Position numbers and translations under genes: made by a program. Source: Streptococcus oriscaviae (GTDB taxonomy: Bacteria > Bacillota > Bacilli > Lactobacillales > Streptococcaceae). Taken from it: DNA of 64,000 bases. Positions 1 to 64,000 of this stretch are shown here, piece after piece (position 1 is the first letter of the stretch; each line of letters starts with the position of its first letter). The DNA lies in contig NZ_CP073084.1 of NCBI RefSeq assembly GCF_018137985.1, positions 806,001 to 870,000 of the forward strand, read 5' to 3'. Below the pieces are notes generated by a model that had not been told where the DNA came from, did no database searches, and saw nothing but the letters and a program-made list of their open reading frames with translations.

Positions 1-329
1 CTTTCAATCAAGGTCATAAGGAGAAGGTGTTTTTTCTCCAAACCCAAAATACTGTAAACTCCAAATTCCTTGGAGCGATTTTTCATCACGAAGGAATTGG
101 CATAAAAAATCATAACAGCCACAGCAATCATGACCACAACCGTACCAAAATTGAGTACAGCAATGACGCCTCTTCCGCCCCAAACATTGGCCAGCTCTGG
201 ATTTAGGCTGAGGGAGGTAAAGATATAAGAGAGGGCTGCTGAAAGCACCGTCACCAAGGCGTAGGGATAATAGAGGGCTCGGTTTTTTAAAAGATTAGAC
301 CAGGCTAGTTTACTTGTCAATCCTAGCAT
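1..329 (-). CDS. bceB: BceB-type ABC transporter permease, N-terminal part (cut by window edge)
   Basis: Permease of an antimicrobial-peptide detoxification ABC transporter. Reading the minus strand from the ATG at 329 gives about 109 residues starting MLGLTSKLAWSNLLKNRA, with two hydrophobic stretches (about residues 20-40 and 58-80) and then the segment KNRSKEFGVYSILGLEK, typical of FtsX/BceB-class permeases. The rest, including the large extracellular domain of this family, lies left of the window. The start is 1 nt past the bceA stop, with a GAGGTGA Shine-Dalgarno inside the end of bceA, so the two are translationally coupled. The family is firm; the exact substrate (bacitracin, nisin-like lantibiotics, other lipid II binders) cannot be read from this fragment. 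Confidence 0.85.
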   Translation of the reverse strand, partial: MLGLTSKLAWSNLLKNRALYYPYALVTVLSAALSYIFTSLSLNPELANVWGGRGVIAVLNFGTVVVMIAVAVMIFYANSFVMKNRSKEFGVYSILGLEKKHLLLMTLIE

Positions 330-330
330 A

Positions 331-1089
331 TCACTCACCTCGATTCGCCATTAGAGTCAAGGTGTCGGAAATTTGCTGGTACATCTCCTGACTGCTTTTA
401 TCTCCGCGGTAAATTTGATTGTAGAGAATGCCATCCTTGATAAAGAGAACTCGCTTGGCCCGACTGGCGGCAGCGGTTGAATGGGTCACCATCAAAATGG
501 TCTGCCCCGTTTCATTGATATGATCAAAGACATCCAGCAAGGTGGCTGAAGATTTGGAATCCAAAGAACCGGTCGGCTCATCTGCTAGAAGAATCTCTGG
601 ATTGGTGATAATGGCCCGAGCCACAGCTACCCGTTGCTGTTGACCGCCTGAAATTTCATAAGGCATCTTATCTCTGAGGGTTGCAATCTCTAACTGATTG
701 AGAACATCCAGCACGCGCTTGTCCATTTCCTTAACTGCCACTCTTGATAAAACCAAGGGCAACAGTACATTATCCTTAACCGTGAGGGTATCTAGCAAAT
801 TAAAATCTTGAAAGACAAAACCAAGTTTTTCACGACGAAAGGCAGAAGCCTCTTTATTTTTAATCGACTGCATATCTAAACCATTGAGCATGACCTTGCC
901 CTGAGTCGGCTTATCCAGCATAGCTAAGATATTGAGCAGGGTAGACTTACCAGAGCCGGATTCACCCATAATGGCTACATATTCTCCCTTTTCCACACTG
1001 AAGTGAATATCTTTCAAGGCTTCAACTTGCCCCGCTTTAAAACGGGATTGATAAATCTTTTTCACATGTTGCACATCTAATAATGACAT
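331..1089 (-). CDS. bceA: BceA-type ABC transporter ATP-binding protein
   Basis: ATPase partner of the adjacent permease; 252 aa, the usual length. Walker A GESGSGKST at residues 42-50, signature ISGGQQQR about 146-153, Walker B ILLADE about 166-171, and H-loop MVTHS. It belongs to the MacB/BceA class of cytoplasmic ATPases that serve as both resistance pump and input for a Bce-type kinase. The start has a GGAGG sequence just upstream. A 110-bp gap separates it from bceS and holds its own predicted BceR-controlled promoter, as usual for such modules: the transporter genes are induced while the two-component genes have separate expression. Confidence 0.92.
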   Translation of the reverse strand: MSLLDVQHVKKIYQSRFKAGQVEALKDIHFSVEKGEYVAIMGESGSGKSTLLNILAMLDKPTQGKVMLNGLDMQSIKNKEASAFRREKLGFVFQDFNLLDTLTVKDNVLLPLVLSRVAVKEMDKRVLDVLNQLEIATLRDKMPYEISGGQQQRVAVARAIITNPEILLADEPTGSLDSKSSATLLDVFDHINETGQTILMVTHSTAAASRAKRVLFIKDGILYNQIYRGDKSSQEMYQQISDTLTLMANRGE

Positions 1090-1133
1090 AGGAACCTCCT
1101 TTTGCTGTCAGACAGCTTTCTTTTTCTACCCCT

Positions 1134-1197
1134 ATCTTAGCTCACATCCTGACAGCCTGCCATGGCTTTACCTTTCGTTTGCATGACATTTTTGTAA
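1134..1197 (-). promoter_or_regulatory. bceA promoter with BceR-like box
   Basis: On the minus strand the palindrome TTACAAAAATGTCAT lies at 1183-1197 and a minus-10 TAAGAT at 1134-1139; no good minus-35 is present, as expected for an activator-dependent promoter. The box resembles the TGTGAC-AT-GTCACA type dyad of BceR-family regulators. Its centre is 53.5 bp from the centre of the minus-10. A second copy of the box occurs before bceR at almost the same spacing. Assignment to BceR is inference from resemblance and position. Confidence 0.6.
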
Positions 1198-1199
1198 GA

Positions 1200-2180
1200 T
1201 TACTTGAATACCAAGTCTTCTTGCTTTAGCCTGATACGCACCTGAGTTCCTTTTCCAACTTGTGAAGTCAAGGTCAATCCATAACCCAGCTCTGTCGCGA
1301 TGCGCTTGGACAGGTACAAACCGAGTCCTGAGGACTGCTGCGTCCTGCGACCATTATAGCCTGAAAAACCGCGGTCAAAGACCCGCTCAAGATCCGAAGA
1401 GGCAATGCCGATTCCCGTATCCTGAACAATCAAATCATCCTCTTCTAAGAAAATAGCAATCCGGCCCGGCCGAGTATATTTAACGGCGTTGGAAATCAAT
1501 TGTTCCAATAACAAGCCCAGCCAGCGCCGATCAGTCGCAAGCAAACAATCCAGATTCCCTAGCTCCAGACTGATTTTGTTTTCTATAAAGAAAAGAGAGA
1601 ACTTCTTTACCGTCTGCTTGACCAGCTCCTCAACTGCCACTTGCTCCACCTGCAGATCCTCGTGAAAAGACTCCAGCCGGAGATAATTGAGAACCAGACC
1701 TGTATATTGTTCGATTTTGAAAAGCTCACGCTCCAGAGCCCGCTTCGGTTCCCCCGCACCAAGCTCTCCCAAGAGAAGCTGGCTAGCCGCAATGGGAATC
1801 TTCATCTGATGGGCCCACAGCGTATAATAGTCCTGAAAGTCATCCTGCTTTTGCTGCTGCCTAGACACCGCCTCTTTGAGCTCCTCTGCCAGTTCAAGTA
1901 CCCGTTCCTGCAAAACCTGTTCACTGGCAGAACCTGCTTCTAGAATATCCCCTCTCAAGACCTGTTTATACCTGGAAAATTCCCGAACCAGATCCGCAAA
2001 TATGACCACTATCACAAGCAAAGACAAGAGACTCAAGGTATAAAAGACCAGAGCCCTCTCTACCTCAAAAAGAAGACTGATGCCGCCAATCAGGACAAAG
2101 AAAGCCCCATAGGCAAGCAAAAAGAGCAGACGAGTGAACAACCACGACTTTATAAATACGGTAAATTCCTTTTTAGTCAT
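1200..2180 (-). CDS. bceS: Bce-type intramembrane-sensing histidine kinase
   Basis: Sensor kinase of 326 aa. Two transmembrane helices (about residues 15-37 and 44-63) are separated by only a few residues, so there is no extracellular sensor domain; this is the hallmark of kinases that read the activity of a BceAB transporter. The phosphoacceptor His is about residue 124 in WAHQMKIPI, followed by an HATPase domain with N box (ISNAVKYT) and G boxes (DTGIGI, GLGLYLSK). Its start overlaps the end of bceR by 8 bp. Signal perception through BceAB is known for the family and inferred here. Confidence 0.92.
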   Translation of the reverse strand: MTKKEFTVFIKSWLFTRLLFLLAYGAFFVLIGGISLLFEVERALVFYTLSLLSLLVIVVIFADLVREFSRYKQVLRGDILEAGSASEQVLQERVLELAEELKEAVSRQQQKQDDFQDYYTLWAHQMKIPIAASQLLLGELGAGEPKRALERELFKIEQYTGLVLNYLRLESFHEDLQVEQVAVEELVKQTVKKFSLFFIENKISLELGNLDCLLATDRRWLGLLLEQLISNAVKYTRPGRIAIFLEEDDLIVQDTGIGIASSDLERVFDRGFSGYNGRRTQQSSGLGLYLSKRIATELGYGLTLTSQVGKGTQVRIRLKQEDLVFK

Positions 2181-2856
2181 GCGACTTCACCAAACCATAT
2201 CCGACCCCTTTCTTGGTCGCAATCAATTGTTCCAAACCTAAATCAGCTAACTTTTTCCGCAGACGGGCAACGTTGACGGTCAAAGTATTATCATCCACAA
2301 AAAGATCACTATTCCATAATTCTCGCATCAGCTCATCACGGCTGACTACGGTTAGCGGCCGCTCAAATAGGACACGAACAATCTGAAATTCGTTCTTTGT
2401 CAAATCCTCAACCTGCCCCTTATACTGGATTTGCATGGTTTTCAAATCCAAAGCAATGTCCTCAAACCAGAGCTTGCTCTGCTCCCCGATAAAATCATAG
2501 GTTCGGCGCAGAAGCCCTTGAATCTTCGCCAAAAGAACGGTCATATCAAAGGGCTTGGTCACATAGTCGTCCGCTCCCATATTGATAGCCATCACAATGT
2601 CCATCGGCTGATCGTGTGAGGACAAAAAAATGATTGGTACATTGGATGTTTTTCGGATTTCCTGACACCAATAATAGCCATTAAAAAACGGCAACCCAAT
2701 ATCCAATAAAACAAGATGAGGTTCCAAACTGGAAAGTTCTTCTAAGACCGTCTGAAAACCCTCTACTTCTGCTACCTCATAGCCCCAGTTGCGGAGGTTC
2801 TTGGCTACCAATTGGCGAATGGTTACATCGTCTTCTATGATGACAATCTTCTGCAT
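2173..2856 (-). CDS. bceR: OmpR-family response regulator of the Bce module
   Basis: Response regulator of 227 aa: receiver domain (acidic pair Glu8-Asp9-Asp10, phospho-Asp52 in LLDIGLP, conserved Lys in VTKPFD) and a C-terminal winged helix (about residues 130-225, with the DDNTLTVNVARLRKKL recognition region). It is the first gene of bceR-bceS-bceA-bceB. Its predicted targets are the two matching dyads at 1183-1197 (before bceA) and 2936-2950 (before bceR itself), so autoregulation is likely. Start ATG at 2856 is preceded by AAGGAG. Confidence 0.9.
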   Translation of the reverse strand: MQKIVIIEDDVTIRQLVAKNLRNWGYEVAEVEGFQTVLEELSSLEPHLVLLDIGLPFFNGYYWCQEIRKTSNVPIIFLSSHDQPMDIVMAINMGADDYVTKPFDMTVLLAKIQGLLRRTYDFIGEQSKLWFEDIALDLKTMQIQYKGQVEDLTKNEFQIVRVLFERPLTVVSRDELMRELWNSDLFVDDNTLTVNVARLRKKLADLGLEQLIATKKGVGYGLVKSHD

Positions 2857-2885
2857 GGCTGCTCCTTCTTACATTTGTTGCTTTT

Positions 2886-2950
2886 ATTATAATCTATTTT
2901 CCTAAGAAAAAGTTAGAAAAGCTAGGTATTCTTTCTTACAATTTTGTCAT
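2886..2950 (-). promoter_or_regulatory. bceR promoter with second BceR-like box
   Basis: Minus-strand minus-10 TATAAT at 2886-2891 (weak minus-35), and the dyad TTACAATTTTGTCAT at 2936-2950, centred 54.5 bp from the minus-10 centre. The bceA box has the same 15-bp layout (TTACA-N4-TGTCAT) and differs in spacing by one base, which supports a shared regulator. The same box overlaps the minus-35 of the divergent DUF2974 gene. Confidence 0.55.
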
Positions 2951-2972
2951 TTACTGAAAGATAGGATATAAT
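2944..2972 (+). promoter_or_regulatory. Promoter of the DUF2974 hydrolase gene
   Basis: TTGTCA (2944-2949), 17-bp spacer, TATAAT (2967-2972). Because the in-frame ATG at 2971 lies inside the minus-10, translation must start downstream, at 3001. The minus-35 is embedded in the putative BceR box 2936-2950, so binding there could repress this gene. Confidence 0.75.
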
Positions 2973-3000
2973 GCTGATAAGATACTCAGAAAGGATTCTC

Positions 3001-4185
3001 ATGGCAAACCTACTCAACTATATTGACGACTGTCAATTTGACAGTTTTTACGATCAGCCCCTCAATCGGCTGGACATCCTCGCTCTGACAGAAATAGCCT
3101 ATCTTCCCTTCGACCAACTGGCTCCTTATGCCTTTTCTCTGGCAGAGGCCATCCGTCTGGATCAACTCGCAGTCAAGTTTACTCAAGCCTTCGCAGATGG
3201 TTATCCTCCCCTGTTGATGGTGACTAAGGAGCGCTTGAAACTGCTGGACAAACTCTCCAAAAGCAAGCGGTTCAAGCATATCAAGGTTCTAGGGTTTGTT
3301 GATGATTATGACCTAGATAAACAAAAACAATTTGCCGCCCTCTGCTACAAGGTCTGTCGCGATACCTATCTTGTCAGCTTTAGGGGAACAGACGACACCA
3401 TTATCGGTTGGAAGGAAGATTTCCACATGACCTACATGGCGGAAATCCCTGCCCAAAAATCTGCCAGCAACTACCTGAGCAAGCTGATGGACAGTCTGAC
3501 AGGACACTTCTATATCTCAGGTCATTCTAAGGGAGGCAATCTGGCTGTCTATGCCTCCAGCCAGCAAACGGCGGATAAACAGGAACACATTCTAAAAGTT
3601 CTAGCCTTTGATGCCCCCGGAGTCCACCGCTCCATCATAGAATCTGATGGTTTTAAGGCTATCGAGAGCCGCATCGAAACCATCATCCCAGAAAACTCTA
3701 TTGTCGGCATGATGTTAGAAACACCCAAAGGGGCTCATATTGTCCAAAGCAGAGCCATTGGACTCCTCCAACACATCACCTTCTCCTGGGAGATAGAGAA
3801 CCATGACTTCAAACCTGCAGAAACCCTTAGCGGAAATAGCATCCAAGTAGACAAAACTCTCAAAACATGGACAGCCAATCTGTCTGATGAAGAACTCAAA
3901 CACTTCTTTGACACATTCTTTGGCCTCTTTATCGAGGCCGGCATCCACCGCTTCAATGACATCACAAAAGATACCCTACAAAAAATCCAACAGCTGATTG
4001 CCAACAGCCAGCACCTAACCAGCCAAGAAAGGGAGATGGTGGACCGCCTCTTACTCTCTCTGCTTGACACCCGCTATCAGATCTGGAAGGAAGACCTCCT
4101 TCAAAACCTAGCTAAGCCGCAGGAAAAAATAGAAGAATGGCTCAAGCCTTTCTTTGCAGAGAAAAAAGAAGAAGCTGAATTATAA
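3001..4185 (+). CDS. DUF2974 family alpha/beta hydrolase (lipase-like)
   Basis: Protein of 394 aa with an alpha/beta-hydrolase core: the nucleophile elbow GHSKGGN puts the catalytic Ser at about residue 176, and SFRGTDDTIIGWKEDF (about 126-142) matches the lipase class 3-like strand. The family is known as DUF2974 (Mbeg1-like) and has no established substrate in streptococci. I chose ATG 3001 because it has GAAAGGA upstream and because the earlier ATG (2971) is part of the promoter. The gene is monocistronic and divergent from bceR, with which it shares the regulatory region. No signal peptide is evident, so it is probably cytoplasmic. Confidence 0.85.
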   Translation: MANLLNYIDDCQFDSFYDQPLNRLDILALTEIAYLPFDQLAPYAFSLAEAIRLDQLAVKFTQAFADGYPPLLMVTKERLKLLDKLSKSKRFKHIKVLGFVDDYDLDKQKQFAALCYKVCRDTYLVSFRGTDDTIIGWKEDFHMTYMAEIPAQKSASNYLSKLMDSLTGHFYISGHSKGGNLAVYASSQQTADKQEHILKVLAFDAPGVHRSIIESDGFKAIESRIETIIPENSIVGMMLETPKGAHIVQSRAIGLLQHITFSWEIENHDFKPAETLSGNSIQVDKTLKTWTANLSDEELKHFFDTFFGLFIEAGIHRFNDITKDTLQKIQQLIANSQHLTSQEREMVDRLLLSLLDTRYQIWKEDLLQNLAKPQEKIEEWLKPFFAEKKEEAEL

Positions 4186-4203
4186 AAACAAGGGACTGAC
4201 GAC

Positions 4204-4884
4204 TCAATCCCTTGTTTGTTTTTCTCTATCAGAAGGCGGTCGAAAGACCAAATTTTCCCTATCAAGCTCCATCGTCAACTGATAGGCTTGCTCATCAATC
4301 TTTTTGATATAACCAAGCAGAAGTAGCGCTCCTACAAAAATATCCGGTCGTTTCTGGATAACTCGTTCCTTGCGCGAAAACTTGAGCAAGAAGGTGGTCA
4401 GGTATTTCATGGCATACTGATAATTGACATCTCCCAGCAGGTGGAACAGTTCTTCCTGTTCAGGTGATAAAGGCAGTTGCTCCCTAACCTTGTAGAAATA
4501 CGAGGATAAGGTCAATTCTTCTCGAAGAAAATCCACCTCTTCTTGAATGATAGCTTGATTGGTTTCATTGACTAACTCCACCAAAAAGTGTAACTCTTCC
4601 AAAGCAGCTAACAGCGAACTGTCCGATTCCACAAAAACTTCGGAATCCAACGCTATTCCTTCAAGACTGGTTAGGTAAGTAAAAGCCAGTTGATACCGGC
4701 GATTCCTGCGCTCGATATAGCCCGCTTCAATAAAGGCCTCCAGTTGTCGGTTTAGCTTGGCTTGGTCTGGAAAGACCTCCTTGATTTGACGTAAGGTCAC
4801 GGAACCCTCTTGGTCTACATACTGAATCAATTGCCTGAAAAAGGAAGAGCGAGCCAACTTGCTTGCATTGTAGTGTCTAATCAT
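4204..4884 (-). CDS. DUF1803 family protein, predicted leaderless
   Basis: Hypothetical protein of 226 aa starting MIRHYNASKLARSSFF, matching my memory of the streptococcal DUF1803 family. The N-terminal about 75 residues look like a winged helix (VTLRQIKEVFPDQAKLNRQLEAFI then a YIERRNRRYQLA wing), so a regulatory DNA-binding role is possible but unproven. An upstream in-frame ATG at 4902 lies across the minus-10 TATAAT (4891-4896) and has no ribosome-binding site. ATG 4884 begins 6 nt after the minus-10, so the mRNA is predicted to start at the initiation codon. It follows the alcohol dehydrogenase gene by 20 bp but has its own promoter. Confidence 0.75.
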   Translation of the reverse strand: MIRHYNASKLARSSFFRQLIQYVDQEGSVTLRQIKEVFPDQAKLNRQLEAFIEAGYIERRNRRYQLAFTYLTSLEGIALDSEVFVESDSSLLAALEELHFLVELVNETNQAIIQEEVDFLREELTLSSYFYKVREQLPLSPEQEELFHLLGDVNYQYAMKYLTTFLLKFSRKERVIQKRPDIFVGALLLLGYIKKIDEQAYQLTMELDRENLVFRPPSDREKQTRD

Positions 4885-4890
4885 AGACCC

Positions 4891-4919
4891 ATTATAGCAC
4901 AAATCTATTCCATGGTTAA
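4891..4919 (-). promoter_or_regulatory. Leaderless-type promoter of DUF1803 gene
   Basis: Extended minus-10 TGTGC-TATAAT (TATAAT at 4891-4896), with TTAACC (4914-4919) as minus-35 at a 17-bp spacing, inside the end of the upstream gene. The ATG follows after GGGTCT, so the A of ATG is at the expected transcription start. Confidence 0.65.
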
Positions 4920-5951
4920 CATTGATTTGATGGTCTTGCGCTCATCCATATCCTGATAGGCCTGAGCGATGTCATCCAGCTTATAGACCTTGGTAAACAC
5001 CTTACCTGGATTGATAAGACCATCCAAGACAGCCTGAAGCAGGCCTCCCTTCACATAGGTTGTCACTGAAGCTGGGCCACCTGCGAAACCAGTGTTGGAC
5101 ATAAAATAGCTAGATAGTTGGATGTCCTCACCATGCGGAACACCGACACGGCCGACAATCGCCCCCGGCCGAACAATCTTGGCAGCTGTTTCTGTCGATA
5201 GGGTCGTTCCAACACATTCTAGGGCAGCATCCACGCCGGCTCCCTGTGTCAATTCCAAGACCCTAGCCACACCTTCCTCGCCACGTTCTTCAACAATATC
5301 TGTTGCGCCAAACTCTAGTGCCAGTTCCTGTCTATCCTTATGACGGCTCATCACAATGATGCGCTTGGCTCCGCGTAGCTTGGCCGCAATAACAGCACAC
5401 AGACCAACCGCCCCATCTCCGATTACCGCAACAGTATCTCCAGCCTGCACATTTGCCACACGAGCTGCATGATAGCCCGTAGGCATCACATCAGCAAGAG
5501 CCAGAAAAGAAGCAATCATCCCTTCGCTGTAATCACTTGGCTGCCCCGGAATTTTAATGAGGGACCATTGGGCATGAGTATAGCGAACGTATTCTGCCTG
5601 ATAGCCTGATGAAAAGTTTGTTGCTGGGCCGTGTCCTTGACATCCGCCTTCAAAGCCTGCACGGCAGGCCGCACACTGTCCACAGCCATGAGTGAAGGGG
5701 GCAATAACAAAGTCACCTTTTTTCACTGTTGTAACGGCTGAACCTACTTCCTCTACAATTCCGATAACCTCATGACCGCTATTAGCTGAATGCTCCGCCT
5801 TTTCGCTCAGGCCCCTATAAGCCCAAAGGTCTGAACCACAGACACAAGAACGAACCACACGGATAATGGCATCATCTGCCTCTATAAGTTGAGGTTTTTC
5901 TATTTCTCGAATACCAACTTTTCCCGCTGCAATAAACTCTACTGATTTCAT
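4905..5951 (-). CDS. adhC: Zinc-dependent alcohol dehydrogenase (AdhC-like, NmlR-controlled)
   Basis: Medium-chain dehydrogenase/reductase, 348 aa. Catalytic zinc ligands Cys38 (SCVCGSD) and His60-Glu61 (GHEVIG); structural zinc cysteines 90, 93, 96 and 104 (GCGQCAACRAGFEGGC); Rossmann motif GDGAVG. It is encoded directly after, and overlaps by 4 bp, a MerR regulator with the features of NmlR/AdhR. In other bacteria such pairs deal with formaldehyde, methylglyoxal or nitrosothiol stress; the exact substrate here is inferred, not shown. The symbol adhC is by analogy with the pneumococcal nmlR-adhC pair. Confidence 0.8.
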   Translation of the reverse strand: MKSVEFIAAGKVGIREIEKPQLIEADDAIIRVVRSCVCGSDLWAYRGLSEKAEHSANSGHEVIGIVEEVGSAVTTVKKGDFVIAPFTHGCGQCAACRAGFEGGCQGHGPATNFSSGYQAEYVRYTHAQWSLIKIPGQPSDYSEGMIASFLALADVMPTGYHAARVANVQAGDTVAVIGDGAVGLCAVIAAKLRGAKRIIVMSRHKDRQELALEFGATDIVEERGEEGVARVLELTQGAGVDAALECVGTTLSTETAAKIVRPGAIVGRVGVPHGEDIQLSSYFMSNTGFAGGPASVTTYVKGGLLQAVLDGLINPGKVFTKVYKLDDIAQAYQDMDERKTIKSMLTME

Positions 5952-6346
5952 TGTTCTTCCTCCTTTACTTCCTTAAACAACCTTTCTTCAAACTGAGCCA
6001 GACTGGTTTCGTAGTCCGCCAATTTCTGCTCTAATCGCTTCAAGGCTTGTTCAATTTTAGACTTCTCCTCGATTAGACGATTTTTTTCTTCTTGCAAAAT
6101 CCGCTGCCGCGTAAGCAAGGTCTTATCCCCAGCGGGAATCAAATTCATGTAACTCGTCAAGGAGTCAATGGACATACCTGCGGCGCGAAAACAATGAATA
6201 AATTCTAAAATCGCAATGTCCTTGTCCGAAAACTTCCGAATACCTGAATCTGTTCGCTCAATGGGTGGCAAGAGCCCGATGCGTTCATAGTAGCGAATGG
6301 TATCTGCTGACAGCCCTGTTGCAAGGCTAGCTTGCTTGATATTCAT
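5948..6346 (-). CDS. nmlR: MerR-family regulator NmlR/AdhR type
   Basis: Protein of 132 aa with an N-terminal MerR winged helix (TIRYYERIGLLPP) and a C-terminal coiled coil (about residues 78-125). Counting from ATG 6346 the only cysteine is Cys52 (FIHCFRAAG), the position used for electrophile sensing in AdhR and pneumococcal NmlR. That start is preferred over the GTG at 6352, which lies in the Shine-Dalgarno AAAGGAGG. The gene lies downstream of a 19-bp-spacer promoter carrying a perfect palindrome, and overlaps the adhC start by 4 bp, so it very likely controls its own two-gene operon. Confidence 0.9.
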   Translation of the reverse strand: MNIKQASLATGLSADTIRYYERIGLLPPIERTDSGIRKFSDKDIAILEFIHCFRAAGMSIDSLTSYMNLIPAGDKTLLTRQRILQEEKNRLIEEKSKIEQALKRLEQKLADYETSLAQFEERLFKEVKEEEQ

Positions 6347-6371
6347 CTGCACCTCCTTTGTTTGTTACCTT

Positions 6372-6402
6372 AGTATACACCTTGGAGTCCACTCCAAGTC
6401 AA
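6372..6402 (-). promoter_or_regulatory. NmlR operator-promoter with 19-bp spacer
   Basis: Minus strand: TTGACT (6397-6402), 19-bp spacer, TATACT (6372-6377). The perfect dyad CTTGGAGTCCACTCCAAG covers 6381-6398, in the spacer and the edge of the minus-35. A lengthened spacer with a central dyad is the signature of MerR-activated promoters, and CTTGGAGT-ACTCCAAG is the NmlR-type half-site. Confidence 0.9.
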
Positions 6403-6412
6403 GCTTTTTTAC

Positions 6413-6438
6413 AAAAAAATCTGGGAAAAACCCAGATT
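6413..6438 (-). terminator. Intrinsic terminator after ppaC
   Basis: Stem AATCTGGG / CCCAGATT (6418-6425, 6431-6438) with a run of T on the minus strand (6413-6419). Confidence 0.85.
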
Positions 6439-6506
6439 CGCATGATAACTATTTTTTCCTCTTAGTAAGAGTAACAAAGAAGGAACAGGGAAGAGTAGGA
6501 GGACAT

Positions 6507-7442
6507 TTAAGCATTAAATGCATCTGTCAACTGCGGTACAACCTGTTTCTTACGCGAAACAGCCCCTGCAAGGAAGGCATGATTGTTTTCCAACTTGAAG
6601 TTGAAGGCTGCCTCAACCTTGTCCATGTTGCTGCCGAGAGCGAGGATTTCAGAGTTTGAGTTAACAATGTCTGTAATCATCAATACAAAGTCAGAATAAC
6701 CATTTACTTCAGACGCTGCTGTCATGGCAGCTTCAATCTCTGCTTGACGCTCCAAGACCTCAGCAATGTCAACAGTGTTGACCTGAGCTACACGCACATC
6801 ATTGCCGTTCAAACCAAAGGTTTTTGCATCAATGTCAATCAATTCTTCTGCTGACTTGCTAGCAAGGTTGGTACCAGCTTTCAAGAGGGCTAGACCATAT
6901 TCTTCCAAGTTAACACCTGCAATTCCAGCCAATTCAGCCGCAACTTGTGGATCTGTTGCGTGAGTTGTTGGTGATTTCAAGAGAAGGGTATCTGAAATCA
7001 AACCAGACAAGAGAAGACCTGCTACTTCTTTTGGAGGTGTTACCCCATTTTCTTTAAAGGCACGGTAGACGATAGAAGAAGCTGAACCGACTGGCTCCAA
7101 GCGCATGTAAAGCGGATTAGCTGTTTCAAAATTGGCAACACGATGGTGGTCAATGACTGCTGCCACTTCAACATCCTTGATGTCTGCGATAGACTGTTGG
7201 AATTCATTGTGGTCAGTCAGGATAACTTGTGCAACACCTTCTGCCTTAGCAGATTCCACCACGCGCGGTGCCGTCACACCGAAATAGTCAAGGGCAAATG
7301 CTGTTTCTTCATTTGGTGTACCAAGGGCAACAGCTTCCGCATCGCGACCAAAAACCTCGCGCTCCAAGTAAGCCCAACCGTATGCTGACGCAATCGCATC
7401 TGTATCAGGATTTTGGTGTCCAAAAACTAAAAATTTTGTCAT
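6507..7442 (-). CDS. ppaC: Manganese-dependent inorganic pyrophosphatase
   Basis: Family II pyrophosphatase of the DHH superfamily, 311 aa from ATG 7442 ([15 protein letters not shown]); an upstream in-frame ATG would add nine residues, but AGAGGT sits between the two. Metal ligands are visible in GHQNPDTD (His9, Asp13, Asp15) and in the DHH motif VIDHHRV; the C-terminal DHHA2 domain ends with [10 protein letters not shown], the substrate-binding motif. It hydrolyses PPi to phosphate in the cytoplasm and drives biosynthesis. Monocistronic, with its own terminator. Confidence 0.95.
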
Positions 7443-7577
7443 GTCTAAAACCTCTTTTTTTAAAATCATCTATATTTTACCACAAATCCCCCTCCTTGTG
7501 AACATGAACAGGTCGGGATTTGCCAAAGCATCTCAAAAAGAGTAAGATAGAATGTAGAAAGAAACAAGGAGTTATTT

Positions 7578-9275
7578 ATGAAATTTTCAGACTATACCTA
7601 CATCCACCCAGATTATCCTGCCATCAAGGAAGATTTTACACGCCTGACAGCTGATTTAGAGGCAGCTGCTAGTCTTGAGGAAACCAAGGCTCTTATCTTG
7701 GAGATTACAAAGCTCCTCAACCTAGTTGATACTCAGTACAACCTCTGGATGATTCGCCATTCCATTGATATGAATGATGAATTTTACAATGAAGAAACCA
7801 AGTTTTGGAATGAGTATTCTCCCTTGTTCGAGGAATTGACCACCAACTACTACCGTATCATTATCAAAACGCCTTACAAGGCTGAACTGGCTGACATTCT
7901 GCCAGAAACCTTCTTTAAACTAGCTGAAAACAAACTCAAGACCTTTTCATCCGAAGCCATTCCTTTGTTCCAAAAGGAAAATGAACTCATCGACGCCTAC
8001 AACAAATTGATTGCAGGTGCTGCTATTGAGTTTCAAGGAAAAACCTACAACCTTTCTCAGCTTAGCCCATTTGGCCAATCAACTGATCGCGAGGTTCGTA
8101 AAGCCGCATCTGAAGCCAGCACTGCCTATTTCGTTGAAAAAGAAGCAGACTTCGACCGTGTCTATGACGAACTGGTCAAAGTCCGTACGGAAATCGCCCG
8201 CAAACTCGGCTTTAAGGATTATGTCGAATACGGCTACCTCAAGATGAACCGTTTTGACTACAATCGTGAGATGGTAAAGATTTATCGGGAGGAAATTCTC
8301 AAGCATATCGTGCCGATTGTGCAAAACTTGCGTGAGCGCCAAGCCAAACGCTTGCAGGTACCAAGCCTCAAGCACTACGACCTCAATCTCGAGTTTTTAG
8401 ACGGTAATGCAGTCCCACAAGGTGACCCTGACTTTATCTTGGCCCAAGCTCAAGAAATGTACCGCGAATTATCAGCAGAAACTGGTGAGTTTTTCGACTT
8501 CATGGTAGAGCATGAATTGCTGGATCTGGTTGCCAAAACAGGTAAAGATAGTGGAGGCTACTGTACCTATATCCCTGATTACAAGAGCCCCTTCATCTTC
8601 TCCAACTTCAATGGAACCAGCGGTGATATTGACGTCTTGACCCACGAAGCGGGACACGCCTTCCAAGTTTACCGCTCCCGTTGGATCCAAAGTCCTGAAG
8701 TTGTCTGGCCAACTTATGAAACCTGCGAAATCCACTCCATGTCCATGGAATTCATGACCTGGCCTTGGATGGACCGTTTCTTCAAGGAACAAGTTGATAA
8801 ATATAAATTCAGCCACTTGGCTGGCACTCTACTCTTCTTGCCTTACGGTGTCTTGGTAGACCACTTCCAGCACGAAGTCTATGAACACCCGGAGATGACA
8901 CCAGCAGAACGCAAGGCAACTTGGGCTCGCTTGCAGGCCCAATACCTGCCAGACCGTGATTATTCTGAATCAGAAGCCCTCAACCGTGGTATCTTCTGGT
9001 ACCGTCAGGGGCATATTTTTGCCAGCCCATTCTACTACATTGACTACACCTTGGCCCAAGTCTGCGCCCTCCAATTCTGGAAACGCACACAGGTTGACCA
9101 GGATGAAACTGCTTGGGAAGACTACATCCGCATCTGTGATTTGGGTGGCACCAAGTCCTTCTTACAGGTGGTTGCAGCCGCAAACCTCCAGTCACCATTC
9201 AAGGAAGGCGCCCTTGAAAGCACCGCCCAAGCCGCAGCAAGCTGGTTAGATGCAGTGAATGATGGTGACTTATAA
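7578..9275 (+). CDS. M3 family oligoendopeptidase (PepF-like)
   Basis: Zinc metallopeptidase of 565 aa. The HEAGH motif puts the zinc-binding His at residue 356, with a downstream Glu in YETCEIHSMSMEF as the third ligand. It matches the M3 family oligoendopeptidases of streptococci, which are a little shorter than PepF/PepB of about 600 aa. A cytoplasmic role in cutting peptides of roughly 5-20 residues after uptake is inferred from the family. Start ATG 7578 follows AAGGAG; a hairpin terminator lies directly behind. Confidence 0.9.
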   Translation: MKFSDYTYIHPDYPAIKEDFTRLTADLEAAASLEETKALILEITKLLNLVDTQYNLWMIRHSIDMNDEFYNEETKFWNEYSPLFEELTTNYYRIIIKTPYKAELADILPETFFKLAENKLKTFSSEAIPLFQKENELIDAYNKLIAGAAIEFQGKTYNLSQLSPFGQSTDREVRKAASEASTAYFVEKEADFDRVYDELVKVRTEIARKLGFKDYVEYGYLKMNRFDYNREMVKIYREEILKHIVPIVQNLRERQAKRLQVPSLKHYDLNLEFLDGNAVPQGDPDFILAQAQEMYRELSAETGEFFDFMVEHELLDLVAKTGKDSGGYCTYIPDYKSPFIFSNFNGTSGDIDVLTHEAGHAFQVYRSRWIQSPEVVWPTYETCEIHSMSMEFMTWPWMDRFFKEQVDKYKFSHLAGTLLFLPYGVLVDHFQHEVYEHPEMTPAERKATWARLQAQYLPDRDYSESEALNRGIFWYRQGHIFASPFYYIDYTLAQVCALQFWKRTQVDQDETAWEDYIRICDLGGTKSFLQVVAAANLQSPFKEGALESTAQAAASWLDAVNDGDL

Positions 9276-9281
9276 AATACA

Positions 9282-9312
9282 AAAATCTGAATGAACACCT
9301 CATTCAGATTTT
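9282..9312. terminator. Bidirectional terminator
   Basis: 13-bp stem AAAATCTGAATGA / TCATTCAGATTTT with ACACC loop, A run before and T run after. It serves the M3 peptidase and the convergent HxlR gene, whose stop codon (9300-9302) is part of the stem. Confidence 0.85.
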
Positions 9313-9647
9313 TTGGATTTGATAAAGTTGATGTACTTATCCCCAAATGTTTCAATCTGCTCTAAAACAGCCTTAAATTCCTGACCAATCTCGCTCAGCT
9401 CATATTCGACTTTTGGCGGTACCTGAGCATACACCTTGCGGACAATCAGGCCGTCCTCTTCCAACTGGCGCAGCTGTTTGGTCAGGGTAGCTTGAGAAAT
9501 CCCTTCTAAACGACGGTGCAGTTCATTAAAACGAATGGGGCCGTCTTCAATGTGGTGTAAGAGCAAAATGTTCCACTTACCTGACAAAACCGTCTGTGTG
9601 GCCAGATAGGGGCAGGCATAGATGTTTTTGGTATGATAGTCTGGCAT
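9300..9647 (-). CDS. HxlR-family transcriptional regulator (YodB/CatR-like)
   Basis: MarR-like winged helix of the HxlR family, 115 aa (LSGKWNILLLHHIEDGPIRFNEL, then SQATLTKQLRQLEEDGLI). The single cysteine, Cys12 in YACPYLATQ, is close to the N-terminus like the redox-sensing cysteine of YodB and CatR in Bacillus. It is divergent from a flavin-dependent reductase and a CatE-like dioxygenase, which matches the quinone/diamide response modules ruled by those regulators. Start ATG 9647 has AGAGG upstream. Family firm; ligand inferred from context. Confidence 0.85.
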   Translation of the reverse strand: MPDYHTKNIYACPYLATQTVLSGKWNILLLHHIEDGPIRFNELHRRLEGISQATLTKQLRQLEEDGLIVRKVYAQVPPKVEYELSEIGQEFKAVLEQIETFGDKYINFIKSKKSE

Positions 9648-9693
9648 GTTGCAACCTCTTTCCCTTGATAGTTCACATTACTTCATAAAAAGA

Positions 9694-9746
9694 TAGTGAC
9701 TACTCAAAAAAAACCTACTTGTCTTTTTTGATGTATCTGCTATAAT
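9694..9746 (+). promoter_or_regulatory. Promoter and candidate HxlR operator
   Basis: TTGTCT (9719-9724), 16-bp spacer, TATAAT (9741-9746) for the reductase gene. The short dyad TAGTGACTA (9694-9702) lies just upstream in the divergent region and is a candidate HxlR site; it is only 4+4 bp, so it is weak evidence. Confidence 0.5.
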
Positions 9747-9799
9747 CATACCATAAACTGCGAGAGCAGGAAAGAAGAAACTTTTAGGGGTATATTATT

Positions 9800-10339
9800 A
9801 TGAAAAACATTCTATTTATCGTCGGTTCCCTTCGTGAAGGGTCGTTCAACCACCAAATGGCTAAGCAGGCTGAAAGTATCTTGGCTGGTCAAGCAAATGT
9901 CAGCTACCTTGACTACAAGAATATTCCGCTTATGAACCAAGACCTTGAGACCCCTGTCTTACCAGCCGTGCAGGCCGCCCGTGACGCCATCATAGCGGCG
10001 GATGCCATCTGGATTTTCTCGCCAGTTTACAACTTCGCTATTCCAGGTACGGTGAAGAACCTGATTGACTGGCTCAGCCGTGCCCTTGACTTGTCAGAAA
10101 CACGCGGCCCGTCTGCTCTTCAAGACAAAATTATTACCGTATCTTCGGTTGCCAATGCAGGACAGGACCAATTGTTTGCTACTTACCAAGCCCTATTGCC
10201 ATTTGTTCGTATGCAAGTCGTAGGTAAATTTACAGGAACAACTGTCAACCCAGAAGCATGGGGAACTGGACAGTTGGTATTGTCAGAGGAAGCTATTGCT
10301 GGTTTGCAGGCCCAGGCTCAAGCTTTGTTGGAGGCCTAA
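9800..10339 (+). CDS. NADPH-dependent FMN reductase (quinone/azo-reductase-like)
   Basis: Flavodoxin-fold oxidoreductase of 179 aa. The phosphate-binding loop GSLREGSFN (about residues 8-16) and the FMN-binding [10 protein letters not shown] (about 75-84) identify the NAD(P)H-dependent FMN reductase family. By family it passes two electrons from NAD(P)H to quinones, azo compounds or flavins. Its divergence from an HxlR regulator and its coupling with a CatE-like gene 4 nt downstream point to quinone detoxification; this is inferred. Confidence 0.85.
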
Positions 10340-10343
10340 GCCT

Positions 10344-11192
10344 ATGTACAATTCCCAATTTGAACTGGGCCCTGTTGCCCTCAATGTTCGCAATCTCGAC
10401 CTCCAAAGCCTGTTTTACCAGCAGGTATTGGGTCTCCAAGTTCTCTCCCAAAGCCCAAACCAGATTGATCTTGGTGTCGGACAGACCGCCCTTGTCCGCC
10501 TGATTCAAACAGAGCAGAAAGGCGAAGTCAGCCACAGCTACGGACTCTACCACTTGGCTCTTGTCCTTCCTAGCCGAGAGGACTTAGGCACCATTTTCCG
10601 CCACTTTATCGACAACAAAGTTCCCCTACAAGGGGCCAGCGACCACGGTTACAGCGAGGCCATTTACCTAGCCGACACTGAAGGCAACGGCATCGAGATC
10701 TACCGCGACCTGCCTCAAGACACTTGGGATGTCCGTCCGGACGGCCGCATCGTCGGCAAGACCGAGCCTATGGATGCGGAGGCTGTCTATGCTTTAGGTA
10801 AAAAAGCTGACGCAGCCTATCAGATGCCAGCAGGCAGCCGCATGGGCCATGTCCACCTCTCCGTCCGAGAAAGCGCCGCTTCTAGCCGCTTTTACCAAGA
10901 AGTTCTAGCTATGGAGGACAAATTCAGTGTGCCGTCCGCCTCTTGGCTAGCCTCTGGTGATTATCACCACCATTTAGCTGTCAACGAATGGGGAGGAAAA
11001 AATCTAGAAACCAGACAAGAAGGCATGCCAGGCCTTGCTTACTATACTGTGATCTATTCTCAGACTGACACTTTCAAAGCCACCTTGGAACGTGCCTCAG
11101 CTGCTGGTTTAACCGTCCAACAGATTGACAAAACAGCAGCCTTTGTTGACGTTGACGGGATAAGGACACAGTTACTCCTCAGTGAAGATTAA
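10344..11192 (+). CDS. CatE-like two-domain VOC dioxygenase
   Basis: Vicinal-oxygen-chelate protein of 283 aa with two tandem beta-alpha-beta-beta-beta units: residues about 5-120 (FELGPVALNVRNLD, LYHLALVLPS, GNGIEIYRD) and about 170-283 (MGHVHLSVRESAASSRFYQ, HHHLAVNEW). The candidate metal ligands are His in GHVHLSV, His in HHLAVNEW and a C-terminal acidic residue. Length and layout match Bacillus CatE, catechol-2,3-dioxygenase. I start at ATG 10344 since GGAGG at the end of the reductase gene is suitably placed. A glyoxalase-type activity is the alternative. Confidence 0.8.
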   Translation: MYNSQFELGPVALNVRNLDLQSLFYQQVLGLQVLSQSPNQIDLGVGQTALVRLIQTEQKGEVSHSYGLYHLALVLPSREDLGTIFRHFIDNKVPLQGASDHGYSEAIYLADTEGNGIEIYRDLPQDTWDVRPDGRIVGKTEPMDAEAVYALGKKADAAYQMPAGSRMGHVHLSVRESAASSRFYQEVLAMEDKFSVPSASWLASGDYHHHLAVNEWGGKNLETRQEGMPGLAYYTVIYSQTDTFKATLERASAAGLTVQQIDKTAAFVDVDGIRTQLLLSED

Positions 11193-11217
11193 AAGGGCAG
11201 AAAGGCCATAAATAGAA

Positions 11218-11264
11218 AAAGCACATACAATCATGTTAGGAAAAACAGTGATTCTATGTGCTTT
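11218..11264. terminator. Bidirectional terminator
   Basis: Stem AAAGCACATA / TATGTGCTTT (11218-11227, 11255-11264) with an inner AATCA/TGATT pairing; T-rich on both exits. Lies between the convergent VOC gene and the TipAS-type MerR gene. Confidence 0.8.
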
Positions 11265-11275
11265 ATTTTATTTTT

Positions 11276-12004
11276 TCACAACCCCAAATGGGCTTTCACT
11301 GCTTTTTTGATAAAAGCTGGTAAGTCTGGGTTGCCGTATTTTTGGAAATACTGCTTGAACCTAGGGTCGTCTTCGTAGGTTTGCGCAATATAAACCAAGA
11401 CCTGATCGCTAAAGTCACTAAAGGCAAGCAGAGCCCGTCGCCATTCCTCCACTAACTGCTTTACTTCAGGTGCATCATAAGGGAGATGCGTCTGTTGACT
11501 AAAGAGCTGAAAAATTTGTTCCAATCGTTCTTGTTCGGTCCCCTTTTGGTTTGTGTCTAGTTTTTCCTGACGTTCTTGGAAGATCTGATAGGCTGGAGTA
11601 TCTCCATACCGCATTTCCGCTTCCACCTTATATTGATCTGAAAGTGGCTTTTCAAATATGTCTAAATCTAACAGGGGCTGGCCAGATAGAAAGGCCTGTA
11701 ATTGTCTTTCCTTTTCTTGTAGCTCCTTGATTTTCAAGGCAAAGACCTTCTCTTGTTTTTCTAAGATGGGACGAAGATCCTCATCAGTCAAATCGATTAG
11801 GTTCTGAATGTCCTTGATGGAAAAATCCAAAGCCTTTAGAAAGAGAATTTTCTGCAGTCGGATCAAGTCTTCCTGACTATAACTACGGTAGCCATTCTCT
11901 AACTTCTCTGCTGGCAATAATCCAACCCGATCATAATAATGTAGGGTCCTCTTGGTCAAACCTGTGATGGTCATTATTTCCTTTATCGTGTAGTTCCTGT
12001 CCAA
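11276..12004 (-). CDS. MerR-family regulator with TipAS domain, TTG start
   Basis: About 242 aa: MerR winged helix (YTIKEIMTITGLTKRTLHYYDRVGLL), coiled-coil linker (about residues 75-110), then a TipAS ligand-binding domain (about 125-242). No methionine is suitably placed before the helix; a TTG at 12004 gives the expected N-terminus and has GGAGG at 12015-12019. The protein has no cysteine, so covalent thiopeptide capture as in TipAL is excluded. Reading overlaps the end of the DUF2268 gene by 22 bp, which implies translational coupling. TipAS domains bind diverse amphipathic antibiotics; the ligand is unknown. Confidence 0.85.
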   Translation of the reverse strand: MDRNYTIKEIMTITGLTKRTLHYYDRVGLLPAEKLENGYRSYSQEDLIRLQKILFLKALDFSIKDIQNLIDLTDEDLRPILEKQEKVFALKIKELQEKERQLQAFLSGQPLLDLDIFEKPLSDQYKVEAEMRYGDTPAYQIFQERQEKLDTNQKGTEQERLEQIFQLFSQQTHLPYDAPEVKQLVEEWRRALLAFSDFSDQVLVYIAQTYEDDPRFKQYFQKYGNPDLPAFIKKAVKAHLGL

Positions 12005-12888
12005 AATTCTTCTACCTCCGCTAAAATTTCCGAAGCCGGTATGAGGCTTGCTTCTTCGATGGTTTTTCCTGTCTTTTCCAAATAATACTGTATCAGATAA
12101 TAGCCGCAAGCGTAACCTGCACAGTAAGGCATGCCAACACCTTCCTGGCCCATCAAGGCAGCTATTTCATCACCATAGAGGTAGGCGGTGATTTTTTGCA
12201 CACCCTTAACGTCTAAATGATTGTGTAAGAAGGGTTTGATGACCTGATTGAGTGTATCCAGACTGGTTTTGCTCACCCAAGGACCTAGCTTTTCCTTTCC
12301 ATACATCTGAACAGCAAAATTCTCGGCCAACCCTTCTGCTACCAGCATTTCCTTAAGTGAACCCCCATCCCAGTCAACAAACTGATAGCGAACATTATGA
12401 TTGACTTCATGAGCTAGGGCTGATGGTAGGCGGGATAAGGTATGCTCATTCGGAACCAATGACAAAAATAGATAACCCGGAATCCCACCATCCCCACTAT
12501 ACCCATCATTGATTTGCAGCATAGGTGCCGTTGGCTGAGCCAGCAAGATTGTAAAAGTGTAGTCTTGGACAGGTAATGTGACCGAACCAAATCTTGCCAA
12601 ACTGTCTCGAATAGCTCTTTCGCAACTTTGCCAAACAGAGTCGTCTAAACGGTCAATCAGGGGCAGCTGCTGCGCCGTCAGCATTTCAGGCATGAAGTGC
12701 ATCCAACTCAGCAACATCATAATGTCAAAACCACCCTCTTGCTTGGCTTCAAAAGGAATGCCCTGTTTGTAAAATTTTTCTTTATAGGGCGCTAGTATTT
12801 CCTCTTTAAAATAGCCCCTTCTTTCTGCCATTGGCATTTCTAGCAACTCTCGATAGACCTTATCTGAGCGAATCATGTGAATATTCAT
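11983..12888 (-). CDS. DUF2268 putative zinc protease
   Basis: 301 aa. HEVNH at residues 160-164 is an HEXXH zinc-protease motif and a further Glu in VAEGLAENF about 25 residues on may be the third ligand. No signal peptide or membrane helix is visible, so it should be cytoplasmic. It is the first gene of a two-gene operon with a TipAS-type MerR regulator and is preceded by a MerR-type promoter. The target protein is unknown; a role in response to an antibiotic or amphipathic compound is inference from the partner. Confidence 0.8.
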   Translation of the reverse strand: MNIHMIRSDKVYRELLEMPMAERRGYFKEEILAPYKEKFYKQGIPFEAKQEGGFDIMMLLSWMHFMPEMLTAQQLPLIDRLDDSVWQSCERAIRDSLARFGSVTLPVQDYTFTILLAQPTAPMLQINDGYSGDGGIPGYLFLSLVPNEHTLSRLPSALAHEVNHNVRYQFVDWDGGSLKEMLVAEGLAENFAVQMYGKEKLGPWVSKTSLDTLNQVIKPFLHNHLDVKGVQKITAYLYGDEIAALMGQEGVGMPYCAGYACGYYLIQYYLEKTGKTIEEASLIPASEILAEVEEFWTGTTR

Positions 12889-12910
12889 ATTTTTTCTCCT
12901 TTACAACAAA

Positions 12911-12941
12911 AGTATAAAGGATAACCTAAGGTTACAGTCAA
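12911..12941 (-). promoter_or_regulatory. MerR-type operator-promoter, 19-bp spacer
   Basis: Minus strand: TTGACT (12936-12941), 19-bp spacer, TATACT (12911-12916). The dyad TAACCTAAGGTTA (12922-12934) is centred in the spacer. This is the expected architecture for activation and autoregulation by the TipAS-type MerR protein of the same operon. Confidence 0.85.
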
Positions 12942-13002
12942 GTATGAATATTCCGTTTATCATTTATTCCTTCCTTAACTCGCTTTGCCCTGCTTCATCT
13001 AA

Positions 13003-13048
13003 ATAAAAAGGCCGGCACTGTGCCTGACAGTCAGGAACAGCGCTAGCC
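13003..13048 (-). terminator. Terminator after pflA
   Basis: Minus-strand hairpin: a 12-bp outer stem (13011-13022 with 13037-13048, one mismatch and two wobbles) enclosing a CCTGAC/GTCAGG inner hairpin, then TTTTTATTT. Confidence 0.65.
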
Positions 13049-13089
13049 ATGTTTGTCATAAGAAGTCTAGGCAGAATTGGTTTGTTTTC

Positions 13090-13878
13090 CTACCCTCGAA
13101 TGCGGTTGAGGTAGTCCTGATAAGACTCCGTTCCCATAAGGTTCTTAGCATTTTGAACCCGTTCCTTGGTCGGTGGCTTTGTACCTTCCAAGGGATAGGG
13201 TCTGCCAAGTTCGCGCCACTTGAATTCACCCAAGTTGTGATAAGGAAGGACTTCAAAACGCTCTACGTTTTTGAGGGTCTTGACAAACTTGCCAAGCTCA
13301 ATCAAATCCTCATCCCTATCTGTCAAGTTTGGTACCAGTACATGACGAATCCAGACAGGCTTACCGATGTCAGATAGGTAATTTGCACAAGCCAGAATAT
13401 TTTTGTTACTATGGCCTGTCACAATCCGGTGTTGGTCTGGATTGATTTCCTTAATATCAAGAAGGACCAGATCCGTCACTTCCATAAGTTTGTTGTATTT
13501 TTCCAGATAGCGAGGAGTGTTTCTAAAGGTTAAGGCACAGGTATCCAAAGTTGTGTGAATTCCCTTTTCCTTGGCCAAACTAAAGAGAGCTATCAAAAAG
13601 TCAATTTGGATAGTGGCCTCACCACCTGACACAGTGATGCCCCCCTCTTTTCCCCAGAACATACGAAAGCGCAGGGCTTCATTGAGTACATCTTCAGCCG
13701 TCCGCTCAGTGGCAGATGGATTGACCAAATCCCATGTGTCGGGGTTATGGCAATACTGGCAACGCATATGGCAGCCCTGCATGAAGACCACAAAACGGAC
13801 ACCTGGACCATCCACTGACCCAAAGCTTTCTGTCGAATGCACCAGACCGGTAACTTTCTTGTAATCTACTTCTTCCAT
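13090..13878 (-). CDS. pflA: Pyruvate formate-lyase activating enzyme
   Basis: Radical SAM enzyme of 262 aa that installs the glycyl radical on pyruvate formate-lyase under anaerobic conditions. The 4Fe-4S cysteines are 36, 40 and 43 (GCHMRCQYC). Further family motifs are SVDGPGVRFVVF before the cluster and TVSGGEATIQ for SAM binding. pflB is not in the window. A cre-like site overlaps the minus-35, so catabolite control by CcpA is plausible, as for mixed-acid fermentation genes. Flanked by its own terminator. Confidence 0.95.
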   Translation of the reverse strand: MEEVDYKKVTGLVHSTESFGSVDGPGVRFVVFMQGCHMRCQYCHNPDTWDLVNPSATERTAEDVLNEALRFRMFWGKEGGITVSGGEATIQIDFLIALFSLAKEKGIHTTLDTCALTFRNTPRYLEKYNKLMEVTDLVLLDIKEINPDQHRIVTGHSNKNILACANYLSDIGKPVWIRHVLVPNLTDRDEDLIELGKFVKTLKNVERFEVLPYHNLGEFKWRELGRPYPLEGTKPPTKERVQNAKNLMGTESYQDYLNRIRG

Positions 13879-13907
13879 TCTCTCATCCTCATCAGCTTGA
13901 TACCTCT

Positions 13908-13936
13908 AGTATACCACAAAAATGAAAACGCTTCTA
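13908..13936 (-). promoter_or_regulatory. pflA promoter with cre-like site
   Basis: Minus-10 TATACT at 13908-13913 on the minus strand. TGAAAACGCTTCTA at 13923-13936 matches the cre consensus at 12 of 14 positions by my count, including the CG centre, and covers the minus-35 region, a repressing position. Confidence 0.45.
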
Positions 13937-13975
13937 CTAGATGGTTTACAAAAGATTTTCAAGAAATGAATCCAC

Positions 13976-14000
13976 AAAAAGAGCCACTTTTCAGTGACTC
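13976..14000 (-). terminator. Terminator of the CBS-domain membrane protein gene
   Basis: GAGTCACT-GAAA-AGTGGCTC followed by TTTTT on the minus strand. Confidence 0.85.
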
Positions 14001-14005
14001 GTTGG

Positions 14006-15343
14006 TTATTCTTTTTCAGCGCCCTCTTCATCGATAGGGGTGATCAAGAGTTTCAATTTAGTGACACGGCCGTGCTTCACCTTATCATTGATTAAGACCA
14101 GATGGTGGCCCTTACTATCAATCTCGTAGGCTTCTTTCTCATCCTGAGTCGGAATCGTACCAAGTCCTGTTAGATAGAAACCGGCAATGGTGTCCACATC
14201 ATCGCTTTCTAGTTCCGTATCAAAGTGTTCATTGAAATCATTGAGGGTCATGCTGCCTTGAACGATATAAGTATTTTCACCAATTTCACGGACAAAAATC
14301 TCCGTTTTATCGGTTTCATCATCAATCTCACCGACAATTTCTTCCAGCAAGTCTTCCAGAGTGACCAGACCAGCCACGCCACCGTACTCATCCAAGAGGA
14401 TGGCCATTTGATTCTGTGTATTTCGCAGAGCCTTGAGCAAATCATCCACATAGATGGTTTCCGGAACAAAGAGTGGCTCCTGCATAATCCGGCGAATATT
14501 AAGCTTATCAAACCCATTGGTAAAACCTTCCGCCAAGATTTTCTTGGTATGGATTAGACCGATGACCTTATCCTTATCTCCCTCATAGACCGGAATCCGT
14601 GAATAATTTTGCTTGAGAATTTCCGGCATGATGGTTTCAATATCGTCGTCAATATCAATCATGAAGGCGTCGGTACGAGGTACCATCACCTCACGCGCAA
14701 CCATTTCATCCAAGGAGAAGATTCCCTGAAGCATCTCAATTTCTTCCGCATCTAAGGTTTCCTCACTCTTAGTCAGGATGTATTCAATCTCATCGCGGGT
14801 CATCTTTTCATCTGCATCATCAAAATCCATCGGCGTGATACGGCTGATAAGATTGGTCGCAGCAGATAAGAGCCAGACAAACGGACTGACAATTTTTCCC
14901 AGAAAAATGATAATCGGCGCTGAAACAACCGCTAAATTTTCCTTCATATTCATAGCAATCCGCTTAGGATAGAGTTCTCCCAAAACGATAGAAATGAAGG
15001 TCAACAAGGCCAAGGCCAACCAGTAACCTGCTGTCTGAGCAGTTGCAGAATTACCCAGCCACTGAGCAAAGATTGCCCCCAAATCACCAGCTAAGCTCGC
15101 TCCTGACAAAATGGAAATGAAGGTGATACCTACCTGAATGGTAGATAAAAAATGGTTAGGATTTTCCAAAACAGACAGGAGACGGATGAATTTTTTCTCC
15201 CCTTCGGCTGCTTTTTGCTCCACACGAGAACGGTTGAGCGAAACCAAAGCCATTTCAGAGGCTGAGAAAAAAGCATTGAGCAAGGTTAAAAATAAGAGCA
15301 ATAAAAATTGTAAGTGAATGGTCTGACTACCGGGGTCTTCCAT
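14006..15343 (-). CDS. CNNM/CorC-type hemolysin family membrane protein with CBS pair
   Basis: 445 aa: DUF21/CNNM transmembrane domain with four hydrophobic segments (about residues 8-30, 60-85, 100-125, 135-155), a tandem CBS pair (about 205-325) and a C-terminal CorC_HlyC/TerC-associated domain (about 340-430, IVGEIDDETD, GFYLTGLGTIP). Proteins of this family are linked to magnesium or cobalt efflux; the name hemolysin is historical. Start ATG 15343 is used; AGGAGATTATC lies upstream. Monocistronic. Confidence 0.85.
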   Translation of the reverse strand: MEDPGSQTIHLQFLLLLFLTLLNAFFSASEMALVSLNRSRVEQKAAEGEKKFIRLLSVLENPNHFLSTIQVGITFISILSGASLAGDLGAIFAQWLGNSATAQTAGYWLALALLTFISIVLGELYPKRIAMNMKENLAVVSAPIIIFLGKIVSPFVWLLSAATNLISRITPMDFDDADEKMTRDEIEYILTKSEETLDAEEIEMLQGIFSLDEMVAREVMVPRTDAFMIDIDDDIETIMPEILKQNYSRIPVYEGDKDKVIGLIHTKKILAEGFTNGFDKLNIRRIMQEPLFVPETIYVDDLLKALRNTQNQMAILLDEYGGVAGLVTLEDLLEEIVGEIDDETDKTEIFVREIGENTYIVQGSMTLNDFNEHFDTELESDDVDTIAGFYLTGLGTIPTQDEKEAYEIDSKGHHLVLINDKVKHGRVTKLKLLITPIDEEGAEKE

Positions 15344-15484
15344 GATAATCTCCTATGTAAAAATATATAATACCCCTATTATACCACATTTGAAAAAATA
15401 TGGTAGCCTAGATTCTGCTGAAAACATTTCCCGTCCGCTTTTTCTATGATACAATGGATAAAACGAGCATTGGGAGGGCCGGTC

Positions 15485-16264
15485 ATGATTATCTCTATGA
15501 AAAATCTTACCTACCGCCGACAGGGAAAAACAATTTTAGAAGATATTAGCTGGGAATTTGAAAAGGGTCAAAGATGGGCAATCTTAGGTCTCAACGGAGC
15601 TGGCAAATCTACCCTCTTACGCATCCTTATGGCAGAATTTTGGAAAACGTCAGGCGACTTAACGGTTCTGGAAACCACATTTGGCAAGGGAGATATTCCG
15701 ACCCTGCGCACCAAAATCGGCATCGTCGGCTCCTTTCTAGCCGAGCGCTTTCCCACAGACCTCCTGGCCGAACAGATCGTCCTGACCGGCAAATACAAGT
15801 CCTCCATCCTCTACCGTGAGTACGGGCAGAAAGAGCTCAATGAGGCCATCGACATGCTGACCAGTATCGATGGTGCCCACCTGGTCGGCCGCACCTATGC
15901 CAGCCTCTCTCAGGGCGAGCGCCAGCTCCTCCTCATCGCCCGCAGCCTCATGGAAAGCCCTGAACTCCTCATCCTGGATGAAGCCACCGTCGGCCTGGAC
16001 CTCCTAGCCAGAGAGCGTCTCCTCAAGCACCTCCACCACATCTGCCAATTGGATACCGCTCCCGCCATCATCTTCGTCACCCACCATGCCGAAGAAATCA
16101 CCGCCGACTTTAGCCATGTCCTCCTCCTCAAAGAGGGCAAGGTCCTGGCCCATGGCCCCAAGGAAGACATCCTCACAACCGACCACCTGGGCGACTTCTA
16201 TGGCAACCAAGTCGAGCTGATCCCTCTGGGAGAAGAGAGACTGTTTATTAAGCCGAAATTGTAA
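15485..16264 (+). CDS. Stand-alone ABC ATPase (YlmA/ModF-like)
   Basis: 259 aa from ATG 15485, which has GGGAGGG ahead of it; an earlier in-frame ATG lies at the minus-10 TACAAT. Walker A GLNGAGKST (35-43), signature LSQGERQLLLIARS, Walker B LLILDEATVGLD, H-loop VTHHAEE. There is no permease gene nearby. Homologues such as ylmA are also orphans of unknown role. Codons in the middle and 3' part (about 15770-16180) are strikingly rich in C-ending triplets compared with neighbours, which could mean a different origin. Confidence 0.85.
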   Translation: MIISMKNLTYRRQGKTILEDISWEFEKGQRWAILGLNGAGKSTLLRILMAEFWKTSGDLTVLETTFGKGDIPTLRTKIGIVGSFLAERFPTDLLAEQIVLTGKYKSSILYREYGQKELNEAIDMLTSIDGAHLVGRTYASLSQGERQLLLIARSLMESPELLILDEATVGLDLLARERLLKHLHHICQLDTAPAIIFVTHHAEEITADFSHVLLLKEGKVLAHGPKEDILTTDHLGDFYGNQVELIPLGEERLFIKPKL

Positions 16265-16283
16265 TAACAACCCCTAAAAGGGG

Positions 16284-16500
16284 ACTGCCTCTCACAAATG
16301 AGACACAAGAAAACACTCCTATTGAAATCTAGTCAACTAGAAGCAGGAGTGTTTTCTTATGCCTATTCGGCAGAAACTAAGTTAGCCTACATCGGAATGA
16401 AGAAGGCTGGTAAGTTCAATAGGATTATCATGGAGACCTTGGGAATGAAGAATGGTTGTCAGGTCCAAACTTGGATGAGATGGCTTGAAAATATAACCTG
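16284..16500 (+). mobile_element. Remnant of an IS3-family element (orfA N-terminus)
   Basis: Between two intact genes lies a non-functional fragment. From about 16349 one frame encodes FSYAYSAETKLAYIGMKK and then the helix-turn-helix-like AGKFNRIIMETLGMKNG, ending WMRW, resembling the first 45 residues of streptococcal IS3-family OrfA. The reading stops being transposase-like at about 16490 and runs into the next gene; orfB, the right end and clear target duplications are missing. Upstream are TCTCA/TGAGA (16290-16303) and a strong hairpin. Family assignment is from memory of similar proteins. Confidence 0.6.
16307..16358. repeat. 14-bp-stem hairpin at the IS remnant
   Basis: AAGAAAACACTCCT (16307-16320) pairs perfectly with AGGAGTGTTTTCTT (16345-16358). 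The right arm covers the presumed start of the transposase frame. Insertion sequences often carry such a hairpin to block translation from outside transcripts; here it may also end transcription of the ABC ATPase gene. Confidence 0.7.
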
Positions 16501-16502
16501 CA

Positions 16503-16922
16503 TCATTTCATCCCAACCATCCGAGCGGGAATGCCATGACGCTCCAGTCTTGCCATGAGGAGTTGAATCGTTTGGTCCATCTCTTCTTTTGTCGACTTGG
16601 CTACAATCTTTTGGTGAAGGACACTACTATCAAAGTAATAGCGACGGCTGGTACGGCCATTCTTTTTGATGATCCGTAGCTGGCCTGCGAAGTTGGTAAA
16701 GCCTGATTTGGTGGTGGCAAATCTCGAAAACTCTACTCGTTCGATCTCTTCCAAGGGATAGGTGATTGGAAAAGCTGCCTGAATGGTCAATTTGCCATCA
16801 GAAATCAAAAAAACATCATAGAAGCCCTGGCCCTGCTTGCCTTTTCTGAGGGAGAAAAACAAGAAAACCACCCGCAAAACAAAGATCAGGCCAAAGAGCA
16901 TGAGCATCCAATTTCCAAACAT
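16503..16922 (-). CDS. Small membrane protein, PH-like domain
   Basis: 139 aa, no recognised family name. One N-terminal hydrophobic helix (about residues 5-27) is followed by a basic stretch (RKGKQGQG) and a soluble beta-rich domain (YDVFLISDGKLTIQAAFPITYPLEEIERVEFS) that looks like the bacterial PH-like fold found behind a membrane helix. The gene is alone between the IS remnant and the MqsRA-like pair and its 3' end is next to the remnant, so the C-terminus could have been altered by the insertion. Function unknown. Confidence 0.6.
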   Translation of the reverse strand: MFGNWMLMLFGLIFVLRVVFLFFSLRKGKQGQGFYDVFLISDGKLTIQAAFPITYPLEEIERVEFSRFATTKSGFTNFAGQLRIIKKNGRTSRRYYFDSSVLHQKIVAKSTKEEMDQTIQLLMARLERHGIPARMVGMK

Positions 16923-17063
16923 TCTTTGAAACTCCTTTTCTACAAATTCTCAGTTTATTTATCTGCATGTGACTCTTAAACCTCCCCCGCCTCCATCTCT
17001 CTTAGAGAATAGGATTCCAGTTTGTTGACATTGGTGCGGAGGAAGTACGCTTTTGGGCTGTTT

Positions 17064-18059
17064 TTAAAAATGAAGGCGGGAAAATCGTTCATTCGAGTAG
17101 GCAGCTATGTCATCAACCGTCAGCATATCATATTTATCCTTTACTCTCTCGAAGAAATCTGCAATCAGTTTTTTTTCGATAACAGCAGCTGAGGCTTCAT
17201 CTTCTTTCAAATCTCCACGCGTTAGTAGCCAAGGGCTCTCTTCGTGAGTGAATTTTTCTAAAACCTTCCCGTTATAGACACTAAGGTGGTAGATAACACT
17301 GTCCAACACTTGGATTTCCTGATCAGTAAAACAGTGCCTATAATCATAGTCGCTTTCTAGCACAATCGGTTGCCAGCCAAATTCCTGGTATTTTTCATAA
17401 ATATCTCGATAGACTGGACCATGAACCCAACTCTCACAATCACTTTGGAACATAAATTCCCCCGTAAAGGCAACAGAAAAACCTTGAACATAATACAAGA
17501 GTTTCTGCAGTGCTAAAGGAGTAATTTCGTTATTTTTTGATAATAAATAATTGGCAGCCAAATGCTCTTTCGGCACCTCTCCGTCTGCTATGAGTTTTTC
17601 TGTCGCTTTGAGACTTTTTTCATACGTTGGAGAACTTAAGCTCCCTTTTGCATCTTTTAACAAGGTCAAAAAATAATCTGGCTCTTTAGAAATGCGGTAA
17701 AGAGTCTCAGAATAGGAGCGTTTGGGGAGGTCTCCTTTTAAGTAACGTGGGATGGTATTGATGCCCCAGCCCAGCAATTCCGACAAAGGCTTGGCACCAA
17801 TGGCGTATTTTTTCAAAAGACTCGTTATCTCTGCAATAGAAATTAAGTCATTAGCCTTCCGATAGGCGTCATAGAGGGCCTGCCTATTTGCAGTGTCTAT
17901 ATCTTCCACAAAAACAGGCTGCGTACAAGCATCACAAAAAGCCTCCTTACCCAGGAAGGTATAGTCTGTTCCTTTTAATTTCCGTGTCATTTCACGCTCT
18001 TCAATATGATAAGTAACATCGTCTAAACAATGTTCACAAAATATTTTTTTTTCTGCCAT
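17064..18059 (-). CDS. MqsA-like antitoxin fused to a Panacea (DUF4065) domain
   Basis: 331 aa. Residues 1-70 form an MqsA/YgiT-type zinc finger: Cys8, Cys11, Cys42, Cys45, with the same 31-residue gap between pairs as E. coli MqsA. A helix-turn-helix region follows (about 75-135, LSELLGWGINTIPRYLKG). Residues about 165-300 match the Panacea/SocA (DUF4065) domain (LALQKLLYYVQGFSVAF, SWVHGPVYRDIYEKYQEFGW). It lies 15 bp after the MqsR-like toxin, in toxin-first order as in mqsRA. Zinc finger and Panacea are the expected toxin-neutralising parts; the HTH should bind the operon promoter. Confidence 0.85.
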   Translation of the reverse strand: MAEKKIFCEHCLDDVTYHIEEREMTRKLKGTDYTFLGKEAFCDACTQPVFVEDIDTANRQALYDAYRKANDLISIAEITSLLKKYAIGAKPLSELLGWGINTIPRYLKGDLPKRSYSETLYRISKEPDYFLTLLKDAKGSLSSPTYEKSLKATEKLIADGEVPKEHLAANYLLSKNNEITPLALQKLLYYVQGFSVAFTGEFMFQSDCESWVHGPVYRDIYEKYQEFGWQPIVLESDYDYRHCFTDQEIQVLDSVIYHLSVYNGKVLEKFTHEESPWLLTRGDLKEDEASAAVIEKKLIADFFERVKDKYDMLTVDDIAAYSNERFSRLHF

Positions 18060-18074
18060 GATAGACTCAACTCC

Positions 18075-18482
18075 TTATTTCTTGAAATAATAACTCATCG
18101 GCCTTTCGGCCTCATGAAAGGAAACCACAATTGTTTTTAAACCCGTTGTTTTACTGGAGGCAAGGACAAATTTTGCATAAACTTGGACCTGTCTTTCGTC
18201 ACCAAAAACATCTGTTAACAGAAAGCACGGACCAAATATAAAATAATCATCATGATTCTGATAAACATTTGGAGACTGAACACAGGCACAAAAATCACGA
18301 ACCTCTATTTTAAGTATTAATTGCTTGCGCTTTTCTTTATCCAAATTAAATTCATCCGCAAATTCATCATTCTTCACCCTATTCTCACCAGTACTAATGA
18401 TAAATTTGTTCTGAGAAACGAGATCCTTGATTTGACCCAATACCTCTTCAATCTCTTGCTTTGAATATTTCTGTACTGACAA
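18075..18482 (-). CDS. MqsR-family toxin (predicted mRNA interferase), TTG start
   Basis: 135 aa. The core parallels E. coli MqsR: NDEFADEFNLDKEKRKQLILKIEVRDF, then a strand-rich half ending IVVSFHEAE, compared with VLIVSFKEK at the end of MqsR. MqsR is a RelE-fold RNase that cuts mRNA at GCU. The likely start is TTG at 18482 with AAAGGAG six nt ahead; a weak start would keep toxin low. First gene of a two-gene operon with its antitoxin. Homology is by pattern, not alignment, so activity remains to be shown. Confidence 0.75.
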   Translation of the reverse strand: MSVQKYSKQEIEEVLGQIKDLVSQNKFIISTGENRVKNDEFADEFNLDKEKRKQLILKIEVRDFCACVQSPNVYQNHDDYFIFGPCFLLTDVFGDERQVQVYAKFVLASSKTTGLKTIVVSFHEAERPMSYYFKK

Positions 18483-18505
18483 CTCACTCTCCTTTACCAG
18501 GTCAG

Positions 18506-18542
18506 TATTTCTATAAATAGTTTATCATTTTGGGGGTGTAAA
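18506..18542 (-). promoter_or_regulatory. Promoter and candidate operator of the MqsRA-like operon
   Basis: Minus strand TTTACA (18537-18542), 17-bp spacer, TATTTA (18514-18519). The inverted repeat TATTT-N4-AAATA (18506-18519) covers the minus-10, a good place for autorepression by the antitoxin. It is not the AACCT-AGGTT palindrome of E. coli MqsA. Confidence 0.5.
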
Positions 18543-18549
18543 CGCAAAA

Positions 18550-18583
18550 CAAAAGTACCATTTTTATAAAAATGGTGCTTTTG
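18550..18583. terminator. Long hairpin terminator
   Basis: 17-bp stem (18550-18566 with 18567-18583 after a tight turn, one wobble) bounded by CAAAAG and CTTTTG. It lies between mnmM and the toxin operon, both on the minus strand, and should end the mnmM transcript. Confidence 0.7.
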
Positions 18584-18632
18584 TAAGATAAAAATACTTT
18601 ATTCTCAGTGCCATTCTCAAGCTTTTTCTCTC

Positions 18633-19205
18633 TTAAAAACGATCGTAGAAGGGGTCGTCTGTTGATTTGATTTTTTCAATCATGACCAACAGCGGTGGGG
18701 TATTGATTTGATTGAGCGGTTCATAGAGCATTACTGTGAAGTAGTTCTGGTCCAAAGCACTCACATAGTCCAACACCTCTACTTTTTCTAGCTTCCCTGC
18801 CTCATGGCCCGGATAGATAACAATAGAAACCCGACCACCAACAGACAAAATATTTAAGACCTGTTCAATGGCATCTATTGTCGTATCGTAGCGAGTTGTG
18901 ATAGACTTATCCCCGTTTGGTAAATAGCCTAAGTTAAAAATAGCCACTTTACAGCCCAAGATATAGTGATTGATATTCTGGTGACCAGACCAAAAGAGCC
19001 GTACGTTGTCTAAACCTTCCGCATCTGCTCGATTTCGCGTATTTTGCAAGGCTTCAAACTGCACATCAAAGGCAAATACTTCCTTTGCTCTCTTGGCTAA
19101 AAAGACCGTATCATGACCATTTCCCATGGTCGCATCCAGTGCATAATCGTTTTTTGTCAAGATTTCAGCCAAAAAAGCATGGGCCATTTCTAAGGGTTTT
19201 AACAT
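18633..19205 (-). CDS. mnmM: tRNA 5-(aminomethyl)-2-thiouridine methyltransferase
   Basis: 190-aa class I SAM methyltransferase of the YtqB family: SAM-binding loop ALDATMGNGHDTVFLA (about 22-37), acidic loop AFDVQ, and the NLGYLPNGDK signature (about 91-100) that marks this family. YtqB was identified as MnmM, which makes the last step of mnm5s2U in the tRNA wobble position in Gram-positive bacteria. The start overlaps the end of the radical SAM gene by 7 bp, the same pairing as ytqA-ytqB in Bacillus. Confidence 0.88.
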   Translation of the reverse strand: MLKPLEMAHAFLAEILTKNDYALDATMGNGHDTVFLAKRAKEVFAFDVQFEALQNTRNRADAEGLDNVRLFWSGHQNINHYILGCKVAIFNLGYLPNGDKSITTRYDTTIDAIEQVLNILSVGGRVSIVIYPGHEAGKLEKVEVLDYVSALDQNYFTVMLYEPLNQINTPPLLVMIEKIKSTDDPFYDRF

Positions 19206-20134
19206 AGGGTAATCCTTTCTTCTACTTTACATCCTTGGTAGGAGCCGCGTCGCTCCATTTCTTTGTCAATAGCATTGAGCACCTCCCACTTATTAAGGCT
19301 CCACATGGGGCCAATCAAGAGATGGGGCGGAGCATCACCTGTGAGCCGGTGAATCACAATGTGTTGGGGAATAATCTCTAGCTGGTCACAAATCAGATTG
19401 ACATAGGCCTCCTGACTGAGAAGCTGCAATCGTCCTTCATGATAATCTCGTTGCATGCGGGTATTGGTCATCAGATGGAGAAGGTGAAGTTTCAAGCCCT
19501 GAATGTCTGCATCTCGTACGCAACGCCGGACATTTTCCACCATCATTTCGTGGCTTTCACCAGGAAGACCGTTGATTAAATGAGCCACTACTTCAATCTT
19601 GGGATACTGCCGCAGGCGCTTGACCGCATCCACGAAGGTCTGGTAGTCATGGGCACGATTGATCCGCTCCGAGGTTTCTTCGTAGGTTGTCTGAAGTCCC
19701 AACTCAACAGTCACATGCATCCGCTCGGATAATTCTGCCAGATAGGCAATGGTGTCATCCGGTAAGCAATCCGGCCGGGTACCAATGTTGATTCCCACCA
19801 CACCCGGTTCGTTGATGGCTTGCTCGTAGCGCTCTCGCAGAACAGCCACATCCGCATGGGTATTGGTAAAGTTCTGAAAATAGACCAGATATTTTTTGAC
19901 CTCGGGCCACTTGCGGTGCATAAAATCAACTTCCTGATAAAATTGCTCCACAATCGGCGCATCTGGAGCCACAATCGCATCTCCTGAACCAGACACTGTG
20001 CAGAAGGTGCAGCCACCTTTCGCCACCGTTCCATCGCGATTGGGGCAATCAAATCCCGCATCAATGGGTACCTTAAAAATCTTTTCACCGAAAAGTTTCC
20101 GGTAGTGTTCATTGAGTGTCTTGTAACGTTTCAT
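19199..20134 (-). CDS. ytqA: TIGR01212 family radical SAM protein (YtqA), predicted leaderless
   Basis: 311 aa from ATG 20134. Cluster cysteines Cys30, Cys42 and Cys45 are spaced CX11CX2C (CPNRDGTVAKGGCTFC), as in the TIGR01212/Elp3-like branch; GINIGTRPDCL and VELGLQTTYEET are further radical SAM motifs. Its substrate is not established; its neighbour mnmM suggests a link to wobble uridine modification. A longer in-frame reading upstream crosses the promoter and a TetR gene. The extended minus-10 lies only 6 nt before the ATG. Confidence 0.85.
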   Translation of the reverse strand: MKRYKTLNEHYRKLFGEKIFKVPIDAGFDCPNRDGTVAKGGCTFCTVSGSGDAIVAPDAPIVEQFYQEVDFMHRKWPEVKKYLVYFQNFTNTHADVAVLRERYEQAINEPGVVGINIGTRPDCLPDDTIAYLAELSERMHVTVELGLQTTYEETSERINRAHDYQTFVDAVKRLRQYPKIEVVAHLINGLPGESHEMMVENVRRCVRDADIQGLKLHLLHLMTNTRMQRDYHEGRLQLLSQEAYVNLICDQLEIIPQHIVIHRLTGDAPPHLLIGPMWSLNKWEVLNAIDKEMERRGSYQGCKVEERITLC

Positions 20135-20140
20135 TTTCCT

Positions 20141-20151
20141 ATTGTACCATA
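20141..20151 (-). promoter_or_regulatory. Leaderless-type extended minus-10 of ytqA
   Basis: TATGG-TACAAT on the minus strand (TACAAT at 20141-20146), then AGGAAA and ATG. The AGGA is too near the ATG to act as a normal Shine-Dalgarno. No good minus-35 at 17 bp, but the TRTG extension can replace it. Confidence 0.55.
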
Positions 20152-20154
20152 ATT

Positions 20155-20676
20155 TTATCCTAAAAGGGTCAAGTAATAGCGCGTTAATGTTTTTTCGTTC
20201 ACTTTTTGCCGCTGCTGCAACCACCACGTCACCGTTTCGATAAAGCTGCTCGTCACATAATGCACCAAAAAATCTTCTGGTAAATCAGCCTTATCTTTCA
20301 GATAGTTCTCGCGCACCAAGGGGTAGACATCGTGAACAAGCTCCGCCTTTAATTCTTGCAAAAAATAAGGATTGCGCGACAAGAGCAGGGAGGCTACCCG
20401 ATCCTGATTGAGCCGGAAATGCTTGAAAATGTGGGCTAATAGCTCCTCCAAATCCCCCCTTTCTCCCTGCCTTTCAAAAAGATGGTGAAAGAGATCCTGA
20501 CAAAGTTCTTCTAGAAGGGCCTCTTTGCTCTCATAATGGGAATAAAAAGTTGAACGACCAACATTCGCCACATCAATGACATCCTGAACTCGTATCGCTT
20601 CATAGCCCTTCTTATTTATTAGTTCGATAAAAGCATGATAAATTGCTTTTTTTGTTTTTGCAATCCGTCTGTCCAT
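20155..20676 (-). CDS. TetR/AcrR-family regulator
   Basis: 173 aa with a TetR N-terminal helix-turn-helix (about residues 10-57: AIYHAFIELINKKGYEAIRVQDVIDVANVGRSTFYSHYESKE is the region, key motif STFYSHY) and an all-helical C-terminal domain of the DhaS-like type (TetR_C_8). Divergent from a CDF metal exporter with 135 bp between, so it may regulate that gene and itself. Partial inverted repeats in the gap (20702-20718) are candidate operators. Effector unknown. Confidence 0.85.
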   Translation of the reverse strand: MDRRIAKTKKAIYHAFIELINKKGYEAIRVQDVIDVANVGRSTFYSHYESKEALLEELCQDLFHHLFERQGERGDLEELLAHIFKHFRLNQDRVASLLLSRNPYFLQELKAELVHDVYPLVRENYLKDKADLPEDFLVHYVTSSFIETVTWWLQQRQKVNEKTLTRYYLTLLG

Positions 20677-20701
20677 AGCCGTACATTTGAAACATTTTGT
20701 T

Positions 20702-20718
20702 CAGAAATAAACATTCTG
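20702..20718. promoter_or_regulatory. Candidate TetR operator
   Basis: CAGAA-N7-TTCTG in the divergent region between the TetR gene and the CDF gene; a looser TGAA-N8-TTCA dyad lies at 20687-20702. Five-base arms only, so this is a suggestion. Confidence 0.3.
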
Positions 20719-20811
20719 TCCTATTTGTTTCTGGTATTCCTTCCGTTTTTTGTAGATAATAGAGGTGAAGAAGGTCTTCTATTCGTCTATTATACCAAAA
20801 AGGAGAATGTC

Positions 20812-21702
20812 ATGTCCTCTAGCAAAAAAATGATGCTTGCTTTTTTCCTCAATCTTGGCTTTGCCCTGATTGAAGGTGTTTTTGGTTTTTTGTTTAACTC
20901 CAGCGCAGTTCTTGCAGATGCAGTTCATGATCTGGGAGATGCCTTGGCTATTGGAACAGCCGCCTTTCTGGAGCGCTTTTCTCATAAGAAGGCCGACCTG
21001 CGTTATAGTCTGGGCTACAAACGCTTCAGCTTGCTCGGAGCCATGGTGACTTCTGCTATTCTCATCAGCGGTTCCAGCCTTATCCTCGTGGAAAACATTC
21101 CAAAACTGTGGGCACCCGAACCCGTCAACCATCGGGGGATGCTGCTGCTTGGCATTCTTGCCATCCTCATCAATCTGACTGCCAGTTTCATCATCCGCAA
21201 GGGGCAGACCCGCAATGAGGCCATCCTCAGCCTGCACTTTTTAGAAGATATTCTGGGCTGGCTGGCCGTCATCCTTGTTTCGATTCTACTGGAATTTACA
21301 GACTGGTACTTCCTAGACCCACTGTTATCTCTTATCATCGCTGGTTTTATCCTGTCAAAAGCCCTGCCGCAAGCCTATTCTACTCTCAAAATTTTCTTGG
21401 AAGCCGTACCCGAGGGCATCGATCTTCATCAGCTACGCCAACAAGTTAGTCAGTTAGAAACGGTAGAACAAGTCTATCAAATCAATGTCTGGACCATGGA
21501 CGGACTCAATCACTATGCCAGCATCCACATTCGCCCCAAAGCTGATGTTCAGGAAGCTTTTTGCAAGAAAGCCATTCGCCAGATTTTTGAGAACCAGTCT
21601 ATCTACCAAGTCACCATCGAAATTGATTGGTCTGAAGCAGAGCACCTCGCACACGACAAGGAACGTCCACAATCTGCTAATCACTCCCATCACCATCATT
21701 GA
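20812..21702 (+). CDS. Cation diffusion facilitator family metal exporter
   Basis: 296 aa from ATG 20812 (AAGGAG eight nt ahead). Six hydrophobic helices in the first 200 residues; the HD-type metal site is visible as DAVHDLGD in helix 2 and HFLEDILGW in helix 5. The C-terminal cytoplasmic domain carries a swivel ASIHIRP and ends in a His-rich tail (HSHHHH). CDF proteins export Zn, Mn, Co or Cd in exchange for protons; DxxHD...HxxxD fits zinc-type sites, but the metal is inferred. Divergent TetR regulator. Confidence 0.88.
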   Translation: MSSSKKMMLAFFLNLGFALIEGVFGFLFNSSAVLADAVHDLGDALAIGTAAFLERFSHKKADLRYSLGYKRFSLLGAMVTSAILISGSSLILVENIPKLWAPEPVNHRGMLLLGILAILINLTASFIIRKGQTRNEAILSLHFLEDILGWLAVILVSILLEFTDWYFLDPLLSLIIAGFILSKALPQAYSTLKIFLEAVPEGIDLHQLRQQVSQLETVEQVYQINVWTMDGLNHYASIHIRPKADVQEAFCKKAIRQIFENQSIYQVTIEIDWSEAEHLAHDKERPQSANHSHHHH

Positions 21703-21775
21703 TGCTGGACGAGTTTGTCTTTAGGGGAATCATTTTTTCATATCAAGCAAGTTTGTTTTATTTTTCCTATCTGTT

Positions 21776-21783
21776 TACGAATA
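21776..21783 (+). promoter_or_regulatory. ComX cin-box of the prepilin peptidase gene
   Basis: TACGAATA preceded by T-rich sequence, an exact streptococcal cin-box (combox). It places the gene in the late competence regulon. Only 7 nt separate it from ATG 21791. Confidence 0.85.
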
Positions 21784-21790
21784 AATGGGT

Positions 21791-22438
21791 ATGAAGATTC
21801 TATTACTTTCTTTTTTAGGTGCGTCTTTGGGTTCTTTTCTGGGTCTGGTTATCGACCGTTTCCCTGAACAATCCATTCTCTTTCCTGCCAGCCACTGCAA
21901 TCAGTGCAAGAAGCAGCTCAAGGCCTGGGATTTAATTCCTATTCTATCTCAGCTTATGAATCGCTCAAAATGCCGGTATTGCAAGGCAAAGATTCCTTAT
22001 TGGTACGGTGGCTTGGAGTTCCTTTCAGCCCTCTTGGTGATCTTGCTAGAATGGCAGCTCATCTCCTTCTTGGAGTTTGTTCTCCTAATCTGTGGTCTGG
22101 TGTTGACTATCTATGACATTAAACACCAAGAATATCCACTTATGGTCTGGTTGGTTCTGACAACCATTGCTCTTATCCTCAGTCAGCTCAATTGGCTTTT
22201 CTGTGGACTCTTGCTTCTGGCCTACCTAACAGAAAAGTTCCAGCTCAAAATTGGCTCTGGTGACTTTCTGTATTTGGCTAGTCTGGCCCTTTTCTTTGAC
22301 TTCAATCAACTCTTGTGGATTGTCCAAATCAGCAGTCTTTTAGGCTTAGTCGTCTTCTTTGTTTTTAAAACCAAGTCCCTGCCCTATGTTCCTTTTCTTT
22401 TCTTGGCCAGCCTCATGGTCTATCTTATCCCAACTTAA
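21791..22438 (+). CDS. pilD: Prepilin peptidase of the competence pilus (ComC/PilD)
   Basis: A24-type leader peptidase, 215 aa from ATG 21791. Two CXXC pairs in the N-terminal cytoplasmic loop (Cys36, Cys39, Cys61, Cys64), then about seven hydrophobic helices. The catalytic aspartates are in YDIKHQEYP and in GSGDFLYLA. It cuts and methylates ComG-type prepilins for the transformation pilus. An ATG at 21785 is also in frame but lies 1 nt after the cin-box; 21791 is better. No Shine-Dalgarno is seen, so the mRNA may be leaderless or nearly so. Confidence 0.9.
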   Translation: MKILLLSFLGASLGSFLGLVIDRFPEQSILFPASHCNQCKKQLKAWDLIPILSQLMNRSKCRYCKAKIPYWYGGLEFLSALLVILLEWQLISFLEFVLLICGLVLTIYDIKHQEYPLMVWLVLTTIALILSQLNWLFCGLLLLAYLTEKFQLKIGSGDFLYLASLALFFDFNQLLWIVQISSLLGLVVFFVFKTKSLPYVPFLFLASLMVYLIPT

Positions 22439-22464
22439 AAATCTGAGCAGGCGCTCAGATTTTT
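22436..22464. terminator. Bidirectional terminator
   Basis: AAAATCTGAGC / GCTCAGATTTT hairpin between the convergent pilD and trpB genes, with A and T runs on both sides. Confidence 0.85.
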
Positions 22465-23640
22465 TTACTTTCCTTCTAGATAATCGGCAATCGCTGCCAC
22501 ATCCTTGTCTCCGCGTCCAGATACGTTGATGAGGATAATCTTATCAGAAGCAAGCTGTGGCGCTAGCTTGATGGCTTCTGCAATGGCATGCGAACTTTCG
22601 ATGGCAGGAAGAATTCCTTCTGTCCGACTGAGAGTGAGAAGGGCATTGACCGCTTCATTATCGGTTGCAGCAACATAGTTAACTCTGCCTGTTTCCTTAT
22701 AGAAAGCATGTTCTGGGCCAACTCCTGGGTAGTCCAAACCAGCAGAGATAGAGTAGACAGGAGCAACTCCACCATTGGCATCAAAGAGCGAGATTGTCTT
22801 CATGCCATCGACTACACCGACACTCCCCTTGGTCATGGTGGCTGCGTGCTGGTCTGTATCCACACCTTTTCCGGCTGCTTCCACACCGATTAGCTTGACT
22901 GCTTCGTCTGCTATATACTGTGAAAAAGCCCCAATGGCGTTGGAACCACCACCTACACAGGCGATTACATAGTCTGGCAACCGGCCTTCCTTTTCCAGAA
23001 TCTGCCTGCGAGATTCGACACTGATGATTTTCTGAAATTCGTGCACAATGGTTGGGTAGGGATGAGGCCCCACAGCTGAACCAAGGACATAAAATGCCTC
23101 CAAATCCGCCATCCAAGCTCCGAAGGCAGCATCGACGGCCTCTTTGAGGGTCTGCGTGCCTTCTGTCACTGCATGAACACGCGCCCCCATCATCTCCATC
23201 CGGAAAACATTTAATCGCTGACGCTTAACGTCTTCAGCTCCCATGTAAATATCACAACCCAATCCAAAGCGGGCCGCAACTGCCGCGGTTGCCACCCCGT
23301 GCTGTCCTGCTCCTGTTTCTGCGATAACACGGGTCTTGCCCATACGTTTGGCAAGCAGAATCTGCCCGAGTACATTATTGAGTTTATGAGAGCCCAAATG
23401 GTTGAGGTCCTCTCGTTTAAGGTAAATCTTAGCTCCTCCCAACTCCTTGGTCAAAGACTCCGCAAAATAGAGTGGTGTTTCCCGGCCTGCATAATCTTTG
23501 AGGTAGCCATGGTATTCTGCTAAGAAGGTCGGGTCGTCCTTATACTGCTCAAAGGTCGCTTCCAATTCATCCAACAAGACCTGAATTGCCTCAGGTACGA
23601 AACTTCCGCCAAATTCTCCAAAATATCCTTTTTCTGCCAT
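22465..23640 (-). CDS. trpB: Tryptophan synthase beta chain, stand-alone
   Basis: 391 aa, normal TrpB1 length. The PLP lysine is Lys86 in [11 protein letters not shown], where canonical enzymes read [16 protein letters not shown] binds the PLP phosphate. It condenses indole and serine to tryptophan. There is no trpA or other trp gene beside it: upstream is a long T-box leader and downstream a terminator. A stand-alone trpB under tryptophan-tRNA control suggests indole salvage, but trpA might be elsewhere on the chromosome. RBS AGAGGCAGGA before the ATG. Confidence 0.92.
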
Positions 23641-23740
23641 TTCCTGCCTCTTTCTCTATATTTCTTTCTGTGTGTACGCTACAAATCTTATCTCATGCGA
23701 CGCCATCGTTTCATTTTCAGGTCCTCTTTCTATGCAAAAA

Positions 23741-24007
23741 GCCCCCGCAGGTCAACCTGCGAGGGCGTCAATGGACACGGTGCCACCTCACTTATGGAGA
23801 ACAATCTCATTTCTCCATCTCTCTGTCTCCTCAACCAAGGAGTTGCACGGTAAGGGGTGCACAACCGAACTCTCATTGTTTCAAGTTCAAACACTATTGG
23901 TCTGCCTATCGGCAAGCCACACATCAGCCCATTTCATAAACAGCTGCCACCTGTTCACAATCACCACAGGCTCCCTGAAGACTGGCTGTTAATTACTTCT
24001 TCTGATT
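23741..24007 (-). ncRNA. T-box riboswitch, predicted tryptophan-specific
   Basis: The 470-bp gap upstream of trpB holds a T-box leader on the minus strand. The conserved T-box GAGGTGGCACCGTG is at 23776-23789, followed by a terminator (GCCCTCGCAGG / CCTGCGGGGGC, 23741-23767) with T5. The AG-rich AGTGTTTGAACTTGAAA and stem I precede it. A TGG triplet in GAAATGGGCTG (about 23935) is a suitable specifier, matching the trpB target. Transcript start about 24007. Uncharged tRNA-Trp would stabilise the antiterminator. Confidence 0.88.
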
Positions 24008-24013
24008 GGGGCT

Positions 24014-24042
24014 ATTATACACCTATTCAAAATCCCTGTCAA
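24014..24042 (-). promoter_or_regulatory. Promoter of the trpB T-box transcript
   Basis: Perfect consensus on the minus strand: TTGACA (24037-24042), 17-bp spacer, TATAAT (24014-24019). Confidence 0.9.
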
Positions 24043-24073
24043 GAATTTATCTAAATTTTCTAAAAATTTTTGC

Positions 24074-24110
24074 AAAAAGTAAAACACAGGTGAACGCTTG
24101 ATTCACCTGT
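24074..24110 (-). terminator. Terminator after the vanZ-like gene
   Basis: Stem ACAGGTGAA / TTCACCTGT (24086-24094, 24102-24110) followed by T-rich sequence on the minus strand. Confidence 0.75.
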
Positions 24111-24626
24111 CTAGGATGGCTGGTGGATCTTAATCCACATTTTGTAGCTGACATAGGCCAAGAGACCTCCCAGACTGTTGGTCCAGAGATCGTCCACTTC
24201 AAAAACCCGTCCTGCGTCCAGCAAAAAATCCAAGATTAGCTGGGTACATTCGATAAAACAACTGATACACAAGCTATACAGCAAGGCTGTTTTGGCACTC
24301 CGCCATTTTTCAAAAAGAAAAACAAGGGCAAGCACCAGAGGGTAGAGCAGGAAAATATTGGTTAGATTCTGAAGAACAATAAGCCAAAGCTCGTAGAGGC
24401 TATCCACCTTATCACCATTGATTAGGCTGTTAAACGGGGTCGGTAAAAAGTAAAGCCGACCAATCTGAACGATGCCAGGTGTTGAAAATGTTTTGTACTG
24501 GGGATACCAAGACTGGGGTAGAAAACAAAGTAGGCCGATCACTAAACTGTATAGGCCAGCCAATATTTTGGCCAAGTGTCTGCCCTTATCTGTCAAATTA
24601 CCGTCGGTGTGAAAGAATCCTTTCAT
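24111..24626 (-). CDS. VanZ family membrane protein
   Basis: 171 aa with four to five hydrophobic segments (about residues 20-38, 78-105, 112-135, 148-165) and the VanZ motif region [11 protein letters not shown] [15 protein letters not shown] followed by DVDDL-like [16 protein letters not shown]. VanZ homologues are known for teicoplanin and lipoglycopeptide tolerance; streptococcal copies sit next to rlmN as here. It overlaps rlmN by 4 bp (ATGA) and so is expressed with it. Function beyond membrane location is inferred. Confidence 0.85.
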
Positions 24627-25735
24627 GCCTTAATTCCTGCTTTTGCTTTGGCTGCTGCAATCCGAGCCCTAGCGGTTTCCCTGTCTTTTTTCAAGGTATT
24701 GGAGCGCAACTGACCGCAGGCTGCATCAATATCCGTACCATGTTCTTGACGAACCACGCAGTTAACACCATTCTTCTTGAGGCGGTCATAGAAGGCAGCT
24801 ACCCGTTCTGGCGTAGAACGACTGTATTGGTCATGCTCACTAACTGGGTTGTAGGGAATCAAGTTGATATAGGATAGTTTGCGGATTTTCTTAGTCAAAT
24901 CAGCCAATTCCTGTGCCTGCTCCACTCCATCATTAACCTCGTTGAGCATAATGTATTCAAAGGTCACGCGCCGGTTAGTGGTCTGGATATAATCCTCGAT
25001 TGCTTCAAATAGAACTTCAATCGGAAACTTGCGGTTGATACGCATGATACTTGAGCGCAAGTCATTATTTGGAGCGTGAAGAGATACAGCCAGATTGACC
25101 TGAACACCTTCGCGGGCAAAGTCACGAATTTTCGGTGCCAAGCCAGAGGTGGATACCGTGATATGGCGCGCACCGATGGCCAAGCCTTTGTCGTCGTTTA
25201 CCACGCGAAGGAAGGTCATGACATTATCATAGTTGTCAAGCGGTTCTCCAATCCCCATGACAACGATATGGCTAACGCGCTCATTTTGCTGGCGTTCGTC
25301 AAAGTATTTTTGTACCAACATGATTTGAGCAACGATTTCTCCGCTGGTCAAATCCCGCTGTTTGGGAATCAAGCCTGAGGCACAGAAGGTACAGCCGATG
25401 TTACAGCCAACCTGTGTAGTCACGCAGACTGACAAGCCGTAGTGCTGCCGCATGAGAACTGTTTCAATCAGCATCCCGTCTGGTAGTTCAAAGAGGTATT
25501 TGACCGTTCCGTCCTTCGACTCTTGAACGATGCGTTGTTTGAGAGGATTGAGAACAAAATCTTCATTGAGTTTATCAATCAAAGACTTGGGCAAGTTGGT
25601 CATCTCTTCAAATGAAGCGACGCGGTTGCGGTAAAGCCATTCCCAAATTTGGGTGGCGCGAAAAGATTTCTGGTTATTCTCCAAAACCCAGTCTGTCACT
25701 TGCTGGCGGGTCAGACCATAGATTGATGCTTTCAT
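24623..25735 (-). CDS. rlmN: 23S rRNA A2503 / tRNA A37 C2-methyltransferase
   Basis: Radical SAM dual-specificity RNA methyltransferase, 370 aa. Cluster cysteines in [14 protein letters not shown] (CX3CX2C); GIGEPLDN is the SAM-binding region, and the catalytic cysteines are in this motif environment and the C-terminal INCVV-like [20 protein letters not shown]. It methylates A2503 in the ribosomal peptidyl-transferase centre and A37 in some tRNAs. Start ATG 25735 with AGGAG ahead; the operon continues with vanZ. Confidence 0.95.
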
Positions 25736-25742
25736 GCTACTC

Positions 25743-26312
25743 CTATTTCTGGCGAATCACAAAGCCACGTTTGGCTTCTTGAATTTCGCGGTTATTTTTC
25801 TTGCGGTCACGTTTCTGACTGCGTTCTTTTTTGTGTTGCTTGTTGGTCGGATTGGACGGTTTGTCATTTTTGACAGTAAAGGAGCGTTCCTTTTTCTTGT
25901 TCGTGTTGTTGCGATTGCGCTTGCGTTTGCGGCGTGGCTTATCTTCTGGTTCGACCGGCATTTCCTGAGGATTGGGGTTTTCGAGAACAAAATAAGCGCA
26001 GCCAAAGTTACAAAACTCGGTTAGATAGTCGTCCAAACGGCTGATTTTCAAATCACTCTTGACGGAGCGCTCGTCCTTGTAAAATCCCTTCAAACGCAGT
26101 TGGTCGTTGCCCCAGTCCCCAACAATGTAGTCAAATTTAAGCATGAGTTGGGAAAAGCGTTGACCAAAAATAGTCTGGTCAAAGGCTTCTTTGTAATCTT
26201 CTAAGACATCTAGTTCAATATTTTCAGAAACCACCTTATCCCCAACTCGGGCAAAACTTGGGCCGGGGAACTTATTGTAATTGTATAATTCTGGAGAAAT
26301 TTCTTTCTTCAT
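25743..26312 (-). CDS. yutD: YutD family protein (DUF1027) with basic tail
   Basis: 189 aa. The N-terminal about 110 residues match the YutD/DUF1027 family ([51 protein letters not shown]). The C-terminal 70 residues are extremely Lys/Arg/Asn rich ([18 protein letters not shown]) and probably disordered and RNA-binding; this tail is longer than in Bacillus YutD. The gene is 7 bp upstream of rlmN, so a link to ribosome work is a fair guess. Molecular function unknown. Confidence 0.85.
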
Positions 26313-26426
26313 GTCTCCTCCTTCTTGCTACTCTAACCTTATTATTATAACACTATTTTACCTTAAATACCCTGACTTTGCCATATAAGAGAAATTTCTA
26401 ACAATTTTAAGATAAAAAAGAGCGAT

Positions 26427-27476
26427 TTACTCGCTCTTGGTCTTCTCTAAGTAATCAATCGCTTCTTGAACGTTGGTGACTGGAACCACTTCAATGTCTA
26501 ATTTTTCCTGTCGAACCATCTCCATGGCTTCTTCGTAGTTGGTCTTGGCATCAGGATTTTCTTTGAGAATCTTCTCATCTACTGGATTGTTGGGAACGAA
26601 GAAGACTGTGGCACCAGCCTGAGCAGCCGATAGAACCTTTTTGTCCGCCCCGCCGATATCTCCAACTGAACCATCCTGTTCAATGGTTCCTGTACCGGCA
26701 ATTATCCGACCATCCCGTAGGTCTGGATCGGCCAACTGGGTGTAGATAGAAAGGGTGAACATGAGGCCGGCACTAGGGCCGCCGATGTTGCCTGTTTGAA
26801 ACTCAATGGGAACACTGCTGTCTACTTCTGTATGATCCACTAGGGTGATACCGATACCGTTCTTGCCATTGGACAGCTTGATGATGCTTCCATCAGCTTC
26901 ATACTGTTGGCCAGCACTGATGTAGCCGACTGTAACGCTGCTACCGAGCTCCAAACTGCTGACATATTTGATTAGGTCTGCTGAGCTTTCAAAGGTCTCT
27001 CCATTGATGCTGACAACGGTGTCTGCTATATTGAGAATTTCTCTGAAGGTCGAATCTTCTGTTAGGCTGAGAACATAGACTCCGAAAAAGTCCAGACTCA
27101 CATCCTTGCCTGCCAAGGTCAAGCCTTGGTATTTGGCCATGTTTTGCGAAGTTTCCATATAGAATTGAGCAATCCGGAAGTAGTCATCATTGTTGGCTCC
27201 GCCAGTTGTTTCTTCTTCTGAACGAATATCCATGGTCGGATTCAAATAAGCCGCTAAGAGCTGGAAGGCTGTGGCTTGCTGGACATGGACATACACGAAA
27301 TTATAAGAGCCTGGTTCTGAGTCTTCCTGCCCATTGACCGTCAGGACATGGCGGACGTCTGCTGCTCCACCAGGGCTTTCAATGTAGTAGGGAAGTCGAA
27401 AAAACATTCCCAGCCAGAGAAGGGCACTGAGTCCAACGATGGAGAGAACCAGTAATAACTTTTTATTCTTTTTCAT
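26427..27476 (-). CDS. sepM: SepM-type PDZ and Lon-like membrane protease
   Basis: 349 aa: N-terminal signal anchor (about residues 5-27), a PDZ domain (about 120-200, [11 protein letters not shown]), and a Lon-type S16 protease domain with catalytic Ser235 (GGPSAGLMF) and Lys279/280 (GADKKVLSA). In S. mutans SepM trims the competence-stimulating peptide outside the cell, and the family corresponds to Bacillus YlbL. It overlaps coaD by 14 bp. Whether it processes a pheromone here is not shown. Confidence 0.92.
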
Positions 27477-27951
27477 TTTTTTCTAACTCCTTGCAAATGA
27501 TAGCTGGCACATAGGGACGAATATCCTGTTTAAAGTGCAGCAATTCTCTAACCTGACTGGACGAAACAAATTTGAACTCCGGCTTGGCCAAGAGATAGAC
27601 GGTTTCGATTTCAGGGGCCAGCTGATGATTGTAAAAATCAAAACTGGCTTCATATTCTAAATCGATTGCATTGCGTAGGCCCCGTACCAAATGGGTAACA
27701 CCATGGCGCCTTGCTACGTCCACCACCAATTCATTTTCAGATAGGATAACCTCTACCTGATCCCAGTCCGCAAAAATATCTTCTAGTAAAACCTTGCGCT
27801 CAACAGCGGTGAGAAGACCTGCTTTCTTGGGATTGGTGAAAATACCGACATAGAGTTTATCAAACAGACCACAAGCCCGCTCAATCAAATCCAAATGTCC
27901 GTTGGTTAGCGGGTCAAAGGAACCTGTAAACAATCCAATCTTATCTGACAT
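27463..27951 (-). CDS. coaD: Phosphopantetheine adenylyltransferase
   Basis: 162 aa, full family length. The nucleotidyltransferase motif [14 protein letters not shown] (T/HXGH at residues 14-19) and the ISSTxxR-like VSSSQVREL near residue 127 identify CoaD. It transfers AMP from ATP to 4'-phosphopantetheine in coenzyme A synthesis. Overlaps rsmD by 11 bp and sepM by 14 bp, a conserved rsmD-coaD-sepM order in streptococci. Confidence 0.95.
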
Positions 27952-28480
27952 ACACTGTTACCTTGCTTATTCCGTAAATTTTTTCCTTCCAAATGCCCAG
28001 CTCCGCAATTTCTTCTGGTAGCTGAACAGCCTTGTCTGTTTCGCAGACGACCATGACCTCTTCTGCCAGCAATTGCCGCTGACAGAGTTCTGTCACCATA
28101 GCCACAATCTCTTGGTCCGCATAAGGCGGATCCAGAAAAACCAAATCAAAGGGGCCTGTCAAACTAGAAAGAGCCTGTCTGGCATCCATGGCAAGCAACT
28201 GGAATTTATCTGCTTCTTTTGTCATGGCAATATTGTCTCGGATGATGGCTTGGGCCTTGCGATCCCGCTCAATCAAAACCGCCTCTTCCATACCACGAGA
28301 AACCGCCTCGATAGCCAGTCCACCACTGCCTGCATATAGGTCTAACACCCTGCCGCCTTCAAAGTAGGGCCCAATCATATTGAACACAGCGCCACGCACC
28401 TTATCAGAGGTTGGGCGAGTTGTTTTCCCTGCTAAAGTCTTGAGTGGCCGGGCGCCATATTTTCCAGAAACAATTCTCAT
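27941..28480 (-). CDS. rsmD: 16S rRNA G966 N2-methyltransferase, predicted leaderless
   Basis: 179 aa. SAM-binding [15 protein letters not shown] (about 45-59) and the catalytic NPPY-type motif FLDPPYAD identify RsmD, which methylates G966 of 16S rRNA. The ATG at 28480 follows the minus-10 TATAAT (28488-28493) after 7 nt (AAATCCT), so the message is predicted to start at or next to the ATG with no Shine-Dalgarno. First gene of rsmD-coaD-sepM. Confidence 0.93.
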
Positions 28481-28487
28481 AGGATTT

Positions 28488-28516
28488 ATTATAACAAAAA
28501 TTTGCTCCCATGACTA
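28488..28516 (-). promoter_or_regulatory. Leaderless-type promoter of rsmD
   Basis: Extended TGT-TATAAT (28488-28493) with TAGTCA (28511-28516) as minus-35 at 17 bp on the minus strand; ATG 7 nt downstream of the minus-10. Confidence 0.6.
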
Positions 28517-28530
28517 ATGCAGACAAGAAA

Positions 28531-28551
28531 AAGGCGAGATTGCCTCGCCTT
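28531..28551 (-). terminator. Terminator after the yqgQ-rhodanese operon
   Basis: AAGGCGAG / CTCGCCTT stem with a T run on the minus strand. Confidence 0.85.
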
Positions 28552-28557
28552 GCCTAG

Positions 28558-28941
28558 TTAATTGGTCTTTACCTTACCATCCCAACCATTGATTCCATAG
28601 CTGAGAATGTAGATTTCTTGATAGCCTTGCTTCTTGAGGTGGAGAGCCGCCGGTGTGACTAGCTGCCCACGGTCATTCTCATAGAGAAGAACAGGCTTGT
28701 CCTTGCGGAGGGCGCCTAGACTCTGCTTGAGTTGCTGATAGGGAATATTGCGGGCTCCCATAATGTGCTTTCTGCGGTATTCATTGGGTTCACGCAGGTC
28801 GATTAACTGACCTGTATGAATTTTTTCTGCAAATTCATGATTGTCCAAGATGGTTGCAGCCCGACGCAGGCGCCAGTAGTTGAAGCCCATCCAGGCACCC
28901 AAAATAGCTAAAAATGCAAGAATTGTATATAAGGTTTCCAT
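28558..28941 (-). CDS. Membrane-anchored rhodanese-like protein lacking the catalytic cysteine
   Basis: 127 aa: one N-terminal membrane helix (about residues 4-23) and a cytoplasmic rhodanese fold (LIDLREPNEYRRKHIMGARNIPY, then QGYQEIYILSYGINGW). The active-site loop that normally reads CXXGXR is LLYENDRGQ, with no cysteine anywhere in the protein, so sulfur transfer is not possible; a binding role is more likely. It follows yqgQ with no gap. Confidence 0.85.
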   Translation of the reverse strand: METLYTILAFLAILGAWMGFNYWRLRRAATILDNHEFAEKIHTGQLIDLREPNEYRRKHIMGARNIPYQQLKQSLGALRKDKPVLLYENDRGQLVTPAALHLKKQGYQEIYILSYGINGWDGKVKTN

Positions 28942-29163
28942 TTAGTCTTTCTTCTCCTTCGATTGCTGATAGGCTAATTCCAAACGATGTTCTCGCCGCA
29001 AAACCATTTCGGCTTCCAGATAGTCCAGTTTTTCCAGCAAGCCCGACTGATAGACTCGACTGAGCTCAATCTGCATCATCTCAATATCATAGAGGCGATT
29101 GCCCATATAAACGATAATCCCAAAACGCTTGAGCAGCTGTTGCACATCGTAAAGTCTTTTCAT
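28942..29163 (-). CDS. yqgQ: YqgQ family protein, predicted leaderless
   Basis: 73 aa, matches the YqgQ (DUF910) family: MKRLYDVQQLLKRFGIIVYM, then DIEMMQIELSRVYQSGL. A small three-helix protein; Bacillus YqgQ has a known structure and suggested nucleic-acid binding, but no firm role. Its ATG follows the minus-10 TAAACT after 6 nt, so no leader is predicted. It is the first gene of a two-gene operon with the rhodanese-like protein. Confidence 0.88.
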   Translation of the reverse strand: MKRLYDVQQLLKRFGIIVYMGNRLYDIEMMQIELSRVYQSGLLEKLDYLEAEMVLRREHRLELAYQQSKEKKD

Positions 29164-29169
29164 AGGAAA

Positions 29170-29198
29170 AGTTTAGCAAAATTTCCCTTGTTTTTCAA
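29170..29198 (-). promoter_or_regulatory. Leaderless-type promoter of yqgQ
   Basis: TTGAAA (29193-29198), 17-bp spacer, extended TGC-TAAACT (29170-29175), then TTTCCT and the ATG at 29163, all on the minus strand. Confidence 0.6.
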
Positions 29199-29332
29199 GA
29201 GTCCATGAAAAGAAGAATGATTTACAAGTAACCAGTTGACATCCCTTCTATCTTTAGCCGCTCCTATTCCTGCCACAGAACTCCTACAATTTCTGCTTCT
29301 TGTCATTTCTTGCCCGTTGGCTGAACCCAATG

Positions 29333-29375
29333 AAAAACTCCTGAAATCACCAGTTGCCTAGCAAATTCAGGAGTA
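29333..29375 (-). terminator. Terminator after dpr
   Basis: ACTCCTGAA (29338-29346) pairs with TTCAGGAGT (29367-29375); T5 on the minus strand. The gap between yqgQ and dpr (29164-29392) holds this and the yqgQ promoter; I see nothing else in it. Confidence 0.75.
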
Positions 29376-29392
29376 TTATAGAGTTTATTGGT

Positions 29393-29914
29393 TTACAAAT
29401 TTGGCGCCTGACCCAATTCTGCTTGGAGCATCCAGATGTGCTTTTCGATACTTGCCTTAGCGACATTGAAAATATCGTTGGTCACACTATCTCCTTCTTG
29501 ATCACTGATGTCAAAGCCTTTTTGGAAAAGGTCAGCCAGATAGCGAAAAACTTCTACAACACGACTCAAGTGAGCTTCCATTGTCAGACTGTAATCACCT
29601 GGCAGCTCCGTCAACTGACTATTATCACTAAATTCCTTAAGAGTAGAATAAGGCGCACCGCCAATGGTAATCAAACGCTCACTCATTTCATCTAGGTAAC
29701 CATCCAACTCTTCCATATAGCCATCCATCTTAGGATGCCAAAGGAGAAAACCGCGACCACGCATATACCAATGCACTTGGTGAAGAATGGAATGGGCAAC
29801 AGACAAGTCTGCCACAGCCTGATTCAAAATAGCTTTTGTAGCTGGTAAACTTTCAGGTTGACGTTGGGTAAAACTCGCTACCTCTGCTGCAGATTGGTAC
29901 ATTTTTTCAAACAT
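29393..29914 (-). CDS. dpr: Dps-like peroxide resistance ferritin
   Basis: 173 aa; 12-subunit mini-ferritin that oxidises and stores iron, sparing DNA from Fenton chemistry. The ferroxidase motif [36 protein letters not shown] is the region (key residues His in HWYMRG, Asp and Glu in MDGYMEELD), split here for length. It is very close to S. suis Dpr as I remember it, but not identical. A perfect PerR box lies upstream, fitting peroxide induction. Confidence 0.95.
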
Positions 29915-29938
29915 ATGTTTTCCTTCTTTCTATTTTAT

Positions 29939-29953
29939 TTATAATCATTATAA
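29939..29953. promoter_or_regulatory. PerR box upstream of dpr
   Basis: TTATAATCATTATAA, a perfect 7-1-7 palindrome identical to the PerR consensus TTATAATNATTATAA, 25 bp before the dpr start codon, so it overlaps the promoter and should repress. Confidence 0.92.
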
Positions 29954-30144
29954 TTAAAACAGAAAAATTCTTCAAGTTTTTAGACTCAAGATTAGAAAAA
30001 TTCTACAATTATCAGATTAGAGTCTGTTGTTCAGGATGGGGGCAAAAATACGGGATAATTCTTGCATTTTTTGCTTTTTTATTTTATGATATTAGATATT
30101 AGTAGAAGAAGGCGTTCACTGGAGCAAAGGAAAGGAGGCCGCCC

Positions 30145-30351
30145 ATGTCAAAAGAAAAACGAGATGCCAAACTGGAACAAGTGACCGGTTCTGTCAAAAA
30201 AGGAATTGGAAAACTCACCGGCAACAAGAAGCTGGAAGTTGAAGGTATGGTTGAAAAAGGAGTCGGAAAAGCTAAGGAGATGGCTATTGATGCCAAGGAG
30301 AGCGTTGAGGGTGCCATCAAGGGTATCAAGAAGGCGCTTGATAAGGATTGA
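30145..30351 (+). CDS. CsbD family stress protein
   Basis: 68 aa, highly charged, with the CsbD pattern (KLEQVTGSVKKGIGKLTGNKKLEVEGMVEKGVGKAKE). CsbD proteins are small and helical or disordered and belong to general stress regulons in Bacillus and others; no biochemical function is known. Strong RBS AAGGAGG. The upstream 230-bp gap holds the PerR box and the dpr promoter at its left side; a candidate minus-10 TATGAT lies near 30085. Confidence 0.85.
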   Translation: MSKEKRDAKLEQVTGSVKKGIGKLTGNKKLEVEGMVEKGVGKAKEMAIDAKESVEGAIKGIKKALDKD

Positions 30352-30360
30352 GTCAAACTG

Positions 30361-30380
30361 ACGGCCCTGAGGCCGTTTTT
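30361..30380 (+). terminator. Terminator after csbD-like gene
   Basis: ACGGCC-CTGA-GGCCGT then TTTT. Confidence 0.85.
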
Positions 30381-30397
30381 GCATGAGGAGAAAGAAA

Positions 30398-30817
30398 ATG
30401 AAAAAAATTGTATTTGTTTGCCTAGGGAATATCTGTCGCAGCCCTATGGCTGAATTTGTCATGAAAGAGATGACCGACGAGCTTCATATTGAAAGTCGGG
30501 CCACTTCTTCGTGGGAGGAGGGCAATCCCATCCATCGTGGAACGCAGGCGATTTTCCGTAAACACGCCATCGCCTACAATCAGCACAAGACCTCCATGCG
30601 CATGACCCGCGAGGACTTCCTAACCTTTGATCTCATCATTGGCATGGACGCCCAAAATGTCCTTGACCTCAAGGCTATGGCTCCAGAAGGAACCGAAAAC
30701 AAGATTGTCCAATTTGCCGAAAAAAGCGTTCCAGACCCTTGGTATACAGGGGATTTTGACGAAACCTACTCTATCGTCAGGGAAGGATGCAGAGTTTGGC
30801 TCAAGCGCATCAACTAA
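30398..30817 (+). CDS. Low-molecular-weight protein tyrosine phosphatase
   Basis: 139 aa from ATG 30398 (GAGGAGAAAG ahead). The P-loop CLGNICRS (CX5R) puts the nucleophile at Cys8, and the general acid Asp is in VPDPWYTG. It lies between csbD and the MORN-acyltransferase pair, not in a capsule locus, so it is not clearly a Wzb-type phosphatase. Its target is unknown. A second ORF start a few codons upstream is not needed. Confidence 0.92.
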   Translation: MKKIVFVCLGNICRSPMAEFVMKEMTDELHIESRATSSWEEGNPIHRGTQAIFRKHAIAYNQHKTSMRMTREDFLTFDLIIGMDAQNVLDLKAMAPEGTENKIVQFAEKSVPDPWYTGDFDETYSIVREGCRVWLKRIN

Positions 30818-30829
30818 TGGATTTTCTTA

Positions 30830-30868
30830 TGTAACATTTTTGTAATATGGTATAAAAAGTGGTAGAAT
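30830..30868 (+). promoter_or_regulatory. Promoter of MORN-oatA operon with WalR/VicR-like box
   Basis: TTGTAA (30840-30845), 17-bp spacer, TAGAAT (30863-30868). The direct repeat TGTAAC-N5-TGTAAT (30830-30846) fits the WalR/VicR consensus TGTWAH-N5-TGTWAH and its right half is the minus-35 itself. Confidence 0.6.
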
Positions 30869-30898
30869 AAGGAGAATCAAACAGAAAGAGAAAAACCT

Positions 30899-31321
30899 AT
30901 GAAAAAGAGTAATTCCGGTCTTCATGAATTGAATCGTTTTAAAAAATACCTGACTCGTAAAAACGGTGAGATTTTAGGCCTTATTCTGATTATTGTCTGT
31001 GCCATTTCAGTCTTTACAGGACAAATTTCTAGCGAGAAGGCCTTGACTTTAGACAACGGCAACATTCAGTACCAGGGCTACGTTCGAGCAAATAAGATGA
31101 ATGGACAAGGTAAACTGACCTTTGAAAACGGAGATAGTTATGAAGGTGAGTTTAAGAATGGTGTGTTTAACGGAAAAGGCACCTTTATTTCTTCCGAAGG
31201 GTGGAAATACGAAGGAGACTTTAAAAACGGCTTAGCAGACGGACAAGGCAAGCTGACTACACAGACCAAGACTGTCTATGAGGGAACGTTTAAAGAGGGG
31301 ATTTATCAGCATGCGGATTAA
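30899..31321 (+). CDS. Membrane-anchored MORN-repeat protein
   Basis: 140 aa. A basic N-terminal tail precedes one membrane helix (about residues 25-42), after which three to four MORN repeats follow (YQGYVRANKMNGQGKLTF, YEGEFKNGVFNGKGTF, YEGDFKNGLADGQGKL, YEGTFKEG), placed outside the cell if the basic tail stays in. MORN repeats form a beta ladder that binds lipids or proteins. It overlaps the acyltransferase gene by 11 bp, so the two are probably functional partners at the envelope. Function otherwise unknown. Confidence 0.85.
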   Translation: MKKSNSGLHELNRFKKYLTRKNGEILGLILIIVCAISVFTGQISSEKALTLDNGNIQYQGYVRANKMNGQGKLTFENGDSYEGEFKNGVFNGKGTFISSEGWKYEGDFKNGLADGQGKLTTQTKTVYEGTFKEGIYQHAD

Positions 31322-33131
31322 ATGGTTTTCAGTAATACGAGTTGTAGGGCTACTCTTTGTCCTTCTTTATCACTTCTTTATCAAATATTTCTCTGGCGGC
31401 TTTGTCGGAGTCGATCTCTTTTTTACCCTATCGGGCTATCTAACCACCGCCCTTCTTATTGACGAATTCACTCAGGACAAGACCATCGACTTGGTAGGTT
31501 TTTTCCGTAGACGCCTCTACCGTATCCTACCCCCGCTCCTCCTAATGATTCTTACGGTCACCCCGTTAGCCCTCTTGGTTCGCAATGATTTCATCGCAAA
31601 TATCGGCAATCAAATTGCGGTGGCGCTTGGTTTTATGACCAATATCTTTGAAATTTTAACTGGAGGAAACTACGAGAATCAATTTACCCCTCACCTCTTT
31701 GTGCATACTTGGACTCTGGCCATCGAGGTACAATTTTATCTGCTTTGGGGACTGGCCGTTTGGGGAATGACACGAATGGCCAAGTCGATTGGGCAGTTGA
31801 GAGGTTTGATTTTCCTCAGTTCATCGGCGATTTTCCTTACTAGCTTTTTGTCCATGTTCATCTCAAGTTTTTTTGTGGATAGTTATTCAACCATTTACTT
31901 CTCAACTTGGACGCATATTTTTCCTTTCTTCTTAGGAAGCATTCTGGCAACGATTGCCGGTATTAAAAATACAACCAAAGGATTCCAACGTACAATCCAA
32001 CAATGGAGCAAGAAGAAGGCCTTACAGGTTTTCCTTGCCGGTTTCACCTTAGAACTTCTCCTGCTTTTTTTACTCAAGTTCAATTCAATTTGGACATACT
32101 TAATTGGTTTCCTCCTGTCCAGTATGGCAACTTCTGTGATGATTTTCGCGGCACGAGTTCTTCATGAAAAGACAGAAGAAGTCAATGAACCGCTAGCTGT
32201 CCAGTACCTAGCAGATATTTCCTACGGTTTCTACCTCTTCCACTGGCCGCTCTATCTCATTTTCTCCCAGATTTTTGGAAATATTGGCGGTGTCATTCTA
32301 ACAGTAATCTTCTCTCTTCTCTTATCAACTGCCTCCTTCTACATTCTAGAACCCTATTTGGCTGGAAAAACAGGTCGGCTGTTCACATTGGAGATTGACC
32401 TCAAACCTTATACCAAATGGATTTCAATTGCTGGTGGTCTACTGGCTTTCAGCACCCTTCTCATTACACTGACAGCACCAAAACTAGGGGATTTTGATAC
32501 AGAAATGCTGGTCAACAGTCTCAAGCAAGCCGACACACGCATGGCACAGACCAAAGCCAATGCAGAAAAAGGCAAGGCTTCTGGCTACGATATTGAAGAA
32601 GGGGTGACTATTATCGGAGACTCCGTTACCCTGCGCGCCACTCCTCAGTTGAACGAGCAACTTCCAGGAGCCTTTATAGATGCCCAAGGCAGCCGCAATA
32701 CCCAGCAGGCCTATGAGATTTTAAAAACCAATATTGATAGCGGAACGCTTCTCAAGGACGTTGTTATCGCGACGGGGGCCAATGTCATCTATAACTATGA
32801 CGAAGAATTAGATAAGATTGTCGATATTCTGCCAAACGGTTACCGTCTTATCTTGGTCACTCCTTACGATGGCAATGCCGCAACCTACGAAGATCCACTG
32901 TCAGAAAAACATGCCCAATATGTTCGCAATCTAGCCAAAAAGCACAACTTTATCACCGTCGCAGACTGGAATGCCGTTTCCAAGGCCAACCCGCAAATCT
33001 GGGTCGGCAGTGATAATGTCCACTTTGGTAGCGATGCAGAAACCACTGCTGAAGGTGGCAACCTCTTTGCTCAGACGATTAAGACTGCTTTAGAAGAAGC
33101 CGCACAAAAACCTGTAAAAGGGCAAGAATAA
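31311..33131 (+). CDS. oatA: OatA-like membrane acyltransferase with SGNH domain
   Basis: 606 aa. The N-terminal acyltransferase-3 domain has about eleven membrane helices (from RVVGLLFVLLYHFF to about residue 390). A C-terminal extracellular SGNH esterase-like domain has Ser438 in IIGDSVTL and the Asp/His pair in SDNVHF. This is the plan of peptidoglycan O-acetyltransferases (OatA, pneumococcal Adr) that acetylate MurNAc and give lysozyme resistance. Start at ATG 31311, which is internal to the end of the MORN gene. Another acyl acceptor such as a polysaccharide cannot be ruled out. Confidence 0.85.
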   Translation: MRIKWFSVIRVVGLLFVLLYHFFIKYFSGGFVGVDLFFTLSGYLTTALLIDEFTQDKTIDLVGFFRRRLYRILPPLLLMILTVTPLALLVRNDFIANIGNQIAVALGFMTNIFEILTGGNYENQFTPHLFVHTWTLAIEVQFYLLWGLAVWGMTRMAKSIGQLRGLIFLSSSAIFLTSFLSMFISSFFVDSYSTIYFSTWTHIFPFFLGSILATIAGIKNTTKGFQRTIQQWSKKKALQVFLAGFTLELLLLFLLKFNSIWTYLIGFLLSSMATSVMIFAARVLHEKTEEVNEPLAVQYLADISYGFYLFHWPLYLIFSQIFGNIGGVILTVIFSLLLSTASFYILEPYLAGKTGRLFTLEIDLKPYTKWISIAGGLLAFSTLLITLTAPKLGDFDTEMLVNSLKQADTRMAQTKANAEKGKASGYDIEEGVTIIGDSVTLRATPQLNEQLPGAFIDAQGSRNTQQAYEILKTNIDSGTLLKDVVIATGANVIYNYDEELDKIVDILPNGYRLILVTPYDGNAATYEDPLSEKHAQYVRNLAKKHNFITVADWNAVSKANPQIWVGSDNVHFGSDAETTAEGGNLFAQTIKTALEEAAQKPVKGQE

Positions 33132-33132
33132 A

Positions 33133-33170
33133 TAAAACTACTGAAGGACAACAATCCTTCAGTAGTTTTA
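33133..33170. terminator. Bidirectional terminator
   Basis: 16-bp perfect stem (33133-33148 with 33155-33170) around ACTACTGAAGGA / TCCTTCAGTAGT, with A and T flanks, between oatA and the convergent PAP2 gene. Confidence 0.88.
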
Positions 33171-33818
33171 TTTTTGTTTGCTTTGAAAACGCCAAGTAAA
33201 GCGAATGCGATCATAAACTGAGTAGTAGAGTTCCAAAAGAAGAACAGCTAGAAGCCAGCCTCCGATAATATCTGTCGGATAATGTACTCCGATATAAATC
33301 CGTGAAAGAGCTACCAACACAGCCAGTAAAATCAGGCTGAGCTGCACAACTCGTTTGGCGAGCTGGTGTTTCATCCGTTGGTTGACAATAACGACCACAG
33401 CACCAGCCACAATCATGGTCGAGGCTGTATGCCAACTTGGGAAGGAATAACCGATGGTATCAATCAGCCATTCAATACTTGGACGGGGGCGTTGGTAGAC
33501 ATATTTCAGGGCAGTCGATGCCACTCCCATCCCCGCAATTGAGGCTAAAACCAAATAGGCCTCTGCCTTCCACTGTTTGCGATGAAACAGGACAATCAGC
33601 AAGAAACAGATACTAACGATAACAGAGGTATTTCCAATCACTGTAATCCTTGTCCAAAACTGGGTAGCCAAATCTGGCAGGTTTCCCCGGATAGCGGATT
33701 GGACGGCAGTATCAAAAGTTGTCAGCTGTTCTGGATAAAACTTGATAACGTAACCCAGAATAACAAGGGCTAAGGCTAAAAAAGATGCGTTTCGTAAATG
33801 TAGTTGTTTATTTTTCAT
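33168..33818 (-). CDS. PAP2-family membrane phosphatase
   Basis: 216 aa with six predicted helices and all three PAP2 motifs: KYVYQRPRP, FPSWHTAS and SRIYIGVHYPTD. Family members dephosphorylate undecaprenyl pyrophosphate, phosphatidylglycerol phosphate or phosphatidate; with bacitracin and envelope stress genes nearby, an undecaprenyl-PP role is plausible but not proven. It lies 23 bp after ribU in the same direction, without a clear Shine-Dalgarno, so it is probably co-transcribed. Confidence 0.88.
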   Translation of the reverse strand: MKNKQLHLRNASFLALALVILGYVIKFYPEQLTTFDTAVQSAIRGNLPDLATQFWTRITVIGNTSVIVSICFLLIVLFHRKQWKAEAYLVLASIAGMGVASTALKYVYQRPRPSIEWLIDTIGYSFPSWHTASTMIVAGAVVVIVNQRMKHQLAKRVVQLSLILLAVLVALSRIYIGVHYPTDIIGGWLLAVLLLELYYSVYDRIRFTWRFQSKQK

Positions 33819-33841
33819 ATCAGTAGTCTAACAGGGAAAGT

Positions 33842-34399
33842 TTAAACTTTCTTTAAAATCGGCTGACTGACGCGATAAATTGGATAAAAAACAGTCGATA
33901 ATAAAATTCCCTGCAAGAGATTAAAAGGAACCACCATCAAAAACAGGTAGGTCTTTACACCTAGTATTTCTCTAATATCAAAGTTAGCAAAGGCAGCATA
34001 GACCGGAATCGCATAAACATAATTCAAGACCAACATAACCGTTGTCAAGCTAAGGGTTCCTATGAGCGAGGCCAGTACATAATTCTTAAAGCTTGGCTGC
34101 TTCTGCCAAATCAAGGCAAAGGCCAAAACAAAGACTCCCATAGCGACTATGTTCATCGGCATCCCGATAACGGTCGACGGCCCTGAATTGTTCAAAAATA
34201 ATTTCAAGATGGACCGAAGAATCAGGATAGAAAAGGCCGAGCGCAAGTCCAAGAGCAGCAAACCGAAGAAAATCGGTATGATGGAAAAATCAACTTCCAA
34301 AAAGCTGGCCGTTGGAATCAAGGGAAACTTTAGGTACATGAGCAGAAAAGAAACTGCTGAAAGAATGGCGATTAGTGCCATTTTGCGTGTATGTGTCAT
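33842..34399 (-). CDS. ribU: Riboflavin ECF transporter S component
   Basis: 185 aa from ATG 34399 (GGAGGAAGAT ahead), with five to six hydrophobic helices. LRSILKLFLNNSGPSTVIGMPMNI is the characteristic region of RibU (split motif: LFLNNSGPSTVIG). It captures riboflavin and docks on the shared EcfAAT module coded elsewhere. The FMN riboswitch directly upstream confirms the vitamin. Confidence 0.93.
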   Translation of the reverse strand: MTHTRKMALIAILSAVSFLLMYLKFPLIPTASFLEVDFSIIPIFFGLLLLDLRSAFSILILRSILKLFLNNSGPSTVIGMPMNIVAMGVFVLAFALIWQKQPSFKNYVLASLIGTLSLTTVMLVLNYVYAIPVYAAFANFDIREILGVKTYLFLMVVPFNLLQGILLSTVFYPIYRVSQPILKKV

Positions 34400-34442
34400 A
34401 TCTTCCTCCAATTTTTACAAATTAGAGAAAAGAGAAAGGATG

Positions 34443-34620
34443 TCCTTTCGTCTTCTCCCATCCAGACTATACTGTCGGTTGTGGAATTTCACCACATCAG
34501 CTTGTGCTCGCGGACTTCAGAAGGGCTCTTTTTCTCTGATACGCCGTTAGGTCATCTCGTAGAAAAAAATTCCTTTTGTCACCGCCGGTCGGGAATTTCA
34601 CCCTGCCCTGAAGACACCTT
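34443..34620 (-). ncRNA. FMN riboswitch (RFN element) controlling ribU
   Basis: Minus-strand RFN element: conserved AGGGTGAAATTCCCGACCGG near 34590-34610, GCGGTGAC, CGAGATGACC, AGTCCGCGAG near 34510, TGGTGAAATTCCACAACCGA near 34480, and the closing GATGGGAGAAG. The P1 arms GGTGTCTTC / GAAGACGAAAG close it. FMN binding should switch off ribU; no separate strong terminator is obvious after it, so sequestration of the ribU start or a weak terminator is likely. Confidence 0.93.
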
Positions 34621-34621
34621 A

Positions 34622-34650
34622 ATCATAACAAAAAAACCTTGCATTAGCAA
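34622..34650 (-). promoter_or_regulatory. Promoter of the ribU riboswitch transcript, inside the trmL terminator
   Basis: Minus strand: TTGCTA (34645-34650), 17-bp spacer, TATGAT (34622-34627). The minus-35 is in the loop and arm of the trmL terminator hairpin and the T run is the spacer. Confidence 0.6.
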
Positions 34651-34652
34651 GG
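34634..34652 (-). terminator. Terminator after trmL
   Basis: CCTTGC-TAAT-GCAAGG followed by T6-7 on the minus strand. Confidence 0.8.
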
Positions 34653-34694
34653 CTGGGGTTTGACCCGTTATCTTTGATTTTCTTAATAAACGAT

Positions 34695-35237
34695 TTACTT
34701 CAGCTTATCTACTTCATAGGTGTGGGATAATTCCAAACCCAAAAAGTTCTGCTGACGGAGTGCCTCGTAAACAACCATACAAACTGCATTTGACACGTTG
34801 AGGCTGCGGACATGTTCATCATTCATAGGAATCCGCAAGGCCTTGTCTGCATGTTGGCGCATGAACTCCTCCGGCAATCCTGTGTCCTCCCGCCCAAAGA
34901 GAAAGTAATGAATCTGGTTATCCGCATAGTCCTCCTTTGCATACACCCTCTCTGAAAACTTGGAAATCAAGTGAACCTTGCCACCTTGCGCCGCTATCAT
35001 AAATTCATCCAAGCTATCGTAAAAGCGCACATCTAGCTTGTCCCAGTAATCCAAGCCAGCCCGCTTCATCTTGCGGTCATCAATGGGAAAGCCCATGGGT
35101 CTGATAATGTGGAGCGGGCTGTTCGTCGCCGCACAGGTGCGGGCAATATTGCCGGTATTTTGGGGGATCTGAGGTTCAAAGAGAACGATATGATTCTTGG
35201 CAGTTTCTTCTTGATGGGACAGGGTTTCGATATTCAT
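34695..35237 (-). CDS. trmL: tRNA (cytidine/uridine-34 2'-O)-methyltransferase
   Basis: 180 aa from ATG 35237 (AAGGAGAG ahead). SPOUT fold: [21 protein letters not shown] at the start, FGREDTGLP and [19 protein letters not shown] in the knot. TrmL methylates the ribose of wobble nucleotide 34 in tRNA-Leu. The frame is open for 30 further codons upstream (to 35327), but that stretch has no RBS, contains hairpins and is better read as 5' leader. Confidence 0.92.
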
Positions 35238-35376
35238 GTACTCTCCTTGAAAGCATATTTTTGACAAAAAAAGAGCCACACTGCCCGGAGTCAATCTCAG
35301 CAAACAGCATGGTGAATGACGAGTCATTCACTTAACTCACAACAGGTTTGAGTTAAATCAATGATTTCGTGTAACC
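35238..35376 (-). promoter_or_regulatory. Structured 5' leader of trmL
   Basis: About 130 nt of leader on the minus strand between promoter and gene. It holds a hairpin AACTCA/TGAGTT (35326-35357 region), a GTGAATGAC/GTCATTCAC hairpin (35311-35330), and an 8-bp stem CCATGCTG/CAGTGTGG followed by CTC and seven T (to 35268). The last looks like an attenuator. No known riboswitch family is recognised. Confidence 0.45.
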
Positions 35377-35404
35377 ATTATATCACAAGCAGATTACAAG
35401 TCAA
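35377..35404 (-). promoter_or_regulatory. Promoter of trmL
   Basis: Minus strand TTGACT (35399-35404), 16-bp spacer, TATAAT (35377-35382). Confidence 0.75.
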
Positions 35405-35463
35405 GAAAAAGAGCCTTAAAATGACAAATTTTTGAAGGAAAATGACCGTTTTTTATAGAACCT

Positions 35464-35492
35464 AAAAAAGAGGCAACCGATTTGGTTACCCC
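35464..35492 (-). terminator. Terminator after the oppA-like gene
   Basis: GGGGTAACC-AAATC-GGTTGCCTC then six T on the minus strand. Confidence 0.8.
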
Positions 35493-35501
35493 TTTGGATT
35501 C

Positions 35502-37283
35502 TTACTTAGCTGCAATACCTTCTTCTGCCGTCAATTCAATCAATTCAGCTGATCTCTTTGTTGCAGAACCGATGTAGGTATCGTAGTATTTAACACGCTT
35601 ATTGACAGCCGTAATACTCTCCCGCTCAAATGTTGGAATAGCAAAGGCTTGTTCAAAGGCATACTGTTGCCATGCTTTATAGTTTTCAAAGTTGACCTTT
35701 TCATCAAAAGATTCAACTGACGAAATAGCATCCAACAGTTCTGTATTTTCATCCGACACAAAGCGAGAGTAGTTGAACATAGCTTCTGGTCCCCAAAGTG
35801 CTGTTGGATTTGGATCCAGACCAGTTGACCAAGCCGCCATATACATATCAATTCCTGCATCATTAGCTTCCACCTGGTCATAGAAGGTGTTGAATTCAAT
35901 CGTACGCCCAGTAAATAGTTCAACGTTTAGACCGATTTCCTTCCACCAGCTAATGTACTGCTGAACCAGGGTCTCTTGGGTTTCTGTGCTCTTTTGGGCT
36001 GCAAGACTGATGGTAAAGCTGTTGCCGTCTGGATCTTCACGAAGACCATCTCCATCTATATCCTTATATCCCGCTTCATCCAAGAGTTGCTTGGCCTTTT
36101 CAGGATTATAGGTATAGCCCTCCATCTCCTTATCATTCAACTTACCAAAGAAGGAAATAATCAGTGAGTTGGTTGGATGGTAGAGTCCGTTGTAAAGTTT
36201 CTCACCAGCCATAGCATTGTCCAGAGCATAACCGATGGCCTGCCGTAACTTGACATTGTTCATCTTGGCATCTTGGTTCATAACATTTTTGCCAGTTTCG
36301 GCGTCGTAATGCCCCAAGTTGAAGGAAACATAATTATAGGTTCCTTGCAGACTGCCCAGCAAGGTAATGTTGGACAAATCTTTATAGGCATCTAGCTGAT
36401 CAATCGGCATATCTGCAATGTCATAGTGACCAGCCTTCATTTCCGCCACAATGGTGTCAGGTGATACAACATCCATTTTCAGGCTGTCCAACTTGACTTG
36501 CCCCTTGTAGTAATACTCGTTTGGTACATAGGTAATGGACTCACCGCTGACAATTTCTTTAATCTTATAAGGTCCCATGCCGACCGTCTTTGCTGTACGA
36601 GAATACTCACTGTTTTCCCAATCTTTGACGGCAATATCCTTATAAATGTGTTTTGGCATCACCATTGCTGGCACAGCCCCTCCTGCATAAAGCATAGAAG
36701 GTGTCATTTCTTTCATGGTCAAGACAACCGTATAGTCGTCTACCTTTTCAATACCCGAGATGTTGCTTGCTGTCCCTGCAATGAACTCATCCATGCCTTC
36801 AATATTAGTATAGGTGGAGTCAAATCGGACACCTGCGTAGTCTGGACTAGCCATCTGCTCAATGGTGAAAATGTAGTCATCAATGGTAAAAGGCTGGCCA
36901 TCTGACCACTTGTAATCCTTACCCGTCAAACTAACGGTGACGGTTCGCTTGTCTACATCGAACTCAGCCTTAGCTAGACCAGAATCATCCAGCTCACGGT
37001 TTTCGTCGTAGCCAAACATGGAAATATCAACCATGTCTGAAAAATTAGCATCTGCTACATTGACAACCAGCTCATCAATCAAAATACCGGTTGTTGGCGC
37101 AGAAGCAACCACCGCATAATTTAGTTGACCACCATCAATCGGTGTACCATCATGAGTCACTTCCGAAGCAAAGGACTGACTTGCTTCTTCTGTTCCACCT
37201 TGCTTTGTCTGACAGGCTACCAAAACTGCAAGTGACAAAAAACTAATTCCCGCTAGCGCGAACTGCTTTTTCATTGTATTCAT
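35502..37283 (-). CDS. oppA: Oligopeptide-binding lipoprotein (OppA-like, SBP family 5)
   Basis: 593 aa from ATG 37283 (GGGAGG ahead). Signal peptide with lipobox LAVLVAC, so the mature lipoprotein starts at Cys about residue 22. The rest is solute-binding family 5 (Pfam SBP_bac_5): WSDGQPFTIDDYIFTIEQM, YLSFN-like YNYVSFNLGHY, VRQAIGYALD-like LRQAIGYALDNAM. No permease or ATPase gene is adjacent, so it must use an Opp/Ami transporter coded elsewhere. Peptide nutrition or peptide-pheromone import are the likely roles. Confidence 0.9.
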   Translation of the reverse strand: MNTMKKQFALAGISFLSLAVLVACQTKQGGTEEASQSFASEVTHDGTPIDGGQLNYAVVASAPTTGILIDELVVNVADANFSDMVDISMFGYDENRELDDSGLAKAEFDVDKRTVTVSLTGKDYKWSDGQPFTIDDYIFTIEQMASPDYAGVRFDSTYTNIEGMDEFIAGTASNISGIEKVDDYTVVLTMKEMTPSMLYAGGAVPAMVMPKHIYKDIAVKDWENSEYSRTAKTVGMGPYKIKEIVSGESITYVPNEYYYKGQVKLDSLKMDVVSPDTIVAEMKAGHYDIADMPIDQLDAYKDLSNITLLGSLQGTYNYVSFNLGHYDAETGKNVMNQDAKMNNVKLRQAIGYALDNAMAGEKLYNGLYHPTNSLIISFFGKLNDKEMEGYTYNPEKAKQLLDEAGYKDIDGDGLREDPDGNSFTISLAAQKSTETQETLVQQYISWWKEIGLNVELFTGRTIEFNTFYDQVEANDAGIDMYMAAWSTGLDPNPTALWGPEAMFNYSRFVSDENTELLDAISSVESFDEKVNFENYKAWQQYAFEQAFAIPTFERESITAVNKRVKYYDTYIGSATKRSAELIELTAEEGIAAK

Positions 37284-37320
37284 ACTAACCTCCCGTTTCT
37301 TATGGTTTAAACTATTTATT

Positions 37321-37365
37321 ATTATATCACAAAGGCTCATAAATATACAGTATTTTCAGAATTTT
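37321..37365 (-). promoter_or_regulatory. oppA-like promoter with CodY-like box
   Basis: Minus-10 TATAAT at 37321-37326. The 15-mer AAAATTCTGAAAATA (37351-37365 read on the minus strand) matches the CodY consensus AATTTTCWGAAAATT at 12 of 15 positions by my count and lies just upstream of the minus-35 region. Confidence 0.4.
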
Positions 37366-37427
37366 TCAACATTTGTTCGGCTTTTGCATACCTAAAGGAG
37401 AGCAGAATAAAACGCAGGTTAACAACC

Positions 37428-37465
37428 GAAATACTGCAAAAAAAAAGCAGCAAATCACTCTGATT
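37428..37465 (-). terminator. Terminator after yidD
   Basis: GCAG-N2-ATCA-GAG-TGAT-N3-CTGC hairpin followed by nine T on the minus strand; it starts in the last codons of yidD. Confidence 0.6.
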
Positions 37466-37700
37466 CCTGCTTATTTCTTTTTAAACTAAAGTGATCGGGC
37501 ACAGGGTCTTCCCCACCTTCCACAAAGGGATGGCAGCGGCCAATGCGAGCCAGCCCCATGAGAAAGCCTTTCAAACCATGTTTGTTCAGCGCTTCAATCA
37601 TATAGTTGGAACAAGTGGGGTGGTAACGACAGGTGGGCGGAAAGAGGGGCGAAATCAGGCGTTGGTATAGTCGGACAAGACCGATTAACAGCCGGCTCAT
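37455..37700 (-). CDS. yidD: Membrane protein insertion efficiency factor
   Basis: 81 aa; YidD family with the three conserved cysteines in [14 protein letters not shown] and the GRCHPF motif. An amphipathic inner-membrane protein that aids YidC insertion. The start overlaps the rluB stop by 4 bp, so it is the last gene of the xerD-like/scpAB/rluB operon. Confidence 0.93.
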
Positions 37701-38431
37701 TTTTTCTTTGCTACCTTAGTCACAGCAAGAGTATGAAGTTTGCTGATGTCTTTCTTGTTGAGTTTTCTGGCCTCTCCTGGTCGCAAACCGGTCAAGTCTA
37801 AGTTCCCAAAACGAGTCCGAGATAACTTATCCACCTGAAGCCCAACCGCTTCAAACATTTTTTTCACCTGATGGTTCCGTCCTTCGTGGATGGTCAACTC
37901 GATGACCGAGCGATTTTTGATAGGATCCACCTTGAGGATTTCATAGACTGCTGGCTTGGTTTTCTTGCCGTCAATCACGACACCCCGCGTCAAGGGGCGC
38001 AAAACGTCTTTGTTGGCAATTCCCTTAACTCGCGCCACATAGACCTTGTCGATTTCGTTGCGTGGGTGAATCATCTCATCGGTAAAATCGCCATCATTGG
38101 TCAAAATCAAGACACCGGATGTGTCCCAATCCAGGCGCCCTACGGGATAAATCCGCTCGCGTACATTGGGCAACAGATCGATAACCGTTGGTCGTCCCTT
38201 GTCATCAGATACACTGGAAATCACGCCTCGTGGTTTATGGAGAAGGTAGTAGACCTTTTCTTCGTTATAAATCGGCTGCCCTTCCACTTCGACCTTATCA
38301 CCAGACTTGATAATAGTTCCCAGTTCACGCACCACTTGACCATTAACGGTAACCAGCCCCTGTTTAATCAGTTCTTCTGCCTTACGGCGACTGGCTACGC
38401 CTGCATGGGCAATGTATTTGTTAATTCTCAT
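37697..38431 (-). CDS. rluB: 23S rRNA pseudouridine 2605 synthase
   Basis: 244 aa: S4 domain (residues 1-60, [22 protein letters not shown]) and the RsuA/RluB pseudouridine synthase domain with catalytic Asp in [17 protein letters not shown]. Modifies U2605 in the peptidyl-transferase centre. It overlaps scpB by 11 bp and yidD by 4 bp. Confidence 0.93.
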
Positions 38432-38990
38432 CTTCTATCTCTTTTCTTTCTACGAACAATTCTGTTTCTTCGTCAATTAGATCTAGGCTTGAAACATCCG
38501 GCAATTCTTCCAAACTGTTCATTCCCATATAATCTAGGAAATAATCTGTCGTCACATAGAGGTTGGGGCGACCGATAACCTCCTTTTTACCGTTTTCCCG
38601 AATCAGGTCAAAGGCTTGAAGCTTACTGATGGCACCGCTGGAGTTGACTCCGCGAATATCGTCTATCTCTACACGGGTAATGGGTTGCTTGTAGGCCACA
38701 ATAGAAAGGGTTTCTAGAAGAGCCCGTGACATAGACTGGTTAATAGGCGTTCTAGAATAGGTTCGCAGGAGGTCTGCATAGTCTTTCTTTGTCACCAACT
38801 TATAACTATTGGAAGACTCTAACAAGGCAAGGCCTGACTGGGAATCTTCCTGATACTTGGTACTCAATTTTTCCAACTGCTGTAAGACGGCAGACGGCTG
38901 CAAGTCCAGCAATTCTGCCAAGGTTCGCACGGTCAAGCCATCTTCTCCAGCAACAAATAATAGCACCTCAATTTCAGCTAATCGACTCAT
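38421..38990 (-). CDS. scpB: Segregation and condensation protein B
   Basis: 189 aa with two winged-helix domains ([26 protein letters not shown], then [30 protein letters not shown]). Kleisin-associated subunit of the SMC-ScpAB condensin that organises origins. Overlaps scpA by 17 bp and rluB by 11 bp. Confidence 0.95.
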
Positions 38991-39693
38991 CTTGACTCCT
39001 TATTAACACAATCTCTCCAAATGTTTCTGTTTGCTCCAATAAAATTTCCTGAACCTTTACTAATTCAAGGGTTGCCAAAAAGATGGTGATGATTTCGTTG
39101 AGATCACGACTCTCCTGAAAGAGCTGACGCAGGGCCAAACGAGGTGACTGGTCGAACTGCCTACGAACACGATCCATCATGTCTTCAATCTTATACTCAT
39201 CTCTAGCAATGGTGGTGTGGCTCTTACGCAGTTCTTCTTGTTTCTCAGCCATAACCTTGGAAAAGGCCAAGAAGATGTCAATCACCGTCTTATCCTGAGT
39301 CAAGGTCACATCTTCATAAACCAAGTCTAGTTTAGGCTTGGAATAATACTGGGCCCGTTCATCATGCTGTTTCCCCAGTTCCTGACTCAGGACTTTGAAC
39401 TTACGGTACTCTTCTAATTGATCCAAGAGTTCCTGCTCTGGATCCACCTCATCTTCTACTTGTTCCACCACCTTGGGAAGAAGCCGCCGGCTCTTAATCA
39501 GCATGAGCTGGCTGGCCATAAGCATGTATTCTCCTGCCACTTCTAGGCGCATAGCTTGTAAAGTGGCAATATAGGACAAATACTGCTCGATAACTTCTGT
39601 AATAGGAACTTGGTAAATATCCACCTGATACTTAGAAACCAGATGCAGGAGCAAATCCAGAGGTCCCTCAAAATCTTTTAACTTAATATCCAT
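38974..39693 (-). CDS. scpA: Segregation and condensation protein A (kleisin)
   Basis: 239 aa. The N-terminal kleisin motif [12 protein letters not shown] binds the SMC neck, and the C-terminal winged helix (about 170-235) binds the SMC head. Works with ScpB and Smc. The gene overlaps the xerD-like stop by one base (TAATG). Confidence 0.95.
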
Positions 39694-40424
39694 TATCTGT
39701 ATTTTTCTAAACTCATACTTGTTTTTAAGCCCAAAAGTTTGGCAACTTCTTCAAGACTCTTACCAGCATCCAGCTGACCCAAAATATACTGCTCTCTCAG
39801 GAACTGAGCAGTCCACTCTCTTTTTCCAATCAAGCGGAGGAAAGCTGCTAAACGGTTAAATAACCATTGGCGAGAATAGGTCTGTCCTTTTTTATCAAAA
39901 AGGTAGGTTCCTGAAAAAGGGCCTTTCAAATAAGGTATCAAATCCTTAGGCAGCGAAAGGATCCGCTTGCGGTTGCTCTTTTGAACGGTTAACACCTGAA
40001 AATCAAGATTGATGTCTTGTAGCCTAATCTCTCCAATCTCACTGGGCAGCAAACCCAAGTAGGCGATGAGAAGCGCGATTAACTGCCCGTTTTTTTCACT
40101 GGTTTCCTGCCAAAGCAGGCTCAAGTTCGCTCTGGTCTTTTGAGGACGTTTCGCCAGTACAGTCTGCTGCAATTTGAGCTTGTAGAACTTATCCAGCTGA
40201 CCGTCTTCATATAAAAAATAGAGGAATTGGTTGACCGCTGATAACTTACGTTTTTGAGCGGCAGGCTTCAAGTCCTGTAAAAAGAGCTGGTAAGCAGCCA
40301 ATTCTTGAGGACTGACCGTTTCGTGGCAGAGCTCTACAAACTGCCGCAGGTCGTAAAAATAAGCTGATTGCGAATGCGGAGATAGTTTTTTCTGAGCGAT
40401 AAAGCGGGTAATGGCTTGATTCAT
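39693..40424 (-). CDS. XerD-like tyrosine recombinase, catalytic residues degenerate
   Basis: 243 aa, shorter than XerC/D (about 300 aa). N-terminal SAM-like domain ([18 protein letters not shown]) and a catalytic-like domain. The first catalytic arginine motif (TGLRXSE) reads [11 protein letters not shown], so Arg I is lost; the HXXR box reads [10 protein letters not shown], keeping Arg but not the histidines; a Tyr is present in the last residues (SLEKYR). It is therefore unlikely to recombine DNA. Streptococcal chromosome dimers are resolved by XerS elsewhere. Position before scpA is conserved, which suggests a structural role. Confidence 0.85.
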
Positions 40425-40433
40425 TGTTGTCGG

Positions 40434-40880
40434 TTACTTCTTATCCTGATAAAAGTTGTGTAAGAGGGCATTGACTGCCTTGAGGATGGACTTGCGGGTG
40501 ATGATTCCCAGAAATTCTCTGTCCTTGCCCACAACTGGAAGGAAGGGTTCGTCAACTAGTTTTCTCATCACCTCAGCTAAATCATAGTCCTCTTCAACTG
40601 TTGCCACATCGGTCTTTGCAACCACCGAAATGTCTTCTGTCAATTCATCATCGGATAGTTCATGCTCCGCCTGATAGAGCATGATTTCTCGCAGGCCAAT
40701 CGTGCCATAAAAGCGATTGTCTTCTGTCACTACTGGTACCCGCGAATAGGTCATGTGGCTGAGCAGGAGCTTGGCATGGTCGATATTATGTGTATCAATA
40801 ATCACCGCCAGTTTGTCTGCAGGTGTCAAAAAGGTATCTTCTTGAGCCAGTAAAAAGGTTTCAAATTCATGTGCAATCAT
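40434..40880 (-). CDS. cbpB: Cyclic-di-AMP-binding CBS protein CbpB
   Basis: 148 aa made of a tandem CBS pair (about residues 20-75 and 85-140: THNIDHAKLLLSHMTYSRVPVV, DLAEVMRKLVDEPFLPVVGKD). The streptococcal/listerial CbpB (YkuL, DarB) in this gene order binds c-di-AMP and regulates the stringent response enzyme Rel; that function is from the family. Overlaps the phosphodiesterase gene by 4 bp. Confidence 0.88.
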   Translation of the reverse strand: MIAHEFETFLLAQEDTFLTPADKLAVIIDTHNIDHAKLLLSHMTYSRVPVVTEDNRFYGTIGLREIMLYQAEHELSDDELTEDISVVAKTDVATVEEDYDLAEVMRKLVDEPFLPVVGKDREFLGIITRKSILKAVNALLHNFYQDKK

Positions 40881-41404
40881 CGTGGAAAATCCTTTGTCAA
40901 TGGGGAATAGAGCTGATGGTTTCGCGTGTAAAATTCAACGTGAAATAAGTCATCTGTAATCGTAACTAAAGCGTAGAGCTTCTCTCTAATCATTCCTCTA
41001 GGATGGCTGACAGAACCGGGATTGAGAAAGAGCGTCTTGCCTCTGACAGTGGCATCCGGAATATGCAGGTGACCGTATAGACAAATATCCGCATCCAGTT
41101 CCTGAGCCCAATAATCCAGGTTCTGCCAGGTGTAGTTGATTCGATAGAGGTGACCATGGGTCTGAGCGATGGTGAGATCTCCCATCCTAACTTTGAGACT
41201 GGCTGGGAAATTCCCATAATAATCGCAATTGCCTTCGACAACTTGAATCCCTTCCCAGATAGGGTCCTCGCTATCCAACTCGGAATCTCCGTTGTGAAAA
41301 ATGGCATCAACCTTACCGCTATAGCGGTCTTTCAACTCTTGGACAACAGCCCTGTCTCCATGTGAGTCACTCATGACTAGGATTGTTTTGCTTGTGCTTG
41401 CCAT
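40877..41404 (-). CDS. YfcE/YsnB-type metallophosphoesterase
   Basis: 175 aa calcineurin-like phosphoesterase: [30 protein letters not shown] and LYGHLHIP supply the di-metal ligands. Family members cleave phosphodiesters in vitro (E. coli YfcE) but the substrate in Gram-positive cells is unknown. Its 5' end overlaps rdgB by 28 bp. Confidence 0.9.
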
Positions 41405-42363
41405 ACAGGAAAGGCCTCCAGTAATTTTTCTAGTGCTTGAGCACGGTGGGAAATTTTATTTTTTTCTTCTAGGCTAAGTTCTGCAGAGGTTCTTCCAGTT
41501 TCGCCGACCAAAAAGAGTGGGTCATAACCAAAACCATGTTCTCCCCGTGGACTCGTGCCGATATAGCCTGCCCAGTCAGCTTCAACGACCAGACTTTCTC
41601 GATCAGGTGCTGCCATGACAAGGGTACAGTGGAATTGGGCAGACCTGTCCTTCTTCTCAAATACCATGGCCAATTCGTGGAGGAGCTTAGCGTTGTTGCT
41701 AGCATCCGTCGCATCTGGGCCCGAAAAACGAGCAGACCAGACGCCTGGAAGACCGCCGAGCTTATCTACTTTTAGGCCGGAATCATCTGCCAAGACCATC
41801 TTCCCTGTCAGTTGGGCGATGGTTTCTGCCTTGAGGCGGGCGTTTTCTTCAAATGTCAGACCGGTTTCTGCTACATCTGGCAACTCGGGGTAGTCGTTTA
41901 GGTTTTCCACTTGGTAACCTAGTTTCTCAAAGAAATTGCGAAATTCCTTGGTCTTCCCTTCGTTTTTGGTAGCAATCAGGATGCTATCACCGATTGGTCG
42001 CTTCTGGTTTTCTCTACCAAAGAAACTCTCTAAGGGCACTCCTTCTGAAGGAAGTTCTGCTAGGATTAGCTGTTCTCCTTCTGTAATCAAGAGGGCTCCC
42101 TGATGCTGAATAAGGCTCAATTGGCGGCCCATTTCCTGCTGGATGATATCCAGAAGAAATTGGAAAAAAGAAGCCTTGGAGGAGAGGGTAACAATATGAA
42201 CTTCTAATTCCTTTTCTTTCATCAGTTCCATTAGGCGATGAAAGGAAACTCGGAGTTCCTCATCATCCTGTACTCTTCCAAAATGGGTCAGACAACTCCA
42301 ATCTGCGCATTTTCCGATAAACCAGTTCTGTGCATCTTTGTATTCATAGATTTTGTCTGTCAT
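41377..42363 (-). CDS. rdgB: dITP/XTP pyrophosphatase with N-terminal extension
   Basis: 328 aa. Residues from about 127 are a complete Ham1/RdgB enzyme ([46 protein letters not shown]), which removes dITP, ITP and XTP from the nucleotide pool. Residues 1-126 are an extra domain of unknown function found in streptococcal homologues. Overlaps murI by 4 bp (ATGA). Confidence 0.93.
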
Positions 42364-43154
42364 AATTCTACATGCTCCACATCAATGTCTTTGCCCAGCC
42401 AGTTTTCTGCAATCAAACGAAAGGCGACTGGACTGGCAGTTGTATAAAAACGATGATTCAACGGCTCTTCTGTCCGGCTGTGATTGATTTCAAAATAGTT
42501 GAGCAGGACAGAAATATCCCGCGCACACTCTGCTCCGCTGTCAATAAGGGTCACGTCCTTGCCCATCACATTCTGGATAATAGGACGTAAAAGCGGGTAA
42601 TGGGTACAGCCCAAGACGACCGTATCAACCTTTCCCGCCATCCCACGAAGGGTTTCATACACCACTTTCTTAGCCAGGCTAGACTGGTAGTTGTTGGATT
42701 CTACCAGAGGAACAAATTTAGGGCAGGCCAAACTTTCAACCTGGGCAGCAGGTGAAAGGGCCTGTATTTTTTTCCGATAACTATCCATCTGAATGGTCAT
42801 AGCCGTTCCCAATACGCCAATGCGGCCTGACTTAGAGGCCTTGATGGCTGCTGAGGCTCCCGGAAGGATGACTCCCAGCACTGGAATATCCAGTTTGGCC
42901 TTAACTTCCTCCCAGGCAACTGCTGTTGCTGTATTGCAGGCAAAGACGATCATCTTGACATTCTTGGTCAGAAGAAAGTTGACCAGCTGCCAGGTATATT
43001 CTTTAATCTGTTGGGCTGGTCGGGGTCCGTAAGGGGCTCTGGCCGAGTCGCCGATGTATACAATTTCTTCGTGAGGCAGCTGACGCATCAGCTCCCGGGC
43101 CACCGTCAAACCACCCACACCCGAATCTAAAAATCCAATAGGTCGATTGTCCAT
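42360..43154 (-). CDS. murI: Glutamate racemase
   Basis: 264 aa. The two catalytic cysteines are in FACNTATA and LGCTHYPLL. It supplies D-glutamate for peptidoglycan. First gene of a long run with overlapping ends (murI-rdgB-phosphoesterase-cbpB). RBS AGGAAAG ahead of ATG 43154. Confidence 0.95.
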
Positions 43155-43209
43155 ACTACTTTCCTAGGCCTTGATGTTTCTTTGGGCCTGTTCCTTCTTG
43201 AAACGAAAA

Positions 43210-43233
43210 GGACTTGGGAGTGTCTCCCAGTCC
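43210..43233 (-). terminator. Terminator after yneF
   Basis: GGACTTGGGAG / CTCCCAGTCC with a TGT loop and one bulged T; TTTT on the minus strand. Confidence 0.75.
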
Positions 43234-43242
43234 CATTTATTC

Positions 43243-43479
43243 TTATTTTTTCTTAGTTGCAACCTTTTGTTGGCTCTTGATTTGACGAAGCACTTGCTGA
43301 ACCTTAGCCTCACTTGGCTTTTGTCCCATCTGGCTCATCATGGTACGAAGAGCATTTTCATCCAAAATTGGCTTATCTGCAATAAACTTTTCAACCTGTT
43401 TACGGGAAAGGAAAATCCCCAAAAACACACCGCCCGCAAAGGCTAATACAATCAATAGAATTGCAAGACCAATATTCAT
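43243..43479 (-). CDS. yneF: YneF family membrane protein
   Basis: 78 aa: one N-terminal helix (about residues 4-25, [21 protein letters not shown]) and a charged cytoplasmic tail with the conserved [23 protein letters not shown]0154/YneF family, function unknown, universally present in streptococci. RBS TTAGGAG. Its promoter (TTGGAA-17-TATAAT, minus-10 at about 43617-43622) gives a leader of roughly 130 nt. Confidence 0.9.
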
Positions 43480-43616
43480 ATTCTAACAATCTCCTAACTT
43501 TTTTCTGTTTCGTTGGTATGTCAAACTGCTGCACACGCTCTTTATTCTTGCTCTGCAGATACTGGGTTGCAGATGGATGAGTAAAAAGCAGTTGAAGCAA
43601 ATCTTCACTCCCTACA

Positions 43617-43645
43617 TTATAACAAATTTACACTTTTTTTCCAAG
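43617..43645 (-). promoter_or_regulatory. Promoter of yneF
   Basis: Minus-strand TTGGAA, 17-bp spacer, TATAAT between lysA and yneF. A TTG-led frame of 66 codons in the leader overlaps the yneF start but has no convincing RBS. Confidence 0.6.
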
Positions 43646-43647
43646 AC

Positions 43648-44895
43648 TTACCTGTCAAAATCGAAGCCGTAAATCGTTGCAAAATAATCTTCCGGAGTTT
43701 CTGCTCGACGAATCATCCGCGCCTGACCATCTTCTGTAAGGAGAATCTCGGCAGAACGCAGGCGGCCGTTGTAGTTGTAGCCCATCGAAAAGCCGTGTGC
43801 GCCTGTATCGTGGATGACTAAGGTATCTCCAACTTCAGCTCTTGGCAGAGAGCGATTCACTGCAAACTTATCATTATTTTCGCAGAGTGAACCAGCCACA
43901 TCCACCACTTCAAGCGGAGCATCTGGTCGCGTGATATTGGTAATATGGTGGTAGGCCCCGTAGAAGGCTGGGCGCATGAGATTGGCTGCCGAAGCATCTA
44001 CCCCTATATAAGTGCGATAAGTTTCCTTGCGGTGAAGAACCTTGGTAATGAGATGGCCATGAGGAGCCAGCATGAAGCGTCCTAGTTCTGTGAAAATCTT
44101 AACATCCCCTAGACCGTTCGGAGTCAGAATTTCCTCATATACCTTACGGACGCCCTCGCCAATACGGGCAATATCATTTGGCTCTTGATCTGGATGGTAG
44201 TCAACTCCGATTCCACCTGACAAATTGATAAAGTCTAAGCTAACACCTGTTTCCTCTCGGATTTCCAAGGCCAAGTCAAAAAGTTGGCGAGCCAGTTCGG
44301 GATAGTAATCATTGGTGACAGTATTCGATGCCAAAAAAGCATGGATACCGAACTGTTTCACTCCCAGTTCTTTCAAATCCTTGTAACCCTGAAGAAGTTG
44401 AGATTTGGTCATGCCAAACTTGGACTCCTCTGGATGATCCATGATGTCGGTTCCCAAAGAAAAGATACCACCAGGGTTGTAGCGCAGGCAAACCGTTTCT
44501 GGAATCCCTGCCACATCTCTTAGAAAGGCAATATGTTCATAGGCGTCCAAATTGATGGTCGCACCAACCTGCCTTGCATAGACAAATTCTTGAGCCTGAG
44601 TATCATTTGAGGTAAACATGATGTCTGTGAAGCCCATCTTAGCACTCATCAAGACCTCCACATCCGTCGCACAGTCCACCCCACAACCTTCTTCTTGAAG
44701 GATCTTCAAAATGGCTGGAGTCGGCGTCGCCTTCACGGCAAAATATTCCTTAAATCCCTTGTTCCATGAAAAGGCAGCGTGCAGGGCACGCGCTTTTTCG
44801 CGTATTCCCTTTTCATCGTAGAGGTGGAAGGGGGTTGGAAATTGCTCAGTGATGGTAGCTAGGGTTTCTTTGCTGATAAATGGTTGTTTGGTCAT
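43648..44895 (-). CDS. lysA: Diaminopimelate decarboxylase
   Basis: 415 aa, fold III PLP enzyme: the PLP lysine in YFAVKATPTP, GGG-type loop LSGGIGVDYHP, and the C-terminal active-site Cys in GSLCENNDKF. It converts meso-diaminopimelate to L-lysine, needed for lysine-type peptidoglycan. Monocistronic, divergent from pepC. Confidence 0.93.
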   Translation of the reverse strand: MTKQPFISKETLATITEQFPTPFHLYDEKGIREKARALHAAFSWNKGFKEYFAVKATPTPAILKILQEEGCGVDCATDVEVLMSAKMGFTDIMFTSNDTQAQEFVYARQVGATINLDAYEHIAFLRDVAGIPETVCLRYNPGGIFSLGTDIMDHPEESKFGMTKSQLLQGYKDLKELGVKQFGIHAFLASNTVTNDYYPELARQLFDLALEIREETGVSLDFINLSGGIGVDYHPDQEPNDIARIGEGVRKVYEEILTPNGLGDVKIFTELGRFMLAPHGHLITKVLHRKETYRTYIGVDASAANLMRPAFYGAYHHITNITRPDAPLEVVDVAGSLCENNDKFAVNRSLPRAEVGDTLVIHDTGAHGFSMGYNYNGRLRSAEILLTEDGQARMIRRAETPEDYFATIYGFDFDR

Positions 44896-45031
44896 CTCTC
44901 TACCTCGTCAAATTTTTTACCATTATACCATAAAAAGAGGGGATAGGCATTTCTTTCAACCAATTTCGCTTTCGGCTTGCAAAATAAACAGCAAGTTCTA
45001 TAATGGGTATTAAGAAAGAAAGGAGTTCGTT

Positions 45032-46369
45032 ATGTTTGAACTAGAACCATCATTTACTGACAAACTCTATGCTGATTATCTGGCCAATCCCAAATATCGT
45101 GCAATGGAAAACGCCATCAGTCACAACGGTTTGTTGAAGTCCTTGGAAACACGCCAAAGTGCCGTAGAAAACGATCCTGTTTTCTCCATTGATGTGACCA
45201 AAGATAAGGTTTCCGACCAAAAGGCTTCCGGCCGTTGCTGGATGTTTGCCGCCCTCAATACCTTCCGCCACAAGCTCATCAGCGAATTCAAGCTGGAAGA
45301 TTTTGAACTGTCACAGGCCCACACCTTCTTCTGGGATAAGTATGAAAAATCCAACTGGTTTCTTGAACAAATTATTGCCACTGCGGATCAGGAGTTAGAT
45401 AGCCGTAAGGTCAAATTCCTTCTGGATACTCCCCAACAAGATGGGGGTCAGTGGGATATGGTCGTAGCTCTTTTTGAGAAATACGGAGTGGTACCAAAGT
45501 CTGTCTACCCTGAGTCTATCTCTTCCAGCAATAGTCGCGAACTCAACCAATACCTCAACAAATTGCTGCGTCAGGACGCCCAGATCTTACGGCAATTGAT
45601 TGAAAACGGGGCCAACCTTCCTCAGGTCAAGGCCAAAAAAGAAGATCTTCTTCAAGAAATCTTCAATTTCTTAGCCATGAACCTAGGGCTTCCCCCACGC
45701 TCTTTTGACTTTGCCTACCGCGATAAGGACAACGCTTATCATAGCGACAAAGACCTGACACCGCAAGTCTTCTACGAACGCTATGTCGGTTTGAAACTGG
45801 CAGACTATGTATCCGTCATCAATGCACCGACCAGTGACAAGCCATATGGAAAATCCTATACTGTTGAACTGCTGGGGAATGTGGTTGGAAGTCCTGCTGT
45901 ACGCTATCTCAATTTGGAAATGGACCGATTGAAAGAACTAGCTATTGCCCAGTTAAAAACAGGTGAATCTGTTTGGTTTGGTTCAGATGTCGGTCAATCA
46001 AGCGACCGTCAGACAGGCGTAATGGCAATCAATACTTATGATTTCCAATCCAGCATGGACATCCAACTAACCCAAGACAAGGCAGGGCGTTTGGATTATG
46101 CTGAAAGTCTGATGACGCACGCCATGGTATTAACAGGTGTTGATTTAGATCAGGCTGGCCGTTCACTCAAATGGAAGGTAGAAAATTCTTGGGGTGACAA
46201 GGTTGGTCAGAAAGGCTATTTCGTTGCTTCTGACAAGTGGATGGATGAGTATACTTACCAAATTGTTGTCCGCAAAGACCTATTGACCGCTGAAGAATTA
46301 GCCGCCTATCAGGCCCAGCCTCAGGTACTCGCTCCTTGGGATCCAATGGGGGCCTTAGCCAACTTATGA
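45032..46369 (+). CDS. pepC: Aminopeptidase C (C1B cysteine peptidase)
   Basis: 445 aa, bleomycin-hydrolase family. Catalytic Cys69 in KASGRCWMFAAL, His in LMTHAMVLTGV and Asn in KVENSWGD. A cytoplasmic hexameric aminopeptidase for peptide use. Promoter TTGCAA-16-TATAAT near 44975-45006; strong RBS AAAGGAG. Confidence 0.95.
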   Translation: MFELEPSFTDKLYADYLANPKYRAMENAISHNGLLKSLETRQSAVENDPVFSIDVTKDKVSDQKASGRCWMFAALNTFRHKLISEFKLEDFELSQAHTFFWDKYEKSNWFLEQIIATADQELDSRKVKFLLDTPQQDGGQWDMVVALFEKYGVVPKSVYPESISSSNSRELNQYLNKLLRQDAQILRQLIENGANLPQVKAKKEDLLQEIFNFLAMNLGLPPRSFDFAYRDKDNAYHSDKDLTPQVFYERYVGLKLADYVSVINAPTSDKPYGKSYTVELLGNVVGSPAVRYLNLEMDRLKELAIAQLKTGESVWFGSDVGQSSDRQTGVMAINTYDFQSSMDIQLTQDKAGRLDYAESLMTHAMVLTGVDLDQAGRSLKWKVENSWGDKVGQKGYFVASDKWMDEYTYQIVVRKDLLTAEELAAYQAQPQVLAPWDPMGALANL

Positions 46370-46380
46370 CAGATAGATAA

Positions 46381-46406
46381 AGAGTTAGAGGCGCACCTCT
46401 AACTCT
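46381..46406. terminator. Bidirectional terminator between pepC and ppdK
   Basis: AGAGTTAGAGG-CGCA-CCTCTAACTCT, 11-bp stem, then T5. Confidence 0.88.
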
Positions 46407-46419
46407 TTTTGCATGTGAT

Positions 46420-49053
46420 TTACTTATCTAACCAAATCTGTCGTTCTTTCTTTATCTGGCTTTGAGCAGCAGCCAAACGGGCTATCAGAACCCGATAAGG
46501 CGAACAGGAAACGTAGTCTAGTCCTAGGTCTGAGCACCGCTCAATGGACACTGGATCGCCGCCGTGTTCTCCACAGATACCGATGGCTATTTCAGGGTTC
46601 ACAGACCGCGCTTTTTCGATTGCCAGTTTCATCAGTTCCAAAACGCCCGATTCATCCAGACTAACAAATGGATCCTGCGGCAGAATCTGCTTGTCCAAGT
46701 AAGATTCTAGGAACTTGCTGGCATCATCGCGAGAGTAACCATAGGTCATCTGGGTCAAGTCGTTGGTTCCAAAGCTAAAGAAGGCTGCCTGAGTTGCGAG
46801 CTGGTCTGCTGTCAGACAGGCACGCGGAATTTCGATCATGCTGCCAATGCTGTAATCAAACCGCAAGCCTGCTTGCTCCATCTCCTCTTCCAGACAGGTC
46901 TGAATCAGATTCTTGAGGTAGGTCAGCTCCTTATCGATCCCAACCAGAGGAATCATAATATCCGCCTGAACAGGAGTTCCCTCCTTACGCGCCTTGAGAG
47001 CTGCTCTGGCAATGGCTCTCGCCTGCATCAGATAAATTTCTGGATAGGTAATCCCCAAACGGCAGCCGCGATGCCCCATCATAGGATTGAATTCTGCCAA
47101 GGAATGGAGCTGCCGCTTGAGAGCTACAAGGCTAACCCCCAAATCTGCTGCCAAGCTAGCGATTTGCTCCTCCTCTTTTGGAAGAAATTCATGTAAAGGT
47201 GGATCTAAGAGCCGAATGGTGAGATGACGTCCTTCCATAACCTTAAACATCTGATAAAAATCATCCCGCTGGAAGGGTTCCAAGCGGTCGAGGTAGACGC
47301 TACGCTCCTCGCTGGACTTAGCTAAAATCATCTGGCGAACAGTCCGAATACGTTCTTCTTCAAAGAACATGTGTTCTGTCCGGCAAAGACCGATTCCTTC
47401 TGCACCAAAGCCCAGACCGGTTTTGGCATCTGCTGCATTGTCAGCGTTGACATACACCTTGAGAGGACGAATGCGGTCTGCCCACGTCATCAGCTCTTGG
47501 AAATGTTCGTCATGACTATCTTGGGAAGTTTCCAAAGCTCCTAAGTAGACCTTGCCAGTTGCTCCATCAATAGACAACACATCCCCTTCATGAAGCAGAT
47601 GAGGACCAACCCTTACGGTCTTTGTTGTTTCATCAATTTGCAGGGCTTGGCAGCCACAAACGCAGGATTTCCCCATTCCACGCGCAACCACCGCCGCGTG
47701 AGAAGTCATACCTCCACGGCTGGTCAGAATGGCCTGAGCAGAAACCATTCCTTCAATGTCCTCGGGCGAGGTTTCCTCTCGCACCAAAATCACCTTTTCC
47801 TGCTTAGCGGCCTTGGTTGCTTCTTCTGCTGTAAAGTAAATTTTCCCACTTGCCGCACCTGGAGAGGCAGCAAGTCCTGTCGCTAGCAACTCCGCTCCTG
47901 CTAGACTGTCTGGCCTGAATTGAGGATGGAGGAGTTGGTTAATCTCTTGAGCCGACAGGCGCAACAAGGCTTCTTGCTTGTCGATAATCCCCTCTTTCAC
48001 CAGATCCACAGCAACTCGCACTGCGGCCTTAGCGGTCCGTTTGGCATTGCGGGTCTGTAGGAGATAGAGTTTGCCTTCCTCAATAGTAAATTCAATGTCC
48101 TGCATATCTTGATAGTGGCGCTCTAACTCTTCTACTAGGCCTAGCAATTCTTGGTATTGGGCTGGTTTGTCTTCTTTCAAATTAGCGATACTCTTTGGCG
48201 TTCGGATGCCCGCCACCACATCCTCGCCTTGGGCGTTGATAAGGTATTCCCCAAACAATTCTCGGCTGCCGTCAACCGGGTTGCGGCTAAAACAAACACC
48301 TGTTCCAGACTCATCTCCCCGATTACCAAAAACCATGGCCTGTATATTTACGGCGGTTCCTAGACTATCACTGATTTGATGCAGCCTGCGGTAGACCTTG
48401 GCCCTGTTGTTATTCCAGGATCGAAAGACTGCTTCGATGGCTAAGAAGAGCTGTTCCTCCACATCTTGCGGAAATGTTCTTCCAGTTTGCGCCAGAAAAA
48501 TCACCTTGAACTCCTGCACAATCTGTCTAAGTTCATGAGCTGGAATATCCTTGTCTTCGGGATAGCCCTTTTCGGCCTTGATGCGGGATAACACCTGTTC
48601 AAAATGGAACTTTTCAACCCCCATCACCACGTCTGAAAACATTTGGATGAAGCGACGATAACTGTCAAAGGCAAATTTTTCATCCTGTTGTTGAGCCAAG
48701 GCTTCGACAACCTGATCATTGAGCCCCAAATTGAGTACCGTATCCATCATGCCTGGCATAGAAAAAACGGCACCACTGCGAACAGATACCAAAAGCGGAT
48801 TTTCCAAACTTCCCAGTACCTTGCCCATCTCCTCTTCCAAGCCCTGAAGATGTTCCTTAACCTCTGCTATCAGACTGTCAAAGAGTTGCCCATCATGAGT
48901 ATAATAGGCATTGCAGGCTTCTGTTGTGATGGTAAAACCCGGTGGCACCCGCACTCCTAGACCGACCATTTCAGCTAGGTTGGCCCCTTTGCCACCCAAG
49001 AGATGCTTCATCTCCTTGTTGCCTTCCTGAAAACGATAAACCAATTTTGCCAT
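46420..49053 (-). CDS. ppdK: Pyruvate, phosphate dikinase
   Basis: 877 aa, full length. N-terminal ATP-grasp domain (GGKGANLAEM near residue 20), central phosphohistidine domain with catalytic His in RGGMTSHAAVVARGMGKSC, and C-terminal PEP/pyruvate barrel (GLCRTEHMFF, GTNDLTQMTYG). It interconverts pyruvate + ATP + Pi with PEP + AMP + PPi. Last gene of ccpN-PDRP-ppdK, so both its regulator protein and its transcriptional regulator are in the operon. RBS AAAGGAGG. Confidence 0.96.
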   Translation of the reverse strand: MAKLVYRFQEGNKEMKHLLGGKGANLAEMVGLGVRVPPGFTITTEACNAYYTHDGQLFDSLIAEVKEHLQGLEEEMGKVLGSLENPLLVSVRSGAVFSMPGMMDTVLNLGLNDQVVEALAQQQDEKFAFDSYRRFIQMFSDVVMGVEKFHFEQVLSRIKAEKGYPEDKDIPAHELRQIVQEFKVIFLAQTGRTFPQDVEEQLFLAIEAVFRSWNNNRAKVYRRLHQISDSLGTAVNIQAMVFGNRGDESGTGVCFSRNPVDGSRELFGEYLINAQGEDVVAGIRTPKSIANLKEDKPAQYQELLGLVEELERHYQDMQDIEFTIEEGKLYLLQTRNAKRTAKAAVRVAVDLVKEGIIDKQEALLRLSAQEINQLLHPQFRPDSLAGAELLATGLAASPGAASGKIYFTAEEATKAAKQEKVILVREETSPEDIEGMVSAQAILTSRGGMTSHAAVVARGMGKSCVCGCQALQIDETTKTVRVGPHLLHEGDVLSIDGATGKVYLGALETSQDSHDEHFQELMTWADRIRPLKVYVNADNAADAKTGLGFGAEGIGLCRTEHMFFEEERIRTVRQMILAKSSEERSVYLDRLEPFQRDDFYQMFKVMEGRHLTIRLLDPPLHEFLPKEEEQIASLAADLGVSLVALKRQLHSLAEFNPMMGHRGCRLGITYPEIYLMQARAIARAALKARKEGTPVQADIMIPLVGIDKELTYLKNLIQTCLEEEMEQAGLRFDYSIGSMIEIPRACLTADQLATQAAFFSFGTNDLTQMTYGYSRDDASKFLESYLDKQILPQDPFVSLDESGVLELMKLAIEKARSVNPEIAIGICGEHGGDPVSIERCSDLGLDYVSCSPYRVLIARLAAAQSQIKKERQIWLDK

Positions 49054-49072
49054 GGTGACCTCCTTTTTGCAC

Positions 49073-49894
49073 CTATAAATTGACCACTGTTAATCCAGAT
49101 TGCTTCATTCGTTCCATAATCAACTCTGCTGTTTCTTCGATAGCCTTGTTTTCAATATCAATGATTGGGCAGCCCAACCTGTTCATAATCGAGTGGGCAT
49201 AGTTCAATTCCTCTAAAATCTGCTCCTGATTGGTATAGGTGTTGTCCTGATACATACCGAGAGATTTCAAGCGCTCTTCCCGAATTCGGTTGAGGTGATC
49301 CAGACTGGTCGTCAGACCAAAAATCTTCCTGCGATCTAGTTGAAATAGTTCCTGAGGGATGGGAGAACCCAAGATAAGCGGAAGATTCATCACCTTTAAC
49401 TGTTGGTTAGCCAAATACATGCTAAGCGGTGTCTTGGAGGTTCGGGAAACGCCAATCAAGACCACATCCGCCTCGAACAAACCTCGCACGTCCTTGCCAT
49501 CATCGTACTTAATGGTAAATTCAATAGCATGAATGCGATTGAAATATGCCTGATCGACCTTGCGCAGTAAACCCGGCTGACTCTTGGGAGCCAATTCAAA
49601 GTGGGCAGCCAAACTGGCAATCATATCTGTCAAAATATCGAAAAGCTGAACGCCTTTTTCCTCAGCCAGTTGCCGCGAGTAGGCAGCCAGTTCAGGGTTA
49701 ACCAACGTTTGGATGACCAGACACTGACTGTCTGGCATCTGTTGGTAAATGCCGTCTAGCTCTGAAGGACTGTTGATAAAGGGATAGCGCAAAACAGAAT
49801 AGGTCACCGCTTGGCCTTCAAACTGGGCCAGAGCTGCTCGAATGACTTCCTTGGCTGTATTGCCCAGTGAATCTGAAATGATATAGATAATCAT
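49073..49894 (-). CDS. Pyruvate, phosphate dikinase regulatory protein
   Basis: 273 aa, DUF299 family (Bacillus YqfL). The P-loop-like GVSRTSKTPLSMYLA (about 149-163) is diagnostic. It acts as both ADP-dependent kinase and Pi-dependent phosphorylase on PPDK, switching it off and on at a Thr beside the catalytic His. Overlaps ccpN by 4 bp and lies 19 bp before ppdK, its target. Confidence 0.93.
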   Translation of the reverse strand: MIIYIISDSLGNTAKEVIRAALAQFEGQAVTYSVLRYPFINSPSELDGIYQQMPDSQCLVIQTLVNPELAAYSRQLAEEKGVQLFDILTDMIASLAAHFELAPKSQPGLLRKVDQAYFNRIHAIEFTIKYDDGKDVRGLFEADVVLIGVSRTSKTPLSMYLANQQLKVMNLPLILGSPIPQELFQLDRRKIFGLTTSLDHLNRIREERLKSLGMYQDNTYTNQEQILEELNYAHSIMNRLGCPIIDIENKAIEETAELIMERMKQSGLTVVNL

Positions 49895-50514
49895 CGTATT
49901 CCCTCCATTGATTCCAAAAGCAGAGATAGAATGGTCGTTTTTGAAATCCGACCAATTGGCCGCAGACGGCCATCCTCATTGACGACGACTGGCAGACAGT
50001 CTACCTGATGCAGACCAATTTTTTTCAGAGCATCTAAAACACGCTCCTCTTCTTTACAGTAGATAATATTAGGAACCCTTGTCATGGCTAAGGCCACGCT
50101 AAAGTTTTGGATGATGGGATTGGACAGGGCCATTTTGAGTAGGTCCTTACGAGAAACAATCCCAACGAGATACCCATCCTCATCAACAATAAAAATCGTT
50201 CCTACATCGTGAATATACAGCTTGGTCACAACATCTGAAAAGCCATCTGTCTGTTTGGCAACAATAGGAATCCCCATCACATCTTTGACTTCTTTTTCTT
50301 GAAAATGATAGTTCTGTTGCGCCTGATAATTTTCATTATAGTAATAGCCAACATTGGGTTTGGCCTCTAAAATCCCAATCATAATGAGGACAGCCAGTTC
50401 ATTGCGGATGGTAGACTTGCCAACTGATAGCTGCTTGGCCAAATCATCACCCGTAATTGGTTCACGGCTTTTAACTAATTCGATGATACTTTCTTGTCGT
50501 TTATTTAACTTCAT
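49891..50514 (-). CDS. ccpN: CcpN-type HTH and CBS-domain repressor
   Basis: 207 aa from ATG 50514 (GGAGAG ahead). N-terminal DeoR-like helix-turn-helix (residues 1-60) and two CBS motifs (about 75-130 and 145-200: VGIVSRKDLLKMAL, LPVVVNEDGRLRPIGRIS). Bacillus CcpN (YqzB) represses gluconeogenic genes and is also coded next to yqfL. Here it probably controls its own operon with ppdK. Confidence 0.88.
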   Translation of the reverse strand: MKLNKRQESIIELVKSREPITGDDLAKQLSVGKSTIRNELAVLIMIGILEAKPNVGYYYNENYQAQQNYHFQEKEVKDVMGIPIVAKQTDGFSDVVTKLYIHDVGTIFIVDEDGYLVGIVSRKDLLKMALSNPIIQNFSVALAMTRVPNIIYCKEEERVLDALKKIGLHQVDCLPVVVNEDGRLRPIGRISKTTILSLLLESMEGIR

Positions 50515-50544
50515 TTTTCTCTCCTTGTAAGCGCCTTCCACCAC

Positions 50545-50573
50545 ATCTTATCACTTATGCTACATTAAATCAA
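50545..50573 (-). promoter_or_regulatory. Promoter of ccpN-PDRP-ppdK
   Basis: Minus-strand TTGATT (50568-50573), 17-bp spacer, TAAGAT (50545-50550). Confidence 0.6.
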
Positions 50574-50641
50574 GTTATAACACATTATTTCTATTGTTTT
50601 TTTAATTAGCACACACTATTCCCTGCTTCAAACACCAGAAA

Positions 50642-50671
50642 AAAATCCATAGGGTTCTTCCTATGGATTTT
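50642..50671 (-). terminator. Terminator after hpf
   Basis: 12-bp stem AAAATCCATAGG / CCTATGGATTTT with seven T on the minus strand. Confidence 0.85.
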
Positions 50672-50688
50672 CAGAAATAGTATATATT

Positions 50689-51231
50689 TTATTGGCGAAC
50701 TTCTAAGAGACCCAAATCACCGTCTTCACGTTTGTACAGGACGTTGGTAGTGCCATCGCTTGCATCTGTGTAAATGAAGAAATCATGGCCCAGCAATTCC
50801 AATTGGAGAATGGCTTCTTCAATATCCATTGGTTTCAGGTCAACCTGCTTGGTACGAACTACTTTCACTTCTTCTTCTGCTTGTTCTACCAAGTCTTCAG
50901 TAAAGATTTGACTGGTTGAAACTTTTTGACGGTGCTTACGCTCAATCTTTGTCTTATTGCGGCGGATTTGGCGCTCAATCTTGTCAACTACCAAATCAAT
51001 CGAACCGTACATTTCTTGGGAAACATCTTCAGCACGGAGAGTAATGGAGCCAATTGGAATGGTTACTTCCACCTTGGCACGCTTGTCACGATATACTTTC
51101 AGATTCACTTTCGCGTTGAGTTCTTGGTCTTCATGGAAGTATTTCTCAATCTTGGCTACCTTGTCTTCCACATAGTTGCGAAGTGCTTCTGTCACTTCAA
51201 GGTTTTCTCCACGAATACTGAATTTAATCAT
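50689..51231 (-). CDS. hpf: Ribosome hibernation promoting factor, long form
   Basis: 180 aa from ATG 51231 (AGAGGT ahead). N-terminal RaiA-like domain (MIKFSIRGENLEVTEALRNYVE to about residue 100), a linker, and the C-terminal dimerisation domain (about 122-180, PMDIEEAILQLELLGHDFF). Long HPF joins two 70S ribosomes into the 100S dimer in stationary phase. It follows the comF operon; it has 76 bp ahead of it and may have an additional promoter there. Confidence 0.95.
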   Translation of the reverse strand: MIKFSIRGENLEVTEALRNYVEDKVAKIEKYFHEDQELNAKVNLKVYRDKRAKVEVTIPIGSITLRAEDVSQEMYGSIDLVVDKIERQIRRNKTKIERKHRQKVSTSQIFTEDLVEQAEEEVKVVRTKQVDLKPMDIEEAILQLELLGHDFFIYTDASDGTTNVLYKREDGDLGLLEVRQ

Positions 51232-51307
51232 ATAAGTACCTCTTTCTAGGCTTTCGCCTTTCTTCACTCTTATTATACCACTTGAGAATTTTTTTGCAAC
51301 CGTTTTC

Positions 51308-51973
51308 TCAGCGCGCGATTGAAAAACTCTTGATTCTTTTCTTTCCATTTTTCATAAGAATCCGCTTGGCTAGCTGGATACTGGCACCTGTTGTGTAAAT
51401 ATCATCAATCAAAATTATTTTTTCCGGAAGTGGTTTTTCCTCCAAAAGATAAAAAAACTGTTCCGCCTCCAATCGTTCCTTCCTCGATTTTTCTGACTGC
51501 CGCTGGGTATCCATTTTCCCCAGCAAAGGCTGGTAGGTAAGCCCTGCCGCTTCCAGGATTCCTTCTACCTGATTAAAGCCCCGCTCCGCCAAACGCTTGG
51601 GACCAAGTGGGATGGGTACGAGAGTGTAGTCGGAATATGCGCTTAGGTAGAGTTTAAGCTCTTTTGCAAAAACTTTCCTTAAAAGATAATCCCCTTGAAA
51701 TTTATACTGGTTAAAATAGGCCGCCATCTCGTCTGTATAATCATAGAGGCTTTTGTGATCCACCGATAGCCCCAACTTCTCCCAATAACGGCAATCCTGA
51801 CAAACCTCACTGCTGCCAGATTTTGAGCAGGAAGGGCAGGCCTCTTCTGTTTTGGGAACAAAAGCTGCGCGGCAACTCAAACAAACCTGCGCTTCCATTT
51901 TTTTAAAGAGAAGAATGTCCACAAACCGCAGACTCTCCTTCATCCCTTGCTTGCACAACAAACATTCACTCAT
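51308..51973 (-). CDS. comFC: Competence protein ComFC
   Basis: 221 aa. N-terminal zinc-binding Cys pairs (CLLC, CLSC, CPSC, CQDC) and a C-terminal phosphoribosyltransferase-like domain with IILIDDIYTTGAS. Needed for transformation, partner of ComFA. Its start overlaps comFA by 8 bp, so it is under the same cin-box. Confidence 0.93.
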   Translation of the reverse strand: MSECLLCKQGMKESLRFVDILLFKKMEAQVCLSCRAAFVPKTEEACPSCSKSGSSEVCQDCRYWEKLGLSVDHKSLYDYTDEMAAYFNQYKFQGDYLLRKVFAKELKLYLSAYSDYTLVPIPLGPKRLAERGFNQVEGILEAAGLTYQPLLGKMDTQRQSEKSRKERLEAEQFFYLLEEKPLPEKIILIDDIYTTGASIQLAKRILMKNGKKRIKSFSIAR

Positions 51974-53258
51974 GACCAGCCTCCTTATTCATCAAGCGAA
52001 TTTCTGCAATAGCCCGTTCGATAGCCCGGTTACTGCCAGCATGAAAGAAGAGCAACTGTCCTGTTGGCCGCTCCAAGCTCCGTCCAACGCGCCCTGCAAT
52101 CTGGACGAGTGAAGAAGAACTATACAGGGTATGGTGGGCATCAACGACAAAGACATCTACACAAGGAAAAGTCACCCCACGCTCCAAGATGGTCGTTGAT
52201 ACCAAAATCGACAGCTCCTGCTTCCGAAAGCCCTCCACCAGCTCCAGCCGATTTTCCGTCTGACTAGATACAAAACCGATCAACTCCTCTGGAAAAACCT
52301 GGCTGAGCACCTGACAAAAAGCTTGCCCCAACTTTATTTCTGGAACAAAAATCAACAGAGGATAGCCACTTTCTCGTTGCTTTCGGATTGCCCTTTCCAA
52401 CTTCTTGACCAATTTCTTTTTGCCTAACTCCCTTTCAAAATGTGCCAACCAAACTTTTTGAGGAGGAACCAAGGGATTGCCATGGAATCGTCTGGGAAGG
52501 CGGAAGCGCTCTAAATCCCCACGCTTGACTTTTTTATCCAAGGCTTCTGTTGAAGTTGCTGTCAAAAAGACCTGAACCCCATCGGGTTTACAGGCATTCT
52601 CCACCGCCCGATAGAGCATGGGATTGTCCACATAAGGAAAGGCATCTACCTCATCAATCAATATCAAATCAAAAGCCTGATAAAATTTGAGAAGCTGATG
52701 AGTGGTCGCAATAACCAAGGGGGTGCGAAAATAAGCCTCTGACTCTCCATGCAGCAAACTAATCGGACAAGCAAAATCCTTACTCAATCGCTTATACAGT
52801 TCAATGCACACATCAATGCGTGGGCTAGCCAAACAAACCGCCCCTCCCTCATCAATCACTGAAGCAACCGCCTGATAGATCATCTCTGTCTTGCCAGCTC
52901 CCGTAACCGCGTGAACCAGACTAGCCCTTCGCTCAGCAACCGCCTGACACAAACCATCCGAAACCTGTTGCTGCCAGTCAGTCAGCTGCCCCGTCCAGCA
53001 AAGACTTTGCTGCTTCGGAAAGCCTTGCTGAGGAAAATAATAAAGGTCTTCATCCGTCCTCACCCGGCCAAGCATCAAGCACTCCCTGCAGTAAACTGCT
53101 CCGTTTGGGAGGCTATGCTCCGCCACAAAGGCCGTTCCACAACGGAAACAAGAGCCATCCTTGGTTTTTGAGGCTAGTCGGTTAGCCATCTGTCTTTCTT
53201 CTTCTGTCAACTGACCGCTGGTCAGCAAGCGACCATATAAGTGTTCAAATCCTGTCAT
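51966..53258 (-). CDS. comFA: DNA translocation ATPase ComFA
   Basis: 430 aa from ATG 53258. DEAD-like helicase: zinc finger (CFRCGTAF, CRECLMLG), Walker A VTGAGKTEM, DEVD motif LILIDEVDAF, then motifs V-VI (TILERGVTF, QIAGRVGRS). It drives single-stranded DNA through ComEC. An ATG at 53306 is in frame but lies upstream of the cin-box, so it cannot be the start of the competence transcript. Only 8 nt (AAGAGGTG) separate the cin-box and the ATG. Confidence 0.93.
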   Translation of the reverse strand: MTGFEHLYGRLLTSGQLTEEERQMANRLASKTKDGSCFRCGTAFVAEHSLPNGAVYCRECLMLGRVRTDEDLYYFPQQGFPKQQSLCWTGQLTDWQQQVSDGLCQAVAERRASLVHAVTGAGKTEMIYQAVASVIDEGGAVCLASPRIDVCIELYKRLSKDFACPISLLHGESEAYFRTPLVIATTHQLLKFYQAFDLILIDEVDAFPYVDNPMLYRAVENACKPDGVQVFLTATSTEALDKKVKRGDLERFRLPRRFHGNPLVPPQKVWLAHFERELGKKKLVKKLERAIRKQRESGYPLLIFVPEIKLGQAFCQVLSQVFPEELIGFVSSQTENRLELVEGFRKQELSILVSTTILERGVTFPCVDVFVVDAHHTLYSSSSLVQIAGRVGRSLERPTGQLLFFHAGSNRAIERAIAEIRLMNKEAGHE

Positions 53259-53266
53259 CACCTCTT

Positions 53267-53274
53267 TATTCGTA
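53267..53274 (-). promoter_or_regulatory. ComX cin-box of comFA-comFC
   Basis: TACGAATA on the minus strand, preceded by T-rich sequence, 8 nt upstream of ATG 53258. Confidence 0.88.
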
Positions 53275-53316
53275 AAATAAGGAACAAAGGCAAACCATCG
53301 AAGCAACTGCTAAGGC

Positions 53317-53345
53317 TTGTCATTCCGTCTAAAAATTAGTACAAT
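53317..53345 (+). promoter_or_regulatory. Leaderless-type promoter of yigZ
   Basis: TTGTCA (53317-53322), 17-bp spacer, TACAAT (53340-53345), then CTTGGT and ATG 53352. Confidence 0.7.
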
Positions 53346-53351
53346 CTTGGT

Positions 53352-53984
53352 ATGAAAGCATTTAGAACCATCAAAGAAGACGGTATTGTCGAAGAAGAAA
53401 TAAAAAAATCCCGCTTCATCTGCCAGATTAAACGAGTCACAACAGAAGAAGAGGCCCGTGAGTTTATCACCGCCGTCAAAAAAGAACACTACAAGGCTAC
53501 CCACAATTGCTCTTGTTTTATCCTTGGAGAAGCAGCAACTATCAAGCGGTCTTCAGACGATGGCGAACCTTCTGGAACAGCTGGTGTTCCCATGTTGACC
53601 GTGCTGGAGAATGCCGGTCTGACCAACGTCGCTGCCGTTGTCACCCGCTACTTTGGCGGCATAAAACTAGGAGCAGGCGGCCTCATCCGTGCCTATGCCG
53701 GCAGTGTTGCCAAAGCCATCAAGGATATTGGTATCGTTGAGGTTAAGGAACAAGAAGGCATCCATATTCGCCTGTCCTACGCCCAATACCAAGAATTTGC
53801 CAACTGGCGGCAGACCCAATTGCTGGAAGAGTACGACACCCAGTTTGCCACGGAAGTCACCACCACCGTCTTTGTAGATAAGGAAGACCTAGCACCGACA
53901 CTGCACAGCTTAACAGATTTCTATCACGGCAAAGTAGAGGCTCAGGCCCTAGACACTCGAATTGTCGAAGTACCGATTCATTAA
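53352..53984 (+). CDS. yigZ: YigZ/IMPACT family protein, predicted leaderless
   Basis: 210 aa: IMPACT domain (about residues 15-125: KKSRFICQIKRV, SDDGEPSGTAGVPML, VTRYFGGIKLGAGGLIRAY) and a C-terminal ferredoxin-like domain (about 135-205). Function not fixed; in eukaryotes IMPACT controls Gcn2. Divergent from comFA, conserved in streptococci. The ATG is 6 nt after a good minus-10 and there is no RBS, so a leaderless mRNA is expected. Confidence 0.92.
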   Translation: MKAFRTIKEDGIVEEEIKKSRFICQIKRVTTEEEAREFITAVKKEHYKATHNCSCFILGEAATIKRSSDDGEPSGTAGVPMLTVLENAGLTNVAAVVTRYFGGIKLGAGGLIRAYAGSVAKAIKDIGIVEVKEQEGIHIRLSYAQYQEFANWRQTQLLEEYDTQFATEVTTTVFVDKEDLAPTLHSLTDFYHGKVEAQALDTRIVEVPIH

Positions 53985-54011
53985 AAAAGACTATCGCCTT
54001 GATAGTTTTTT
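53985..54011 (+). terminator. Terminator after yigZ
   Basis: ACTATC-GCCTT-GATAGT followed by T7. Confidence 0.8.
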
Positions 54012-54074
54012 TATATTTTACAAAGACGGGGCAGAACAGTATACTAAAACCATTAGTTAAAATGGAGGTGCCGT

Positions 54075-54998
54075 ATGGCCATTTATCAGAATATTACCGA
54101 ATTAGTTGGAAAAACACCGATTGTAAAATTAAATAAGATTGTCCCTGAAGGAGCGGCGGACGTCTATGTCAAACTAGAAGCCTTTAACCCCGGATCGTCA
54201 GTAAAGGATCGGATTGCTCTTGCCATGATTGAAGATGCCGAAGCACAAGGAATTATCAAACCTGGCGATACTATCGTAGAACCTACTAGCGGAAATACCG
54301 GTATCGGTCTTGCTTGGGTCGGTGCTGCAAAAGGCTACAAGGTTGTCATTGTCATGCCAGAAACCATGAGCATTGAGCGTCGTAAAATCATTCAAGCCTA
54401 CGGAGCTGAGCTGGTCTTGACTCCAGGCAGCGAGGGAATGAAAGGGGCTATCGCTAAGGCTCATGAAATCGCAGCAGAAAGACAGGCTTGGGTGCCTCTG
54501 CAATTTGCAAACCCAGCCAACCCCAAAGTTCATGAGGAAACAACTGGTCAAGAGATTCTCGAAGCGTTTGGAGCAACAGGACTAGACGCCTTCGTATCTG
54601 GTATCGGAACCGGCGGTACCATCACTGGTGTTTCCCAGGTTCTTAAAGCAGCAAATCCAGATGTAGCTATCTACGCTGTCGAAGCAGATGAGTCTGCTGT
54701 TCTGTCTGGCGAAGCTCCTGGACCGCACAAGATTCAAGGAATTTCTGCCGGTTTCATTCCAGACACCTTGGACACTGAGTCTTATGACCACATCATCCGC
54801 GTCAAATCAGATGATGCCCTTGCGACCGGCCGTGCTATCGGTGGTCAAGAAGGTTTCCTAGTAGGCATTTCATCAGGTGCTGCTATCTTTGCAGCGATTG
54901 AAGTGGCCAAAGAACTGGGAGCAGGAAAATCTGTCCTAGCTGTACTTGCTGACAACGGTGAGCGTTACCTCTCCACTGCACTTTACGAATTTGAATAA
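54075..54998 (+). CDS. cysK: Cysteine synthase A (O-acetylserine sulfhydrylase)
   Basis: 307 aa. PLP Lys44 in [11 protein letters not shown], the substrate loop TSGNTG and the phosphate loop GTGGTITG. It makes cysteine from O-acetylserine and sulfide. Promoter minus-10 TATACT near 54040; RBS TGGAGG. A hairpin terminator lies right behind. Confidence 0.95.
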
Positions 54999-55005
54999 GC
55001 TTGAG

Positions 55006-55027
55006 CTGACCGTGTTTTCATGGTCAG
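55006..55027 (+). terminator. Terminator after cysK
   Basis: 9-bp stem starting CTGACC and ending GGTCAG (one wobble) with a TTTT loop, then T6. Confidence 0.82.
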
Positions 55028-55044
55028 TTTTTTGTAACCATTTC

Positions 55045-55070
55045 ATCTACTATTCGTTTTATTAGTAGAT
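55045..55070. repeat. Inverted repeat upstream of the ABC-PASTA operon
   Basis: ATCTACTA (55045-55052) and TAGTAGAT (55063-55070), perfect 8-bp arms with 10 bp between. It lies about 40 bp upstream of the minus-35, so it is a candidate operator for an unknown regulator. Confidence 0.6.
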
Positions 55071-55110
55071 AACAGAGTATCTAATTTTTGTCTATTTTAC
55101 TTCTATTGTC

Positions 55111-55162
55111 TTGAAGCTTTGTGAAAAATATAGTATGATATAAACAAAAGTAAGCGCTTTCT
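55111..55162 (+). promoter_or_regulatory. Promoter of the ABC-PASTA operon with cre-like site
   Basis: TTGAAG (55111-55116), 17-bp spacer, TATGAT (55134-55139). AGTAAGCGCTTTCT (55149-55162) matches the cre consensus at 12 of 14 positions by my count with an intact AAGCGCTT core and covers the first transcribed bases, a repressing position for CcpA. Confidence 0.65.
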
Positions 55163-55188
55163 AGACAACAAATTAAAGGAGGTTTCCA

Positions 55189-56670
55189 ATGAACTATCTA
55201 AACCGAGCTTGGCTCAGCGTGACCCGACGCAAGGGAAAATCCCTCTTGCTCTTCACCATTCTCTTTATTTTGGGCAACGTTATTGCTGGCGCAGTCTCGA
55301 TTCAGCAGGCCACCCAAAGTGTTGAACGCAAGATTAAACACCAGATGGGAGCCACGGCTACCCTCCAACTAGATTATGAGCGTTTAAGCAAAGAAGAGCC
55401 CCAAGAAGCCCTTCCGAATCTGAGCAAGGAATTGATTGAAGAAATTGGAAAACTTCCTTATGTGAAGTACTATGACTACGTACTCAACAATACCATCGGC
55501 TCCGAAAGTTTCCAAGCCTACATTCCACCTTTCCTTGAAGAAAACGGAGGAGTTCCGGCAGTAGAGAATAATCAGTTCGCATTCAACCTCCGCGGTGTTC
55601 AATCCAGCGTCGTACTCCCGATTGAAGAGGGGGAAATCAGCATCGTCCAAGGACGAAACTTTACCAATGAGGAAGTGACTGCCGGAAAAACTGTTGCCTT
55701 AATTTCCAAAGAACTAGCTGATAAAAACAATGCCACTGTCGGCGACACCATTACCCTGAACAACTATATCTACGGCGAAATAAACTCAGATGGTCAGGCT
55801 GAAATCGCGACCCAATTTGAACACCAAGTCGAAATCATCGGTATCTATCAGAGCAAAAAACAAACAACCAGCAGCACAGACAATCAAAAAGAAGGCGACC
55901 AGTGGAGCAAGGCCTTTCAAGAACAGATGCTGGCCAACCGCATCTTTGTCCCCAACAAATTTGTCGAAGCAACCCGACGTGAGTCAATAGAGGCAGCTGC
56001 TAGCCAAAACGAGAACGGCCTCACCGAAGAAGAAATGCAAGGGTACATTTCAGCAGGAGAACCTCTCTATGTATTAAAAAGCCCAGAAGATGTAGAAAAT
56101 TTTAGACAAGAAGCCCAACCTCTCTTGCCTGATTACTATATCGTCTACGCGGCTTCCGATGCCTATGATACTATTGCAGCGCCAGTACAATCCATGTCAC
56201 GGTTGGCAGGCTATGTCCTGATTGTTGCCGTTATCGCAACCATCACCATTATCACCCTAGTCGTCTTGCTCTTCTTGCGCGACCGCAAACATGAACTGGG
56301 TATCTATCTTGCACTCGGCGAAGCCAAATGGAAGGTTGTTGGACAAACCTTGATCGAGGTCTTCTTGATTGCCTTCCTCTCACTCAGCCTCTCTATTTTT
56401 ACCGGAAATGCAACGGCAGGAGCTGTTTCGGACTCCCTCATCCAGCACCAAATCGAGCAAAATGAGGACCCTAACGGAGGAATTAGCTATACCTCCTTTG
56501 AATTCCAACCAGATACTAGCACCGACGATGTCATCAATGAATATAAGGTTGAGTTGTCCCTAGGCTACATCGCTGCTATGTATGGTATTGGTCTAGGAAC
56601 CGTCCTTTTGGCAACACTCGTGCCAGTCGGCTACATTGTTCGCCTCAATCCGAAACGAATTATGATGTAA
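55189..56670 (+). CDS. MacB/FtsX-like ABC transporter permease
   Basis: 493 aa. One N-terminal helix (about residues 18-40), a large extracellular domain (about 41-335) and three C-terminal helices (about 338-362, 388-412, 452-478), the plan of MacB-type permeases. The MacB signature RKGKSLLLFTILFILGN and the C-terminal RKHELGIYLALGEAKWKVVGQ are clear. Such transporters use mechanotransmission rather than classical transport. The only permease in the operon, so it would work as a homodimer. Substrate unknown. RBS AAAGGAGG. Confidence 0.88.
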   Translation: MNYLNRAWLSVTRRKGKSLLLFTILFILGNVIAGAVSIQQATQSVERKIKHQMGATATLQLDYERLSKEEPQEALPNLSKELIEEIGKLPYVKYYDYVLNNTIGSESFQAYIPPFLEENGGVPAVENNQFAFNLRGVQSSVVLPIEEGEISIVQGRNFTNEEVTAGKTVALISKELADKNNATVGDTITLNNYIYGEINSDGQAEIATQFEHQVEIIGIYQSKKQTTSSTDNQKEGDQWSKAFQEQMLANRIFVPNKFVEATRRESIEAAASQNENGLTEEEMQGYISAGEPLYVLKSPEDVENFRQEAQPLLPDYYIVYAASDAYDTIAAPVQSMSRLAGYVLIVAVIATITIITLVVLLFLRDRKHELGIYLALGEAKWKVVGQTLIEVFLIAFLSLSLSIFTGNATAGAVSDSLIQHQIEQNEDPNGGISYTSFEFQPDTSTDDVINEYKVELSLGYIAAMYGIGLGTVLLATLVPVGYIVRLNPKRIMM

Positions 56671-56681
56671 GGGGGAGTATC

Positions 56682-57356
56682 ATGCCTATTTTAGAAGCAA
56701 AAAATGTGTCCTACTACTATCAGGACGGAGAGAACCGACGCCACATCCTAAAGGGTGCTACCGTTCAGTTTGAAAAAGGGAAATTCTATACCATCCTTGG
56801 ACAGTCTGGTTCGGGGAAAACTACCCTTCTATCTCTCCTCAGCGCCCTTGAAGCCCCTAAAGACGGTCAGATTCTCTACAAAGGAAAAGATATAAAAGAG
56901 ATTGGCTACGAAGCCTTTCGGCGCAACCATATCGGCATTGTCTTTCAGTACTACAACCTCATTCCTTACATGACAGCTGTTGAGAATGTTCTGGTTCCCA
57001 TGGCCATAACAGAAAACCAACTGCCGAGCGATTCTAAGGAAGTTGCTTACAATCTCTTGGATTATATCGGCATTGTCCAATCCAAAGCGGACCGCCTAGT
57101 AACCCAATTATCTGGCGGTGAACAGCAACGGGTAGCCATTGCGCGCTCCTTAGCCACCAATGTCGAAGTCATTCTAGCTGACGAACCAACGGGCAATCTT
57201 GATGAAGAAATGGAAAATGAAATAGTGGATATTTTTATGAAGCTAGCCCACGATCATGACAAATGCGTCATTGTGGTCACCCATTCTCAGGAAATTGCCC
57301 AGAAGTCAGACCAGACCTTCTACCTGAGAAAGGGAGTACTAAAAGCCTATGAATGA
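56682..57356 (+). CDS. MacB-type ABC transporter ATP-binding protein
   Basis: 224 aa. Walker [10 protein letters not shown], signature [14 protein letters not shown], Walker [14 protein letters not shown]-loop VVTHSQE. Lies 11 bp after the permease gene (GGGGGAG RBS) and overlaps the PASTA gene by 8 bp. LolD/MacB class, so it belongs with the upstream permease. Confidence 0.93.
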
Positions 57357-58767
57357 TTTTCTATCAAAATTTTCTGGAAAAAACTACGATAAAATCCTTG
57401 ATGACCAGCCCCTAGCTGAAAGCCAGCCTGCACCGACTGAAGAAGAGGAAGCCCCAAGAAAAGAACCGAGCCAACCAACAGCCCGCAGACGCCGAAGTGA
57501 GTCCTCTGCCAGTCGGTCTGTCAGACGGGAAGAATTGGCCGAGGAAATGGAGATTGACCCTCATTACAAGAAAAATCAGCGGAAAAAATGGGCGATGATT
57601 GCCGGTAGCGCTCTCTTGACACTTGTGCTTGCTGTATGGCTCATCTATCAATTCACCCATGTCAGCCTACCCAATTTCGTTGGTCAACCGCTGACCGACG
57701 CACGAAAATGGGCGACTGAAAATCAGGTCACCATTGATCTCAAACAAGAATATAGCGATACAGTTGAGGTGAATACCGTCATTTCTCAAGATAAAAAGGC
57801 AGGCAGCAAGCTGGCCAAGGGCGGAACCTTAACCGTGACCAGTTCCCTTGGGGCTGACCCTGAGGAAATCATCAGCCTGCCTGATTTTTCCAGCATGACC
57901 TTCTCACAAGCCAAAAAATGGATTGAGGAATATAAGGCTGAAAACCTCAAGCTGGTTCAAGAATATAGTGACACCATTGAAAAAGGGCAGTTTATCAAAC
58001 TGGATATTGCCAATAATATCCCTGCGGAAGAATACAAGCGCTCCAACAAAGCCAGCCTATACTACTCTCGAGGAAAGGAAATCCTTGAGGCCAACATCGA
58101 AGTTCCCAACTTCAAAGACAAGCCAAAAGCTGACGTTGAAAGCTGGGCTAGAACCAATTCCATCGCTGTTACTTATCAGGATAAGGCTAGCTCCACCGTT
58201 GCAACAGGGCTCGTATTGGACCAATCGATAGAGGCAGGTCAAAAAATTGCGAAAAAATCTACCATGACCGTCGCCATTTCTGCTGGCAAAGGAGTAACTG
58301 TTCCGAATTTCAATCATATCAACGCCAGCCAAGCTGGATCCGTATCTGGGCTAACCGTCATTGTCCGCTTTGTTTATAGCGAACTTCCCTACGGTCACCT
58401 GATTAGCCAGTCTCAAGAAGCTGGTACAGAACTGACAGAAAAAGATGATCGGAATGTCGAAGTCGTCTACTCGGCCGGCATCCCTTACCTTCGTGACTTA
58501 CGCGGAAAAAATGAGGGCGACCTCCAACAATATTTCTACGACCAGTTCCGCTCTAAGGGCGCCGACATCTACTATACCACCTATTATGTCAACTCTGATC
58601 AAGCCAAGGGGACTGTGGTGCAACAGAGCGTTTATGAAACAGAGTTGCCACTTTCTTACACTGTCGAGCTGGGTATTAGCAATGGCGCTTGGTACAGCGG
58701 CCAAACCCCACTAAGCTCTAGCGACGACAGCAGCAATTCTCAGACGGAAACCGGCAGCAATCCATAA
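57349..58767 (+). CDS. Membrane protein with five PASTA-like repeats, no kinase domain
   Basis: 472 aa. Residues 1-80 are a charged, probably disordered cytoplasmic tail (acidic at 31-36, then ARRRRSESSASRSVRRE, rich in Ser/Thr/Arg); one helix at about 81-101; then five PASTA-like repeats, starting near 107 (SLPNFVGQPL), 178 (SLPDFSSMTF), 248 (EVPNFKDKPK), 312 (TVPNFNHINA) and 372 (YLRDLRGKNE); and a Ser-rich C-tail. The EYSDT motif of repeats 1 and 2 also occurs in the StkP PASTA repeats. PASTA domains bind peptidoglycan or muropeptides. Coupled to an ABC transporter by overlapping genes. Confidence 0.88.
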   Translation: MNDFLSKFSGKNYDKILDDQPLAESQPAPTEEEEAPRKEPSQPTARRRRSESSASRSVRREELAEEMEIDPHYKKNQRKKWAMIAGSALLTLVLAVWLIYQFTHVSLPNFVGQPLTDARKWATENQVTIDLKQEYSDTVEVNTVISQDKKAGSKLAKGGTLTVTSSLGADPEEIISLPDFSSMTFSQAKKWIEEYKAENLKLVQEYSDTIEKGQFIKLDIANNIPAEEYKRSNKASLYYSRGKEILEANIEVPNFKDKPKADVESWARTNSIAVTYQDKASSTVATGLVLDQSIEAGQKIAKKSTMTVAISAGKGVTVPNFNHINASQAGSVSGLTVIVRFVYSELPYGHLISQSQEAGTELTEKDDRNVEVVYSAGIPYLRDLRGKNEGDLQQYFYDQFRSKGADIYYTTYYVNSDQAKGTVVQQSVYETELPLSYTVELGISNGAWYSGQTPLSSSDDSSNSQTETGSNP

Positions 58768-58806
58768 AAAAGCAACTGGAAAGCTGCTATAACAAGAGGA
58801 CATAAG

Positions 58807-58841
58807 AAAAGGCTTAAAATCAACGTGATTTTAAGCCTTTT
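58807..58841. terminator. Bidirectional terminator
   Basis: Perfect 16-bp stem (58807-58822 with 58826-58841) with an ACG loop, between the convergent PASTA and cvfD genes. Confidence 0.88.
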
Positions 58842-58848
58842 GACTCTT

Positions 58849-59217
58849 TCAAGACGTTTCCTGTTCTTCTTTTAAAAACGCCTTAGCTTCCTTGACCCAA
58901 CGAGGGAGCTTTTTAGCTAGCGGGGCAAAGCCAATCTTGTGACGATCACTGGTGAATCGATGGTGACGAGGCATTTTTTGTTTTTCTTCTTCCAAGGTTC
59001 GGATGGACAAGCTGACTTTGCGGCTATACTCATCGTAATCTACCACTTGAACTAAGACTTCCTGTCCCACTTTCAAATGCTGATGAATATTTTCTACATA
59101 ACCGGTCTTTATCTCTGAAATATGGATAAGGCCAGTTGCTCCGGTTTCCAGCTCCACAAAGGCACCATAGGGCTGAATACCCGTTACCCTCCCTTGGATT
59201 TTATCTCCAATCTTCAT
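58849..59217 (-). CDS. cvfD: S1-domain RNA-binding protein CvfD
   Basis: 122 aa: S1 domain in residues 1-73 (IQGRVTGIQPYGAFVELETGATGLIHISEI) and a basic tail. YugI/GSP13-type; the pneumococcal homologue CvfD is a post-transcriptional regulator of metabolism and virulence genes. It lies 6 bp after the HAD-cyclophilin gene and probably shares its transcript. Confidence 0.9.
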   Translation of the reverse strand: MKIGDKIQGRVTGIQPYGAFVELETGATGLIHISEIKTGYVENIHQHLKVGQEVLVQVVDYDEYSRKVSLSIRTLEEEKQKMPRHHRFTSDRHKIGFAPLAKKLPRWVKEAKAFLKEEQETS

Positions 59218-59223
59218 CAGTTT

Positions 59224-60624
59224 TTAGTCCTCAATTGTAATACCAAGGATAACAACGTCCTCTACTGGCTTATCCATCGCCCCAGTTTCAACAGCAGCAA
59301 TAGCATCCAAAACGGCATAGGAAGCTTCATCTGCCAAATGCCCAAAAACAGTGTGGCGTTGATCCAAGTGTGGAGTTCCACCTTTTTCCGCATACAATTC
59401 AGCAATGGGTGCTGGCCAGCCACCGCGTTCCAGTTCTTTCTTTGCATACGGAAGCTTGGTGTTCTGAACGATAAAGAACTGACTGCCATTGGTGTTTGGC
59501 CCAGCATTGGCCATAGATAGAGCACCACGGAGGTTAAACACTTCCATTGAAAACTCATCTTCAAAAGCTGCACCGTAGATGGACTCGCCACCCATACCTG
59601 TACCTGTCGGATCGCCACCTTGAATCATGAAATCCTTGATAATTCGATGAAAAATAACGCCGTCATAGTAGCCGTCTTTGGCTAAAGCAATAAAGTTTGC
59701 GACCGTCTTGGGAGCAATTTCAGGGAAGAGTTTCAGCTTCAAATCTCCATGGTTGGTTTGAATGGTTGCAAGAGGACCAACATAGTCCGCTAAGGCAACT
59801 TGTGGATAGTGTTTTTCTTTTTCTACCATTCCTAATTTCTCCAAGGCATCAAAAATGCCATCTTCTTCTACTTTTTTTGTAATATAGTCGGCCCGTTTTT
59901 GCAAGTCGGGATGAGAATGCCCCATCGCAATACTAATGCCTGCATAGTCAAAAACCTCTAAATCATTCAGTCCATCACCAAAGACCAGAACATTTTCTGA
60001 CTTAAGTCCCAGATATTCCACAACCTTGGCAACACCTGCCGCCTTAGAAGCGTTTTTGAGAACAATGTCTGAAGAAATCGGATCCCAGCGAACACTGCGC
60101 AAGCTCTTGCCCAAATCTTCAGTGAGCTCAACTTCCTTACCTTCCTGCTCAAAGGTCCACATCTGGTAAACCGGATGGTTTTGATAGAAAGTTGGGTCTG
60201 TCGGAAGATTTTCATAAACCACATCAATGGTCTGACTGATGCGCGGCGTACGGGCAGACAAGGCCGCTGTTTCACTGCCGACCAATCCATACTCAATACC
60301 AATTTCCTTGGTGAACTGGATGTAGTCTTCAATCAGTTCCACAGGAAGGGGCTGGTGGTGGATAATTTGGCCCTTGGCATCTTCTACATAGGAACCATTG
60401 ATGAGGGCAAAATAATCAGGCTGAAGGGCCCTGATTTCTGGTACGACACCGTATTTGGCCCTACCCGAGGCAATTCCCGTCAAAATCCCCTTCTCCTTCA
60501 GCGAGCGAAAAACCTGCTTGATCGAGTCAGGAATATAGCCTGTATCCTTGATACGCAAGGTATCGTCAATATCAAAGAAGACAATTTTAATCTTCTTGGC
60601 TTTGTATTTTAATTTTGCGTCCAT
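59224..60624 (-). CDS. Fusion of Cof-type HAD phosphatase and cyclophilin prolyl isomerase
   Basis: 466 aa from ATG 60624 (AAAAGGAG ahead; the earlier ATG at 60648 overlaps a TATAAT). N-terminal HAD-IIB phosphatase: nucleophile in [10 protein letters not shown], motif [14 protein letters not shown]. From about residue 275 a cyclophilin domain ([51 protein letters not shown] regions). Streptococci commonly have this fusion; no signal peptide, so cytoplasmic. Why a sugar-phosphate phosphatase is joined to a prolyl isomerase is not known. Confidence 0.92.
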
Positions 60625-60655
60625 AAGTCTCCTTTTACTGCTGTCCATTATACCA

Positions 60656-61297
60656 TTATTCTTCGTCTTGTGCTACCAGGCCATGTTGGAAAGCATAGAC
60701 AACCGCCTGTGTCCGATCGCTGACAGCCAGTTTGGATAAAATATTGGAAACATGGGTCTTAACCGTCTTCAGAGAAATAAAGGACTCATCTGCAATCCGT
60801 TGATTATCGTAGCCCTTAGCCAGCAAAGCTAAAATGTCGCGTTCACGCGCGGTCAAATCTTCATGCAAATCCGGATAGCGCTTGTGATGTTCCACCTTCT
60901 TCTCTACTTCTGTTTCAATGGCCAACTCTCCCCGCGCTACCTTACGAATCGCTCGTAGAATTTCTTCTGCGCTGGAAGTTTTAAGCATGTAGCCCCTTGC
61001 TCCAGCCTCAAGAACAGGATAGATTTTTTCGTTGTCCAGATAAGAGGTCAAAATGACAATCTTGGCGTCCTCCCACTCCTTCAACAGGGCCAAAGTGGCC
61101 TCTACTCCGGTCATTTTAGGCATGACCAAATCCATGACCACCACATCTGGTTTGAGTTGGAGAGCCCGTTCAAGACCCTCTTCACCGTCGCTTGCTTCTG
61201 CAACGACCTCTACATCTTCTTGCAAATTCAAAAAACTTTTCAAGCCCAGTCGAACCATCTCGTGGTCATCAACTAGCATCACTCGTATCTTGGTCAT
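60656..61297 (-). CDS. liaR: NarL-family response regulator LiaR
   Basis: 213 aa: receiver (phospho-Asp in [13 protein letters not shown], about residue 55) and LuxR-type HTH ([39 protein letters not shown] region). VraR/LiaR of the cell-wall stress system that answers lipid II cycle damage. Overlaps liaS by 29 bp. Confidence 0.93.
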
Positions 61298-62288
61298 CTT
61301 CTTTTCCTTTCAATAATGGGATGCGAATATCAATAGCTACTCCCTTGTTAGGGGCTGTGCGAATCTTAATCGTCCCCGCCATATCCTCTACTCGCTCTTG
61401 CATGTTCTGCAAACCGTAACTCAATTCTTGCTCATCTGATTGTACAAATCCAACACCATCATCCGTCATCTTGAGTTGAAGCTCAGACTCTGACTGAACT
61501 AGGTAGACATCCAGGTGCTTGGCTTTGGCATGCCGCAGGGTATTGCTGATGATTTCCTGAGCAATCCGAAAGAGATGCTCCTCGATATGCTTAGGCAAGT
61601 CCTCCACCTGATGATGGAAGTGAACCTGAATGGCACTCTTGTCACTGACTTCTCTGAGAATCACTTCAAAGCCCTCCACCAAGGTCTTCCCATCTAGCTC
61701 GCTCGGTCTGAGGTGAAGCAAGAGGATACGGAGATCTCTCTGCGCTGTTTCAATCATGTCCTTAACCGCTAATAACTGCTGGGCCAAGGTATCTTGCGAA
61801 ATGGTGTTCAAATTACTGGATAAACCAGATAAAATCATACTGGTCGCAAAAAGTTCCTGACTGACCGTATCGTGCAAATCACGGGCAATCCGACGGCGTT
61901 CCCCTTCCACAATTTCTTCTTGTTTAACCAAATCCTGATTATCTATCATCTGAACCTGTCTGGTCAAACTGCGCACCTTATCAGACAGTTGTAAGAGAAG
62001 CTGATCTTCTTCTGCTGAGGAACGAATGCTCTTGTTTTGAAGAATGGCCCGGATTTTCTGCCTAGTTCCTTGAGTAGCAACCAAAGAAACTGTTTGAACC
62101 AGAACCGACAAAAAGAAGGTCAATACGATAATCAAGAGTAAGAGGGTAAACACCAACTGCTCTGTCGAAGTCCAAAGAGATAGGTCAAAGACAGAGTAGT
62201 TCAACAAAGGAAAGACAGAGGCCAGAACAACCAAGACAATGAGGGTTGCGTACCAGATTAAGAGTAACAGGGTTCCTTTTTTCATCAT
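61269..62288 (-). CDS. liaS: Cell-wall stress histidine kinase LiaS
   Basis: 339 aa from ATG 62288 (GGAGGTGG ahead, ATGATGA overlap with liaF stop). Two helices (about residues 5-27 and 46-68) with a short loop, a coiled-coil linker, then HisKA_3 with the phospho-His in RRRIARDLHDTVSQELFA and an HATPase domain (DDGVGF). NarL-class kinase; held inactive by LiaF. Confidence 0.93.
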   Translation of the reverse strand: MMKKGTLLLLIWYATLIVLVVLASVFPLLNYSVFDLSLWTSTEQLVFTLLLLIIVLTFFLSVLVQTVSLVATQGTRQKIRAILQNKSIRSSAEEDQLLLQLSDKVRSLTRQVQMIDNQDLVKQEEIVEGERRRIARDLHDTVSQELFATSMILSGLSSNLNTISQDTLAQQLLAVKDMIETAQRDLRILLLHLRPSELDGKTLVEGFEVILREVSDKSAIQVHFHHQVEDLPKHIEEHLFRIAQEIISNTLRHAKAKHLDVYLVQSESELQLKMTDDGVGFVQSDEQELSYGLQNMQERVEDMAGTIKIRTAPNKGVAIDIRIPLLKGKEDDQDTSDAS

Positions 62289-62980
62289 ACTCGAACCACC
62301 TCCACATCTCCAAAGAGGCAATTCACCACCAATTTCACCCGTTTGTGGGAGTCTTTATAGTGTGGGCTGGAAATGGAAAAACTCTCGTTGCGCAAATCCC
62401 AGTAGGACAGGCCCATAAACTGGACGCGACCATATAGGCTGGAAGCCACCAAGGATACCTCTACATCAATGGGAACGATAATCTTCGTTTTCCCGAAGGT
62501 CTTTCGAATAACAACGATATTATCTCGTCCAACCAAGACAGCCTCATCCAAGTCAACGACATCATTTCCAAAAAGACGGATAATATTGATGTCCTCAAAA
62601 CCATACTTGTCCTGAGAGTGATCCTGATTACCAAACCACTTGGTTTTTTCTTTTTTAGCTTCTAGGGGCTCATCCTCCAGCAAAATATGGGTGTACTGAT
62701 TTCTTTTTTCGTATCTTGAAAAGAAATTGATAAAAATATAGATGATAAACAGCATCACCCCAACGATGAAATAAGGATTCAGTACAAATACAAGAAAAAT
62801 GAGCGATACCGCACTGGCTAAGAGTACCTGACTATTCTTCCTACCTGTCACATACCAAATCACCAGCATAAAGACCGCTACCAGTAAAATTGCACGCGCT
62901 GCTTCACTGGCCAAGACGTCAAAGAAAGCTAGTGTAAAAATTATACTTTCTAATAATAAGAAAAACTGCACTTTCCGCAT
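62285..62980 (-). CDS. liaF: LiaF, inhibitor of the LiaRS system
   Basis: 231 aa: about four N-terminal helices in residues 1-95 and a soluble C-terminal DUF2154-type domain (LFGNDVVDLDEAVLVGRDNIVVIRKTFGKTKI region to GDVEVVRV end). In Bacillus and streptococci LiaF binds and silences LiaS. First of liaF-liaS-liaR, directly after stkP. Minus-10 TACAAT at 63002-63007 on the minus strand. Confidence 0.92.
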   Translation of the reverse strand: MRKVQFFLLLESIIFTLAFFDVLASEAARAILLVAVFMLVIWYVTGRKNSQVLLASAVSLIFLVFVLNPYFIVGVMLFIIYIFINFFSRYEKRNQYTHILLEDEPLEAKKEKTKWFGNQDHSQDKYGFEDINIIRLFGNDVVDLDEAVLVGRDNIVVIRKTFGKTKIIVPIDVEVSLVASSLYGRVQFMGLSYWDLRNESFSISSPHYKDSHKRVKLVVNCLFGDVEVVRV

Positions 62981-63043
62981 AGGTTTCTTCCTTTCCTTAC
63001 TATTGTACCAAATTTTGCAAGAAACGCCTCCTTCCGAGGTAGG

Positions 63044-63097
63044 AAAAAAGCACCCCCAGCAATCGATGGAAAAACCTCAATTGCTAGATGTGCTTTT
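63044..63097 (-). terminator. Terminator after stkP
   Basis: AAAAGCAC (63046-63053) pairs with GTGCTTTT (63090-63097), and AGCAAT with ATTGCT inside; T6 on the minus strand. It separates stkP from liaFSR, but the liaF promoter follows directly, and read-through is possible. Confidence 0.75.
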
Positions 63098-63106
63098 CTT
63101 GATTGA

Positions 63107-64000
63107 TTATTGACCGTTGCTGGAAGAGGTACCAGTGGAAGAAGAACTAGAGCTTCCTCCTTGCTGTGAATTGGAGGCAACGGAAACATAGAGAGTCACC
63201 GTTCCATCAATCGTGCTGCCAGCTGCTGGGTACTGTCCTACAACCAGGTCACTGGTTGTAGCCGCGTAACTGCTATCTTCTTGTTTCTCAATAGTAGAAA
63301 CTGACACTCCCAAGTTTTGAAGCTGACGTCTTGCTTCTGCATAACTATACTTCATCACACCAAAATCTGGCATGGTAATAGCCGGTCCTTTTGACACGAT
63401 TAGGTTGACAGTGGAGCCCTTAGTCAAGCTACTTCCTACCGTAGGATTGGTACTGATTACCACTCCCTCTGCAAGGGTATCGCTGTACTCTTGTGTGATA
63501 TCACCTACTAGGAAACCGGCAGTTTTCAACTCCTGACTAGCTACTTCCTGACTCTTACCGACCACATCTGGAACTGTCGTTGGTTGTGGGCCTTTGGAAA
63601 CAACAATCGTAACCGAACTGCCTTTGGCCTTGGAGCTTTCAGCTATTGGATCGGTCTTAATAACCGTTCCGCTCTCTACGCTGTCACTGTATTCTTCCTT
63701 GCGCTTGACGGTAAAACCAGCATTTTCTAATTCCTGTTGTGCCACGGAAGCATCTTGGCCAACCACATCTGGAACTGTGACTGCTTCTGCAGAGGCTAGA
63801 ACAATATCTACTGTACTGCCTTCACGCTTGGAGCTGTTGGCTGCTGGATTGGTCCGAAGAACAGTTCCTTCTTCCACATCGGAGGACTCCTCCTCTGTTA
63901 CCGTTCCCACTTTCAAACCTGATGTTTCTATTTTTTCCTTAGCAACTTCCAAGGTTTGCCCTCTGACATCTGGAACCGTAACCGTTGCTGGAGTGTTATA
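63107..64000 (-). CDS. stkP: Serine/threonine kinase StkP, PASTA ectodomain (cut by window edge)
   Basis: The last 297 residues are in the window. Four PASTA repeats are visible, starting at VTVPDVRGQT, VTVPDVVGQD, TTVPDVVGKS and ITMPDFGVMK, with the typical EEYSDSVESGTVIKTDP second half, then a Ser/Gly-rich tail. The kinase domain and membrane helix lie beyond 64000. It is identified by synteny with liaFSR, as in other streptococci where StkP-PhpP lies just upstream. It senses peptidoglycan at the septum. Confidence 0.93.
   Translation of the reverse strand, partial: YNTPATVTVPDVRGQTLEVAKEKIETSGLKVGTVTEEESSDVEEGTVLRTNPAANSSKREGSTVDIVLASAEAVTVPDVVGQDASVAQQELENAGFTVKRKEEYSDSVESGTVIKTDPIAESSKAKGSSVTIVVSKGPQPTTVPDVVGKSQEVASQELKTAGFLVGDITQEYSDTLAEGVVISTNPTVGSSLTKGSTVNLIVSKGPAITMPDFGVMKYSYAEARRQLQNLGVSVSTIEKQEDSSYAATTSDLVVGQYPAAGSTIDGTVTLYVSVASNSQQGGSSSSSSTGTSSSNGQ

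Follow-up and report, generated by a model that had tools for sequence, protein, structure and literature searches.

A MacB/FtsX-type ABC transporter and a kinase-less PASTA membrane protein that are nearly always inherited together in Streptococcus oriscaviae and its relatives

Streptococcus oriscaviae encodes, in one operon, a MacB/FtsX-type permease, a LolD-like ATPase and a single-pass membrane protein with five PASTA domains (Table 1). These three genes, referred to below as the trio, lie in the window analyzed here, a stretch of 64,000 nucleotides of contig NZ_CP073084.1. The permease and ATPase genes are separated by exactly 11 bp (56671-56681), and the ATPase and PASTA genes overlap by exactly 8 bp (57349-57356). 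A preliminary description of the locus had taken this spacing as a sign of a single unit; the coordinates are exact and the trio is conserved across relatives, so the reading stands. The word "fused" in its title is suitable for overlapping genes, but not for a fusion protein.

Table 1. Features of the trio and its flanks (window coordinates)
Feature	Position	Strand	Description
Sigma-70-like promoter TTGAAG-17-TATGAT	55111..55139	+	upstream of permease; consensus match; 5 such sites in the region vs 5.0 expected by chance
cre-like palindrome AGTAAGCGCTTTCT	55149..55162	+	just 3' of promoter -10
Permease gene	55189..56670	+	493 aa; MacB_PCD and FtsX domains; ectodomain ~residues 55-330, with one long helix before it and three after it
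ATPase gene	56682..57356	+	224 aa; LolD-like; Walker A, signature LSGGEQQR and Walker B visible in translation
PASTA gene	57349..58767	+	472 aa; single-pass; no kinase domain
N-terminal motif M(S/N)DFLSxFxxxxY	57349..57390	+	residues 1-14; cytoplasmic, conserved; first 8 bases overlap ATPase end
Juxtamembrane motif E-(I/V)-D-P-x-Y	57535..57567	+	within residues 63-73
Transmembrane helix, single	57583..57657	+	residues ~79-103; model helix 71-103
PASTA domain 1	57661..57852	+	residues 105-168; search matches and model
PASTA domain 2	57874..58077	+	residues 176-243; model; missing from three transporter-less relatives
PASTA domain 3	58096..58287	+	residues 250-313; search matches and model
PASTA domain 4	58294..58479	+	residues 316-377; model
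PASTA domain 5	58480..58686	+	residues 378-446; model; highest median identity to the window in the ectodomain, 0.52
16-bp perfect stem, loop ACG	58807..58841		read directly from sequence; between the convergent trio and S1-domain gene

The cre-like operator upstream of the permease is an exploratory candidate. The pattern AANCGNTT, which was picked post hoc from sequences already inspected, is present in the 200 bp preceding the operon at 10 of 11 loci (the window and L009-L018) versus 6 of 42 control upstream regions. When the cre consensus was fixed instead, matches with at most one mismatch occur in 8 of 79 trio upstream regions versus 6 of 420 controls, and those with at most two in 18 of 79 versus 46 of 420; in these counts, one of the 80 loci was dropped as it had no upstream sequence, and related species are non-independent. 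Downstream of the trio, the stem is likely a bidirectional terminator; it was not returned by the terminator scan of the region, which has a T-tail rule that the stem does not satisfy.

The transporter pair belongs to the type VII (MacB/FtsX) ABC superfamily. Pfam matches to MacB_PCD (46.6 bits, cut-off 27) and FtsX (37.2 bits, cut-off 25.5) in the permease and to ABC_tran (117.6 bits) in the ATPase, whose motifs are intact, confirm the MacB-like transporter first proposed. The permease model places helices at residues 15-53, 331-375, 380-425 and 458-485, i.e., one transmembrane helix, a large ectodomain and three more transmembrane helices, and its fold comparisons gave matches of the MacB/Spr0695/LolCDE and FtsX kinds (a Z difference below 1 between VIA-align rows counts as a tie). 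In NCBIfam, the best model for the ATPase is LolD, at 195.4 bits below its own cut-off of 307.75, while ADOP and lolCE are the only models reached by the permease at E<=0.01, both far below cut-off (lolCE 15.1 vs 362.45 bits); thus, the pair is not a LolCDE equivalog by these models. The same holds for FtsEX, as the ATPase scores 178.2 bits against an FtsE cut-off of 264.85; against L_ocin_972_ABC it scores 187.6 (cut-off 254.85). The HlyD/MacA-type adaptor expected of MacAB or YknXYZ was not found by Pfam among the three window operon genes; the 80 other loci were covered by neighbor clustering only.

The third protein qualifies as a PASTA-domain protein by its Pfam PF03793 score (123.9 bits, cut-off 23.2) and its predicted PASTA fold; its closest solved fold is the PrkC ectodomain of S. 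aureus (3py9, E 1.2e-15). Two repeats appear as separate matches above cut-off in the genome search, and four stretches at the loose limit of E<=1. Pfam resolves fewer stretches in the window protein, so the five repeats counted in the preliminary description depend on the AlphaFold2 model (five consecutive helix-plus-strands domains, residues 105-444, pLDDT 84-95 in blocks of ten) and on the remote relative L159, in which Pfam recognizes five PASTA stretches (E<=0.1). It is important to note that the folds are predictions. Since basic residues precede the transmembrane helix, the N-terminus is placed inside the cell. The protein had also been called kinase-less, rightly so: no kinase domain is among its Pfam matches, and it reaches 130.9 bits against the cut-off of 450 of NCBIfam PknB_PASTA_kin, with the best stretch at residues 15-244. 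The added remark that PASTA repeats are rare outside kinases and penicillin-binding proteins (PBPs) is partly true, but the same genome encodes a second kinase-less PASTA protein, which is 238 aa long and shows no obvious membrane helix.

Among the relatives, the gene order permease-ATPase-PASTA is kept in 80 of 80 loci (the best 80 of 119), and the 8-bp overlap in 78 of them when PASTA starts are placed by the N-terminal motif. This motif is one of the two scan patterns that selected the 80 loci, so its conservation there is partly by construction. All 17 loci found by HMM, free of the motif filter, carry MSxFL, although L151, L153 and L161 depart from it at residue three or beyond; in L162, MSxFL and the short PASTA ORF are in separate frame pieces and the gene looks broken. 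Ten of the 17 (L148-L157) were hand-picked from 74 order-sample matches, seven for late alignment starts. Trios outside the class also retain MSxFL. The pattern M-x(1,2)-(D/E/S)-F-(L/F/M) fits 92 of the 120 homologs listed (of 155); the other 28 include some that are truncated, some that have a looser FLxx(F/Y) and a few distant ones without the motif.

The PASTA protein occurs in 11 of 284 Streptococcus genomes, and the permease in the same 11. In the order sample of 345 genomes, 53 have both, three the PASTA protein only and five a permease relative only; that is, 53 of the 56 PASTA-positive genomes also have the permease. The order, class and phylum sets are samples, with few candidates scored per genome. 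The preliminary description had named non-conservation of the trio as grounds for giving up the link; with the transporter kept in 80 of 80 loci, 11 of 11 Streptococcus genomes and 53 of 56 order-sample genomes, the link survives and chance adjacency of the three genes is rejected. This near-constant co-inheritance suggests an undescribed coupling of the cell wall to an ATP-powered motor.

In the three transporter-less genomes, the PASTA protein lacks the N-terminal motif, the juxtamembrane motif and PASTA2, while PASTA3-5 are present. These genomes belong to one genus and have a common PASTA2 deletion, and may therefore represent one event; as the protein persists there, it can also be useful alone. 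Five permease-only genomes, among them G549 with a rather close permease (459 bits), and the extra divergent permeases without a matching PASTA gene in G285, G455 and G466 indicate that a PASTA partner is dispensable for the permease family.

On another reading, the PASTA protein belongs with the resident PASTA kinase (StkP/IreK/PrkC), as its partner or as a decoy lacking the kinase domain, and merely shares the transporter operon. In favor, residues 15-244 align to the NCBIfam PASTA-kinase model, the top solved fold is a PrkC ectodomain, and a PASTA protein persists in the three transporter-less genomes. We nevertheless give this reading very little credence, for the protein is nearly obligately co-inherited with the transporter, and its N-terminal motif and PASTA2 are missing exactly where the transporter is missing. 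Like StkP, PrkC and IreK, the trio protein is single-pass with a PASTA ectodomain; it differs from them in having no kinase domain, its own conserved N-terminal peptide and nearly obligate ABC neighbors.

Apart from the trio, no neighbor family exceeds 22 of the 80 loci in the clustering, which omitted ORFs below 80 aa. The most frequent is a response regulator (22 of 80), and by our reading these neighborhoods amount to three or four independent contexts only. Some Enterococcus, Oceanobacillus and Streptococcus trios adjoin ABC/two-component modules. Seven window neighbors (LiaF, LiaS, LiaR, CysK-like, YigZ-like, S1 protein and HAD-cyclophilin) were searched in the related loci at E<=1e-20. 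LiaF, the YigZ-like protein, the S1 protein and HAD-cyclophilin had no match in the 80 loci, a CysK-like match occurs in one (L077), and LiaS/LiaR-like matches occur in one (L011, 30-37% identity). A LiaFSR link was thus rejected, and the window neighborhood, in which LiaR lies about 1.9 kb from the trio on the opposite strand, looks incidental.

Phosphorylation offers another possible connection to the resident kinase: StkP, whose gene starts about 4.3 kb from the trio in this genome, could phosphorylate the cytoplasmic tail and turn the transporter on or off. The precedent is another S. suis PASTA membrane protein with stk-dependent phosphosites in its N-terminal tail. PMC8707513 gives T25/S30 of an S. 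suis "PASTA domain-containing protein" as lower in the stk mutant. In S. suis-named sequences, this numbering fits a different PASTA membrane protein of 403-405 aa with one PASTA domain, and the sites were accordingly rejected as support for phosphorylation of the trio tail. The window protein has the reverse, Ser25 and Thr30, and the 120 homologs listed (of 155) include no trio protein under the name S. suis. The soluble PASTA protein was rejected as their source as well, as three S. suis-named sequences of it have I25 and Q30. Within the N-terminal motif, Ser6 could be a site: 88 of the 93 trio proteins aligned carry Ser or Thr there. The Ser/Arg-rich stretch meant by the preliminary description, residues 15-62, is however the most variable section of the protein (median identity 0.16 in the alignment of 80 + 12 trio proteins); even its best column shows a Ser or a Thr in 36 of 93 sequences, and the LiaFSR neighborhood is not conserved across the 80 relatives. 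We consider such a switch very unlikely.

The MacB-like fold of the permease raises the question of export. In the pneumococcal MacAB-like pump (Spr0694-0695 + MacA) and Bacillus YknXYZ, the third subunit is an HlyD/MacA adaptor, and the trio is comparable to YknXYZ as a set of three genes. A PASTA rod might likewise serve an efflux pump as its guide outside the cytoplasm, the cargo being a lipid, an antibiotic or a hydrophobic peptide lifted out of the outer leaflet and beyond the wall. The trios beside ABC/two-component modules would agree with this, as would two related permeases (L139, L141) within clusters that, by our reading, resemble lactococcin-972 transport, and the below-cut-off match of the window ATPase to L_ocin_972_ABC. 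The single pass and the inside N-terminus make the adaptor role first suggested plausible in architecture, but the protein has a PASTA rather than a MacA/HlyD fold. MacA and YknX are hexameric, whereas the PASTA model shows small domains in a row and no part that forms a channel. The trio further differs in its gene order and in its permease of 493 aa, as against chains of 378-390 residues in 5xu1. Export is, on balance, unlikely.

FtsEX provides a second comparison, as its SweD/SweC (B. subtilis) or EnvC, like the PASTA protein, are dedicated membrane- or wall-side cofactors of a type VII pair. The trio could, for example, position or activate a peptidoglycan hydrolase or synthase via the PASTA ectodomain, in keeping with the FtsX fold matches of the permease. 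PMC6705773 supplies the SweDC precedent, in which the cytoplasmic domains of SweC and SweD are important, and PMC8707513 describes PASTA proteins as acting in septal wall synthesis, for StkP. The trio differs by its MacB_PCD-type permease, its PASTA cofactor and the lack of a constant hydrolase neighbor, since the only family as frequent as 22 of 80 loci is the response regulator. Moreover, its patchy distribution (11 of 284 Streptococcus genomes) is unlike that of a core division factor, which makes this role quite improbable. BceAB-RS and YtrEF-type systems share an FtsX-superfamily permease with the trio, and some trios adjoin such modules; the YtrF structure and the trio permease align across 391 residues (rmsd 5.3). 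By contrast, BceB has 10 TM helices, no two-component gene lies inside the window operon, and these systems are not known to have a PASTA subunit.

With slightly better than even confidence, we propose that the three proteins assemble into a type VII (mechanotransmission) ABC complex of a kind not described before, with the PASTA protein as the dedicated subunit that couples the ATPase cycle to the wall. Direct contact, stoichiometry, the wall ligand, the direction of signaling and any transport or substrate are what we infer in the following scheme. A pair of permeases and a pair of ATPases would make up the dimer usual in the family, whose permease ectodomains would be moved by ATP cycles. 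As a third subunit rather than a bystander, the PASTA protein may engage the transporter through MSDFLSxFxxxxY, proposed here as a transporter-docking peptide, together with EIDPxY and PASTA2, and its other PASTA domains may extend as a rod into the wall zone and touch lipid II or peptidoglycan there. In this way the protein would do what MacA does for MacB and SweDC for FtsEX, tying the ATPase cycle to a wall event, most likely envelope maintenance or defense against cell-wall-active compounds; the link to antimicrobial defense comes from the response-regulator genes near 22 of 80 trios. The three genomes that have a PASTA protein but no transporter (perhaps one event), permease relatives without PASTA in five, the extra permeases in G285, G455 and G466, and the 28 of 120 listed homologs off the motif pattern all speak against a dedicated subunit. 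A more specific version is tentative and falls well short of even confidence: the PASTA domains grip or sense peptidoglycan, the transmembrane helix relays this to MSDFLSxF, which gates the ATPase, and the motor pulls the wall-bound rod. Some PASTA domains bind no muropeptide.

In the usual view, PASTA domains are the part that kinases and PBPs direct towards the wall; an ABC machine that is widely conserved and has a PASTA subunit of its own would be a third output. Under the more specific version above, PASTA signaling would gain a second, kinase-independent output in Streptococcus, Enterococcus, Bacillaceae and some lineages beyond Bacilli. No description of the trio was found in titles or abstract openings of the open-access PMC literature searched. 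The trio would offer a testable system for the coupling of type VII transporters to the Gram-positive wall, and the joint absence of the transporter, the N-terminal motif and PASTA2 provides small targets for experiments.

Two further candidates were rejected. An anti-phage role was judged on two PADLOC matches, mad3 (ATPase, 108.5 bits) and PD-T4-6 (PASTA part, 92.4 bits), both read as shared ABC/PASTA domains. As for a mobile element, plasmid matches came from five records, all of them Enterococcus raffinosus replicons of 0.98-1.19 Mb that are predicted to be non-mobilizable; one match covers at least 80% of the query.

The preliminary description regarded the permease (MacB/FtsX-type), the ATPase (LolD-like) and the single-pass, kinase-less five-PASTA protein as one unit, and comparison with related genomes bears this out. 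Among the relatives retrieved with the PASTA protein (one genome per species; the best 80 of 119 kept), the order permease-ATPase-PASTA was found in 80/80 loci and the 8-bp overlap in 78/80, and the ATPase was the most conserved subunit, with 67-83% identity to that of the window. In Streptococcus, 11 of 284 genomes have the full-length PASTA protein (at least 691 bits), and the next match, at 72 bits, lies in a 670-aa frame of PASTA-kinase size; the permease occurs in the same 11 genomes (at least 643 bits; next match 116 bits). Chance adjacency is ruled out by the shared order, the overlap and this 11/11 co-occurrence. What is conserved as a unit is the trio, because every other gene family is limited to at most 22 of the 80 neighbourhoods; the LiaFSR neighbourhood is likewise not conserved around the other trios. 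The features of the window (C1:806001-870000 of the 2.197-Mb source genome) and of the related loci are summarized in the table. The source genome is assigned to Streptococcus because its closest named relatives are of that genus and LiaS of the window scores 462.3 bits, above the streptococcal NCBIfam cut-off of 450. The window also carries, at 59224-60648 on the minus strand, a HAD-family hydrolase fused to a cyclophilin-type peptidyl-prolyl isomerase.

Features of the window and of related loci (L, fetched locus; G000, source genome)
Feature	Location	Strand	Remarks
Three-gene operon	55189-58767	+	permease, ATPase, PASTA protein
Permease	first trio gene	+	493 aa
ATPase	11-bp gap after permease	+	224 aa
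PASTA protein	start overlaps ATPase end by 8 bp	+	472 aa
Promoter-like pair	55111-55139		upstream of permease
cre-like palindrome	55149-55162
16-bp stem, loop ACG	58807-58841		3' of operon; read from sequence
LiaFSR genes	60656-62980	minus
PASTA kinase StkP	63107-64000	minus	at window end; phosphatase-like gene beyond
Permease relative of genome G549	L136:2089-6802		divergent ATPase, 114-aa small protein, permease, then two further genes
S. suis-type 403-aa membrane protein	L127:5665-6885	minus	one PASTA domain; T25/S30 match
Second kinase-less PASTA protein of source genome	L089:3318-4034 = G000 C1 about 1539317-1540033		238 aa

Co-occurrence extends across the order. In a sample of 345 genomes, 56 matched the PASTA model (E<=1e-40), 58 the permease model (E<=1e-60) and 53 both. 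Two complete PASTA matches were present in 16 genomes, all 16 with two trio-type permeases; one of them, G466, has a third, divergent permease. A single PASTA match goes with an extra divergent permease in G285 and in G455, and the two PASTA matches of G345 and of G487 are fragments of a single gene. Five genomes have a permease relative without the PASTA protein, at 207-211 bits in G361, G412, G430 and G563 and at 459 bits in G549. Three of the four low-scoring cases are paralogous permease-ATPase pairs of about 207 bits without a PASTA gene, in L138:4867-9359, L146:3341-7736 and L147:4143-8647, adjoining what we read as divergent two-component systems; the fourth pair, in L137, has no such neighbour. 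In the G549 locus the small protein has no Pfam match and the last two genes are presumably a response regulator and then a kinase; this locus indicates that the third subunit need not be a PASTA protein. Separately, L139:4621-9396 and L141:3-4580 contain a related permease, a small protein of 126-135 aa, an ATPase and an adjoining large ORF, which we take to resemble a lactococcin-972-like transport cluster. In L145:3604-7279, a trio copy has an intact ATPase and broken permease and PASTA frames, unless the assembly is poor there.

Three genomes of the order sample (G365, G385 and G443) have the PASTA protein without the permease, which is absent genome-wide at E<=1e-60; the fetched stretch lacks the trio ATPase as well. 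They belong to one genus, probably Vagococcus, because two of the three share a glyQS-like neighbourhood, as we read it, with named Vagococcus loci and the third, again as we read it, has a dnaG-like gene nearby. The loss may be a single event, since the three share the deletion. Their remaining proteins (385-393 aa) were compared with 92 trio proteins. All three lack the N-terminal motif M(S/N)DFLSxFxxxxY and the juxtamembrane EIDPxY segment, and coverage of PASTA2 is 0-0.18 versus at least 0.99 in all 92. Identity is 31-46% over PASTA3-5, which are retained, and 17-28% over the more eroded PASTA1. On the simplest reading of these sequences, the part facing the transporter would comprise the N-terminal peptide, the juxtamembrane segment and PASTA2, and PASTA3-5 would have a function still useful without the transporter.

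The model put forward here is a type VII ABC complex that has a PASTA subunit of its own, which would be in direct contact with the transporter and would bind the cell wall or lipid II; the complex may or may not transport a substrate, and a signal might pass in either direction. The components are of known kinds, and searches of the open-access PMC literature found no description of their combination, with the PASTA protein as a nearly obligate, conserved subunit. The trio is of above-average interest because it links wall-sensing domains to an ATP machine, with specific parts of the PASTA protein named as targets.

With matches scattered over the order, class and phylum samples, the distribution of the system is wide and patchy. 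The PASTA model matched 8/348 genomes of the class sample (E<=1e-40) and 7/388 of the phylum sample (E<=1e-30), five of these seven outside the class. The ATPase adjoins the PASTA gene in all five, and four of them show a permease; the stretch fetched for the remaining one is short, with a PASTA gene that is apparently disrupted. One of these loci, L161, has the order ATPase-PASTA-permease. The trios outside the class keep the MSxFL N-terminus despite 29-35% protein identity (the L162 fragment has 42%), and this end lies outside four of the five HMM matches. The motif pattern fits 92 of the 120 homologs stored from the PASTA protein search; of the 28 that do not fit, truncation accounts for some, several distant ones carry a looser FLxx form and a few lack the motif altogether.

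Upstream sequences offer a lead towards catabolite control. A palindromic cre-like site lies near the promoter in 10/11 Streptococcus/Granulicatella trios versus 6/42 control upstreams, by a pattern picked after seeing the data; a fixed cre consensus with at most one mismatch occurs in 8/79 trio upstreams versus 6/420 controls over the whole set. A role in envelope defence is weakly suggested, because response-regulator genes flank 22/80 trios (within up to 8 kb). Two of these family members were checked by Pfam, and FtsX-type ABC genes and kinases adjoin those two; as we read them, the 22 represent three or four lineages. In Enterococcus, seven trios (L076, L078, L080, L082, L084, L086 and L088) share one setting, between genes we take to be frr-like and uppS-like, and in six of the seven the genome has another trio among the 80. 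This setting may hint at undecaprenyl metabolism or may be merely an insertion site.

The Ser/Arg-rich cytoplasmic tail had been put forward as a possible kinase substrate; among 93 trio proteins it has no well-kept Ser/Thr (best column 36/93). Ser6, within the N-terminal motif, is Ser or Thr in 88/93 and is a candidate phosphosite worth testing. In an S. suis study, phosphosites T25 and S30 of a 'PASTA domain-containing protein' are lower in the stk mutant (PMC8707513). The numbering fits a 403-405-aa membrane PASTA protein in S. suis-named P0212 and P0226, and does not fit three S. suis-named sequences of the soluble PASTA protein (I25 and Q30). The 403-405-aa protein is distinct from the trio protein, which has Ser25 and Thr30 in the window. 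The case is a precedent, and no more, for kinase targeting of a membrane PASTA protein that has no kinase domain. The 403-aa protein presumably contains an SH3-like segment, and no frame of its size is among the PASTA matches (E<=0.001) in the source genome. The 238-aa PASTA protein of that genome has no obvious membrane helix, and S. suis-named proteins are about 61-64% identical to it.
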